Of a DNA stretch of 47,152 nt, positions 1 through 47,152 are shown piece after piece; the stretch's first letter is position 1; each line of letters begins with the position of its first letter. The position numbers and the translations under genes were made by a program. Source of the stretch: an uncultured Anaeromyxobacter sp. (lineage in GTDB: Bacteria > Myxococcota > Myxococcia > Myxococcales > Anaeromyxobacteraceae); contig CAIVAR010000181.1 of NCBI GenBank assembly GCA_903904005.1, positions 1 to 47,152 of the forward strand, given 5' to 3'. The notes beneath the pieces were generated by a model, which saw only the letters and a list, made by a program, of their open reading frames with translations, did not search any database and was not told the origin of the DNA.

Positions 1-617
1 ACGCGGAGCGCGGTCCAGGCCATCATGACACCCGTGGTGAATACCGTGTCGGCGCCGCCGCAGACGGCCACGTCGAGCACGCCCGACCGGATGTGCTGGA
101 AGGCCTGGCCGACGCTGTGGGTCCCGGACGCGCAGGCCCCGTCGACGTTGAAGAGCGGGCCGCCGAGGCCGAACCGGATCGACACGTTGGCGGAGGGGCC
201 GCTGTTCATGGACGAGGGGATGATCATCGGCCCCGAACGCCCCTTCGTGTAGTAGTCGCGGTAGGCGTAGTCGGACGCGGCGAAGCCGCCGATCGAGCTG
301 CCGATCAGCACCGCCGTCTCCTGCCGGTCGACCCCACCCTCGAGGAGGCGCGCCTGCTTCACGGCCTGGGTCGCCGCCACCACGGCCAGCTGGGAGGCGC
401 GGCTGGTGCGGCGAACCTCCTTCACCTCGAAGTACTCGGAGGCGACGTAGCCCTGGACCAGGGCGCCGATGCGGATCGGGAGGGGCGCCAGATCGGGGTC
501 GGTGAGCGCCACCACGCCCGAGTCGCCCCGGACCAGACGCTTCCAGAAGGTCTCGACGTCGCAGCCGAGGGCGCTTGCGACACCCACCCCGGTCACGACG
601 ACGCGTCGTCCGGCCAT
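1..617 (-). CDS. Beta-ketoacyl-ACP synthase II-type (FabF-like), 3' end cut by window edge
   Basis: Condenses acyl-ACP with malonyl-ACP in fatty-acid or polyketide chain elongation in the cytoplasm. I translated the minus strand from the ATG at 615-617. It opens MAGRRVVVTGVGVASALG, the usual thiolase-fold start of KAS II enzymes. About 205 codons are present. The active-site cysteine sits in the DGACASG motif, preceded by the FGLGGPLFNVD stretch, and AVCGGAD follows. The C-terminal half, which carries the two catalytic histidines, lies beyond the window start, so activity cannot be judged. No acyl carrier protein or other fatty-acid gene is visible, so FabF and a secondary-metabolism ketosynthase cannot be separated. 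The start is preceded by a purine-rich AAGGTGGG sequence. It lies 56 bp downstream of the dioxygenase gene on the same strand, with a hairpin between. Confidence 0.9.
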   Translation of the reverse strand, partial: MAGRRVVVTGVGVASALGCDVETFWKRLVRGDSGVVALTDPDLAPLPIRIGALVQGYVASEYFEVKEVRRTSRASQLAVVAATQAVKQARLLEGGVDRQETAVLIGSSIGGFAASDYAYRDYYTKGRSGPMIIPSSMNSGPSANVSIRFGLGGPLFNVDGACASGTHSVGQAFQHIRSGVLDVAVCGGADTVFTTGVMMAWTALR

Positions 618-655
618 CACGGTTCCCACCTTTCCATGCCCGTAACCTATCAGGA

Positions 656-667
656 GCCGGGCCCGGC
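656..667 (-). terminator. Perfect GC palindrome after the dioxygenase gene
   Basis: GCCGGGCCCGGC is a perfect 12-bp palindrome 6 bp beyond the stop of the minus-strand dioxygenase gene and before the ketoacyl synthase start. It has no T-tract on either strand, so it is at most a weak or factor-assisted terminator or an mRNA 3'-end stabiliser. Confidence 0.3.
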
Positions 668-673
668 GCCCCC

Positions 674-1471
674 TCAACCGAGGATCGCCGACCTCATGGA
701 CAGCGATCCCATGTCGAACCCGATGATCGGGAAGCGAACCGCGTCCCCCGCGTCGCTCGCCCCGGCGGCGTAGAGGAGCGGCAGGTAGTGGTCGGGCGTG
801 GGGTGGGCGAGCCGGCCAGCCTCGCCGTCCAGGGCGCGGGCGAGGTGCTCCTCGTCGTGTGCGGACAGCGCGTCGGCGATCCCCTGGTCGAAGGCGCGCG
901 CCCACTCCGGCGTCGCGCGATCCCCCGCCCGCCAGGCCGCGAAGGCGTGGCGCAGGTTGTGGGTGACGTTGCCGCTTGCGAGGAGCAGCACCCCCTCGTC
1001 CCGCAGCGGCGCCAGTGCGCGGCCGATGGCGAGGTGATCCTCCGGAGCGAGCCGCCCGTCGATGCTGAGCTGGACGACCGGGACGTCGGCCCCGGGCCAG
1101 ACGTGGAGGAGCACGCTCCAGGTCCCGTGGTCGAGCCCCCAGTCGGAGTGGAGCGACGCCCGTTCCTCGCCCACGAGCGCCACCGCGCGCCGCGCCAGAG
1201 CCGGGCTCCCGGGGGCCGGGTACTGGACCTGGTAGAGCGCCTCCGGGAACCCGCCGAAGTCGTGGATGGTCTCCGGGCGCTCGTTCGCCGTCGCGAAGGT
1301 TCCCGCCACGTACCAGTGGGCCGAGATGGCGAGGACGGCCTCTGGGCGCGGCAGTTCCGTCCCCAGCCCTCGGAAGGCCCGGCTCCACGCGTTGTCCTCG
1401 ATCGCGTTCATGGGGGAGCCGTGCCCCACGAAGAGGACGGGCATTCGCCCCGGTCTCATTCCTGCAGCCAT
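674..1471 (-). CDS. 4,5-DOPA dioxygenase extradiol family protein (YgiD-like)
   Basis: LigB-family extradiol ring-cleavage dioxygenase of the DODA class, which opens catechol rings such as L-DOPA with one metal ion in the cytoplasm. The protein is 265 residues, normal for the family. It has VGHGSP with His17 near the N-terminus, SAHWY with His52, SGNVTHN with His171, and HPTPDHYLPL with His223 and His228. These match the expected metal and acid-base histidines. I chose the ATG at 1471 because GGAGGTCAA directly precedes it; an open frame runs 41 codons further upstream but is low-complexity and overlaps the divergent RND adaptor gene. That adaptor starts only 41 bp away on the other strand, so the two share a very short promoter region. 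The natural substrate is unknown; bacterial members often act on other catechols. Confidence 0.88.
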   Translation of the reverse strand: MAAGMRPGRMPVLFVGHGSPMNAIEDNAWSRAFRGLGTELPRPEAVLAISAHWYVAGTFATANERPETIHDFGGFPEALYQVQYPAPGSPALARRAVALVGEERASLHSDWGLDHGTWSVLLHVWPGADVPVVQLSIDGRLAPEDHLAIGRALAPLRDEGVLLLASGNVTHNLRHAFAAWRAGDRATPEWARAFDQGIADALSAHDEEHLARALDGEAGRLAHPTPDHYLPLLYAAGASDAGDAVRFPIIGFDMGSLSMRSAILG

Positions 1472-1512
1472 TTGACCTCCAGCCCGGATCCCGTTACCCC
1501 TCACCCTTCTCC

Positions 1513-2673
1513 ATGATCGCCCTCCCCCGCACGATCCGGTACCGCCAGGTCGCCACCCTGGCTTACCTCGCCCTGCTCCCCGTTGTCGCGGCATGCGGTG
1601 GGAAGTCCAGCACCCCCCCCGCGCAGGCTCCGGTCGAGGTGGGCGTGGTCGCCATCCACCCGGCCACCCTCATCCTGACGCGGGAGCTCCCGGGGCGGAC
1701 GGCGCCCTTCCGCGTGGCCGAGGTCCGGGCCCGGGTGAACGGCATCGTGCAGAAGCGGCTCTTCGCCGAGGGCAGCGACGTGAAGGCGGGGCAGAAGCTC
1801 TTCCTCATCGACCCGGCCGCCTACGAGGCCGCGCTCGACGGCGCAAAGGCCGCCCTGGCCCGCGCCGAGGCCACCCTGGCCAACTCCGGGGTCGTGGCCG
1901 GTCGGCATGCCGATCTCATCAAGACCAACGTGGTGAGCCAGCAGGACCACGACAACGCCATGGCCGCGCTCAAGACCGCCACGGCCGACGTGGCCGCGGC
2001 GCGCGCCGCCGAGCAGACCGCCCGCATCAACCTCGGCTACACCACGGTGACCGCCCCGGTGTCGGGGCGCATCGGCCGATCGGCGGTGACCGAGGGGGCC
2101 TACGTGCAGGCGGCGCAGGCCACGCTGCTCGCCACCGTGCAACAGATCAACCCCATGTACGTGGACCTGACCCAGTCGGCCGACGAGGTCCTGCGGCTGC
2201 GGCGGGACATGGAGAGCGGCAAGCTCCAGGGCTCGGACAAGGGGCAGGCCCGGGTCCGGCTGGTCACCGACGACGGGCGCGAGTATCCCCTCGTCGGCAC
2301 CCTCCAGTTCGCCGAGCTCACCGTCGACCCGGGAACCGGGTCGATCGCGCTTCGGGCCCTCTTCCCGAATCCGAAGGGGGAGCTCCTCCCCGGCATGTTC
2401 GTGCGCGCGCGGCTCGAGGAGGGGGTGAGCCCGCAGGCGTTGCTCGTGCCGCAGGTGGGCGTCACCCGCGACCAGAAGGGGCTGCCGGTGGCGATGGTGG
2501 TGAACGCGGAGAAGAAGGTGGAGCGGCGGCAGCTGGTCACCGACCGGGCCGTCGGGAACGCCTGGCTGGTCACCGACGGCATCCGCCCCGGGGACCTGGT
2601 GATCGTCGAGGGACTGCAGAAGGTCCGGCCGGGCACGCTGGTCAACCCGGTCCCGGCCGCCGCCGCGAAGTAG
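1513..2673 (+). CDS. RND efflux periplasmic adaptor lipoprotein (AcrA/MexA-like)
   Basis: Membrane-fusion subunit that links an inner-membrane RND pump to an outer-membrane channel. 386 residues, usual for the family. An N-terminal signal ends in a lipobox (PVVAAC, lipidated Cys28), followed by a short linker, the barrel-sandwich half-motif FRVAEVRARVNGIV, a coiled-coil hairpin (about residues 100-165, AAYEAALDGAKAALARAEATL), the second lipoyl half TVTAPVSGRIGRSAV, and a beta-barrel with VPQVGVTRD. The ATG at 1513 has no clear Shine-Dalgarno, but it is the only start that leaves a complete lipoprotein signal. The pump gene follows after 9 bp. Divergent from the extradiol dioxygenase; no dedicated repressor is adjacent. 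Confidence 0.94.
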   Translation: MIALPRTIRYRQVATLAYLALLPVVAACGGKSSTPPAQAPVEVGVVAIHPATLILTRELPGRTAPFRVAEVRARVNGIVQKRLFAEGSDVKAGQKLFLIDPAAYEAALDGAKAALARAEATLANSGVVAGRHADLIKTNVVSQQDHDNAMAALKTATADVAAARAAEQTARINLGYTTVTAPVSGRIGRSAVTEGAYVQAAQATLLATVQQINPMYVDLTQSADEVLRLRRDMESGKLQGSDKGQARVRLVTDDGREYPLVGTLQFAELTVDPGTGSIALRALFPNPKGELLPGMFVRARLEEGVSPQALLVPQVGVTRDQKGLPVAMVVNAEKKVERRQLVTDRAVGNAWLVTDGIRPGDLVIVEGLQKVRPGTLVNPVPAAAAK

Positions 2674-2682
2674 GGAGTCCCC

Positions 2683-5600
2683 GTGGCCCGGTTCTTCATC
2701 GAACGACCGATCTTCGCCTGGGTGCTCGGCATCCTGGTGATGCTGGCCGGGGCGCTCGCCATCCTGCGCCTCCCGGTCTCGCAGTACCCGGCCATCGCGC
2801 CGCTGGCGGTCAGCGTCACCACCTCGTACCCGGGCGCCTCCGCCAAGACGCTCGAGGACACGGTCACCCAGGTGATCGAGCAGCGGATGAACGGGCTCGA
2901 CAACCTCCGCTACATGACCTCGTCGTCCGACTCGGCCGGCAACGCCCAGGTCATCCTCACCTTCGACGCCGGGACCGATCCCGACATCGCCCAGGTCCAG
3001 GTGCAGAACAAGCTGGCGCTCGCCATCCCGAGCCTTCCCCAGGACGTGCAGCGCCAGGGCGTGAAGGTCGCGAAGTCGGTCTCCAACTTCATGCTGATCG
3101 TCGGCCTCGTGTCCGAGGACGGGTCGATGACCCGCAACGACATCTCCGACTACGCCTACTCGACCCTGCAGGACCCCATCAGCCGGGTCTCCGGCGTCGG
3201 CGAGGTGACCACCTTCGGCTCCCAGTACGCGATGCGGATCTGGCTCGACCCCGCCCGGCTCGCCAAGTACCGGATGACGCCCATCGACGTCTCGAACGCG
3301 CTGCAGGCCCAGAACGCGCAGGTGTCGGCGGGGCAGCTCGGCGGCCTGCCGGCGGTCGAGGGGCAGCGGCTCACCGCCACCATCACCGCCCAGACCCGCC
3401 TCCAGACCCCGGAGCAGTTCCGCGCCGTCCTGCTGCGCGTGAACCCCGACGGGTCTCGGGTCCTCCTCGGCGACGTGGCCCGGGTGGAGCTCGGCGGCGA
3501 GTCGTCGGAGATCGAGACCTTCATCAACGGCCGCCCCTCCTCCGGCATCGGCGTGCGGCTCGCCGCCGGCGCCAACGCCCTCCAGACCGCGAGCGCGGTG
3601 CGGACCCGGGTCGACGAGCTCGCGAAGTTCTTCCCGCCGGGGCTCAAGGTGACCTACCCCGTCGACACCATCCCCTTCGTGCGCCTCTCCATCGAGGAGG
3701 TGCTGAAGACGCTCCTCGAGGCCATCGTCCTCGTCTTCCTGGTGATGTTCGTGTTCCTGCAGAACTTCCGGGCCACGCTCATCCCCACCATCGCGGTGCC
3801 GGTGGTGCTCCTCGGCACCATGGGCGTTCTCGCCGCATTCGGCTTCGGTATCAACACGCTCACCATGTTCGGGATGGTGCTGGCGATCGGCCTGCTGGTG
3901 GACGACGCCATCGTGGTGGTGGAGAACGTCGAGCGCGTCATGAGCGAGGAGGGGCTCTCCCCCCGCTCGGCCACCCGCAAGTCGATGACCCAGATCACCG
4001 GGGCGCTCGTCGGCATCGCGCTGGTGCTCGCCGCGGTCTTCGTGCCCATGGCCTTCTTCCCCGGGTCGGTGGGGGTCATCTACCGGCAGTTCTCCATCAC
4101 CATCGTCTCCTCGATGGTGCTCTCGGTGCTGGTCGCGCTCACCCTCACGCCGGCGCTCTGCGCCACCCTGCTGAAGCCGGTGGAGAAGGGGCACGGCCAG
4201 GCGAAGCGCGGGTTCTTCGGCTGGTTCAACCGGTTCTACGACCGCGGCGCCGGCCGCTACCAGCAGGCCGTCGAGTTCCTGCTGCGCCGACGCGTTCGCG
4301 GGATGATCGCCTACGCGGTGCTGGTGGCCGTGCTGGCGGTGGCCTTCACCCGGCTGCCCACCGGGTTCCTGCCGCAGGAGGACCAGGGGCTCATGTACGC
4401 CCAGATCGTGCTCCCCCCCGGCAGCACGCTCGAGATGACCAAGAAGACCCTGGAGAAGATCTCCAACCACCTCCTCACCGAGGAGAAGGAGGCGATCGAG
4501 TCGGTGATGTCGATCGCCGGGTTCAACTTCGGCTCGCGCGGCCAGAACGCCGGCGTGGGGTTCATCCGCCTGCGCCCGTGGGACGAGCGCCCGGGGGTGC
4601 GGCTGCGCGCCGACACGGTGGCCGCGCGCGCGCAGAAGGCCTTCGCCGGGATCAAGGAGGCGAACGTCTTCGTCTTCACGCCCCCGGCGGTCACCGAGCT
4701 CGGCAACGCCACCGGCTTCGAGCTTCAGCTCCAGGATCGCGCCGGCCTGGGTCACGACGCGCTCATGGCCGCGCGCAACCAGCTCCTCGACCTGGCCCGC
4801 AAGGACCCGCGCCTCGCCAAGGTGCGCCCCTCCGGCCTGGAGGACACGCCCCAGTTCGTCATCGACGTGGACCAGGAGAAGGCGGTGGCGCTGGGCGTCT
4901 CGCTCGCCGACGTGAACCAGACGCTCGCCTCGACCTGGGGCGTCGCCTACGTCAACGACTTCCTCGACAAGGGGCGGACCAAGCGCGTCTACATGCAGGC
5001 CGACGCCCCGTTTCGCATGAACCCGCAGGACCTCGACCGCTGGTACGTCCGCAACCGGGTCGGGGAGATGGTCCCCTTCTCGGCCATCGCCACCAGCCGC
5101 TGGACCTTCGGCCCCCCCAAGCTGGAGCGCTTCAACGGCATCCCGGCGGTGGCCATCCAGGGGGAGCCGTCGGCCGGCCACAGCTCCGGCGAGGCCATGT
5201 CGGCGCTCGAGGCGATCGTGTCCCGGCTCCCGCCCGGGATCGGCTTCGAGTGGTCGGGGCTCTCCTACGAGGAGCGGGCCTCCGGCGCCAACGCGCCGCT
5301 GCTCTACGCCATCTCGCTCTTGGTGGTCTTCCTGTGCCTGGCCGCCCTCTACGAGAGCTGGTCGATCCCGGTCTCGGTCATGCTCGTCGTCCCGCTCGGC
5401 GTGCTCGGCGCGGTGTTCGGGATGCTCATCCGCGGGCTCACCAACGACGTCTTCTTCCAGGTGGGGCTCCTCACCACCGTGGGGCTCTCGGCCAAGAACG
5501 CCATCCTCATCGTCGAGTTCGCCAAGGAGCTCCACGAGCGGGGCAAGAGCGCGGTGGAGGCGGCCATCGAGGCCGCCCGCATGCGGCTGCGCCCCATCCT

Positions 5601-5883
5601 CATGACGTCGCTCGCCTTCATCCTCGGCGTGCTCCCGCTGGCCATCGCCCACGGGGCGGGCGCGGGCGGGCAGGTCGCCATCGGCACCGCGGTGATCGGC
5701 GGCATGCTCACGGCCACCGCGCTCGCCATCCTCTTCGTCCCGCTCTTCTTCGTGCTCATCGCGCGTCGGACCCGGCCGCCGGAGCCGCGCCGGGAGCCCA
5801 ACGATCCGGACGCCGATGCCCGCGCGGAGGAGCTCGCGGAGCGGGTCCGGCAGCTGGCCGCGGCGGGGGTGCCGCGCGGGTAG
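2683..5883 (+). CDS. RND multidrug efflux pump, HAE1 family (AcrB/MexB-like)
   Basis: Proton-driven trimeric inner-membrane exporter of hydrophobic and amphiphilic compounds. 1066 residues with a GTG start preceded by GGGAG. The N-terminus [18 protein letters not shown] is the classic first helix. Residues Asp407-Asp408 in [13 protein letters not shown] fall at exactly the numbering of the E. coli AcrB proton-relay pair, and Lys938 in [13 protein letters not shown] corresponds to AcrB Lys940. Two large periplasmic loops and twelve helices are evident. It forms an operon with the adaptor 9 bp upstream. There is no TolC/OprM-type outer-membrane factor on either side, so a channel encoded elsewhere must be used. 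Its TAG stop abuts the convergent HD-protein stop with no spacer (TAGCTA). Confidence 0.96.
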
Positions 5884-7002
5884 CTAACCGCCCGACGCCC
5901 GTGCCTGCTCGAGCCTCGAGAGGAGCTCGACGAGTGCCGGGTCGAGGAAGGAGCCGGTCCGGGTCCGCAGCACCGCCAGCGCCTCCGGGAGCCGCACGTC
6001 CGGCAGGACGCGGATGGTCTCCCAGCTGTCGGCCACCGCGACCACGCGTGCCGGGGCCGCGGGCATGCGGGACGGGCCGGTAGACGGGGCCGCGGGCGCC
6101 CGGTCGAACCGGAGGTGGTGCTCGAGGGCGACCAGCACGGCGACGTCCGGCACCCCGTCGAGCCCGGCGATGCGCGCCGCTCCCCGGACCGGGTGGAGGT
6201 GGCGCCTGCGGGCCTGGTTTTCCCCCGCCACTCCGGGCTCCAGGTGGCCGACGTCGTGCAGCAGTCCGGCGAGGGCGAGGTCCTCGAGCGCCTTTCCCTC
6301 GATGCGGAGCGCGCGCGCGAGGCGGGTGGTCGTGAGCGCCACCCCGAGCCCGTGGAGGAACTCCTGGTCGTCGGCCCGGACCCCCTCGAGCCCCTCCAGG
6401 TCGATGGTGCCGGTCCCGGCGCTGCGGGCCAGCCGCGCGACGAGTTGCCGGAGCTGGTCGATCCGCGACACGCCACCGGCGGCGACGGCCGCGAACTCCG
6501 CTCGCGCGCCCTGCACCTGCTCGGCTGTGACGGCGTGCCCCGGACCGACGGCCGCCGCGCCTGCGCCGCCGGGCGTCTCCGGTGCATCGCCGGTCGAGTA
6601 GCCCCCGCGCCCCACCTGCAGGTGGGGTGTCGAGGCCGCTCCTCTCGCCGCCAGGCAATCGTCGAGGAAGCCCCCGAGCTCGACGGCGTCGAGCCCGAGT
6701 AGGAGCGTCAGCCCCCCGATGTCGTTCCGCTGGAAGGCCCGGACGAGCCCGCGCGCCCAGGAGGCGTCGTCGGGGACCGGCTGGCGGTCGACGAGGAGGT
6801 GCCCCTCGACGAGGATGACCGAGACCTCCGCCGTGCCCGTGTACGCGCACCACGCGTCGAAGGCCGCCAGGACCCGTTCGAGCGCCTGCGCGACCTGGGG
6901 GTGGTCCTTGGCGTAGGACGCGCGCAGGTGGAAGAGGGCGCCGAGGTCGGCCACCAGGCGAAGGGTGCGATCGGCGCGGCCGGTACCGGCAGGGAGGCTC
7001 AC
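5884..7002 (-). CDS. Degenerate HD-GYP-type HD domain protein
   Basis: 372 residues. The N-terminal part (about 1-130) is an uncharacterised region with a VILVEGHLLVDRQPV stretch. The C-terminal half has an HD-superfamily core: LLHDVGHLEPG with His249-Asp250, then LEHHLRFD, then VVAVADSWETIR, in the order seen in HD-GYP cyclic-di-GMP phosphodiesterases. However, the HDxGK lysine is His-Leu and the GYP tripeptide after HH is absent (RAPAAP), so it may be a sensor or effector rather than an active phosphodiesterase. The GTG start overlaps the TGA of the HEAT-repeat gene by 4 bp (GTGA), so the two are translationally coupled and probably act together. Cytoplasmic; no signal or membrane segment seen. 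Confidence 0.75.
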   Translation of the reverse strand: MSLPAGTGRADRTLRLVADLGALFHLRASYAKDHPQVAQALERVLAAFDAWCAYTGTAEVSVILVEGHLLVDRQPVPDDASWARGLVRAFQRNDIGGLTLLLGLDAVELGGFLDDCLAARGAASTPHLQVGRGGYSTGDAPETPGGAGAAAVGPGHAVTAEQVQGARAEFAAVAAGGVSRIDQLRQLVARLARSAGTGTIDLEGLEGVRADDQEFLHGLGVALTTTRLARALRIEGKALEDLALAGLLHDVGHLEPGVAGENQARRRHLHPVRGAARIAGLDGVPDVAVLVALEHHLRFDRAPAAPSTGPSRMPAAPARVVAVADSWETIRVLPDVRLPEALAVLRTRTGSFLDPALVELLSRLEQARASGG

Positions 7003-8945
7003 GGGGCACCCCCGGGGCCCGGCCCCATCGCGCTGCTGAGCCTGCGGATCTCCGCGTCTCGGGAGCGCAGTCCGGCCTCGATCCAGGCGCCGTACGACTC
7101 CTCCGGGTAGGCGGGAAGCGTGCGGTAGAGCTCGCGACGCTCCTCGATCGCGGGGGGAAAGAGCTGGAACCTGGCACGGAAGCGTCCGAGCCCCTCGAGC
7201 GCCCGGGGGTCGCCGATCGCCGCCAGCGCCCGGATGGCCTTGAGCCGTACGGCGCGCCGCTTGCCGAACGTGTCGCGGGAGGAGAGGTAGTCGACGATCG
7301 GATCGATGGCCTCGGTGATCCCGTACTTGCCGGCGAGTTCCATCGCGGCCTCCGCCTGGCGCAGGTCGGCGTCGTGGAGCGCGGTGCGCAGGAGGCGGCT
7401 CGGCGCCTCGCGGTCGAAGGCGAACAGGTTGTGGATCGCCTCCAGCCGGACCCGGAGGTCCGGGTGCTCGACACAGCGGCGAACCGCAGGGACCGACTTG
7501 GCGTCGCCGACGCGACGGAGCAGCAGGAGCATGTTGCGGACCACGTACCAGCGGGGGTCGGAGAGGAGGGCCTCGGCGTCGCGCGCCACGACCGGACCCA
7601 GCTTCGAGAGCAGTTCGAGCAGGCGGAAGCGCATCCGCCGGTTCTCGGTCCGGGCGAGGACGTCCAGCAGGTGGCGCACCGCCGCCGCGTCCATGTGCTG
7701 GACGAGCGTGGGGACGAGGGAGAGGGTCTCGTCGGGAAGCTCGGCGAGCGACGCGGCGAGCGCCTCGACCGATCCGCTGGAGGAGAGCCGGCCGGCGGAG
7801 GCCCGGAAGGCCGCCGCGCCCTCCCCCACCCCGGCGGCGCGGCGCTGCACCCGCTCGAGGAGGGTCAGCGCCTGGGGAACCCGCCCTCCGGACAGCAGGC
7901 TGCGGTGGCCGGCCTCGAACCGACGGAGGATCGGTGGGATGGCCCCGGGAGGCACCTCCGCGCGCTCGGCCAGATCGAGCAGGGCCGCGGACGGATCCCG
8001 CTCGAGACCGGGGTCGCTGAGTTCCCGGCGGACCTTCTCAGCGGCCGGGGAGAGGGGCAGGTCGGCGGGATCGTCCGTCAACTCGAGCAGGGGCGCGAGC
8101 GCGGCCGGCGCGGGCGCGACGGCGCGCAGGGTGTCGAGGTCGTCGGTGGCGAAGGCGCGTCGGAGGACGGCGAGCCGCGCGGGCGCGATCGGCTCGGGAA
8201 CCGGCACCGCTGCAGCGTCCTCCCCCCGCTTGCGGGACGTGGCCGCCTCGATGGCCTGCCGCAGTTCCATGGCGGCCGCGGCGGGGAGCGACTCGGCGAG
8301 CAGGTTCAGGGCCTCCGCGCCCCACCCGGCCGCGGCCTCGGTCTCGCCCCCGGTCTCGAAGAGGAGCTGCAGCAGGTCGGCGCCGCTCCGTCCCGAGCCG
8401 ACCCAGTCCGAGAGCGCGCTCGCGGGGATGGCGCCGCTCGCGAGGAGGCGGCGGAGCACCCGCTCGGGGAGCGCCCCCGCCTCCGGAGCGGTGGGCTCCT
8501 CGTCCCCCTCGACGAGGGACAGCGCGGAGAAGTCGAGGTCGCTCACGCGGACGTGGACGAGCCCCGCGGCCGCCAGCTCTGCCGCGAAGGAGCCAGCTTC
8601 ACCCGCGGTCCGGGCGTCGATCGCCAGGCCCCGCAGGAAGGTCTCCAGCTCCGCGGCGGTCACCCCGGGGTCGAGGAGCAGGCCGGCGGCCCGGCGACGG
8701 CGGAGCAGCTTCGCGAGGTGTGCCGCGGGGGGAGAGGTGAACCTCCGATCCTCCCACAGGAGCGCATCCCGCGCCGCGCCGAGCTCCACCGGCCCGATGA
8801 GCGCGAGGAGGGCCGTGACCGACGCATGGGCCTGGGCGAGGCTGGTCCCGGCCGACGGGTGGCCGGGCGGGTAGGACGCGACGCTGCGTCCGGCCACGGC
8901 CAGATCGCGGAACACGTCCCTGAATCGGTCCCCCCTCGGATCCAC
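6999..8945 (-). CDS. HEAT-repeat domain protein
   Basis: 648 residues with the GTG start at 8945, chosen because GGAAGG lies six bases upstream; an in-frame ATG at 8975 lacks a ribosome site. The C-terminal third carries helical repeats of HEAT type: units such as ARDAEALLSDPRWYVVRNML, RRCVEHPDLRVRLEAIHNLF and RALAAIGDPRALEGL show the aspartate/arginine/alanine spacing of PBS-HEAT repeats. The first 400 residues are Ala/Leu-rich and helical with no catalytic motif I recognise. Such proteins are scaffolds. The coupling to the downstream HD protein (4-bp overlap) suggests a partner, and the same layout of a HEAT protein plus an HD-type c-di-GMP-like protein fits a signalling scaffold. No signal peptide. 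Function is not established. Confidence 0.75.
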   Translation of the reverse strand: MDPRGDRFRDVFRDLAVAGRSVASYPPGHPSAGTSLAQAHASVTALLALIGPVELGAARDALLWEDRRFTSPPAAHLAKLLRRRRAAGLLLDPGVTAAELETFLRGLAIDARTAGEAGSFAAELAAAGLVHVRVSDLDFSALSLVEGDEEPTAPEAGALPERVLRRLLASGAIPASALSDWVGSGRSGADLLQLLFETGGETEAAAGWGAEALNLLAESLPAAAAMELRQAIEAATSRKRGEDAAAVPVPEPIAPARLAVLRRAFATDDLDTLRAVAPAPAALAPLLELTDDPADLPLSPAAEKVRRELSDPGLERDPSAALLDLAERAEVPPGAIPPILRRFEAGHRSLLSGGRVPQALTLLERVQRRAAGVGEGAAAFRASAGRLSSSGSVEALAASLAELPDETLSLVPTLVQHMDAAAVRHLLDVLARTENRRMRFRLLELLSKLGPVVARDAEALLSDPRWYVVRNMLLLLRRVGDAKSVPAVRRCVEHPDLRVRLEAIHNLFAFDREAPSRLLRTALHDADLRQAEAAMELAGKYGITEAIDPIVDYLSSRDTFGKRRAVRLKAIRALAAIGDPRALEGLGRFRARFQLFPPAIEERRELYRTLPAYPEESYGAWIEAGLRSRDAEIRRLSSAMGPGPGGAP

Positions 8946-9003
8946 GACTGCCTTCCTGCCGTCGGGCTGCCGCATCTTACGTCGGTCGGCGCCCTTTTCC
9001 ACG

Positions 9004-9032
9004 TTGCGCCCGGAGCCCGATGCGGGTAGATG
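9004..9032 (+). promoter_or_regulatory. Possible promoter of the MarR/MFS operon
   Basis: TTGCGC at 9004-9009 and TAGATG at 9027-9032 are separated by 17 bp. The -10-like element is followed by six bases and then an ATG at 9039, so the MarR protein could be read from a leaderless mRNA beginning MDRIACICT. The last base of the -10 does not match the consensus. Confidence 0.3.
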
Positions 9033-9479
9033 CCCGCAATGGACCGCATCGCCTGCATCTGCACCAACGTCCGCCGGGCCGCGCTCGCGCTGACCTCGGT
9101 CTACGACGAGGCCCTCGCCCCCCACGGTCTCAAGGTCACCCAGTTCTCGCTCCTTCGGGCCGTCGAGCGGCACGGGCGACCCAGCCTCACCGCGCTGGCC
9201 GAGGCCACCGGGCTCGACCGCAGCACGCTCGGCCGGAACCTTCGGCTGCTCGAGGCGGCCGGGCTCGTGCGGCTCTCCCCCGGCGAGGACCAGCGCGAAC
9301 GGGCCGTGGCCCTCTCCCCGGAGGGAAGCACCCGGGTCCACGCGGCCGCCCGGACCTGGCGGCGGCTCCAGGACTCCCTCGCGGACTCCCTGGGCGACGA
9401 GGCCGGGCGACTCGTGGCCGCGGCCGAGCGGGTGACGGCGATGGCGCGCCCCGGACGCGTGCAGGGAGAGCTGCGATGA
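9030..9479 (+). CDS. MarR family transcriptional regulator
   Basis: Winged-helix repressor, 149 residues from the ATG at 9030, or 146 from the ATG at 9039. The helix-turn-helix spans about residues 48-80 (SLTALAEATGLDRSTLGRN), followed by the wing LVRLSPGEDQRERAVALSPEG, with the DxRxR-like acidic/basic loop typical of MarR. Two cysteines near the N-terminus (ACICT) could be redox- or metal-sensitive, which is speculative. It overlaps the MFS gene by 4 bp (ATGA), so it very likely controls its own operon in response to a ligand exported or imported by that transporter. The upstream gap to the divergent HEAT gene is 84 bp. Confidence 0.92.
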   Translation: MPAMDRIACICTNVRRAALALTSVYDEALAPHGLKVTQFSLLRAVERHGRPSLTALAEATGLDRSTLGRNLRLLEAAGLVRLSPGEDQRERAVALSPEGSTRVHAAARTWRRLQDSLADSLGDEAGRLVAAAERVTAMARPGRVQGELR

Positions 9480-10708
9480 GCCGCACCACCGGCCGCGACT
9501 GGCGCACCCCGGCCCTGGTGCTCGTCACCGGAGCGGTGCTCCTCTCCCTCTCCCTCGGCATCCGGCACAGCTTCGGACTCTTCCTCGCGCCGATGTCGAA
9601 GAGCCACGGCTGGACGCGCGAGGTGTTCGCCTTCGCCATCGCGCTGCAGAACCTGGTCTGGGGCATCGCCCAGCCCTTCGCTGGGCGCATCGCCGACCGG
9701 TACGGCGCGGGCAAGGCCGTCCTCGGGGGGAGCCTCCTCTACGTCGTCGGGCTCGTCCTCATGGCCCAGGCGCAGACCGGCACGATGCTGGCCGCGTCGG
9801 CGGGGGTGCTCATCGGGATCGGCCTCTCCGGCACGACCATCTCCGTGGTCTTCGGGGCCATCCTGCGGGCCACGCCCCCGGCGCGCCGGAGCATGGCCAT
9901 GGGCATCGCCATGTCGGTGGGCTCGCTCGGCCAGTTCGTGATGCTTCCCGGGGCGCTCCTCTCCATCGAGTCCCTCGGCTGGGCGACCACGCTGCTCGTG
10001 CTCGCCGGGCTCGCGGTGATGATGGCCCCGCTCGCGGCGGTGCTCTCCGAGAAGCCCGCGGCCGCCCTCCCGGGCGCGCACGTCATGGGGCTTCGCGCCG
10101 TGCTCGCCGAGGCCTTCGCGGTCCCGGGCTTCTGGCTCCTCTGCTTCGGGTTCTTCGTGTGCGGCTTCCACGTGGCGTTCATCGCCATCCACCTCCCCGC
10201 CTTCCTGGTCGACCGGGGGCTCGGTCCCTCGACCGGCGCCGCGGTGCTGGCGCTCGTGGGGCTCTTCAACGTGGCCGGGTCCTACGCGTCGGGCGTCCTG
10301 GGTGGGCGCGTGAGCAAGCCCGCTGTGCTCGTCGGCATCTACTCCGCCCGCGCGGTGGTGCTCCTCCTGTTCGTCCTCTTCCCGGTGACCGAGTGGACCG
10401 CCTACCTCTTCGGCGCGACCATGGGGCTGCTCTGGCTCTCCACCGTGGCGCCGACCAACGGAACGGTCGCCACCCTCTTCGGCGTGGAGAACATGGCCCT
10501 CCTCGGGGGCATCGTCTTCCTCTTCCACCAGATCGGCGCGTTCCTCGGCGGCTGGCTGGGCGGGCGGCTCTACGTCGCCACCGGCAGCTACGAGGTGGTC
10601 TGGTGGATGTCCGTCGCGCTGGCCGTCGTCGCGGCGCTCCTCAACCTCCCCATCCGTGAGGTCCCGGTGGCCCGGCTGCGCGCCCCGGCGGAGGAGGGGG
10701 CGCGGTGA
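9476..10708 (+). CDS. MFS transporter
   Basis: Inner-membrane secondary transporter of 410 residues with about twelve hydrophobic helices. The loop between helices 2 and 3 reads GRIADRYGAGKAVLGG, the MFS motif A (G-x-x-x-D-R). The ATG at 9476 overlaps the MarR stop and is preceded by GGAGAG. An extended frame upstream belongs to the MarR shadow frame. The N-terminal GIRHSFGLFLAPMSKSHGW resembles oxalate/formate-antiporter-like and monocarboxylate-type MFS members, but the substrate cannot be assigned. The TGA overlaps the GTG of a 41-residue membrane ORF. Confidence 0.92.
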   Translation: MSRTTGRDWRTPALVLVTGAVLLSLSLGIRHSFGLFLAPMSKSHGWTREVFAFAIALQNLVWGIAQPFAGRIADRYGAGKAVLGGSLLYVVGLVLMAQAQTGTMLAASAGVLIGIGLSGTTISVVFGAILRATPPARRSMAMGIAMSVGSLGQFVMLPGALLSIESLGWATTLLVLAGLAVMMAPLAAVLSEKPAAALPGAHVMGLRAVLAEAFAVPGFWLLCFGFFVCGFHVAFIAIHLPAFLVDRGLGPSTGAAVLALVGLFNVAGSYASGVLGGRVSKPAVLVGIYSARAVVLLLFVLFPVTEWTAYLFGATMGLLWLSTVAPTNGTVATLFGVENMALLGGIVFLFHQIGAFLGGWLGGRLYVATGSYEVVWWMSVALAVVAALLNLPIREVPVARLRAPAEEGAR

Positions 10709-10830
10709 TCCGGAGGACGCTGCTCGCGACGACGCTCGCGCTCCTCTCCCTCCTCGCCCTGTGGGCGTTCGTGTCCTACCTGCAGCCCGGCTTCACCGGC
10801 GAGGTGGCGGACCTGCTGCGATGCAACTGA
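10705..10830 (+). CDS. 41-residue single-helix membrane protein coupled to the MFS gene
   Basis: A short frame starts with GTG at 10705, overlapping the MFS TGA by 4 bp, and ends at TGA 10828-10830. The product begins VIRRTLLATTLALLSLLALW, one transmembrane helix preceded by two arginines, and ends in LQPGFTGEVADLLRCN. GGAGG precedes the GTG within the MFS 3' end (GGCGGAGGAGGGGG). The overlap, the ribosome site and a coherent helix with a positive-inside N-terminus support a real gene rather than noise. It could be a small auxiliary subunit of the transporter. I do not recognise a family. Confidence 0.55.
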   Translation: MIRRTLLATTLALLSLLALWAFVSYLQPGFTGEVADLLRCN

Positions 10831-10923
10831 CAACCGTGTATGAGATTTGCTTAGAGCCACCAACACGGGGCGCGCCCCGATCGGAACGGCCTCACCCGGG
10901 GCGGGCGTGCTATCGGTCGGCTG

Positions 10924-10937
10924 CCCACGCGCGTGGG
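10924..10937. repeat. 14-bp palindrome CCCACGCGCGTGGG, copy 1
   Basis: Perfect palindrome, identical to the copy at 11051-11064, 127 bp apart in the same gap. A possible operator half of a looping repressor site. Confidence 0.6.
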
Positions 10938-11050
10938 ACGGCTCGGCTCCCCGGAAGGAATCGGCAGGATCTGCCTGGACCCCCCTCCTGGACAGCCCCT
11001 GTCCTTCCTGCCCGCAGCCGCGGCGAGGGCCCGCCGGCCATCGCCGCCCT

Positions 11051-11064
11051 CCCACGCGCGTGGG
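11051..11064. repeat. 14-bp palindrome CCCACGCGCGTGGG, copy 2
   Basis: Exact second copy, 33 bp before the GTG of the lipoprotein gene and just upstream of a weak GTATTC -10-like sequence, so well placed for an operator. Confidence 0.6.
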
Positions 11065-11096
11065 GAGTATTCACAGGCCGTCCGGAGAGCCCAACC

Positions 11097-11723
11097 GTGA
11101 ACCACAGCCTTCGCACCGCCGCCCTGGCCGCCCTGCTCTCCCTCTGCGCCTGCTCCACGACGCGGCTCACCGACACCTGGCGTGACCCGACCTACAAGGC
11201 CCAGCCGGTGAAGAAGATCCTCGTCGTCGGGGTCCTGATGCGCGAGCAGGCCTTCGACCCCTACTTCGAGAACGCGCTCGCCCGCGCGCTCACCAACGAC
11301 GGCTACCTGGTGGTGACCGGCTCGATGGCCTTCGAGCCCTGGGAGCTCGACCGGGACAAGGTCGTGAAGTACGTGAAGGACCACCGCCTGGACCTGATCA
11401 TCCAGCAGAAGATCGCCACGAAGACCTCCACGAACTACACGCCGCCGTCGAGTGCGCTGGTCATGCTGCCCACCAACGTGCCCGGGTCCTACGGTGGCTG
11501 GTACGGAAGCCCATCCCCCGCGTACATCGGATCCCGGCCGGGATACGTGAACGAGGAGTCGAGCGTGGCCACGGAGATCAAGGTCTTCAGCGCGCGCACC
11601 GAGGGGCTGGTCTGGAGCGGGAAGTCGGCCACCGCCAACGTGCTCGGCGACAAGGACGCGGCCCGGTCGCTCGCCGCCGAGGTGGTGCGCGAGCTCACCC
11701 GCGCCGGGATCCTCCAGCAGTAG
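11097..11723 (+). CDS. Putative lipoprotein, DUF4136-like
   Basis: 208 residues from the GTG at 11097, preceded by GGAGAG. The signal peptide ends in a lipobox LSLCAC, giving a lipidated cysteine followed by Ser-Thr-Thr, and the mature protein starts TTRLTDTWRDPTY. This W-R-D-P/S-x-Y start, then KKILVVGVL, the FENALARALTNDGY helix and the conserved C-terminal VREL region, resemble small envelope lipoproteins of the DUF4136 kind with unknown function. A Gly/Tyr/Pro-rich insert (GSYGGWYGSPSP) sits in the middle. Probably anchored in the outer membrane or the periplasmic face. Monocistronic; the next gene is convergent 20 bp away. Control may involve the repeated palindromes upstream. Confidence 0.75.
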   Translation: MNHSLRTAALAALLSLCACSTTRLTDTWRDPTYKAQPVKKILVVGVLMREQAFDPYFENALARALTNDGYLVVTGSMAFEPWELDRDKVVKYVKDHRLDLIIQQKIATKTSTNYTPPSSALVMLPTNVPGSYGGWYGSPSPAYIGSRPGYVNEESSVATEIKVFSARTEGLVWSGKSATANVLGDKDAARSLAAEVVRELTRAGILQQ

Positions 11724-11743
11724 CGCCCCGACAGCGGCCGGCG

Positions 11744-12763
11744 CTACTCCACCGCGCGGTCCCGGGCCGTCACGTCCTGCACGTCGGTGATGAAGTACCG
11801 GGGGCTCCCGTCGGGCCCGCGCACCAGCGAGATCCCGACCTCGGCCCAGACCACGCCTCCGTCCCTCTTCACGTATCGCTTGGAGAGCTGGACCGTCGAC
11901 GTCTCGCCCGCCAGGGTGCGCCGGATGCCCTCCTCGCTGGACGCCACGTCGTCGGGGTGGGTCAGCTGGAGCGAGGTCATCGCCAGCAACTCCTCGGCGG
12001 AGTAGCCGAGCATCCGGCAGAGGGCCCGGTTCACCCGGACGTGTCGCATGTCGACGCCGGTGAGGGCCTTTCCCACCGAGGCGTCCTCGAAGGCCGTCCG
12101 GAAGAGCTCCTCGCTCGCCACGAGCGCCTTCTCGGCCTCGTCCCGACTCACCCGCTCGCGGAGCGCGCCGATCCCGAAGGCGAGGTCCTCGGCCAGCCGC
12201 GCGAGCAGCTCCTCCTCGTCTGCGTCGAAGGCGTCCACCTTGGCCGAGTAGATGACCAGGGCGCCCAGGATTCCGGTGGAGAGCACGAGCGGCAGCGCGA
12301 TGGCCGAGGCGAACCCCCGCTCCAGGGCCTCCTCGCGCCAGGGCCCGAAGTTGGGATCGGTCTCGCTGTTCCGGTTCAACACCCGCTTGCCGGTCCGGAT
12401 GGCGGTGCCCGTCGGCCCCCGGCCGTGCGGGTCGTCGGCCCAGCCGATCCGGACCGACCCGAGGTAGCCGTCGTCGAAGCCGGCCTGGGCCATGCACCGG
12501 ACGGTGCGCTCCGGGTCGTCGACCGCGTACCCCACCCAGGCCATCTGGTACTCGGCGACCTGGACGAGGATCCTGCAGAGCTGCTGGAGGAGGTCCTTCT
12601 CGCAGGTGGCCCGCACCAGCGCCCGGCTGCTCTGCGCGAGCGTCCAGTAGGCGCGGGCCATCCGGCGCTCCCGGTCCTGCCGCTCCTGGACCGTCGGGGG
12701 AAGCCCGGCGATGGAGGGCGCCTGCGCCTCTGCCGGGCGCGGCTTTCGGGGAGGGCGGGGCAT
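11744..12763 (-). CDS. GAF-PAS sensory protein without an output domain
   Basis: 339 residues. Proline/arginine-rich N-terminus, a GAF domain at about residues 40-195 (YQMAWVGYAVDDPERTVR, ASAIALPLVLSTGILGALVIYS), a short coiled connector, then a PAS domain at about 210-335 (LFRTAFEDASVGKAL, RALCRMLGYSAEELL, DGGVVWAEVGISLVRG). It ends in DVQDVTARDRAVE, just where a histidine kinase or GGDEF domain usually begins, so no output module is encoded. Either it is a stand-alone sensor working through partners, or it has lost its C-terminal domain. The downstream gene is convergent and holds no kinase remnant. The ATG at 12763 has GGGGGAG 11 bases upstream. Confidence 0.85.
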   Translation of the reverse strand: MPRPPRKPRPAEAQAPSIAGLPPTVQERQDRERRMARAYWTLAQSSRALVRATCEKDLLQQLCRILVQVAEYQMAWVGYAVDDPERTVRCMAQAGFDDGYLGSVRIGWADDPHGRGPTGTAIRTGKRVLNRNSETDPNFGPWREEALERGFASAIALPLVLSTGILGALVIYSAKVDAFDADEEELLARLAEDLAFGIGALRERVSRDEAEKALVASEELFRTAFEDASVGKALTGVDMRHVRVNRALCRMLGYSAEELLAMTSLQLTHPDDVASSEEGIRRTLAGETSTVQLSKRYVKRDGGVVWAEVGISLVRGPDGSPRYFITDVQDVTARDRAVE

Positions 12764-12843
12764 GGGTCTTCAGTCTCCCCCATCCCGGGCGGGTTCCAAA
12801 GTCCCCGGACCCCGCCGGGACCCGAGAGGGCCGTCCCCCGGGT

Positions 12844-12851
12844 GCTACGCT
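12844..12851 (+). promoter_or_regulatory. -10 element GCTACGCT, leaderless lipase promoter
   Basis: TGC followed by TACGCT makes an extended -10. Six bases separate it from the ATG at 12858, so transcription should start at or next to the initiation codon. No Shine-Dalgarno lies between, and no good -35 was seen. Confidence 0.5.
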
Positions 12852-12857
12852 TCCCGG

Positions 12858-14114
12858 ATGACCCGGCTCCGGCTCGTCTCGACCCTTGCGGCGACACTCC
12901 TCGTGGTTCCGGCATTCGCGTCGGCCGCCGGGAAGTCGGTTGCCAGGCCGCCGAAGGGGCGGTCGGTCTACGACGCACCGGACCCGCTCCCGCCCGGCAA
13001 GCACGGTGACCTCATCTGGGCGGTCGAGCTCAACACCCAGGTGCCGAACGCCCGGGCCTGGAAGATCCTCTACCGGTCCACCGACCTCCACGACACCGCG
13101 TTCGCGGTCTCGGGCATGGTCATCGCACCGATCGGGAAGGCGCCGGCGGGCGGCCGACCCGTCGTCACCTTCGCCCACGGCACCACCGGTCTCGCGCGGG
13201 CCTGCGCCCCGTCCATGGTCGCCGACCCGGCCAAGGACGCGCTCATGTACGTCACCCCGGGGAGCGGCGACCTCATGGACTCGGGGGTTCCGGCGCTCTC
13301 CCGCATGATCGCGGCCGGGTACGTCGTGGTCGCGACCGACTACATCGGCCTGGGCGGCCCCGGCTCGCACCCCTACCTCATCGGACCCAGCCTGGCACGC
13401 AACACCCTCGATGCGAGCGTGGCCGCCGGCAGGATCCCCGGGGCGGGCGCGGGCCGGAAGACGGTGATCCTGGGCTGGTCGGAGGGCGGGCAGGCGGCCG
13501 TCTGGGCCGCGCAGCTCGCCGGCTACGTGGAGGGTTCGGTCGAGGTGCTCGGCGCCGCGGCGCTCGCACCGGTGAACTCGGCGGAGCAGATCAAGATCGA
13601 GCGGGCGGTTGTGGCCTCGGGCCGGAAGCTGCCGACCATGACCGGCGCCGAGACGCTGATGGCCCTCTACTCCACGGCCGGCAGCTTCCCGGAGCTCCGG
13701 CTCTCCGACGTGCTCACCCCCTTCGGCGTCGACTTCGTGACCGCGTCCGCCAGGGTCCAGTGCAGCAAGCACATGGGGCAGGCGCTCGACTACCAGCAAT
13801 CGCTGAACGGCCCGGCGATCCGCTCGGAGCCGCAGGACGAGGCGGCGTGGGCGAGGCGGACGGTGGAGATGGCGCTCGGCAACCCGCCGTCGAAGGTTCC
13901 GGTGGCGGTCTACCAGGGCGACGACGACCCGACCGTCTTCCCGGCGGCGAGCGAGGCTTACGTGAAGCAGGCCTGCGCCTCGGGCACGGTCGCCCTCTAC
14001 ACCCACTACGCGAAGACCGACCACCTCCAGGTCCCGCTTCGCGCGGCCGACGACTACCTGGCCTGGATCGCCGACCGGATCGCCGGGAAGCCCGCGCCCT
14101 CGAGCTGCCGGTAG
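12858..14114 (+). CDS. Secreted lipase-like alpha/beta hydrolase
   Basis: 418 residues. The signal peptide MTRLRLVSTLAATLLVVP ends near FASAAGKS, so the product is periplasmic or secreted. The fold is alpha/beta hydrolase: an oxyanion-type motif VVTFAHGTTG, the nucleophile elbow GWSEGGQAA with Ser208, the acidic residue in YQGDDDPTVFP, and the catalytic histidine in KTDHLQVPL. This architecture matches the secretory-lipase family known from fungi and actinobacteria (esterase/triacylglycerol lipase). Cysteines near 115, 305 and 375 may form disulfides. I chose the ATG at 12858 because an earlier ATG in the same frame lies inside the divergent GAF-PAS gene and would bury the signal peptide. The glycosyltransferase converges 49 bp downstream. 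Confidence 0.87.
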   Translation: MTRLRLVSTLAATLLVVPAFASAAGKSVARPPKGRSVYDAPDPLPPGKHGDLIWAVELNTQVPNARAWKILYRSTDLHDTAFAVSGMVIAPIGKAPAGGRPVVTFAHGTTGLARACAPSMVADPAKDALMYVTPGSGDLMDSGVPALSRMIAAGYVVVATDYIGLGGPGSHPYLIGPSLARNTLDASVAAGRIPGAGAGRKTVILGWSEGGQAAVWAAQLAGYVEGSVEVLGAAALAPVNSAEQIKIERAVVASGRKLPTMTGAETLMALYSTAGSFPELRLSDVLTPFGVDFVTASARVQCSKHMGQALDYQQSLNGPAIRSEPQDEAAWARRTVEMALGNPPSKVPVAVYQGDDDPTVFPAASEAYVKQACASGTVALYTHYAKTDHLQVPLRAADDYLAWIADRIAGKPAPSSCR

Positions 14115-14163
14115 GCGCTGATCGGACGGGACGGCGAGCCGTGGACGGTTCCCGGGAGCCACT

Positions 14164-15168
14164 CTAACGGCATGGCTCCCCTGCGACGCAGGCGCGCGGC
14201 GCGGCCACCGGGCAACTGCGGGCGGCCACCGGCCCGGGCTCCCGCGACTCGCGGAGCGCGACGGGGATCGACGTCAGGATCTCCTCCACCCAGGCCCGCA
14301 GCGGCTCGGCGGGGATGCGCCCGGTCCGCGCCGCCGCCGCGCGGAGGCGCGCGAGCCAGCGTTCCGCGTCGGGGAGGATGGCCTCGCCCCGCTCCCGGAA
14401 CCAGGGGTGCGCACCGAAGGGCCAGTAGTTGCAGGGGCTCACCGCGAGGTGGATCCGCATCTCCTCGTCGGTGGGGACGACGCCGGCCCAGGCGAGGACG
14501 TCCCGCCGGATCCGCGTGCTGTCCGACCCCAGGTCGTCCCCCATCTCCACCGTCATCTGTCGCGGGTGGATGCGGTATCGCATGACCACCGGCTCGACGT
14601 TTCCCACCCGCCCGATCCGCAGGGCGGCCGCCGAGAGCGCCCAGTCGACGCCGAGCCGGAGGGTCTCGTCGAACCGGATCCCCTCCCGGACGAGCCGCTC
14701 CCGGTCGAAGGTCACGGCCCCGGAGATGACCTCCGACTTGAAGAGCGTCCGGGCGCGGATCGCGCCGTCGCCGGTGGCGTAGCGCCAGACCTGCCCCTCC
14801 ACCGCGTGGCGGTCGCAGAAGGTCGCGACGGCGCCGCCCACGAGGACGAGCCCGGGGTCCTGCTCGAAGGCGGCCACCTGGAGGGCCAGCCTGCCGGGCG
14901 TCGCCTCGTCGTCGGCGTCGAGGACGGCGAGGTACCGGCCACGGGCGAGGTCCAGCCCGACGTTGAGCGCCGCAGCCTGGCCGCGGTTCCGGTCGAGCCG
15001 GACCAGCCGGAAGCGCGGATCGGTCCGCGCGAACGCGGCGCCCACCGCCGAGGTCCCGTCGGTGGAGCCGTCGTCCACCACGATCACCTCGAGGTCGGCC
15101 TGGGCCTGGACGGCCAGCGAGGCGAGCGCGCTCCCCAGGTGGGGAGCGGCCTCGTGTGCCGCGACCAC
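14164..15168 (-). CDS. Family 2 glycosyltransferase
   Basis: 334 residues, GT-A fold. It starts VVAAHEAAPHLGSALASL, then VIVVDDGSTDGT, the LDRNRGQAAALNVGLDLARG segment, and the DxD-like LDADDE that holds the metal-sugar-nucleotide. Acceptor or product unknown; no membrane helix, so it probably acts at the inner face of the cytoplasmic membrane on a polysaccharide or glycolipid. The start is uncertain: GTG at 15168 has no ribosome site and leaves no residues before the first strand. An in-frame CTG at 15204, one base after the cytochrome stop, would add RRPLASA, which is what family alignments would want. The C-terminus is alanine/arginine-rich and ends in ACVAGEPCR. Confidence 0.82.
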   Translation of the reverse strand: MVAAHEAAPHLGSALASLAVQAQADLEVIVVDDGSTDGTSAVGAAFARTDPRFRLVRLDRNRGQAAALNVGLDLARGRYLAVLDADDEATPGRLALQVAAFEQDPGLVLVGGAVATFCDRHAVEGQVWRYATGDGAIRARTLFKSEVISGAVTFDRERLVREGIRFDETLRLGVDWALSAAALRIGRVGNVEPVVMRYRIHPRQMTVEMGDDLGSDSTRIRRDVLAWAGVVPTDEEMRIHLAVSPCNYWPFGAHPWFRERGEAILPDAERWLARLRAAAARTGRIPAEPLRAWVEEILTSIPVALRESREPGPVAARSCPVAAPRACVAGEPCR

Positions 15169-15205
15169 GGCGCTGGCGAGCGGGCGGCGGGACGTGCCGG
15201 GCAGC

Positions 15206-16054
15206 TTATCGCTTCGGTTCCAGTGCGTTCCGCTGCGCGAAGGCGGCGGGCATGTGCACCTGGTGGCAGGGGAGGCAGCTCATCTCGTTCACGTCGTTGA
15301 AGAGCGGCGTGTAGTCGGCGACGTTGGTGTCCCCGCGGCGGAGCAGGCCGCCGATCTTGAAGAGGCGGGCCTTCACCGTGGAGTCGATGAAGTACTGGCG
15401 GGGCTGGTCGTGGCAGTTCGCGCAGAGCTGCTCCATCATGCCGAAGCGCTCCATCAGCCGCTTGTAGGCCTGGGTGGCCTCGGCGAACTGGGCCGCCTCC
15501 ACGTCGGCGCGCACGCCTCCGAGGTCGCTCGCCAGGTCGAGCATGACCTGGTGGAAGGTCAGCGTGCCCGAGTCGGCGGTCACCACCGCGTCGGCGAAGC
15601 TGCCCCACCGGTACTGGGCCTGCACCTGGAACATGTACCGCGCGTGACAGCTGGTGCAGGAGCTCTCCAGCTTGCTCGCGAGCTTCTTCCGGGTCGCCAG
15701 GTCGGCCTTGGCGGACACCGCGCGGTCGAGCTCGTCGATGACGCCGGTCCCGAAGTAGGCCTTCCAGGAGGGCACCATCCCCCCGACCTTGGTCATCTGC
15801 TCCCGCAGGCTCTTCAGCGACGCCCTGGCCCGGTCCGGGTCGCCGCGCAGGACGGCGGTGGTGGCCGCGCCCGTGCGCATGCCCAGCTCGAGCATGGCGA
15901 GCGTGTAGGCGTGCCCCTCCCTGCCGCCCTTGAAGTGCGGGTTGAGCTCGGCGATCGGGATCCCGGGATCGGCCGCCCGCACCGGCCCGGCCGCAGCCGC
16001 TACACCAAGGGTGAAAAGAACGGCGGCCAGCCTCTGGTTGCGGTTCCGCGCCAT
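15206..16054 (-). CDS. Periplasmic triheme c-type cytochrome
   Basis: 282 residues with a Sec signal (MARNRNQRLAAVLFTL, cleavage near VRAADP). Three CxxCH heme sites: CTSCH with His137, CANCH with His215 and CLPCH with His264. The first ~120 residues form a helical region with no heme (EGHAYTLAMLELGMRTG, ALRGDPDRARASLKSL), of the kind seen in cytochrome c' or CytC_2-like helix bundles. A periplasmic electron carrier is likely. The ATG at 16054 has GGGAGG at good distance. It follows the P-type ATPase gene by 41 bp on the same strand. The glycosyltransferase gene lies immediately downstream. I cannot name a specific partner. Confidence 0.9.
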   Translation of the reverse strand: MARNRNQRLAAVLFTLGVAAAAGPVRAADPGIPIAELNPHFKGGREGHAYTLAMLELGMRTGAATTAVLRGDPDRARASLKSLREQMTKVGGMVPSWKAYFGTGVIDELDRAVSAKADLATRKKLASKLESSCTSCHARYMFQVQAQYRWGSFADAVVTADSGTLTFHQVMLDLASDLGGVRADVEAAQFAEATQAYKRLMERFGMMEQLCANCHDQPRQYFIDSTVKARLFKIGGLLRRGDTNVADYTPLFNDVNEMSCLPCHQVHMPAAFAQRNALEPKR

Positions 16055-16095
16055 GCCTGCCTCCCGGGTCCGGAGAGGCGCCAGCCTAGCAGGGT

Positions 16096-18849
<2,754 letters not shown>

Positions 18850-18857
18850 CCGATGAT

Positions 18858-18862
18858 CTCCT
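18858..18862 (-). promoter_or_regulatory. Shine-Dalgarno AGGAG pointing to an ATT start
   Basis: AGGAG on the minus strand with an 8-base spacer to ATT at 18847-18849. It decides the unusual start of the P-type ATPase; no other ribosome site precedes the N-terminal domain. Confidence 0.6.
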
Positions 18863-18965
18863 CGGGCGCGGAACGGGCGAAGCTGGAGCTTATCCGACCA
18901 TGCCCGCGGCCGGCCCTCCCTCGACGCATCACGTCATGGATCCGGGCGGAATTCGCCCCCGACGG

Positions 18966-19064
18966 GTGGTGTGCACGGGCCGGGCTGGCGTAATCTCCGC
19001 GGTCGGTCTTCATCGCCAACCGCTACCCGCCGCCCCCCTCCCGGGGCCGGCACGGAGGAACGAA
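18966..19064 (+). promoter_or_regulatory. Leader and probable promoter of the tetraheme cytochrome operon
   Basis: The 215-bp gap between the divergent ATPase and the small ABM-like gene has GGGCG/CGCCC arms around GAATT at 18944-18958, followed by a GTAATCTCC sequence whose TAATCT (18991-18996) is the best -10 candidate, and then about 65 bp of leader ending in GGAGGAA before the ATG at 19065. No clear -35 was found. Confidence 0.35.
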
Positions 19065-19343
19065 ATGTACGGGACGATCCGGCGTTACAAGCTCGCCAAG
19101 CCCAAGGAGTTCAACGACAAGGTGAACTCCTCGTTCATCAACGTGGTCCGGAAGGTCCCCGGGTTCATCTCGTACATCGCCATCGACGAGGGCGAAGGCT
19201 GGTGGGCCTCGCTGTCCCTCTTCGAGACCCGCGAGGGGATCATCCAGTCGGATCGCGCCGCCGCCGAATGGGTGAAGGCGAACGCGGTGGGGATGGTGTC
19301 GGGACCGCCGGAGATCACGGCCGGCCCCGTCGTGGTGAAGTGA
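19065..19343 (+). CDS. Small ABM/ferredoxin-like-fold protein
   Basis: 92 residues from the ATG at 19065, preceded by GGAGGAA. The sequence pattern YGTIRRYKL, then a helix with FNDKVNSSFINVVRKVPGF, then ISYIAIDEGEGWWASLSLFETREGI, a second helix DRAAAEWVKANAV and a final strand GPPEITAGPVVV, is that of dimeric alpha/beta-barrel proteins (antibiotic-biosynthesis monooxygenase or EthD-like). No cofactor motif is visible and many such proteins are not oxygenases. It is the first gene of a seven-gene run, 16 bp before the tetraheme cytochrome, so a role in quinone or redox chemistry is possible but unproven. Confidence 0.8.
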   Translation: MYGTIRRYKLAKPKEFNDKVNSSFINVVRKVPGFISYIAIDEGEGWWASLSLFETREGIIQSDRAAAEWVKANAVGMVSGPPEITAGPVVVK

Positions 19344-19359
19344 GGCGTCAGGGACAACC

Positions 19360-20010
19360 GTGTTCTCCATCCATTCCACAGAGCAGCTCCTCAAGGCGAT
19401 CGCGCTCGCCAGCGCGGTCCTCTCCGTCCTCGTCTGCGTCTGGTACATCGTCCGCCGCCCCCACCTGAACCGGGTCACGAAGTCGATGCTCCTGCTCGGG
19501 CTGGGCGCCTTCCCGCTCATCGTCTCGCTCACCGGCAACATCGCCAGCTTCGAGTACACGCTGTCGCGCCCGTTCTGTGGCTCCTGCCACGTCATGGGCC
19601 CCTACCTGCGCGACGCCGAGGATCCGAAGTCGAACAGCCTGGCGGCCATGCACAGCCGCAACCACAAGTTCGGCGAGACCAGCTGCTACACGTGCCACGC
19701 CGACTACCAGATGTTCGGCGCCATCACGACCAAGCAGAACGGCATGAAGCACCTCTTCAAGTACCTCACCGAGTACGCGTCCACCGGACCCGACGGCGAG
19801 GGCGGCCCCACCATCCACCTGTACAAGCCGTTCAAGAGTGGGGCCTGCATGCAGTGCCACTCGGCCACCGCCAAGAAGTGGGTCGAGACCCACGGTGACT
19901 CGGCCGAGGCCATCCGGTCGGGCGAGATGAACTGCATCGACTGCCACAACGACGTCCACCCGCTCGCGCTGTCGCGCCGCCCTGGCGCCGGAAAGGGGGC
20001 CGCCAAGTGA
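19360..20010 (+). CDS. NapC/NirT-like membrane-anchored tetraheme cytochrome c
   Basis: 216 residues from a GTG preceded by AGGGA. Two N-terminal hydrophobic helices (about residues 9-31 and 42-63) anchor it in the inner membrane. Four heme motifs follow: CGSCH (Cys73, His77, with Met79 in the CxxCHxM arrangement of NapC/NrfH heme 1), CYTCH (Cys109), CMQCH (Cys163) and CIDCH (Cys192). These proteins oxidise menaquinol and pass electrons to periplasmic partners. Usual NapC has one N-terminal helix, so the second helix is a departure. The next gene, a two-helix protein, overlaps by 4 bp and is a likely subunit. No nitrate or nitrite reductase is nearby, so the acceptor is unknown; the triheme cytochrome at 15.2-16.1 kb is a candidate. 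Confidence 0.92.
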   Translation: MFSIHSTEQLLKAIALASAVLSVLVCVWYIVRRPHLNRVTKSMLLLGLGAFPLIVSLTGNIASFEYTLSRPFCGSCHVMGPYLRDAEDPKSNSLAAMHSRNHKFGETSCYTCHADYQMFGAITTKQNGMKHLFKYLTEYASTGPDGEGGPTIHLYKPFKSGACMQCHSATAKKWVETHGDSAEAIRSGEMNCIDCHNDVHPLALSRRPGAGKGAAK

Positions 20011-20288
20011 CCAAGCACGACATGGCCAAGAAGATGGTCCTCTTCTCCGTGCTGGGGACCATCGTCGCCATGATCTTCATGGCGACCTCGATCATCTTTC
20101 CCCAGCCGCTCCTGCTCGTGCTCGCCATGAGCATCGGCCAGGGAATCGCCATCTTCGCGCTGGTGCTCTACCTGCTCGCGGTGGCGCTCGACCTGCAGGC
20201 GAGCGGCGGGGCCTACATCCCGGCGGAGGAGCCTTCCGTGTACGAGGAGCCGCCTCCGGCCGAGGGAAGCGAGCCGCCCCCGGCCTAG
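20007..20288 (+). CDS. Two-helix membrane protein coupled to the tetraheme cytochrome
   Basis: 93 residues, starting with GTG inside the cytochrome stop (GTGA overlap). Helix 1 is about KMVLFSVLGTIVAMIFMAT and helix 2 about IGQGIAIFALVLYLLAVALDL; the tail is acidic and proline-rich (IPAEEPSVYEEPPPAEG). The coupling suggests a dedicated subunit or assembly factor for the tetraheme cytochrome. I do not recognise a family. The stop is followed after one base by the next gene. Confidence 0.75.
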   Translation: MTKHDMAKKMVLFSVLGTIVAMIFMATSIIFPQPLLLVLAMSIGQGIAIFALVLYLLAVALDLQASGGAYIPAEEPSVYEEPPPAEGSEPPPA

Positions 20289-20289
20289 C

Positions 20290-20874
20290 GTGATCCGAGC
20301 CCTCGCCACCCTGCTCCTGGCCCTGGCCGCCCTTCCCGCGGCGGCGCAGGTCCAGGGGGGCGGGGGTTCGCCGTCGGCGGGGCCCGACCCGAGCTTCCCC
20401 CGGGTCACGCTGGCGGCCCGGAGCATCGGGTCGCGACGCGGCGATGCCCCCGAGCGGAGGGCCCACGCTGCGCTGCTCATCCGGCTCGACGCCGGTTCGG
20501 GCGGCTTCATCGTGCAGGGCGGGAAGGAGGCGGTGGCCGGATGGCTGCCGGGGCGCGCGCGCGTGGTCGGCTACGTCATCCCGTGCGCCGATCCTCCGCA
20601 GGAATTCACCCGGGCCGCGGGGGCGTGGTGGGGGGAACCCGACGTGCGGGTGCTCCCCACGCGGGAGATCTCCACCTTCGCCGAACCGGGGCTCACCGAG
20701 GCGCGCCTGCGCGCCATCGTGGACTCCCTGAACGAGGAGTTCCGTTCCCGCGACTACCGGCTCGAGGGCGGGCCGAGCTCCAACAGCCTGGTGAGCAGGT
20801 TCCTGGAGCGGCTCGGACGGACGCTTCCCCCGGTCGGCGGCGAGGACCTCCCCGGCTGGGGCTGGAAACCCTGA
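20290..20874 (+). CDS. Secreted protein of unknown function
   Basis: 194 residues, GTG start one base after the previous stop. Signal peptide MIRALATLLLALAALPAAAQ, then a glycine-rich linker and a globular domain (RAHAALLIRLDAGSGGFIV, GWLPGRARVVGYVIPC, RAAGAWWGEPDVRVLPT). One cysteine remains after the signal, so no heme or disulfide pair. Near the end SNSLVSRFLERLGRTLPPV is followed by GWGWKP. The LNEEFRSRDYRLEGGPSSNS segment, together with AALLIRLDAG and the Asn-Ser pair, faintly recalls DUF4105/LRAT-type or peptidase-like folds, but I cannot support a function. It lies between the cytochrome unit and the acyltransferase/hydrolase pair. Confidence 0.65.
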   Translation: MIRALATLLLALAALPAAAQVQGGGGSPSAGPDPSFPRVTLAARSIGSRRGDAPERRAHAALLIRLDAGSGGFIVQGGKEAVAGWLPGRARVVGYVIPCADPPQEFTRAAGAWWGEPDVRVLPTREISTFAEPGLTEARLRAIVDSLNEEFRSRDYRLEGGPSSNSLVSRFLERLGRTLPPVGGEDLPGWGWKP

Positions 20875-20892
20875 TTCGGAAAGGATCCGGAC

Positions 20893-21933
20893 ATGGCCGA
20901 AGCCCCGCGACGCAAGATGTGGCTCGACTGGCAGCGCGGCCTGGCCGTGCTCTACATGCTGGAGTGGCACACCTGGGACTCGTGGCGCGCCGACTCGGCG
21001 GCCTCGGGCGCGGTCCACGACTTCCTCGCGATCGCCGGGGGCTTCGCCGCTCCGTCCTTCCTCTACATGGCGGGCATGTCGCAGGTCCTGGGCGACGCCG
21101 CGCAGGAGCGCAAGGGCATCCCCGCGGGGGTGCGCCGCCTGGGCGCCATCCGCCGCGCCCTCTGGCTGCTCGGCGTCGCCTACCTGCTGCGCCTCTTCTG
21201 GTTCCTGGCCGGCGGGGCCTGGCGGGTGCCGGACGGCTGGCACGGACTGCTCAAGGTCGACGTCCTGAACGTCATCGCCGTCTCGCTGCTCGTGGCCGCG
21301 CTCTTCACGGTCGGTCTCAAGCCCAGGGTCCATGCCGTGGTCGCGGTGGCGGCCACCGCCGCCGTGGCCTTCCTGGCCCCGGTGGTCGCCGGCTGGCAGC
21401 ACCCGCCGAGCCGCATCCTCGACTACCTCTACTCCGAGTGGCCGCGCGGCATCTTCTACCTGTTCCCCTGGGCCGCCTTCTGCTTCGCCGGGAGCGCGCT
21501 CGGCCGGCTGGCCATGGGGGAGTCGAAGCCCTTCACCTGGATCGCCATCGGCGCGGCGCTGGCGCTCGCCGGTTGGGCCGGCGACAAGCTCCCCACCTTC
21601 TATGCCCACCAGGACTTCTGGCGCACCTCCCCCTGCTGGTTCGCCATCCGGCTGGGGGGCGTGGTGGCGACGAGCGGCCTCCTGCAGCTCGTCCCGGCCT
21701 CCGCCGACCGCTGGCTCGCCTGGCTCCGGCTCATGGGGAAGCACAGCCTGCTCGGCTACTTCCTCTCCATCGAGCTCCCCTACGGCGTGCTCTCCCGACC
21801 GGTCCACAAGGCGCTCGGAACGTACGCCGGGATCGTGGGCGTGGTGGCCATGGCCGTCCTCATCTGGGCGGCGTCGCTCGCCGCGGAGCGCTACGACGCC
21901 TGGAAGGCGGATCGGGCGCGGGCCGCCGCGTGA
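20893..21933 (+). CDS. Integral membrane acyltransferase, DUF1624/HGSNAT-like
   Basis: 346 residues with about nine to ten transmembrane helices. The start RKMWLDWQRGLAVLYMLEWH has the arginine/aspartate-rich first loop and a histidine on helix 1 like heparan-alpha-glucosaminide N-acetyltransferase-type (DUF1624) proteins, followed by FLAIAGGFAAPSFLYMAGMS. These transfer acetyl groups across the membrane to sugars. The gene begins 18 bp after the preceding stop, with GGAAAGGATC upstream, and overlaps the SGNH hydrolase by 4 bp. A membrane O- or N-acyltransferase paired with a secreted SGNH esterase points to modification of a surface polysaccharide. Donor and acceptor are not known. Confidence 0.72.
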   Translation: MAEAPRRKMWLDWQRGLAVLYMLEWHTWDSWRADSAASGAVHDFLAIAGGFAAPSFLYMAGMSQVLGDAAQERKGIPAGVRRLGAIRRALWLLGVAYLLRLFWFLAGGAWRVPDGWHGLLKVDVLNVIAVSLLVAALFTVGLKPRVHAVVAVAATAAVAFLAPVVAGWQHPPSRILDYLYSEWPRGIFYLFPWAAFCFAGSALGRLAMGESKPFTWIAIGAALALAGWAGDKLPTFYAHQDFWRTSPCWFAIRLGGVVATSGLLQLVPASADRWLAWLRLMGKHSLLGYFLSIELPYGVLSRPVHKALGTYAGIVGVVAMAVLIWAASLAAERYDAWKADRARAAA

Positions 21934-23015
21934 GGATCCCCCGGGCCGCGGCCGCCCTCGCGGCCCTGTTTCTGGCCGGGGCGGCCGAGGGCGCGCCGAC
22001 CCCCGCCGGCGGGCCCCTCGTCGCCGCGCCGATCGTCTCGCGCGGGAAGCGCGTCGAGTCCCGGCCACCGGGCGGGAAGGCCGTGGTCGACGGCGTCTAC
22101 CGGACGAAGGCGTCCTGGGCCGGCGGCCATCCCACGGCGGCGAAGCCCTCCTGGGTGGCCATCGACGTGGGCGCGGGCCCGACGCGGCTCCTCGTCTCCT
22201 GGACCTCCTCCGGCAACCACGACTACACCGACCGGAAGTACGGCGCGCCGGTCGACTACCGGATCGAGACCTCGGCCGACTCGACCGACGGCGCCGACGG
22301 GAACTGGCGCACCGCCGTGACCATCGTCGGGAACCCGGTTCGCTCGCGGGCCCACGCCGTCGACTTTCGGGGGCAGCGCTGGCTCCGGATGGTGGTCACC
22401 GGCCTCTCCCCGGACGTCTTCGAATGGGGGCTCTACCTCGACGAGATCGACGTGCACGACCTCTCCCGCGGAGGCGACGACGTCTGGGTCTTCTTCGGCG
22501 ACAGCATCACCTCCCAGGTATTCGACCGGGCCCCGGCCCACCAGCCCAGCTTCCCGGAGGCGGTGGCGCGGCGTCACCCGGGGTTCTTCCCGGCCGTGAT
22601 CGGCGCGGGCTTCGGAAGCCTTCACCACGGGGACGCGGTCCGGCGCATCGACGAGGTGCTGGCCCTCAACCCGGACGCGAAGGTGATCGCGCTGGCCTTC
22701 GGGTCGAACGACTGGGATCCGGTCGCCTTCCGCAAGGATCTGCTCGAGGTGATCGGCAAGGTTCGCGCGGCGGGGCGGATCCCGGTGGTGGCGCGCATCC
22801 CCTTCCGGGCCGACAGCCCGGTCGACTACCCGGCCCGGCTCAACGCGGTCGTGGACGACGTGACGAAGCGTCTCGGCCTCGTCCCTGGCCCCGACCTGTA
22901 CGGTTGGTTCGCGGCGAACCGAGGCCACCTCGCCGACGGACTGCACCCCGACGACGCGGGATCGCAGGAGATGATCCGGCGCTGGGCGGAGGCGGCGGCG
23001 CCGCTGTATCCCTGA
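21930..23015 (+). CDS. Secreted SGNH/GDSL hydrolase with an N-terminal beta-sandwich domain
   Basis: 361 residues. GTG start within the acyltransferase stop. Signal peptide MRIPRAAAALAALFLAGAAEG. Residues ~30-180 form a discoidin-like (F5/8 type C) beta-sandwich (WVAIDVGAGPTRLLVSWTSS, RWLRMVVTGLSPDVFEWGLY), probably sugar-binding. The catalytic part begins with block I FFGDSIT (Ser192), continues with block III GSNDW, and ends with block V DGLHPDDAG (Asp336, His339). This is the complete SGNH triad, so it should be an active esterase or deacetylase acting outside the cytoplasm. The coupling to a membrane acyltransferase suggests removal or transfer of the same acyl groups. I put the start at 21930; longer upstream frames are shadows of the acyltransferase gene. 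Confidence 0.9.
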   Translation: MRIPRAAAALAALFLAGAAEGAPTPAGGPLVAAPIVSRGKRVESRPPGGKAVVDGVYRTKASWAGGHPTAAKPSWVAIDVGAGPTRLLVSWTSSGNHDYTDRKYGAPVDYRIETSADSTDGADGNWRTAVTIVGNPVRSRAHAVDFRGQRWLRMVVTGLSPDVFEWGLYLDEIDVHDLSRGGDDVWVFFGDSITSQVFDRAPAHQPSFPEAVARRHPGFFPAVIGAGFGSLHHGDAVRRIDEVLALNPDAKVIALAFGSNDWDPVAFRKDLLEVIGKVRAAGRIPVVARIPFRADSPVDYPARLNAVVDDVTKRLGLVPGPDLYGWFAANRGHLADGLHPDDAGSQEMIRRWAEAAAPLYP

Positions 23016-23034
23016 GCGCGCGCCCGAGGACGCC

Positions 23035-23889
23035 ATGATCGAACGTGAAGTGAAGGACGTCGTCACCCCCGAGATGGCCAGCGACGGCGCCGGCGTCCGG
23101 CTCAAGCGGAGCATCGCCACCCGGACGCTCGACCACCTCGATCCGTTCTTCCTCTTCGACCACTTCGGGTCGGAGAACGCCGGGGACTACGTCGCCGGCT
23201 TCCCCATGCACCCGCACCGGGGCATCGAGACCATCACCTACATGCTCGACGGCAGCGTCGCGCACCGGGACAGCCTCGGCAACGCGGGGGTCATCGGGGC
23301 AGGTGACGTTCAGTGGATGACCGCCGGGAGCGGGATCCTCCACGAGGAGATGCCGCGGGTCGGCCCCCGCCGGCTCGACGGCTTCCAGATCTGGGTGAAC
23401 CTGCCCCGCAAGCTCAAGATGACGGGCCCTCGCTACCAGGACGTCCCGGCGGCCCGGATCCCGGACGTCGTCCGCCCGGACGGCACGCGGATCCGGGTCG
23501 TGGCCGGCCAGGTCGACGGGGTGGCCGGCGCGGTCGGGGAGATCTTCGCGGACCCGACCTACCTCGACGTGTCCCTTCCCGCCGCCGGGACCCTGGAGCA
23601 GCCCGTCCCGCGGGGGCACACCGCGATCCTCTACATCTTCCAGGGGGAGGTCACGGTGGGTGGAGGTGCCGGGGGTGGCGTCGCCGTCCCGTCCCCGCGC
23701 CTCGTCGTCCTCGGCGACGGGGACGTGGTCCGCGTCCGCGCCGGCGGCGCACCGGCACGGCTCCTGCTGCTCTCGGCCCAGCCGCTCCACGAGCCGTCCG
23801 TTCGCTGGGGCCCCTTCGTCATGAACACGAAGGAGGAGATCGCGCAGGCCCTCCAGGAACTGCGGGACGGCACCTTCATCCGCCGCTGA
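23035..23889 (+). CDS. Pirin family protein
   Basis: 284 residues, double cupin. Metal ligands of the N-terminal cupin are in MHPHRGIETITYMLDG and IGAGDVQWMTAGSGILHEE (His-x-His and His-Glu), as in pirins with quercetinase-like activity or redox-dependent regulatory roles. The C-terminal cupin shows GHTAILYIFQGEVTVGG. The gene ends NTKEEIAQALQELRDGTF, the usual pirin tail. It is 19 bp after the SGNH gene and may be the last gene of the run, or may have its own ribosome site. The convergent kinase begins two bases downstream. Its role here is unclear. Confidence 0.93.
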   Translation: MIEREVKDVVTPEMASDGAGVRLKRSIATRTLDHLDPFFLFDHFGSENAGDYVAGFPMHPHRGIETITYMLDGSVAHRDSLGNAGVIGAGDVQWMTAGSGILHEEMPRVGPRRLDGFQIWVNLPRKLKMTGPRYQDVPAARIPDVVRPDGTRIRVVAGQVDGVAGAVGEIFADPTYLDVSLPAAGTLEQPVPRGHTAILYIFQGEVTVGGGAGGGVAVPSPRLVVLGDGDVVRVRAGGAPARLLLLSAQPLHEPSVRWGPFVMNTKEEIAQALQELRDGTFIRR

Positions 23890-23891
23890 CG

Positions 23892-26615
23892 TCAACGATC
23901 CAGGAAGGCGGGGAACTCGATCCGGAAGGTGGTCCCCTCCCCGGGCACGCTGGTCGCGCCGATCGTCCCGCCGTGGGCGGTGATGATCGAGTGGCAGATG
24001 GGCAGGCCGAGCCCCGTCCCCTCGCCCGGGCGCCGGGTCGTGTAGAACGGGTCGAAGATCCGCGCCAGGACGTCGGGCTCCATGCCGGTCCCGTTGTCGG
24101 CCACCTCGATGCGGGCCCGCCCTCGCTCCCCCGGGCCGATCCGGATGACGACCCGCCCCTGCCGCCCCGTGGGGATGGCCTTCGCGGCGTTCGTGACCAG
24201 GTTGATGAGCACCTGCGCGAGCTGGCCCGGCGAGGCCTCGACGTCGGGCGCCCCGCCGTCCTCGACCAGCAGCGCGGCGTTGCGGGGGACCGAGGCGGGG
24301 AGCCAGCGCATCGCCTCCTCGACCACCGCGGCCAGGTGGACCCGGGCTCGCTGCGCGTCCGGCTTTCCCAGCAGGGTCAGGTCCTTCACGATCCGGGCGA
24401 TCCGCTCGCTGCCGGCCTGAGCGTCGGCGAGCGCCTCGGCGAGCCCCCCGAGCTCCACCTCCAGGACCTCCGGATCGATCGACTTGCCTCCCACCGTCGC
24501 CTTCCGGATGGCGTCCACCATCTCGATGGCGCTGCCCTGCGCCCCCATCGCTCCGGCGAGCGGGTTGTTGATCTCGTGCGCCACCCCGGCGACCAGGGTC
24601 CCCATGGCGGCGAGACGCGAACTGGTGGCGAGCTTCTCCTCCATGGCGCGCCGCTCCGTGATGTCGACGAAGGAGCCGACGTAGTGGGTCGTGGCCCCCT
24701 CCGGGCTTCGCACCGCCTGGATGGTCAGCACTTCCAGATACAGCTCGCCGTTCTTGCGCCGGTTCCAGATCTCCCCCTGCCACCGGTGCTCCTCGAGGAG
24801 GGTTCGCCACATCGCGCGGAAGAATTCTGGCGGGTGTCGCCCCGAGTTCACTACCCGTATGTTCTGACCGTGGACCTCTTCGGCGCCGTATCCGGTCACC
24901 AGCGCGAAGGTCGGGTTTACGGAGATGACGACCCCATCCGGGTCGGTCACCACGATCGACGAGCCGCTGTTCTCGAAGACCTTGTCGGCGAGCAGCAGCC
25001 GGGCCTCGTTGGCCCGGAGCGCCTCGTTCTTCTGCTCGATCACGGCGGTGCGGCCGGTGGTCCCGAGCATCAGCACCTGGAAGAGCGAGGCGAAGATCAG
25101 CCCCACCACCCCGACGGCCCAGGCCGCCCAGGGGCGGTGGGCCTGGAGATGACCTTCTGTGATGACGACGGAGAGGACCCAGTGCTGGTCCCCCGCTCGC
25201 AGCGTCGTCGACCAGGTCGACGCGTCGCGGACGGCGTTGCGGCCGGGCGACTTCCATCCGTCCGATCGAAAGAGAAGTCGGGCGCCCTCCGGCGCGCCGG
25301 CGTCGACGAGCTCGAAGGCCAGACCGTGGGGGACGTGGCCGCGGGTGGCGATCCCGATCATCTCGTCCACCTTGATGACCGCCACGGCGAAGCCGGCGAC
25401 GTGCGGGCTCTCGGGCGATTCCGCCGATGGGACGGTGGAGACGGGGAGAAGCTCGAGCACGCCCACCCGCTCCATCCGCTCCTGGACGAGGCGGACGGGC
25501 GAGGTCACCGACATTCCCCCCGAGGCCCGCGCCTGCGCGATGGCCTTGCGCCGGATCGGTTCGGACTGGATGTCGAAGCCCACCGCCGCCCGGTTGGCGT
25601 CGAGCGGCACGATGTACCGGACCGCAACGTAGTCGGGACGGCGACCGGCGCGCACCAGGCGACGCTCGGCGTCCCGCTCGGTGACCTGCCAGGGGCCGAG
25701 CGGGGAGAGACGGCTCATGGCCTCCTCGAACCCGGGGCGCTGCTCGTCCGGGATCAGGTCGTTGTAGCTGAGCGCGGAGATGTCGGCGTTGTCGCGGAGG
25801 GTGAGTCGGGTGAACTGCTCGAACTGGGGAAAGGCGACGCCGGGTGTGGCCTCCACGAAGTTCCGGAGCGAGGCCAGCACCTCCCGGTGGGTGAGGAGGC
25901 GATCCCCGATCCTCCGGGCGATGGCCTGGCCGTCGTCCTCGAGCTGCCCCTGCGCGGCCGCCGTCTCCCATCGCGCGGCGACGTGGAACACGAGCGCCAC
26001 CAGGCCAAGCGCGACCACCATCGGGAGGACGATCCGCTGCCTGCGCTCCCTCCAGAGCCGGTCCGGCCCCCACAGGAAGCAGAGGCTGAGGGGCGCGAAC
26101 ACCAGGACGCCCAGCACGTCGCCGACGTACCAGGTCCACCAGGTGAACCGGAACTGTGCCCCGTCGATGACCCCGGCCGCGAAGAGCCCGGAGACGCTCA
26201 CCGTCGCCGAGACGATGCCGACGACCAGCCCCCCGAGCAGCAGGAACCCGACCGCATCCTGCTCCCGCTCGAGCTGCTCCCAGGCCTTCCCCTGGAAGCG
26301 GACCACCAGCGCACGTCCCGCCGCGGCCTGCGCCGTCGCGCCGACGGCGATCACGGCGGCGATCCCCGCGGTGAGGGGCGTCAGCGTCCCGGCCAGGGCG
26401 GCGTGGAGCAGGTTGAGGAGGAACGACCCGACCCAGACTCCGGGCGTCGCCCGCCACCCGAACCGGAGCAGGCAGGCGAGCGCGAGGCCGGCCGCCGGGA
26501 AGACCGGGCTCGCGTAGCCCGGCGGAATGGCCAGCGCGAGGCCGGCCATGCCCAGGACGAGGTAACCCAGAGCCAGCAAGATCACGACGCGAGGCGTGGA
26601 GGGGACTCCGCTCAT
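23892..26615 (-). CDS. MASE1-CHASE-PAS hybrid sensor histidine kinase without receiver
   Basis: 907 residues from the ATG at 26615, chosen over a GTG at 26636 because GGGAG sits seven bases before it. Order: MASE1 membrane domain (about residues 15-300, AIPPGYASPVFPAAGLALA), CHASE extracellular ligand domain (~310-540, LRDNADISALSYNDLIPDE), a further helix, PAS (~590-680, GVVISVNPTFALVTGYGAEE and SGRHPPEFFRAMW) with a PAC tail, HisKA with the phosphorylated His680 in GVAHEINNPLAG, and HATPase_c (NLVTNAAKAI, DNGTGMEPDVLARIFDPF, GTGLGL). CHASE domains bind small extracellular signals such as cytokinin-like compounds. No response regulator is adjacent, so the target is elsewhere. It diverges from the acyl-CoA-binding protein gene. 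Confidence 0.92.
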   Translation of the reverse strand: MSGVPSTPRVVILLALGYLVLGMAGLALAIPPGYASPVFPAAGLALACLLRFGWRATPGVWVGSFLLNLLHAALAGTLTPLTAGIAAVIAVGATAQAAAGRALVVRFQGKAWEQLEREQDAVGFLLLGGLVVGIVSATVSVSGLFAAGVIDGAQFRFTWWTWYVGDVLGVLVFAPLSLCFLWGPDRLWRERRQRIVLPMVVALGLVALVFHVAARWETAAAQGQLEDDGQAIARRIGDRLLTHREVLASLRNFVEATPGVAFPQFEQFTRLTLRDNADISALSYNDLIPDEQRPGFEEAMSRLSPLGPWQVTERDAERRLVRAGRRPDYVAVRYIVPLDANRAAVGFDIQSEPIRRKAIAQARASGGMSVTSPVRLVQERMERVGVLELLPVSTVPSAESPESPHVAGFAVAVIKVDEMIGIATRGHVPHGLAFELVDAGAPEGARLLFRSDGWKSPGRNAVRDASTWSTTLRAGDQHWVLSVVITEGHLQAHRPWAAWAVGVVGLIFASLFQVLMLGTTGRTAVIEQKNEALRANEARLLLADKVFENSGSSIVVTDPDGVVISVNPTFALVTGYGAEEVHGQNIRVVNSGRHPPEFFRAMWRTLLEEHRWQGEIWNRRKNGELYLEVLTIQAVRSPEGATTHYVGSFVDITERRAMEEKLATSSRLAAMGTLVAGVAHEINNPLAGAMGAQGSAIEMVDAIRKATVGGKSIDPEVLEVELGGLAEALADAQAGSERIARIVKDLTLLGKPDAQRARVHLAAVVEEAMRWLPASVPRNAALLVEDGGAPDVEASPGQLAQVLINLVTNAAKAIPTGRQGRVVIRIGPGERGRARIEVADNGTGMEPDVLARIFDPFYTTRRPGEGTGLGLPICHSIITAHGGTIGATSVPGEGTTFRIEFPAFLDR

Positions 26616-26702
26616 GGGACGTCTCCCATGATGCACCGGTGGTGCGGCGGGAAGAAGCGGCGCCTCGATCCCGGGAGGGGCGGACCGAGGGACCGTCGCC
26701 GG

Positions 26703-26710
26703 GCTAATAT
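26703..26710 (+). promoter_or_regulatory. -10 element GCTAATAT, leaderless promoter of the ACBP gene
   Basis: TAATAT is followed by six bases (GGTCCC) and then the ATG at 26717. The spacing predicts transcription starting at the initiation codon. No ribosome site precedes the ATG. Confidence 0.55.
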
Positions 26711-26716
26711 GGTCCC

Positions 26717-26980
26717 ATGTCCACCAGCGACCCGTTCATCGTGGCCCAGGAGCGCGTGAAGACCCTCTCCCGCCGCCCGTCCAACTCCGAGCTGCTCGAC
26801 CTCTACGGCCTGTTCAAGCAGGCCACCGAGGGGGATGTGAAGGGGAGCCGGCCGGGCCTGCTCGACCAGAAGGGGCGCGCCAAGTTCGACGCCTGGACGT
26901 CGCGCAAGGGGATGGTCGGCGCAGACGCGAAGGTCCGCTACGTGTCGCTCGTCGGCGAGCTGGTGCGGAAGCTGGGTTGA
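26717..26980 (+). CDS. Acyl-CoA-binding protein
   Basis: 87 residues, the normal size of ACBP, a four-helix bundle that binds long-chain acyl-CoA esters in the cytoplasm. The signatures are all present: FIVAQERVKTLSRRPS in helix 1, LLDLYGLFKQATEGDV (the ligand-binding Tyr and Lys segment) and FDAWTSRKGM with the Trp and Lys, and YVSLVGEL at the end. ACBPs are rare in bacteria but known in myxobacteria and a few others. The mRNA is predicted to be leaderless (see promoter). The gene is not in an operon with fatty-acid genes; the following gene starts 39 bp later and could be co-transcribed. Confidence 0.92.
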   Translation: MSTSDPFIVAQERVKTLSRRPSNSELLDLYGLFKQATEGDVKGSRPGLLDQKGRAKFDAWTSRKGMVGADAKVRYVSLVGELVRKLG

Positions 26981-27019
26981 CCCAGGGGCGGACGCCCTCA
27001 CCGAACTGGAGAACCGACC

Positions 27020-27277
27020 ATGCGGAAGATCCTGGGCTCGTTCGTGGCCATCGCCTTCGTTGCCACCGCCCTTCCCGCCTTCGCCGATGACGTCGACAAG
27101 GCGGTCAAGGACACCAAGGAGTGGACGAAGAAGGCTGCCGACGACGCGGCCGAAGCCACCAAGAAGGGCGCCAAGAACTCGAAGGAGTGGACCAAGAAGG
27201 CCGCCGACGACGCGGCGAACTGGTCCAAGAAGGCTGCCGACGACGCGGCCGAGGCCACCAAGAAGGCGGTCAAGTAG
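27020..27277 (+). CDS. Lysine/alanine-rich periplasmic repeat protein
   Basis: 85 residues. Signal peptide MRKILGSFVAIAFVATALPA with cleavage near AFADD. The mature part consists of near-repeats of KEWTKKAADDAAEATKK: three full copies of the WTKKAADDAA or WSKKAADDAA unit joined by KG-AKNS. This gives a strongly charged amphipathic helix, like late-embryogenesis-abundant or histone-H1-like segments. A stress-protective or wall-associated role is plausible, not shown. The ribosome site is a weak GGAG (GGAGAACCGACC) before the ATG. Confidence 0.8.
   Translation: MRKILGSFVAIAFVATALPAFADDVDKAVKDTKEWTKKAADDAAEATKKGAKNSKEWTKKAADDAANWSKKAADDAAEATKKAVK
27113..27277 (+). repeat. Internal DNA repeat encoding the KKAADDAA units
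   Basis: Direct near-copies of AAGAAGGCTGCCGACGACGC lie at 27128, 27196 (GCC variant) and 27230, in an in-frame array. Such arrays expand or contract by slippage, so repeat number may vary among strains. Confidence 0.7.
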
Positions 27278-27407
27278 GACGCGGTTCCCGTCTCCACGAG
27301 CCGTACGCGGCGATGAGGAACCCGCTCACGAGCGTGTAGGTCAGGACCACGGCCAGCGCCTGGCGGGTGCAGAGCTCCGGGCCGCCGAACAGGTCCAGCC
27401 GACCCCT
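27270..27407 (-). pseudogene. Remnant of a minus-strand membrane protein C-terminus
   Basis: The minus strand encodes about 45 residues ending in TGA at 27270-27272, including the hydrophobic helix QALAVVLTYTLVSGFLI followed by AAYGSWRREP. There is no start or upstream sequence in frame: reading further upstream, the frame enters antisense of the transglycosylase remnant. The helix followed by a short basic tail is the kind of C-terminus found in transporters (ammonium-channel-like is one possibility), but I cannot name it. The stop lies inside the repeat-protein gene's end. Confidence 0.35.
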
Positions 27408-27408
27408 C

Positions 27409-27723
27409 CGCGAGAACGTGATGGCCGGGGCCGCCTACCTGGCGCTCCTCCGGCGAGACCATTTCGAGGAGCCGGGGATCGCGATGGAGGACCGCATCCA
27501 CTTCGCGCTGGCGGCCTACAACGCGGGGCCGGCCCGTATCGCCTCGCTCCGGCGCAAGGCGAAGGCCCGCGGCCTCGATCCCGACGTCTGGTTCGGGAAC
27601 GCGGAGCTCGAGGCCTACCGGGACATCGGGCAGGAGACACCGCGCTACGTCGCGAACATCGTGCGGTACTACCTGGCCTACCGGCTGGCGAACGAGCAGG
27701 GGGCGGGGCGCGACGGAAAGTGA
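27409..27723 (+). pseudogene. 5'-truncated lytic murein transglycosylase
   Basis: About 104 residues match the C-terminal half of an SLT/MltF-type transglycosylase catalytic domain: RENVMAGAAYLALLRRDHF, RIHFALAAYNAGPARIASL with the conserved A-Y-N-A-G-P motif, and ETPRYVANIVRYYLAYR. The N-terminal half, which carries the catalytic glutamate and any signal peptide, is absent; the upstream sequence is the unrelated minus-strand remnant. No ribosome site precedes the first possible ATGs at 27367 and 27421. It is therefore a decayed gene cut off at its 5' side. Confidence 0.7.
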
Positions 27724-27732
27724 ATGCCGACG

Positions 27733-27747
27733 GTCCGCGGCGCGGAC
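27733..27747 (+). terminator. Hairpin after the transglycosylase remnant
   Basis: GTCCGC, loop GGC, GCGGAC: a perfect 6-bp stem ten bases beyond the TGA. No T-tract. GACGGTC flanks it on both sides as a direct repeat (27729-27735 and 27745-27751). Confidence 0.35.
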
Positions 27748-27751
27748 GGTC

Positions 27752-27972
27752 GGCCAGATGGGGCGTAAGAAAACGCTGCATTGACAGCGATTCCAGCGAA
27801 TTCCCCCGTCGCGATCGCGACGCGCAGGGAAGGCTCGCCACGGCGCCGCGTTTCGCGCGGGAGCGGCGATCTGTGGTTCTGGCGAGGTTCGAGATCCTCG
27901 CGCCGGAAATCGCGCGGGAGGGCATGCCCGTGCGTCTGGCGAGGGCCGGAATTCACGTGAGACATTGCTCTC
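27752..27972 (+). promoter_or_regulatory. Leader upstream of the HNH gene
   Basis: 221 bp without a gene, less GC-rich than its surroundings (GTAAGAAAACGCTGCATTGAC, GGAATTCACGTGAGACATTG). It contains a hairpin GCGAGG/CCTCGC with an 8-base loop (27882-27901), and repeats of CTGGCGAGG near 27879 and 27936 and of CGCGCGGGAG near 27855 and 27910. The ATTGAC at 27779-27784 could be a -35 but no matching -10 was found. Confidence 0.3.
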
Positions 27973-29196
27973 ATGAACGCACGCGAATGGTCCTCCCGCA
28001 TCGCCGAGCTCGCCCACTGCGAGCACTCCGCCCTCGCCGACCTGCTCCGCGCCGTTGGCGAGTTCGACGCCGAGGCCGTGTATCGGCAACTGGGCTTCTC
28101 GAGCCTCTTTGATTACCTCCACCGGGAGATCGGCCTGTCCCGCGGGTCGGCGTACTACCGGCAGGTGGGCGCTCGCATGGTCCGCCGCTTCCCCGAGCTG
28201 GAAGTGCCGATTCGAGACGGAAGGCTATGCATCACGACCGTCAGCGAGCTGGCCAAGGTGATGACGGAGGAGAACCGGGCCGAGGTCCTGCCCATGTTCT
28301 TCGGCTGCTCCCGCCAGGAGGCGAAGCAGCTGGTGGCGAGGCTCAGGCCGATGGAGGAGGTGCCGAGGAGGACGGTCGTCACCGAGGTCCCGCTCATCGC
28401 GCCGATGGAAGCGGCGCCCGCGGTCGTCCAACCGGTTGGACGGGATCGGACACGCCCCGACCGGGGCCTACCCGTGACCGTTCAGGCGCGGACGGTGGTG
28501 GAGCCGATGACGGCCACCGAGACCCGGATCCACATCACGGTCAGCCCGGAGTTCGTGGCCCTGCTGAAGAAAGCAAAGGCCGGGCAGTCCCACGTCCAGC
28601 CGAACGCGACGGACGAGGACGTCCTCAGGGCGGCCCTGGAACTGCTCGTCGAGAAGCAGGAGAAGCGGAAGGCGTCGGTTCCCGCGAAGGTGAAGCGGGA
28701 GGTGCGGGCCCGCGATGGCGGAAAGTGCCAGTGGCCGCTGGCTTCCGGTGGAATCTGTGGCTCGGAGGTTCGCCTGGAGATCGACCACGTCCAGCCCCGC
28801 GGGAAGGGCGGCCCGTCGACGCCGGACAACTGCAGGATCCTCTGCAAGGTCCACAACCTGGAAGCCGCGCGGGCGGCCTACGGCGACGAGCACATGGACC
28901 GGTTCACGAAGGTTGTCCCCACGGCCGGCGAGCCTTGCCCCGTCTACTGCGCAGACGGCGTGGTGAGCGCCCGCCGCGCCATCCGCCCGAGGAGGATCAC
29001 CACCGCCACGGTCGCGACCAGCCCGGCCAGTTGCAGGGCCCGCTCCCCCGGCCCGGCGGGGGGCCTGCCCGCCACCCCCTCCAGGCTTCCGAAGGTGGCG
29101 CCGGCCCAGGCCCACGCGAAGGTGATGGGGGCCATCCCGACGAACGACGCCGCCGCGAACGGACCCAGACGGACCCGGGTGGCCGACAGCGCGTAG
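27973..29196 (+). CDS. HNH endonuclease with a 3' tail read antisense to its neighbour
   Basis: 407-codon frame. Residues 1-115 form a helical DNA-binding-like domain (LADLLRAVGEFDAEAVYRQL, SLFDYLHREIGLSRGSAYYRQ). After a variable linker, residues ~195-235 carry a ribbon-like segment (TRIHITVSPEFVALLKKAKAG). The C-terminal nuclease is HNH: KCQWP and ICGS cysteines, RLEIDHVQPRGKGGPSTPDN, then CRILCKVHNLEAARAAYG, all in family order. The recognisable protein ends near DEHMDRFT (about residue 313, base 28911). From 28944 onward the frame is antisense to the TVP38 gene, giving about 90 extra residues with no homologous look. The native stop has therefore probably been lost. No clear ribosome site precedes the ATG. 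Confidence 0.82.
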   Translation: MNAREWSSRIAELAHCEHSALADLLRAVGEFDAEAVYRQLGFSSLFDYLHREIGLSRGSAYYRQVGARMVRRFPELEVPIRDGRLCITTVSELAKVMTEENRAEVLPMFFGCSRQEAKQLVARLRPMEEVPRRTVVTEVPLIAPMEAAPAVVQPVGRDRTRPDRGLPVTVQARTVVEPMTATETRIHITVSPEFVALLKKAKAGQSHVQPNATDEDVLRAALELLVEKQEKRKASVPAKVKREVRARDGGKCQWPLASGGICGSEVRLEIDHVQPRGKGGPSTPDNCRILCKVHNLEAARAAYGDEHMDRFTKVVPTAGEPCPVYCADGVVSARRAIRPRRITTATVATSPASCRARSPGPAGGLPATPSRLPKVAPAQAHAKVMGAIPTNDAAANGPRRTRVADSA

Positions 29197-29624
29197 TTCA
29201 CGACGTTGTACGGGAAGAGGGGGGAGAGCCGGAGCAGGATCACGAGGAACGCTCCCTGGCGCGCCACCGCCTCGTCCAGGGCCGCCAGCCTCGGGTCGCG
29301 GGCCATGCGCCGCTCCACCATCCCCCGGAACAGGGTCCTCCCGGCCAGGAAGGCGAGCGAGGCGCCGACCGCACCCGCCGGGAGGGCGAGGGCGAAGCCC
29401 GCCACGGCCCCGTAAGCGATCCCCGCAGCCACCGTGAGCGGCCACACCGGCAGGGCCGCCACCGACCCCACCGCGTAGGCGAGCGCGATCACCGCCGCGC
29501 CTGCGGGCCCCGCGGCGCGCGCCCAGCCGGGGAACGCCCCGAGCCACTCCCGCCAGGGGGAGCCGAGGAGGAGCGCCGCGGCCACGGCCACGCCCAGAAC
29601 GGAGAGGATGACGCGACGGCGCAT
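28944..29624 (-). CDS. TVP38/TMEM64 family membrane protein
   Basis: 226 residues, with about six hydrophobic helices. The VTT domain core is complete: ALPVWPLTVAAGIAYGAVAGFALALPAGAV region, the GRTLFR motif, and LVILLRLSPLFPYNVVNYAL followed by FAAASFVGMAP. DedA/VTT proteins are thought to move or scramble lipids in the inner membrane. It has an ATG start close to a divergent promoter shared with the haloacid dehalogenase gene. The last ~80 codons overlap the antisense tail of the HNH gene. Confidence 0.9.
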   Translation of the reverse strand: MRRRVILSVLGVAVAAALLLGSPWREWLGAFPGWARAAGPAGAAVIALAYAVGSVAALPVWPLTVAAGIAYGAVAGFALALPAGAVGASLAFLAGRTLFRGMVERRMARDPRLAALDEAVARQGAFLVILLRLSPLFPYNVVNYALSATRVRLGPFAAASFVGMAPITFAWAWAGATFGSLEGVAGRPPAGPGERALQLAGLVATVAVVILLGRMARRALTTPSAQ

Positions 29625-29636
29625 GACGGGAGGCGG

Positions 29637-29652
29637 AGGATAGCGCTAGGCT
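29637..29652. promoter_or_regulatory. Back-to-back -10 elements for TVP38 (minus) and HAD (plus)
   Basis: Plus strand GCTAGGCT (29645-29652) and minus strand GCTATCCT (29644-29637) abut at the centre of AGCGCT. The plus -35 candidate ATGACG (29623-29628, 18-bp spacer) lies in the TVP38 start, and the minus -35 candidate TGGCCA (29665-29660, 17-bp spacer) lies in the HAD start. Each matches TTGACA at four of six positions. Confidence 0.5.
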
Positions 29653-29658
29653 CCAGGG

Positions 29659-30330
29659 ATGGCCACGGTACGCGCCGTCGTGTTCGACGCCTACGGCACG
29701 TTGCTCGACTTCCACAGCGCCGCCGAGCGCGCCGGCGACGCCCTGGGAGAGCGCTGGCGCGCGCTCTCCGACCTCTGGCGGCGCAAGCAGCTCGAGTACA
29801 CCTGGCTGCGCAGCCTCATGCGGCGCCACGTCGACTTCTGGCAGGTCACCGGCGAGGCGCTCGACTACGCGCTGCAGGCCCACGGCATCCACGACCCGGC
29901 GCTGCGCAAGCGGCTCATGGACCTCTACCTCCACCTCGACGCCTACCCCGACGCGCGTGCCGCGCTGGTGACGCTGCGGGAGCAGGGGCTGCGGCTCGCC
30001 GTCCTCTCCAACGGGTCGACCGGCATGCTCGACGCCGGCATCCGCAACGCCCAGCTCGACGAGCTGCTCGACGTCGTCCTCTCGGTGGAGGAGGTGGCCG
30101 TCTACAAGCCTTCGCCCGAGGTGTATGCGATGGCGGCCCGGCAGCTCGACCTCCTCCCCGGCGAGATCGGCTTCGTCTCCGCCAACGGCTGGGACGCCCA
30201 CGGCGCGAGCGCCTTCGGCTTCCGGGTGGCCTGGTGCAACCGCGCCGGCCTGCCCCCCGATCGGCTCCCGGGGGCCCCGGAGACGGAGGTCCGGTCGCTC
30301 GCCGAGGTCCCGCCGTTCTTCGCCCGCTGA
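29659..30330 (+). CDS. Haloacid dehalogenase type II (L-2-haloacid dehalogenase family)
   Basis: 223 residues, HAD fold. Motif I VVFDAYGTLLD with nucleophile Asp10, motif II VLSNGST, Lys in VAVYKPSPEVY (motif III) and SANGWDAHGASAFG (motif IV, the S-x-N-x-x-D pattern of type II dehalogenases). These hydrolyse 2-haloacids to hydroxyacids with inversion; the true substrate here cannot be told from sequence. Its -10 is six bases from the ATG, so the mRNA should be leaderless. Divergent from TVP38. Cytoplasmic. Confidence 0.9.
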   Translation: MATVRAVVFDAYGTLLDFHSAAERAGDALGERWRALSDLWRRKQLEYTWLRSLMRRHVDFWQVTGEALDYALQAHGIHDPALRKRLMDLYLHLDAYPDARAALVTLREQGLRLAVLSNGSTGMLDAGIRNAQLDELLDVVLSVEEVAVYKPSPEVYAMAARQLDLLPGEIGFVSANGWDAHGASAFGFRVAWCNRAGLPPDRLPGAPETEVRSLAEVPPFFAR

Positions 30331-30348
30331 CCGGCCCGACTGGAAGGG

Positions 30349-31947
30349 CTACCGGTGGTCGGCGGCCAGGTCGGGGTGCTTCTCCAGGTACTCGGCGAAG
30401 GTCCCCGGGAAGTCGTTGACCGGCTCGCCCGCGCGCACGTGCCAGATGCGTGTGGCCACCTCGTCGACGAGCTGCTGGTCGTGGGTCACGAAGATGGCCG
30501 TGCCCTCGTAGCGCTTCAGCCCCTCGGACAGGGCCGCGATGGCTTCCAGGTCGAGGTGGTTGGTGGGCTCGTCGAGGACGAGCACGTTGGGCTTGTCCAT
30601 CATGAGCTTGGCCATGAGCAGGCGCACCGTCTCGCCGCCCGAGAGGGTGGCGGTGGGCTTCATCCGCTCCTCGCCGGAGAAGAGCATCCGGCCGAGCAGG
30701 CCGGAGATCTCCTCGTTGGAGAGCTTGTCCTCCTGCTCGCGCAGCCAGCCGAAGGCGGTGGTGCCGGGGTGGATGAGGCCGGCGTGGTCCTGGGGAAGGT
30801 ACCCGACCGACGCCTGGTGCCCCCACTTGGCCTCGCCGGCGGACGGCTCGATCGCCCCGACCGCCAGCTTCACCAGCGTGGACTTGCCGGCGGCGTTGCG
30901 GCCGATGACCGCGATCTTCTCGCCGCGGGTGACGAGCCCGGTGAAGTTCGGGATCACCTCGTTGCCGTGGAAGCGCTTCTCCAGATCGCGGATCTCGAGC
31001 GTCTGCCTGCCGCTCGGGGACTTCACCTCGAACTTGATGAAGGGGGCCGCGATGTTGGAGCGCTTCAGGTCGTCGAGCTTGAGCTTCTGGATCTGCCCCT
31101 TGCGGCTCTGCACCTGCGAGGCCCGGGTGCCCGCCGAGAAGCGGGCCACGAACTCCTGGAGCTGCTCGATCTTCTTCTTCTTCTCGGCGTTCTCCGACTC
31201 GATGCGGTTCCGGACCTGCCCCTTCTGCCGGACCATGTCGTCGTAGCCGCCGGTGTAGGTGATGATGGTCTCGTAGTCGATGTCGGCGATGTGGGTGCAG
31301 ATGGCGTTCAGGAAGTGCCGGTCGTGGCTGATGGTGACGAGCACGCCCTCGAACTCGTGGAGGAAGCGCTCGAGCCAGCGGATCGAGTCGAGGTCGAGGT
31401 TGTTGGTGGGCTCGTCGAGGAGCAGCCCCTGCGGGTTGCCGAAGAGGGCCTGGGCGAGCAGCACGCGAAGCTTGAGTCCGCCGGCCAGGCTCTTCATGGG
31501 CTGGTCGTGCCAGCCGTTGGCGATGCCGAGACCCTGGAGGAGCTCGGCCGCCTGCGCCTCGGCCTCGTAGCCATCCTCCTCGCCGATGGTCCCCTCGAGC
31601 TCGGCGAGCTTGTGCCCGTCCTCCTCGGAGATGTCCCCCTGCGCCAGGATGTCGTCCTTCTCCTTCATGGCCTTCCAGAGCACCCCGTTGCCCCGGAGGA
31701 CCACGTCGATGACCCGGTCCTCGTCGTAGCGGAAGTGGTCCTGCCGCAGGATGCCGAGCCGCTTGGGGCGGTGGACGTTGCCGGTGTCCGACTCCTCGTC
31801 GCCGGAAAGGATCTTCATGAACGTGGACTTGCCGGAGCCGTTCGGGCCGGTGAGGCCGTAACGGCGCCCCGGCGAGAAGGTGACGTTCACGTCCTCGAAG
31901 AGCTTCTTGGGGCCGAAGGCCTTGGTGACTTCCTGGACCGAGATCAT
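30349..31947 (-). CDS. ABC-F family ribosome-associated ATPase, YbiT-like
   Basis: 532 residues, two ABC cassettes in one chain with no membrane domain. Cassette 1: Walker A GPNGSGKS (residues 34-41), LAGGLKLRV signature, LLLDEPTNNLD Walker B; cassette 2: GRNAAGKST, LSGGETVR signature, LVLDEPTNHLD. Length and details (HDRHFLNAICTHIADIDYETI, SHDRHFLN loop, DNA/RNA-like linker RNRIESENAEKKKK) match E. coli YbiT closely. ABC-F proteins bind the ribosomal E site and rescue stalled or cold-stressed ribosomes. Divergent from the DUF2062 gene by 62 bp. It starts with ATG at 31947 without an obvious ribosome site. Confidence 0.94.
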   Translation of the reverse strand: MISVQEVTKAFGPKKLFEDVNVTFSPGRRYGLTGPNGSGKSTFMKILSGDEESDTGNVHRPKRLGILRQDHFRYDEDRVIDVVLRGNGVLWKAMKEKDDILAQGDISEEDGHKLAELEGTIGEEDGYEAEAQAAELLQGLGIANGWHDQPMKSLAGGLKLRVLLAQALFGNPQGLLLDEPTNNLDLDSIRWLERFLHEFEGVLVTISHDRHFLNAICTHIADIDYETIITYTGGYDDMVRQKGQVRNRIESENAEKKKKIEQLQEFVARFSAGTRASQVQSRKGQIQKLKLDDLKRSNIAAPFIKFEVKSPSGRQTLEIRDLEKRFHGNEVIPNFTGLVTRGEKIAVIGRNAAGKSTLVKLAVGAIEPSAGEAKWGHQASVGYLPQDHAGLIHPGTTAFGWLREQEDKLSNEEISGLLGRMLFSGEERMKPTATLSGGETVRLLMAKLMMDKPNVLVLDEPTNHLDLEAIAALSEGLKRYEGTAIFVTHDQQLVDEVATRIWHVRAGEPVNDFPGTFAEYLEKHPDLAADHR

Positions 31948-31997
31948 GACGGGCGCCGATGTACCGCAAGTTGGGGGTTTTCGCGAGGGGATCGGGG

Positions 31998-32003
31998 TAT
32001 GAA
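31998..32003 (+). promoter_or_regulatory. Possible -10 TATGAA for the DUF2062 gene
   Basis: TATGAA, six bases, then the ATG at 32010. The element is less like the GCTANNNT group than the other leaderless candidates. AAGG four bases before the ATG is an alternative weak ribosome site. Confidence 0.3.
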
Positions 32004-32009
32004 GGCCCC

Positions 32010-32510
32010 ATGGGCAAGGTGAGGGAGGCGCTCCGGCGCCGGGTCGTGGAGCCGGTGAAACAGCAGCTGTGGCAGGGGGTCACCCCGCGCAAGCTGGCGC
32101 TCTCGCTCGCACTCGGAGTCGTGATCTCGGTGATGCCGGTCCTGGGGATCACGGCGGTGATCGCGCTGGGGCTGTCGTTCCTCCTCCGGCTCAACCACGT
32201 CGCCGTGGTGGCGGCGAACTACGCCGCGTATCCGGGGCAGATCCTGCTCTTCATCCCCTTCTTCCAGGCCGGGGCGTGGCTCACCGGCAAGCCGCCGGTC
32301 ACCTTCTCGTTCGACCAGATCCGGGCCGAGATGGCGGTCGGGGTCTGGTCGACCATCGTCCGTTACGCCGACGCCAACGCCCGCGCCATGGTGGCCTGGC
32401 TCCTCTTCGCGCCGCTCGCCACCTGGCTCCTCTACGCCCTGTTCTACCGGCTGCTCGCCCGCCTCCCCCTGCCTCAGACGGGGCCGCCCCAGTCCCCGCC
32501 ACCCCCGTGA
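32010..32510 (+). CDS. DUF2062 domain membrane protein
   Basis: 166 residues from the ATG at 32010; an in-frame ATG at 31959 would add 17 residues but would overlap the ABC-F promoter region. The family pattern is WQGVTPRKLALSLALGVVISVMPVLGI, NYAAYPGQILLFIPFFQAGAWL and a C-terminal helix AWLLFAPLATWLLYALFY. About three to four transmembrane helices; function unknown. The stop overlaps the methyltransferase GTG by 4 bp, so the two are co-expressed. Confidence 0.85.
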   Translation: MGKVREALRRRVVEPVKQQLWQGVTPRKLALSLALGVVISVMPVLGITAVIALGLSFLLRLNHVAVVAANYAAYPGQILLFIPFFQAGAWLTGKPPVTFSFDQIRAEMAVGVWSTIVRYADANARAMVAWLLFAPLATWLLYALFYRLLARLPLPQTGPPQSPPPP

Positions 32511-33460
32511 CCGGCGTCGCGCCCCAGCGGGTCTTCGCGGCCTGCGCGCCCGGGCTCGAGCCCACGCTGGCCCGGGAGCTCGACCGGCTCGGGCTCGCCG
32601 CCCGTGCCGTCGCCGGCGGCGCCGAGGCCGAGGGGCCGGACGCCTGGGCGGTCGCCTGCCTGGGCTCCCGCTCGGCCGATGCGGTCAAGGCGCGCCTCTG
32701 GGAGGGCGCCGCCCCGGGGCTGGCCGCGGCCCGGCGGGACCTCGCCCGCCGGTACCCCGGCGTGGAGCTCGAATCGCGGCGGGACGGGGAGCGCGCCACC
32801 CTCTCCGCCGATGCCGCCGGAGCCCCCCTCTTCAAGCGCGGCTGGCGGGCACGCGTCGGCGCGGCGCCGCTCCGGGAAAGCCTCGCGGGCGGACTCCTCC
32901 TCGAGCTGGATTACGACGGCTCGACACCCTTCCTGGACCCCATGTGCGGGTCGGGCACCATCGCCATCGAGGCTGCGCTCCTCGCGGGCCGCCGGGCTCC
33001 CGGGCTCTCCCGGACCTTCGCCTTCGAGGGCTGGCCGGGGCACGCGGCCGGGCGAACGCAGGCGGTCCGCGAGCGGCTCGCCGCGACCGAGCGGATCCCG
33101 CCCGCGCCGGTGCTCGCCTCCGACCGGAACGGCGGGGCGGTCCGGCTCGCCGGCAAGAACGCCGAGGCGGCCGGGATGGCCGGGGTCGTCCGCATCGAGC
33201 GTCGCGACGCGGCCGAGGTGGACCCGCCCCCGGGACCGGGCACCTGCCTCGTGAACCCCCCGTACGGGATCCGTCTCGACCGGGAGGTCGAGGAGTCGTG
33301 GCGCTCGCTGGGATCGCTCCTCGGCCGCCTGCGCGGATGGACGGTGGGGGTCCTGGCGGGCGATCCGGCCCTCTCGAGGTTCCTCCCGGGCCGGCCGGCC
33401 CGGGTCCTCGAGGTCCAGAACGGCGGGATTCGCTGTGCTTTCCCGGTCTACCGGCCCTGA
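32507..33460 (+). CDS. RlmL-like N6/N2 methyltransferase (THUMP-class fold)
   Basis: 317 residues, GTG start in the stop of the DUF2062 gene. The N-terminal part (FAACAPGLEPTLARELDRLG) is the ferredoxin-like/THUMP entry of RlmL. The methyltransferase core has FLDPMCGSGTIAIEAALLA (SAM site) and the catalytic NPPYG at Asn250, as in large-subunit rRNA guanine/adenine methyltransferases. A 23S rRNA target is likely from family membership, not shown. The THUMP is short and the second RlmK-like half is missing, so this is a stand-alone, single-domain form. Upstream frame in the same phase is a shadow. Confidence 0.85.
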   Translation: MTGVAPQRVFAACAPGLEPTLARELDRLGLAARAVAGGAEAEGPDAWAVACLGSRSADAVKARLWEGAAPGLAAARRDLARRYPGVELESRRDGERATLSADAAGAPLFKRGWRARVGAAPLRESLAGGLLLELDYDGSTPFLDPMCGSGTIAIEAALLAGRRAPGLSRTFAFEGWPGHAAGRTQAVRERLAATERIPPAPVLASDRNGGAVRLAGKNAEAAGMAGVVRIERRDAAEVDPPPGPGTCLVNPPYGIRLDREVEESWRSLGSLLGRLRGWTVGVLAGDPALSRFLPGRPARVLEVQNGGIRCAFPVYRP

Positions 33461-33530
33461 GGGCGGGATTTCACCGATCCGTCACCGTTCCTTCGTGCGC
33501 GAGACGCACTGCCGGTGCAGGATCTTCCTC

Positions 33531-34121
33531 GTGAGCGAGCTGCGCGATACCGCCTCCCTGGCCCCGGCAGCGCCGGAGCTTTCCCTTCGGGTGGGGCGCC
33601 TCGCACGGCTTCTCGCGATCGACGAGCGGCTCCTCGTCGCGGCGCGCCGGCTCCACGGACCGTGGCGCACGCGCCTGGCGAAGGCCCTCACCCGCGCGGG
33701 CAACACCTCGTCCTGGACCCTGGCGGTCCTCGGCCTGGCCGTGGCCGGCGCACCCTTCACCGTCCTGGGGGCGCGGCTCGCAGCCGGCACGCTGCTCGGG
33801 ACACTCTTCTCCCAGACGCTGAAGCGGTCGCTCCACCGCCCTCGCCCGACCTCCGCCATCGTGGGCTTCGAGGCCCTGGCCGAGAACCCCGACCGCTTCT
33901 CCTTCCCGTCCGGCCACACCACCGCCGCCTTCGCCGCGGCGGTCGCGCTGGCCGGGGCTCCGTTCGGCATCGGGCCGGCCGCGCTCCTGCTCGCGCTGGG
34001 GATCGGGATGTCCCGCGTCTACCTGGGCGCCCACTACCCGCTCGACGTGGCCGCGGGCGTGGTGCTGGGAACGGTGGCCGGGGCGCTGGCGCGAATCGGG
34101 CTGGGGAGCGTCGGGTTCTAG
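33531..34121 (+). CDS. PAP2 superfamily phosphatase
   Basis: 196 residues, GTG start preceded by AGGA. Inner-membrane, with about five helices. The three acid-phosphatase motifs are complete: KRSLHRPRP, PSGHTTAAF, and SRVYLGAHYPLDVAAG. Such proteins dephosphorylate phosphatidic acid, undecaprenyl diphosphate or similar lipids. The stop codon TAG shares its CTAG with the stop of the convergent transglutaminase gene. Promoter not seen; the 70-bp gap after the methyltransferase gene has no clear terminator. Confidence 0.9.
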   Translation: MSELRDTASLAPAAPELSLRVGRLARLLAIDERLLVAARRLHGPWRTRLAKALTRAGNTSSWTLAVLGLAVAGAPFTVLGARLAAGTLLGTLFSQTLKRSLHRPRPTSAIVGFEALAENPDRFSFPSGHTTAAFAAAVALAGAPFGIGPAALLLALGIGMSRVYLGAHYPLDVAAGVVLGTVAGALARIGLGSVGF

Positions 34122-35917
34122 AACTGCGACTGGGATTGGACCCGGGTGGATGCGGGACCTGGCTCGGCTGAAGCCTCGCCGGCTTGGGCCTCGCCTGTCA
34201 CCTGCACCTCGACCTCGAGCTTCTCCCCACCGCCCCCCACGAAGATGGTGCCGGACGTCGGCGTGGCATCGCGGTAACTGCGCCCCACCGCCACCCGGAT
34301 GTGGTCGGTCTGGGTGAGGACGCCGTTGGTGGGGTCGAAGCCCTTCCATCCGGCCTCGGGGAGGAAGACCTGGGCCCAGGCGTGGGAGGCCTCGGCCTGG
34401 CGCTGGTTCTGGTGCTTGGGACCGGTCCACAGGTAGCCGCAGACGTAGCGCGCCGGGAGCCCGAGCAGCCGGGCCAGGCAGATGAAGAGGTTGGTGAAGT
34501 CCTGGCAGACGCCGCGCCGGTTCGAGTAGACCTCGAAGGGCGTGGTGAAGACCGTTGTTGCACCCTGGGTGTACTTGTATTCCTGGAAGATCGACTGGTT
34601 CACGTCGAGCAGGGTGTCGAGCAGGTCGAAGTCGTTTCGCACCGCGAAGCTCATCGCGTACTCGGAGAGCTCCTTCAGCTCGGTCTCGGCGAGCTCGGGC
34701 GGCAGCAGGAACGGCTGCAGCACTTGCTGGTGCCAGGGCATCCAGACCACCGGGACCTGGGCCCGCTGGCGCAGCGGGCGGTAGGAGAGCGGATCGGTGT
34801 CGAGCACCTCGACCTGCGAGGTGGCCGTGATGGTCATCTCGGAGTACGGGGTCTCCACCTCCATGCGGCGGGCCCGGTTGCCGAAGACGTCCTCGTAGTC
34901 GCTGTGCGGACCGTCGACCGAGATGGCCAGCTCGTGGGAGATCAGCCGCTGCAGCCGGTCGGAGATGGGGAAGAGCTTGAAGACGTGGCTCGACCGCTCC
35001 ACCGGCTTGTCGTAGCGGTAGGAGGTCCGGTGCGTGACCCGGTAGCGGCGCGGCTCGGCCCGGGCCGGGCGCGACATCTGCCGGCGCTGCGTGCCGGGAA
35101 GCCGGGGATGCCCCTCGGGGATGGTCCAGGGGGCCAGCACGTCCCGGATCGCCCCCTGCCGGAGGAGGACCAGGTGCCCCGGGGGGATGGCCCGCCACTC
35201 CTTCTCCTCGCCATTCACGGTAAGTGGATGGGAGCTCACCACCACGCCCTTGCGGCTCTTGACGCCCCGCTTGCCCAGGTCGACGAGCAGCTCCGTGTCG
35301 CCGAAGGCCAGCCGCTCGTAGGGGGGCATCACCTCCCACATCCAGATGCCGGCCGACTCCCGGTCGGAGTAGACCGCCACGTCGTGCCCGTCGGTGAGCA
35401 CGCAGGTGAGGTTGCCGCTGTCGTTCAGCCGGGCGAGCCACTCGAGCAGCACGCGCGGGTCGGCCTCGCCGATGCTCTTCCAGCCCTTCTCGGCGAAGCG
35501 GTTCATCAGCTCGCAGAAGATGAGCTCGGTGTCGGTGGCCCCGACGGGCTCGAAGGGGGCGCCGGGGCGCAGCTCGAGCCGGTAGCGGAGCGATCCGGCG
35601 TGGCCGAAGAGCCAGTCGCGCCGCCCCCAGCTGCGCAGGAAGGGCTGGGTGTTGGCGTCGGAGACGGCGCCCCAGGTGGCGCGCCGGACGTGCAGCAGGA
35701 AGATGGAGGCCTCGAGGTGCTCCCAGGCCTTGATGAGCTCGGAGCGGATCGATCCGCTGGGCGGGGCGGGCTCCTTCAGGACGGCCGCCGCGGGCTCACC
35801 GCCCGGGTAGTAGCCGATGCCCCATCCGTCGGGCGGGACCTCGCCCTGGGACAGGCAGCGGAGATCGAAGGAGGGGGCGAGCTCGCCCTCGAAGGACATC
35901 GCGAGAAGATTGGGCAT
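34118..35917 (-). CDS. Class II glutamine amidotransferase-like/transglutaminase fusion
   Basis: 599 residues, last gene of the amidoligase operon. Residues 1-270 resemble class II glutamine amidotransferases of the YafJ type (SFDLRCLSQGEVPPDGWGIG, FLLHVRRATWG, DTELIFCELMNRF), but position 2 is proline where the catalytic N-terminal cysteine should be (family starts MC). Residues ~290-560 are a bacterial transglutaminase: N-terminal beta domain (YRVTHRTSYRYDKPVERSSH), then Cys471 in RRGVCQDF, His512 in ASHAWAQVF and Asp528 in GFDPTNG, a complete triad. The linker (GTQRRQMSRPARAEPRR) is continuous and in frame, so this is a real fusion. No signal peptide. It starts 18 bp after the alpha-E stop. 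Confidence 0.92.
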   Translation of the reverse strand: MPNLLAMSFEGELAPSFDLRCLSQGEVPPDGWGIGYYPGGEPAAAVLKEPAPPSGSIRSELIKAWEHLEASIFLLHVRRATWGAVSDANTQPFLRSWGRRDWLFGHAGSLRYRLELRPGAPFEPVGATDTELIFCELMNRFAEKGWKSIGEADPRVLLEWLARLNDSGNLTCVLTDGHDVAVYSDRESAGIWMWEVMPPYERLAFGDTELLVDLGKRGVKSRKGVVVSSHPLTVNGEEKEWRAIPPGHLVLLRQGAIRDVLAPWTIPEGHPRLPGTQRRQMSRPARAEPRRYRVTHRTSYRYDKPVERSSHVFKLFPISDRLQRLISHELAISVDGPHSDYEDVFGNRARRMEVETPYSEMTITATSQVEVLDTDPLSYRPLRQRAQVPVVWMPWHQQVLQPFLLPPELAETELKELSEYAMSFAVRNDFDLLDTLLDVNQSIFQEYKYTQGATTVFTTPFEVYSNRRGVCQDFTNLFICLARLLGLPARYVCGYLWTGPKHQNQRQAEASHAWAQVFLPEAGWKGFDPTNGVLTQTDHIRVAVGRSYRDATPTSGTIFVGGGGEKLEVEVQVTGEAQAGEASAEPGPASTRVQSQSQF

Positions 35918-35935
35918 TTCGGGTCGCGCGCAGGG

Positions 35936-36909
35936 TCACTGGGCCGACATCTCGGCCGCGGGACCCTCAGCATACCCCAGGAGCTCGGTTCCGATGACGC
36001 CCGCGATCGCCGCCGTCTCGTCGACCACGTGGGTGAGCAGCTCGTGGAGGCCGGCCACGTCGAAGTCCTTGTCCAGCGCCGCCACCCAGTCGGCCAGCGC
36101 CCGAAGCCGCGCCGCGCTCCGCGATCCGGGGAGGTCCGCCTGCTCCGGCGGCCGGAGCCGCTCGAAGCGGGACACCGCTGCCCGAAGCGCAAAGCGCACC
36201 GACCGGGGAAAGATGGGGTCGACCACCAGGAAGCGCGCCACGGCGGCGGGGGTGACCCGGCCGCGGTGAACCTTCATGAAGGGCTCGAAGCCCGAGCAGG
36301 CGCGCAGGAGCGCGAGCCACAGGGCGGTCTCGATGACCTCGTGCGAGCCGAGCGCCTGGAAGGCGTGGTGGTGCACGTCGAGGATGCGGGCGGTCTGGCC
36401 GGCCCGCTCGAGCATGGTTCCGAGGAGCATGAAGTGCATGGCGTCGTCGAAGAGCATGGTGCCCCGCACGATGCCCTGCAGCGACTGCATGGAGGTCCGG
36501 ATGCGCCGGTAGAAGGCGTGCCGGTCCTCGCGCCACTCGACGCGGGCCCGAGGGCTGCCCATCCAGAGGTAGAGGGCGTTGAGGGCCTCCCAGGTCTCCA
36601 GGCTCACCACCTCGCGGATGGAGCGGGCGTTGTCACGGGCGGCGGAGAGGGAGCAGACGATGGAGCTGGGGTTCTTGTCGTCCCAGGTCATGTAGTCCTG
36701 GACCCGCTCGCCGTCGTCGGTGCGCCCCTGGCCGGACTCGGCGTAGCGGGCCTGCTCACCCGAGACGATGATCACGGGCAGCCAGACGTGGCGGGGATTC
36801 AGCCCCACGTCGAGGGCCAGGTTCCGGGTGACGCCGAGCACGCGCGCGGTCGATTCGACCCGCTCGAGGTAGCGCCCCAGCCAGAAGCAGTGATCGGCGA
36901 CGCGGGAGA

Positions 36910-36913
<4 letters not shown>
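35936..36913 (-). CDS. Alpha-E domain protein
   Basis: 325 residues, all-alpha. It begins MISRVADHCFWLGRYLERVE, the canonical alpha-E motif with the Arg, His, Trp and Glu-Arg-Glu residues, and continues with ARDNARSIREVVSLETWEALN and the repeated helical region. Alpha-E proteins almost always accompany circularly permuted ATP-grasp and transglutaminase genes; their biochemical role is unknown, perhaps as a carrier or substrate-binding partner. The start overlaps the ATP-grasp stop by 4 bp. It is followed by the amidotransferase-transglutaminase fusion after 22 bp of non-coding sequence. Confidence 0.95.
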
Positions 36914-38379
<1,466 letters not shown>

Positions 38380-38396
38380 GGGGGCTCCGGCGTCTC

Positions 38397-40016
38397 TCAG
38401 GTGGGAAGTACCGCGGGCAGCCGGCGGAGGTCCAGGGTGAGGCGTGCCGACGGGGCGCGCTGCGGGTTGCGGAACCGGCCGGGGCGAACCACCACCCGCT
38501 CCAGGCGACGCCGCTCGGCCTCCGCCGCGTCGGCCGGGAGCAGCTCGTAGCCACCGCCGCCCGGCTTCCAGCCGTGCAGCTCGATGCGCACCGCCTCGCC
38601 GCGCCGCTCCCACTCGACGACCAGCGGGTCGTGGGGGCCGAGGCCAGGGTGGAGGCCGGGGCGGGGCGCGAAGGCCCGGTAGCGGACCGCACCGACGTGG
38701 ACGGGTCCACCGGCGGCCTCGAGGGCGAGCTCCACCCCCTGGGCCGCGATCCGCCCCGGGGGCGTTCCGGGGGACGAGACGAGCAGCTCGAGCCGGTCGG
38801 AGCTGGCGTCGACGAGCCGGGCGGTGCGCCCCTCCTGCGAGGCCACGTCGCCGAGGAGCGGCCAGAAGTCGGGCGCCCGCCGGATCACCAGCGTGGCCCC
38901 GGCCAGCTCCACGCGGGCGATCTCGGCCGCCTCGGGCGCGAGCCAGGCCTGGAGCCGTCGTCCCGGCGCGACCCCGTGCTCGGCCAGGTCGGCCATCACG
39001 CCGGCCAGGTCCTGTGCCAGCCAGTGCGGAAGCGAGGCCCGATCGTGCAGCTCGGGGCCCCAGTCGAGGAGCGGCTCCTCGAACGGGGCCCGCGCGAGGC
39101 GGGCCGCCAGCGCGCGGAAGAGGGCCCCCAGCGCGACGAGCCGCTCCGGCGTGGGCGGCATGCGCAGCGCCCGCAGCTCGACCACGCCCATCTTCCCGCG
39201 GCCAGGGAGGTGCGGGTTCCAGAGCTTCTCGACGTTCACCTCGGCCCGGTGGGAGTTTCCCGACGCGTCGACGAGCAGGGGGGCGAGCGAGGTCCAGAGC
39301 TCCTCCGCGCCTGGCGCGTCGCGCAGGGCCAGCCGGTCGAGGGCGACGCCCAGCTCGTCGAAGCGCTCGCGCACCCCCTCGTCGGGGCGCGGCCCCTGCC
39401 CGGCGCTGCCCACGCACTCCGGGGCGAAGGCATAGGAGAGGGACGGGTGGTGGTTCAGGTACCGGACGAGCGAGGGGAGCAGCTTCGGGCGCAGGAAGAA
39501 GGGGCTCCGCTCCGGCGTCGGCCCGCCCAGCGTGATCTGCCCGCCGCCTCCCGAGTCGCCGGCGTGACCGTTCCAGCGAAAGCGCTCCGGGGAGAGCCCG
39601 ACCGCGGCGGCCGCCGCGTAGACGGCGCCGGCGTGCTCGGCGAAGGTGACGAGGTCGGGAGCGGGAGGGAGGTTCACCTCGACCACGCCCGGGTCGGGCA
39701 CGACGGTGATCCAGCGCTCGGCCGCGCTGCCGCGGGGCTGGTAGGCCGCCCCCAGGCAGAACCTCGGCTGCTCCTCCCCGGGGTAGAGCCGCCCCTCGGG
39801 GCGCTCCAGCCGGAAGGTGGCGGCGAGCCGCCCGAGCAGGTCGCGCAGCAGGCCGGCCGCGCGCTCCTCCTTGTCGCCCCCCTCCGCCAGCCACAGCCAG
39901 TGCGGGTCCTGCGAGGAACGGTCGGTGAATGTGGGCTCGGCCCCCAGCCAGATCTCCAGGCCGGCGCCTCGCAGCACCTCGTCCTGCGCCCGGCACTCGG
40001 AGAGGAGTTCCTGCAT
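38397..40016 (-). CDS. Stand-alone DUF2126 (putative amidoligase) protein
   Basis: 539 residues. It begins [20 protein letters not shown] at 40016, overlapping the stop of the upstream fusion by one base (TGATG). The DUF2126 core shows [86 protein letters not shown], and [17 protein letters not shown]. The same motifs occur in the C-terminal two-thirds of the adjacent fusion protein, so this is a diverged paralogue lacking the transglutaminase domain. DUF2126 has been described as a putative COOH-NH2 ligase (amidoligase) of glutamine-synthetase-like fold. Its N-terminus starts directly at the ligase, with no signal. Long open frame upstream is not part of this gene. Confidence 0.93.
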
Positions 40017-43000
40017 CAGCGCCCGTCCTCCTCGTCCTCCTCCGGCTCGGGCATGGGGCGGTCGCCACCGTACCGCCGGAGGTCGAGGGTGTTGGGGAAC
40101 TCGGGGTGCGGGCGGGTCGCGCCGGCGCGGGTGGGCCAGGGGAGCGGCCCCTCCTCGGTGAATCGCGCGGCGCGCCGCGCCGTGGCCTCGAAGCGGGTGA
40201 GCGGTGCAGCCTCGTAGCCGCGCCCCTCCGGGTGCCACACGTGATAGGCGCAGGCCCCCACCGAGCGCCGCGCCCAGCGGTCCAGCAGGTCGAAGCGCAG
40301 GGGATGGTGGATGCCCAGGTGGGGCTGCAGGGAGGACTCCGGCGCCCAGGCGCGGAAGCGGACCCCACCGACGTGCTCGCCGGCGGTGCCGGTGGCGCGC
40401 AGCGGGACGGCGAGGCCGTTCACCAGCACGTCGAAGCGCTCGGTCTCGAGCCCCTCGACCCGGACCTCGACCCGCTCCATGGAGGAGTCGACGAAGCGGG
40501 CGGTGCCACCGGCGCCGGGCTCCTCCCCCAGCACCGGCCAGGGCTCGAGCGCGTTGCGGATCTCGACCGACACGCCGCCGACCTGGAGTCGCCCCACCAC
40601 CGGGCAGCGGAACTCCACGAAGGGACGGTAGGCCTCGCGCGGCAGGCCGACGCCCCGCGCCTCGAGGAAGTCGAGGACATCCTCCATGTCGCGCCACAGC
40701 CAGAACGGGAGCAGGAAGCGATCGTGCAGCTCGGTCCCCCATCGCACCAGGTCGTGCGCGTAGGGCTCCCGGGCGAAGGCGGCCACGAGCGCCCGGGCCA
40801 GGATGGCCTGGGCCGCCGCCATGCGCGGGTGCGGCGGCATCTCGAAGGCGCGGAGCTCCACGAGCCCCTGCCGCCCGTGCGGGCTCCGCCAGTCGAAGAG
40901 CTTGTCGATGGAGATCTCGGCCCGGTGGCCGTTGCCGGCCACGTCGACGAGCAGGTTGCGGAGCAGCCAGTCGCCCTGCCACGGCTGCGCCGGCTGGCTG
41001 CGGTCGGCGAGGCGTGCCAGCGCGATCTCCAGCTCGTAGAGGGCGTCGTGCCGGGCCTCGTCGACGCGGGGCGCCTGCGACGTCGGGCCGACGAAGAGAC
41101 CGGTGAAGAGGTAGGACATCGCCGGGTGGTGCTGGACGAAGGTGACGAGGCTGGCGAGCAGGTCCGGGCGGACGACGAAGGGGCTCTCCAGCGGCCGGGG
41201 GCCACCCAGCGTGATGTGGTTGCCGCCGCCGGAACCCTCCTGGCGACCGTCCAGCATGTACTTCTCGGAGTGGAGCCCGACGTGGAGGGCGGCGTCGAAG
41301 ACCTGGTCGATCTGTGCGGCGCATTCCCGGCCGCCGGAGGTGGGCTGGACGTTCACCTCCAGGACGCCGGGGTCGGGGGTCACCGAGAAGCGGATCACCT
41401 CGGGGCTCCAGGCGGGCGGGTAGCCCTCCAGGCGGACGTCGAGGCCGGTCTCGCGGGCGGCGTGATCGACGGCGCGGACCAGCTCGACGAAGTCGGCGCC
41501 GGTGGGGACCGGGGGCAGGAAGACGAAGAGGTCCTCGCCGCGCGGCTCGACGCAGAGCGCGGTGCGAACCGAGGGCAGGCGGGGAGCGGGCGCGCGCCGA
41601 TCGGCCTCGCGCTGCGGACCGGCCGCCTTGGCCCGCGCCTTCTCCTCGAGGCGGTGCGCCTCCGCGATCTCCTCGACGCGCGGGTCGGGAACGTAGAAGG
41701 GCTCGGGAGGGGCCACGGCGGGAAGCGGCCCGCCCAGCGACTTGAGGGGCAGCCGCAGGCCCACCGGCGAGTCGCCCGGGATGAGGAAGAGGTTCTCGCG
41801 GCGGAACTCCCAGGTGTCGGTGTGCCAGGCACCCTCGACACGGGAGAGGGGCAGCGCCCAGGCCACGGGCGTCCCGAGCCCGTGGTCGAGGACGCGGGCC
41901 AGGCGCCGGCGCTCCTCGCCGTCGGCCAGGTCGGCCTTCAGGGGGTTCACCCCGGGTGGAAGGTCGGTCTCGTCGCGGACGTACTGCCAGGGATCCTCGA
42001 AGGCCGGGATCGCGGCCTCCGGCCGGACGCCCAGCTGGCCGGCGATGGCCCGGGCCAGCATCTCGGCGGCCTCGGGGCTGGCCACGGCCCTCTCGCCGCC
42101 ACCGCTCCAGAGGCGCGTCCCGTCGCGCAGCCCCACCACGTCGAGCGCCCAGCGCGGAAGGCTCTCGCCCGGGTACCACTTGCCCTGGCGCCGCAGGACG
42201 ACGCCGCCCGGCGCCATCCGGTCCCGCAGCTCTCCCGCCAGCGCGATCCCCTGCTCCCACTTGGTGGGGCCGAGCGCCGCCGTGCGCCACTCCGGCGCCT
42301 CCGGGTACAGGCGAGAGTTGAAGGTCGGCTCCCCGCCGACGGTGAGTGTGAGCCCCTCGTCGGTGAGGACCCGATCGGCACGGTCGGCGGCCTCGAGCAG
42401 GGCCTGCCAGGTCTCCTCGGGATACGGCGTGGTCGGGCGGGCCTCGTGCCCGAGCCGGCCCACCCGCAGCTCGAAGGAGAAGGCGTCGGCCCCCACGTCG
42501 GAGGTTCCGGTGATGGGGGCGCCCAGCGCCGGGCGCGCGACGCAGGCGAGCGGGATGTGACCCTCGCCGCAGAAGAGGCCGCTCGTGGCGTCGAGGCCGA
42601 GCCATCCGGCGCCGGGCAGGTAGACCTCGGCCCAGGCGTGGAGGTCGACCACGTCGTGCCCCACCCCGCGCGGCTCGTCCGGGATCATGCCCTCGTCGGT
42701 GAGCTGCACGAGGTAGCCGGAGACGAAGCGGGCGGCCAGGCCGCGGGAACGGAGTGCGGCCACGAGCAGCACGGCGGAGTCGCGACAGCTCCCCCGCCCC
42801 TGCGCGAGCGTCTCCTCCGGCGTCCAGACGCCGGCCTCCTCGCGGATCACGTAGCGGGTCTGCTCGCTCACCAGCCGGTTCAGCTCGACGACCAGGTCGA
42901 CCGTCTTCCCGGACGCCGGGAGCTTCGCGAGGAAGCCGTCGAGGAGCGGGCCGCCGGCGAGCGACGGGTCGCCCGTGTCGAGGAAGGGCTCGAGCTCGGG

Positions 43001-43342
43001 GCGAAGCTCCTCCGGGTAGGCGAACGGCATCTTCTGGCACCGGTCGTCGACGAAGAAGTCGAAGGGGTTCACCGGCCGGATGTCGACGGCCATCTCCACG
43101 CGGATGGCCAGCTCCGGGAGGCGCGAACCCTTCGGGAAGGTGACGTGGGCCACGTGGTTCCCGGTGGGATCCCGCTGCCAGCGGACCGCGCCGGGCTCGC
43201 TCACCCGAAGGGCGTAGGTCTCGATCCGGGCCCTCGCGTGGTGGGCGGGGCGGAGGCGCACCTGGTGCGGACCGAGCGCCGCGGGGCGCGGGAAGCGGTA
43301 GACCGTGTCGTGCTGGAGGAGGAGGCGCATGGGGGCGACCAT
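40016..43342 (-). CDS. Transglutaminase-DUF2126 fusion (amidoligase), first gene of operon
   Basis: 1108 residues. Residues ~1-290 are bacterial transglutaminase: start MRLLLQHDTVYRFPRP (from Met5), Cys186 in GRGSCRDS, His235 in DLHAWAEVYL, Asp251 in GLDATSG, so the triad is complete. Residues ~330-1100 are DUF2126: GGEPTFNSRLYPEAPEW, FRRENLFLIPGD, VTPDPGVLEVNVQPTSGG, GSGGGNHITLGG, LVDVAGNGHRAEISIDKLF, GLVELRAFEMPPHP. I keep the ATG at 43342 because AAAGG lies five bases before it; Met5 (43330) has no ribosome site. The last residues are acidic (EPEEDEEDG). It starts the minus-strand operon, opposite polyphosphate kinase, 200 bp away. A proteolysis- or transpeptidation-plus-ligation role is inferred. 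Confidence 0.94.
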   Translation of the reverse strand: MVAPMRLLLQHDTVYRFPRPAALGPHQVRLRPAHHARARIETYALRVSEPGAVRWQRDPTGNHVAHVTFPKGSRLPELAIRVEMAVDIRPVNPFDFFVDDRCQKMPFAYPEELRPELEPFLDTGDPSLAGGPLLDGFLAKLPASGKTVDLVVELNRLVSEQTRYVIREEAGVWTPEETLAQGRGSCRDSAVLLVAALRSRGLAARFVSGYLVQLTDEGMIPDEPRGVGHDVVDLHAWAEVYLPGAGWLGLDATSGLFCGEGHIPLACVARPALGAPITGTSDVGADAFSFELRVGRLGHEARPTTPYPEETWQALLEAADRADRVLTDEGLTLTVGGEPTFNSRLYPEAPEWRTAALGPTKWEQGIALAGELRDRMAPGGVVLRRQGKWYPGESLPRWALDVVGLRDGTRLWSGGGERAVASPEAAEMLARAIAGQLGVRPEAAIPAFEDPWQYVRDETDLPPGVNPLKADLADGEERRRLARVLDHGLGTPVAWALPLSRVEGAWHTDTWEFRRENLFLIPGDSPVGLRLPLKSLGGPLPAVAPPEPFYVPDPRVEEIAEAHRLEEKARAKAAGPQREADRRAPAPRLPSVRTALCVEPRGEDLFVFLPPVPTGADFVELVRAVDHAARETGLDVRLEGYPPAWSPEVIRFSVTPDPGVLEVNVQPTSGGRECAAQIDQVFDAALHVGLHSEKYMLDGRQEGSGGGNHITLGGPRPLESPFVVRPDLLASLVTFVQHHPAMSYLFTGLFVGPTSQAPRVDEARHDALYELEIALARLADRSQPAQPWQGDWLLRNLLVDVAGNGHRAEISIDKLFDWRSPHGRQGLVELRAFEMPPHPRMAAAQAILARALVAAFAREPYAHDLVRWGTELHDRFLLPFWLWRDMEDVLDFLEARGVGLPREAYRPFVEFRCPVVGRLQVGGVSVEIRNALEPWPVLGEEPGAGGTARFVDSSMERVEVRVEGLETERFDVLVNGLAVPLRATGTAGEHVGGVRFRAWAPESSLQPHLGIHHPLRFDLLDRWARRSVGACAYHVWHPEGRGYEAAPLTRFEATARRAARFTEEGPLPWPTRAGATRPHPEFPNTLDLRRYGGDRPMPEPEEDEEDGR

Positions 43343-43542
43343 ATTGCCTTTGCAAGACGCCTGCCTCTTTCCGGCGACGATCGACCCCGATCGGCCGGGT
43401 TGCCTGAAACTGCTGCAAGAAATCCAGGCAGGCAGGTGCCCGACTACCGGACAGACACCCCCTCGGAGGGGGCAAGCCCCCCATCGTCACACTCCCGTCA
43501 CCAGGGGTGTGGTGAAGTGGGCCCTCACGCCAGGGAGGTCAC
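43343..43542. promoter_or_regulatory. Divergent leader between the amidoligase operon and ppk1
   Basis: 200 bp without a gene. On the plus strand, TCGTCAC-ACTC-CCGTCAC (43484-43501) has the 7-4-7, 11-bp-period layout of a Pho box (consensus CTGTCAT), with GTCA conserved in both halves. Just upstream, CCCCCT (43458-43463), AGGGGG (43467-43472) and CCCCCC (43477-43482) can pair in two mutually exclusive hairpins. Three GCAGG-like direct repeats lie near 43428. The ppk Shine-Dalgarno AGGGAGG is at 43532-43538. Confidence 0.45.
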
Positions 43543-45414
43543 TTGCGACTCGAACAGGAACTCTCGTGGCTTCGCTTCAACCGCCGGGTCCTCCAGCAGA
43601 CCCGGCGGCCCGACTTCCCGCTCATGGAGCGGGTCCGGTTCCTCGCCATCTGGGCGACCAACCTCGACGAGTTCTTCGCGGCCCGGATCTCGCGCCCCTT
43701 CCTGGAGGAGCGGGGCACCGCCAATTACCAGCGGTTGCTGACCGAGGCACGCTCCCAGGTCGACGGTGCCAGCGAGACCTACCGGGGGCTGCTCGACGAG
43801 CTCGAGGAGCACTCGATCCGGGTGATCCCGGTCTCCTCCCTCTCCCGGGAGGAGCTCGACTACTTCGGGGCCTTCCTGGCCGAGGAGGTGGCTCCCCGGA
43901 CCGACGTCCTGCGCGCCGACGCCGTGCGCGAAGTCCGCACCGAGGCCCTCTACTTCGCGACCGGCCTGGGCGTGCTGGAGCACCTGGTCCGGCTCCCCGA
44001 CAGCCTCCCCCGCCTGATCGAGATTCCGGGGCGGGACGGCACCTACGTCCGGCTGGGCGAGCTGCTGCGCCTGCGCAGCGACCTCTTCCTCGACGGCCGG
44101 GACATGGAACTGCACGAGCTGCGGGTGATCCGGCTCGCCGCCATCGACCAGCTCGGGCTCGACTGGGAGGATCTCCCGGCGGCGCTCGAGACCCGGCTCG
44201 ACGGCCGGCCCAGCCACCTCGAGGTGGAGAAGAACTTCCCACCGCACTGGGCCGAGTCAATCCGCATCGCGCTCGGGCTCGAGGCGCAGGAGGTGTTCTG
44301 GGTGGAGCCTCCGCTCGACCTTCGCATGGTCGCCACGCTGGTGACGAAGGCGCCGGCCCGCTTCAAGTTCGACGTGCTGCGGCCGTGGCTCATCCCCGGC
44401 TTCTCGACCAACCCGTTCGCCCGGATCGCGCAGAGCGACCAGATGATCTACCACCCGTACCAGGGGTACGATGCGGTGGAGGACTTCGCGCGGGCAGCGG
44501 CCCGCGATCCCGAGGTCACCGCGATGCGCGCCACCCTCTACCGGGTGGGGGACGACAACGTCCTCGCCGAGTCGCTCATCGAGGCATCGCGCGCGGGCAA
44601 GGACGTCGCGGTCCTGCTCGAGGCCCGGGCCCGTTTCGACGAACTGCAAAATCTGGAGTGGGGCCTGCGCTTCCAGAACTCGGGCGTCCGGGTGCTGCCG
44701 CTGCCCTCCCGGAAGGTCCACGCCAAGGCCATCTGGGTCCGGCGCGGGCGGCGCGAGTTCGTCCACCTCGGCACCGGCAACTACAACACGCGCAACTCCA
44801 GGCTCTACACCGACTTCTCCCTCTTCACCGCCGACGCCGGCATCACCCGGGACGTGAAGGCCTTCTTCGACGCGCTGGAGGCGCGCAAGCCCCCGCGGAT
44901 GACGGAGCTCCGCACCGGCCCCGCCATCCGGCGGCTGCTGCTGGAGCGGATCCGCGCCGAGTCGAACCCTCGCGGCCACGTCATCTTCAAGTTCAACCAC
45001 GTGACCGATCCGCCAGTCCTGGCCGCGCTCCGGAAGGCGGCGAAGGCAGGGGCGCGGGTGGACCTGGTGGCCCGGACCACGCTCACCGAGATCTCATCGG
45101 GGGTCCACGCGCGCAGCCTGGTGGGGCGCTTCCTCGAGCACGCCCGGGTGGCTGCGTTCCGGAACGGCGGGCGCTGGCTCGTCTTCGCCGGAAGCCTCGA
45201 CGCCATGCCGCGAAACTTCGACCGACGCTACGAGATCTTCTTCCCCGTGAAGGCCCCGGCTGCCCGGGACATGGTGCTCTCGGAGCTGCGTTCCCAGGTG
45301 GCCGACGACGTGAACGCCTTCGAGCTCAACGACGACGGGAGCGAGACGGCGCGCTGGGGGGGCGACCTGAACGCCCAGCGCGCCGACGACCACCGCCGGA
45401 ACCGACGGAGCTGA
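43543..45414 (+). CDS. ppk1: Polyphosphate kinase 1, short divergent form
   Basis: Polymerises ATP gamma-phosphate into inorganic polyphosphate, reversibly, on a histidine intermediate. 623 residues, about 60-80 shorter than typical PPK1. TTG start at 43543, the only possible one since an in-frame TGA lies at 43513-43515; GGGAGG precedes it. N-terminal LEQELSWLRFNRRVLQQ, FLAIWATNLDEFFAARI; phosphate-tunnel regions YHPYQGYDAVEDF; ARFDELQNLEW; catalytic His393 in RKVHAKAIWV with LGTGNYN; second His533 in GRFLEHARV, and GSLDAMPRNFDRR. Core motifs are intact, so activity is expected. It lacks the first ~15 residues and some mid-region loops of longer homologues. Possibly phosphate-controlled (see leader). 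Divergent from the amidoligase operon. Confidence 0.88.
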   Translation: MRLEQELSWLRFNRRVLQQTRRPDFPLMERVRFLAIWATNLDEFFAARISRPFLEERGTANYQRLLTEARSQVDGASETYRGLLDELEEHSIRVIPVSSLSREELDYFGAFLAEEVAPRTDVLRADAVREVRTEALYFATGLGVLEHLVRLPDSLPRLIEIPGRDGTYVRLGELLRLRSDLFLDGRDMELHELRVIRLAAIDQLGLDWEDLPAALETRLDGRPSHLEVEKNFPPHWAESIRIALGLEAQEVFWVEPPLDLRMVATLVTKAPARFKFDVLRPWLIPGFSTNPFARIAQSDQMIYHPYQGYDAVEDFARAAARDPEVTAMRATLYRVGDDNVLAESLIEASRAGKDVAVLLEARARFDELQNLEWGLRFQNSGVRVLPLPSRKVHAKAIWVRRGRREFVHLGTGNYNTRNSRLYTDFSLFTADAGITRDVKAFFDALEARKPPRMTELRTGPAIRRLLLERIRAESNPRGHVIFKFNHVTDPPVLAALRKAAKAGARVDLVARTTLTEISSGVHARSLVGRFLEHARVAAFRNGGRWLVFAGSLDAMPRNFDRRYEIFFPVKAPAARDMVLSELRSQVADDVNAFELNDDGSETARWGGDLNAQRADDHRRNRRS

Positions 45415-45486
45415 CGGCCCCGGCTACGGGGTCGTGAACCTGAAAGGGTCGCCCCGGATCGGTCGGGCCGGGTCCGCGGCGCGGCT

Positions 45487-45494
45487 GCTATGCT
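45487..45494 (+). promoter_or_regulatory. -10 element GCTATGCT of the MAPEG gene
   Basis: TGC-TATGCT is an extended -10. Unlike the leaderless cases, about 33 bp separate it from the ATG, with a good GGAGGATCC ribosome site, so it would give a short leader. No clear -35. Confidence 0.5.
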
Positions 45495-45527
45495 GGCACG
45501 CCGCATCGCCAGGAACCTGGAGGATCC

Positions 45528-45929
45528 ATGCACGTCGCCGTCCCGGTCACGCTGCTCTACGGTGGGCTCATCGCCCTGCTCATCACCTTCCTCGGCGTGC
45601 AGGTCAGCCGACTGCGGGGCGCCCACGGGGTGGGCATCGACACGCCGCTCCCCCCGGAGCTGGTCCGCCCGGTCCGGGCGCACGGAAACGCCATCGAGTG
45701 GGCTCCGCTCGGGCTCATCCTCCTCCTCGCCATCGAGCTCTCCGGGGCCGGGACCCGGTTCACGCTGCACCTCGCCGGTGGCACCCTGCTCCTGGGGCGC
45801 GTCCTCCATGCGGCCGGCTTCTACGGGCGCAACAAGCTCTCCATGGTCGGCGCCGCGCTGACCTACCTCGACGTCGCGGCCATGGCGATCTGGGCCATCG
45901 TGATCCGCTTCCAGATCTACGGGCCGTAG
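45528..45929 (+). CDS. MAPEG family membrane protein
   Basis: 133 residues, four transmembrane helices. MAPEG (membrane-associated proteins in eicosanoid and glutathione metabolism) pattern: VTLLYGGLIALLITFLGVQVSRLR, then RPVRAHGNAIEWAPLGLILLL, containing the Arg-x-x-x-N and E-x-x-P residues used for glutathione binding, and LHAAGFYGRNKLSMVGAALTY. A glutathione-transferase-like activity is only a family-level possibility. ATG at 45528, with GGAGG in good position. The gene stands alone, with its own promoter and a hairpin after the stop. Confidence 0.9.
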   Translation: MHVAVPVTLLYGGLIALLITFLGVQVSRLRGAHGVGIDTPLPPELVRPVRAHGNAIEWAPLGLILLLAIELSGAGTRFTLHLAGGTLLLGRVLHAAGFYGRNKLSMVGAALTYLDVAAMAIWAIVIRFQIYGP

Positions 45930-45932
45930 GGC

Positions 45933-45955
45933 GCCCGGCCGGGATCAGGCCGGGC
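45933..45955 (+). terminator. Perfect 8-bp hairpin after the MAPEG gene
   Basis: GCCCGGCC, loop GGGATCA, GGCCGGGC, starting three bases after the TAG. Strong stem without T-tract: the terminator style common in high-GC genomes or an mRNA 3' cap. Confidence 0.55.
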
Positions 45956-46071
45956 TCCACCCCTCGAACGCGTACCCGGAGCGGAGGAGCTCGGCGCCCC
46001 TGCGATCTCGGGCGGCACGGTCGGTATCCCGTGCCGCACCGGAGGTGACGTGACGGCGACGTTCCCCGGGA

Positions 46072-46088
46072 CTTCCCGTGACGGGAAG
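46072..46088. promoter_or_regulatory. Inverted repeat CTTCCCG-TGA-CGGGAAG before the 5'-nucleotidase
   Basis: Seven-base perfect arms with a 3-base spacer, 134 bp upstream of the ATG at 46223. The whole gap (45956-46222) holds no gene; the repeat is the only clear structure and could bind a dimeric regulator. Confidence 0.4.
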
Positions 46089-46222
46089 ACCTCCCGGCGA
46101 TCGAACGGCCCGTGTGGGCGGCGGCCTGCTCCCAGTCGTTTCGGCTTCGTCGCCGAATCGACCGGGCGGACGGAGCCGGTCCGCGATCAACTCACGGTCG
46201 AACCCGAGAACCGGAGGTCCAC

Positions 46223-47152
46223 ATGACGAAGTCCCGAACGAAGCCCGGCTGGAGCACCGCCATCCTGCTCGCCCTCCTCGTCGCCGCACCGGCCGCGGCC
46301 CGTGCGCACGACGGACACGACGACGCGGACGACGGCATCGAGACTCGCGAGGAAGCCGCCCGACCCGTCGAGTGGGAGGACGAGAGCGCCCCGCGCTCCG
46401 AGCGCGTGGCCGTGAGGATCCTCGGCATCAACGACTTCCACGGCCAGCTCTCGGCCGGCAAGCTGGTCTCGAAGCGGCCGGTGGGCTCGGCGGGCGTGCT
46501 CGCCGCCTACCTTCGCGCCGCCTCCGTCGCCACGCCCTACCGGACCCTGATCGTTCACGCCGGCGATCACGTCGGTGCCTCCCCGGCCTCGTCGGCGCTC
46601 CTCCAGGACGAGCCAGCCATCTCCTTCCTGAACCAGCTCGCCAACCGGCACTGCCGCCACCTCGAGGCCGAGGACCGGGGCGGGATCGGGGGCCGGGAGG
46701 AGGACGAGGACCGGTACGAGGGCTGGCTGGACCCGCGCTGCAACCTGGCCGGCACGACCGGCAACCACGAGTTCGACGAGGGCATCGTCGAGCTGCAGCG
46801 GCTCCTCGGCGGCGGCAACCACGGCAACGGGCCGTTCCTCGAGACCCACTGGCGCGGAGCCCGCTATCCCACGCTGGCTGCGAACGTCGTCGACGCGGCC
46901 ACCGGCAAGCCCGTGCTCCCGCCCTACGTGGTGAAGCGCGTGGACGGCGTTCCCATCGCCTTCGTCGGCGTCGTCCTGAAGGAGACGCCGACCGTGGTGA
47001 CCCCGACCGGGGTCGCCGGACTCCGCTTCCTCGACGAGGCCGACGCGGTGAATTCCTACGTCCCCGAGCTGCGCCGACGCGGCGTGCACGCCATCGTCGT
47101 CCTCATCCACCAGGGTGGCAGCCAGAAGAGCTACACGGGGGTCACCGATCCG
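46223..47152 (+). CDS. Secreted 5'-nucleotidase/metallophosphatase, 3' end cut by window edge
   Basis: 310 codons are present and the frame is open at the window end. Signal peptide MTKSRTKPGWSTAILLALLV with cleavage near AARAHD; a histidine/aspartate-rich segment follows (HDGHDDADDGIE). The calcineurin-like metal motifs of the UshA/5'-nucleotidase family are clear: RILGINDFHGQLS, VHAGDHVGASPASSALL, TTGNHEFDEG and AIVVLIHQGG. An acidic insert (GREEDEDRYEG) lies between motifs 2 and 3. A periplasmic or secreted nucleotide or phosphoester hydrolase. The 5'-nucleotidase C-terminal domain lies beyond the window. Ribosome site GGAGG before the ATG. With ppk nearby, a phosphate-related role is possible. 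Confidence 0.9.
   Translation, partial: MTKSRTKPGWSTAILLALLVAAPAAARAHDGHDDADDGIETREEAARPVEWEDESAPRSERVAVRILGINDFHGQLSAGKLVSKRPVGSAGVLAAYLRAASVATPYRTLIVHAGDHVGASPASSALLQDEPAISFLNQLANRHCRHLEAEDRGGIGGREEDEDRYEGWLDPRCNLAGTTGNHEFDEGIVELQRLLGGGNHGNGPFLETHWRGARYPTLAANVVDAATGKPVLPPYVVKRVDGVPIAFVGVVLKETPTVVTPTGVAGLRFLDEADAVNSYVPELRRRGVHAIVVLIHQGGSQKSYTGVTDP

Follow-up and report, generated by a model that had tools for sequence, protein, structure and literature searches.

What controls the ppk1 gene in an uncultured soil relative of Anaeromyxobacter? The window (the whole stretch of DNA that was analysed, 47,152 nucleotides long) belongs to a 4.56-Mb draft genome and carries a ppk1 gene, opposite which a transglutaminase/DUF2126 gene is divergently oriented. 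The leader between the two genes contains a pair of short direct repeats and, just upstream, three tracts of C or G. A preliminary description had read the repeats as a Pho-box-like element and the tracts as an attenuator switch, i.e. two hairpins sharing their middle strand. We argue that the leader carries a PhoB-type activated promoter for ppk1, a reading of the sequence to which we give a probability of about 0.88, and that the tracts probably play no part in it as RNA. The features on which the argument turns are these, all on the forward strand:

43458-43482 (+): C/G tracts from which the two exclusive hairpins were proposed to form (CCCCCT at 43458-43463, AGGGGG at 43467-43472, CCCCCC at 43477-43482), judged to lie outside the mechanism from folding, pairing counts and conservation.
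43484-43501 (+): PHO-type box of two direct repeat units, TCGTCAC (43484-43490) and CCGTCAC (43495-43501), separated by ACTC and thus with an 11-bp period; from the sequence and from genome and genus comparison.
43506-43518 (+): GGTGTGNTGAAGT, a conserved block that contains the -10-like TGAAGT (43513-43518); from the genus leader alignment and genome counts.
43525 (+): predicted transcription start, placed by inference only at about 7 nt past the -10-like element.
43533-43539 (+): Shine-Dalgarno-like AGGGAGG ahead of the TTG at 43543, presumed from the sequence.
43543-45414 (+): ppk1, polyphosphate kinase 1, 623 aa, TTG start; from the ORF list and Pfam polyphosphate kinase domains.

The geometry first described holds. 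The TTG at 43543 opens a 623-aa reading frame with Pfam polyphosphate kinase domains, so the gene is indeed ppk1, and the nearest kin of its product in named records are in Anaeromyxobacter/Anaeromyxobacteraceae draft genomes. TCGTCAC-ACTC-CCGTCAC is present with its period of 11 bp, both stems can be drawn with the middle strand common to the two, and 60 bases separate the last tract (43482) from the TTG. Called gene edges are approximate throughout, since genes were called by a home-made codon score.

One line of evidence on the box comes from the genome around it. The exact core CGTCAC-N5-CGTCAC occurs only twice in the 4.56 Mb, against none for a reversed-pattern control: once as the ppk1 box, its sole match within the window, and once at C85:1080-1096, 66 bp upstream of where pstS is called to start. 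The ppk1 gene and the pst operon lie on different contigs of this genome. When one mismatch is allowed there are 38 sites against 15 for the reversed control, and 7 of the 38 (two of them overlapping at pstS) fall on the 35-kb pst contig, i.e. on 0.8% of the genome, where variants of the box precede two alkaline phosphatase genes. Of the 30 among these 38 sites that were viewed in context, called genes contain 16 and the remaining 14 are intergenic; some of these 14 precede genes without a phosphate link, such as dnaA and a rubrerythrin gene. Looser matches within the window are uninformative, as those with up to two mismatches (7 found, 10.3 expected) stay at chance level. The ppk1 box thus shares its units with the phosphate promoters of its own genome, exactly at pstS and as CGACGC-N5-CGTCAC at phoB. 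Since an identical or similar word stands before phosphate-uptake and phosphate-sensing genes, polyphosphate synthesis probably goes up when the cell runs short of phosphate. The Pho-box reading is strengthened by the exact core at pstS in this genome and two relatives and by the variants at phoB and at the two alkaline phosphatase genes, and PhoB-type control of ppk1, as predicted from these shared sequences, is well supported.

Three further genomes of the genus, four in all, show that the box and its surroundings are conserved. The exact core is found 9 times in the four genomes, against 2 for the reversed control, and 6 of the 9 sites precede pstS or ppk1 (G000 2/2, G001 2/2, G002 1/1, G003 1/4). 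It precedes pstS in the genome of the window, in G001 and in G002; the PstS gene of G003 has a box with one mismatch, and of the other three exact sites of G003 one precedes a TAtT-family gene, one precedes the gene of an HD-domain response regulator and one falls within a called gene. In a gap-free alignment of the four ppk1 leaders, anchored on unit 1, this unit is invariant at 7/7 positions and is thus kept in the three other leaders, unit 2 is invariant at 2/7 positions (kept in two of the three others, lost in L010), and GGTGTGNTGAAGT at 12/13. The C/G tracts are invariant at 4/25 positions and the region further upstream at 1/33. The exact GGTGTGNTGAAGT block is present once per genome in all four, always before ppk1, its reversed control being found twice in all.

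The spacing between box and -10-like element is shared with other phosphate promoters. TGAAGT lies 11 nt past the ppk1 box, as does TTAAGA in the four phoB promoters, and the pstS promoters of G000 and G001 have a candidate -10, TACACC, 10 nt past the box. The genus ppk1 leaders therefore combine a conserved box position with a -10-like element 10-11 nt downstream, L010 with one good unit. A clear -10 at this distance is absent from the two alkaline phosphatase promoters and from the other ppk1 promoters of the family. TGAAGT itself is GC-rich and a poor -10; a scan of 43200-43700 for sigma70-type promoters found 0 sites, which is uninformative because 0.0 were expected.

Under this promoter anatomy, phosphate limitation would lead the PhoR-like kinase to phosphorylate the PhoB-like regulator, which would then bind head to tail on TCGTCAC-N4-CCGTCAC and substitute for a -35 element. 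The bound regulator would recruit RNA polymerase to TGAAGT, 11 nt downstream. We predict that transcription starts near 43525, hence downstream of 43482, leaving a leader of about 18 nt with no room for an attenuator, and that ppk1 responds to phosphate.

Candidates for the remaining parts of such a system are encoded in the same genome. The pst operon reads PstS-PstC-PstA-PstB-PhoU, each member scoring above its NCBIfam cut-off. The best match to PhoB is encoded at C25:97528-98190 and is followed by the gene of a PhoR/PnpS-like kinase. PhoB is the best NCBIfam hit of the former protein at 260 for a cut-off of 296, a cut-off that just 2 of 14 control genomes pass; for the kinase the best hit is PnpS, then PhoR, both under their cut-offs (256 vs 334 for PhoR). 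The phoB promoter itself reads CGACGC-N5-CGTCAC, 11 nt, TTAAGA in 4/4 genomes of the genus.

One might ask which regulator reads the box. A second PhoB-like regulator (241 bits, C85:311-982) is encoded directly before pstS in the genome of the window, and Myxococcus xanthus is reported to have several PhoR-PhoP pairs (PMC4415409). The box could thus be real and yet be read by another OmpR-family regulator, such as the one at C85, or by several, so that the signal would not be phosphate through this PhoR alone. We regard this as unlikely, as the best-scoring PhoB adjoins the kinase gene and has a box in its own promoter throughout the genus; besides, such a change would alter the reader of the box and not the regulon.

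Two observations concern the neighbourhood of phoB and phoR. In the phoB promoter (L140 7482-7523) and in those of three relatives, TTAAGA is separated by a few bases from a downstream GTG consistent with the start of the protein, which suggests that phoB may be leaderless. After phoR, in L140 9422-10833, a PHO-like box CGTCACCGATCCTTCAC precedes an open gene of 436 codons for which neither Pfam nor NCBIfam gave a match at 0.001; three relatives carry similar boxes after phoR.

According to the attenuator proposal, expression is switched in the leader RNA of ppk1 by two mutually exclusive hairpins built from the C/G tracts. The tract arrangement is unusual, as the window has one C5..G5..C5 triple where 0.08 would be expected over both strands; the tract columns have a mean pairwise identity of 0.51, compared with 0.30 further upstream; and the whole 218-nt intergenic region folds somewhat more stably than its shuffles (z -2.04, 5/200). 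Stem 2 gives a weak hint in the same direction: 80% of its cells are paired, against a shuffle mean of 64.8%, with 3 both-side changes across the four species, but on four sequences only this value is reached by 53/500 shuffles. Pairing in stem 1 is about that of shuffles (62.5% of cells vs 61.4%), and the four genus sequences do not conserve a pair of mutually exclusive stems. The 36-nt tract piece also folds like shuffles (z -0.24, 74/200 at least as stable), as does the isolated piece in four species, where 11, 18, 29 and 14% of 300 shuffles are as stable, and the 106-nt leader favours a different fold. No terminator stem with a U run was found before the gene: the scan of 43200-43700 gave no terminator-like site on the + strand and one on the - strand. 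Rfam 15 gave 0 matches at gathering score in the window. The tracts lie upstream of both the box and the -10-like element; with a start near 43525, as inferred from the conserved promoter anatomy, 43458-43482 would not be in the RNA, and under this promoter model the tracts would act, if at all, as DNA. Hence we set aside the attenuator part of the preliminary description as unsupported, and we consider an RNA switch at this place very improbable. The nearby hairpins are probably not part of the phosphate switch, although the second inverted repeat might conceivably have a role at the DNA level.

To see how far the box extends in the family we used a PSSM trained on 13 boxes (3 of pstS, 4 of phoB, 2 of alkaline phosphatase genes and 4 after phoR, none from ppk1). 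These boxes were chosen for their resemblance to the core and the threshold of 13 was set after leader scores had been seen. The case for the ppk1 box rests on the exact core, its pstS partner, conservation and spacing, and not on PSSM score. With 14.7 the ppk1 box has the highest score of the window, just under the 15.4-25.3 that the 13 training boxes span in leave-one-out scoring. We then scored 18 ppk1 leaders from the rest of the family, the genus being excluded; L028, L035, L036, L038 and L039 were omitted since the 5' end of the gene is missing, and the start pieces L040-L042 stand in for three genes with missing 5' ends. A same-strand box at 13 or above is found in 8 of these 18 leaders and not in the other 10, counts to be read knowing that related genomes are not independent. 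The boxed leaders come from four of the five other genera (0/2 in the fifth). The same threshold is reached by 7/1080 Markov shuffles, 0/60 coding pieces, 1/18 leaders on the minus strand and 3/218 pieces of the window, the ppk1 box being among these pieces. A first leader null, built from the upstream regions of genes neighbouring the pst and ppk1 loci (15/73 at 13 or above), proved to be contaminated by pst neighbours and was set aside. Among PstS-family leaders, half (14/28) have a same-strand box at this threshold and half (14/28) do not.

Exact matches give a similar picture. In 24 family genomes the exact core has 69 sites, against 10 for the reversed control, with 34 at pstS or ppk1 and 35 elsewhere. 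At pstS, 14 sites precede the gene and 10 follow it closely; at ppk1, 5 precede the gene on its own strand, 2 precede it on the opposite strand and 3 follow it closely. This placement took 39 of 43 PstS-family rows (the four weakest omitted) and 23 of 27 ppk1 rows. For the nearest ppk1 outside the genus (L009/L022, same contig, 67% identity), the boxes lie on the strand opposite to the gene: L009 carries three CGTCAC units with an 11-bp period at 1875-1904, between an HlyIII-family gene and ppk1, and L022 is the single minus-strand leader at 13 or above. At the family level, boxes before divergent ppk1 genes thus add to the Pho-box reading.

That the box is a chance resemblance in a GC-rich leader is likewise very improbable: the two-mismatch matches in the window stay at chance level and shuffles attain a score of 14.7 by itself 7 times in 943,040 positions, roughly one hit for every 135 kb of a single strand, but the other exact core of the genome lies before pstS, the fixed spacing to the -10-like element is kept in the genus, and the box is enriched before ppk1 across the family.

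The family also raises the question of how old this wiring is. In all four genus genomes PPK1 has a single match. This is a short form with 85-87% identity inside the genus, 67% to the copy in G014 and 33-38% to the full-length matches found elsewhere in the family; a PPK1 match is absent in 3/24 family genomes. The starts of the four genus ppk1 genes are taken to be TTG or GTG. The only PPK1 found in the genus is thus the short form, yet it is PHO-boxed like many full-length ones, which suggests that either the box was recruited repeatedly or the promoter was retained. We see about even odds that PhoB wiring of polyphosphate synthesis holds in much of Anaeromyxobacteraceae and has outlived a change of the enzyme.

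How does this promoter compare with known ones? In PhoB promoters of Escherichia coli the box replaces the -35 element and the -10 follows shortly downstream. The unit there is CTGTCAT, whereas in the putative box here it is YCGTCAC, with a GC-rich -10-like element. PHO boxes are described as 11-nt direct repeats whose consensus depends on the species, and ppk as induced in most bacteria (PMC4415409); the E. coli box, like the ppk1 box, has two 7-nt direct repeats 4 nt apart, in units of 11 nt (PMC4415409). In Desulfovibrio vulgaris the PhoB box, (c/t)GT(n)AC, is likewise built of short direct repeats, 4 bp apart, but the repeat is of 6 bp instead of 7 nt (PMC3333781). The closest parallel is Streptomyces, where PHO boxes precede ppk, which is under Pho control by PhoP, i.e. 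the same gene with an operator of the same kind (PMC7866108); the unit is GTTCACC in Streptomyces coelicolor (PMC4415409). Conversely, ppk1 of Caulobacter crescentus rises in phosphate starvation without PhoB (PMC11208175), whereas the ppk1 gene studied here has a PHO-type box. The Streptomyces ppk gene is linked to pst, whereas the present genome has ppk1 and the pst operon on separate contigs. Among the titles and abstract openings of the open-access literature on Pho control in Anaeromyxobacter, Myxococcus xanthus and Myxococcota we found no PHO-type ppk1 promoter for this family. Pho control of ppk is already known from Streptomyces; for this family it was not encountered within the literature covered.

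The ppk1 box yields a family-specific consensus, YCGTCAC-N4-YCGTCAC, by which the members of the phosphate regulon could be listed in uncultured relatives of Anaeromyxobacter. It also leads us to expect that ppk1 expression in these bacteria rises along with phosphate uptake. A joint rise would fit polyphosphate synthesis buffering the inflow of phosphate after starvation, as proposed in Caulobacter, where ppk1 acts in the recovery from phosphate starvation (PMC13250506).

Other PHO-like sites may point to further members. A PHO-like array at 33468-33497 (+), with PSSM scores of 12.8 and 13.9, overlaps the position at which a PAP2-superfamily phosphatase gene (33495-34121) is called to start, and may mark a second member of the Pho regulon in the window. 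The second-highest PSSM site of the window (14.4) lies at 46044-46062 (-), on the strand opposite to a gene starting at 46223; Pfam gave no match for this gene, the start of which, we presume, resembles a 5'-nucleotidase motif. Neither of the two Ppx-GppA genes of this genome has a box at a score of 13 (best 9.4). In G009 a PHO box lies between ppk1 and a Ppx-GppA gene (L029 3879-4012), and G008 and G012 have sites at similar positions after ppk1.

On the side of the divergent gene, the minus strand of 43343-43445 also folds more stably than most shuffles (z -2.92, 2/200). Both this predicted fold and that of the whole intergenic region pair GCCTGCCT with AGGCAGGC (43359-43366 and 43426-43433), outside the region of the box and tracts. 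A sigma54-like site, GGCAGGCGTCTTGCA, lies at 43351-43365 (-), close before the transglutaminase/DUF2126 gene, and all four genus leaders retain it in the form GG-N10-GC; the pattern GGN10GCA by itself occurs about as often as expected by chance. The start of the transglutaminase/DUF2126 gene is more likely the ATG at 43330, because the ATG at 43342 is absent in L007.
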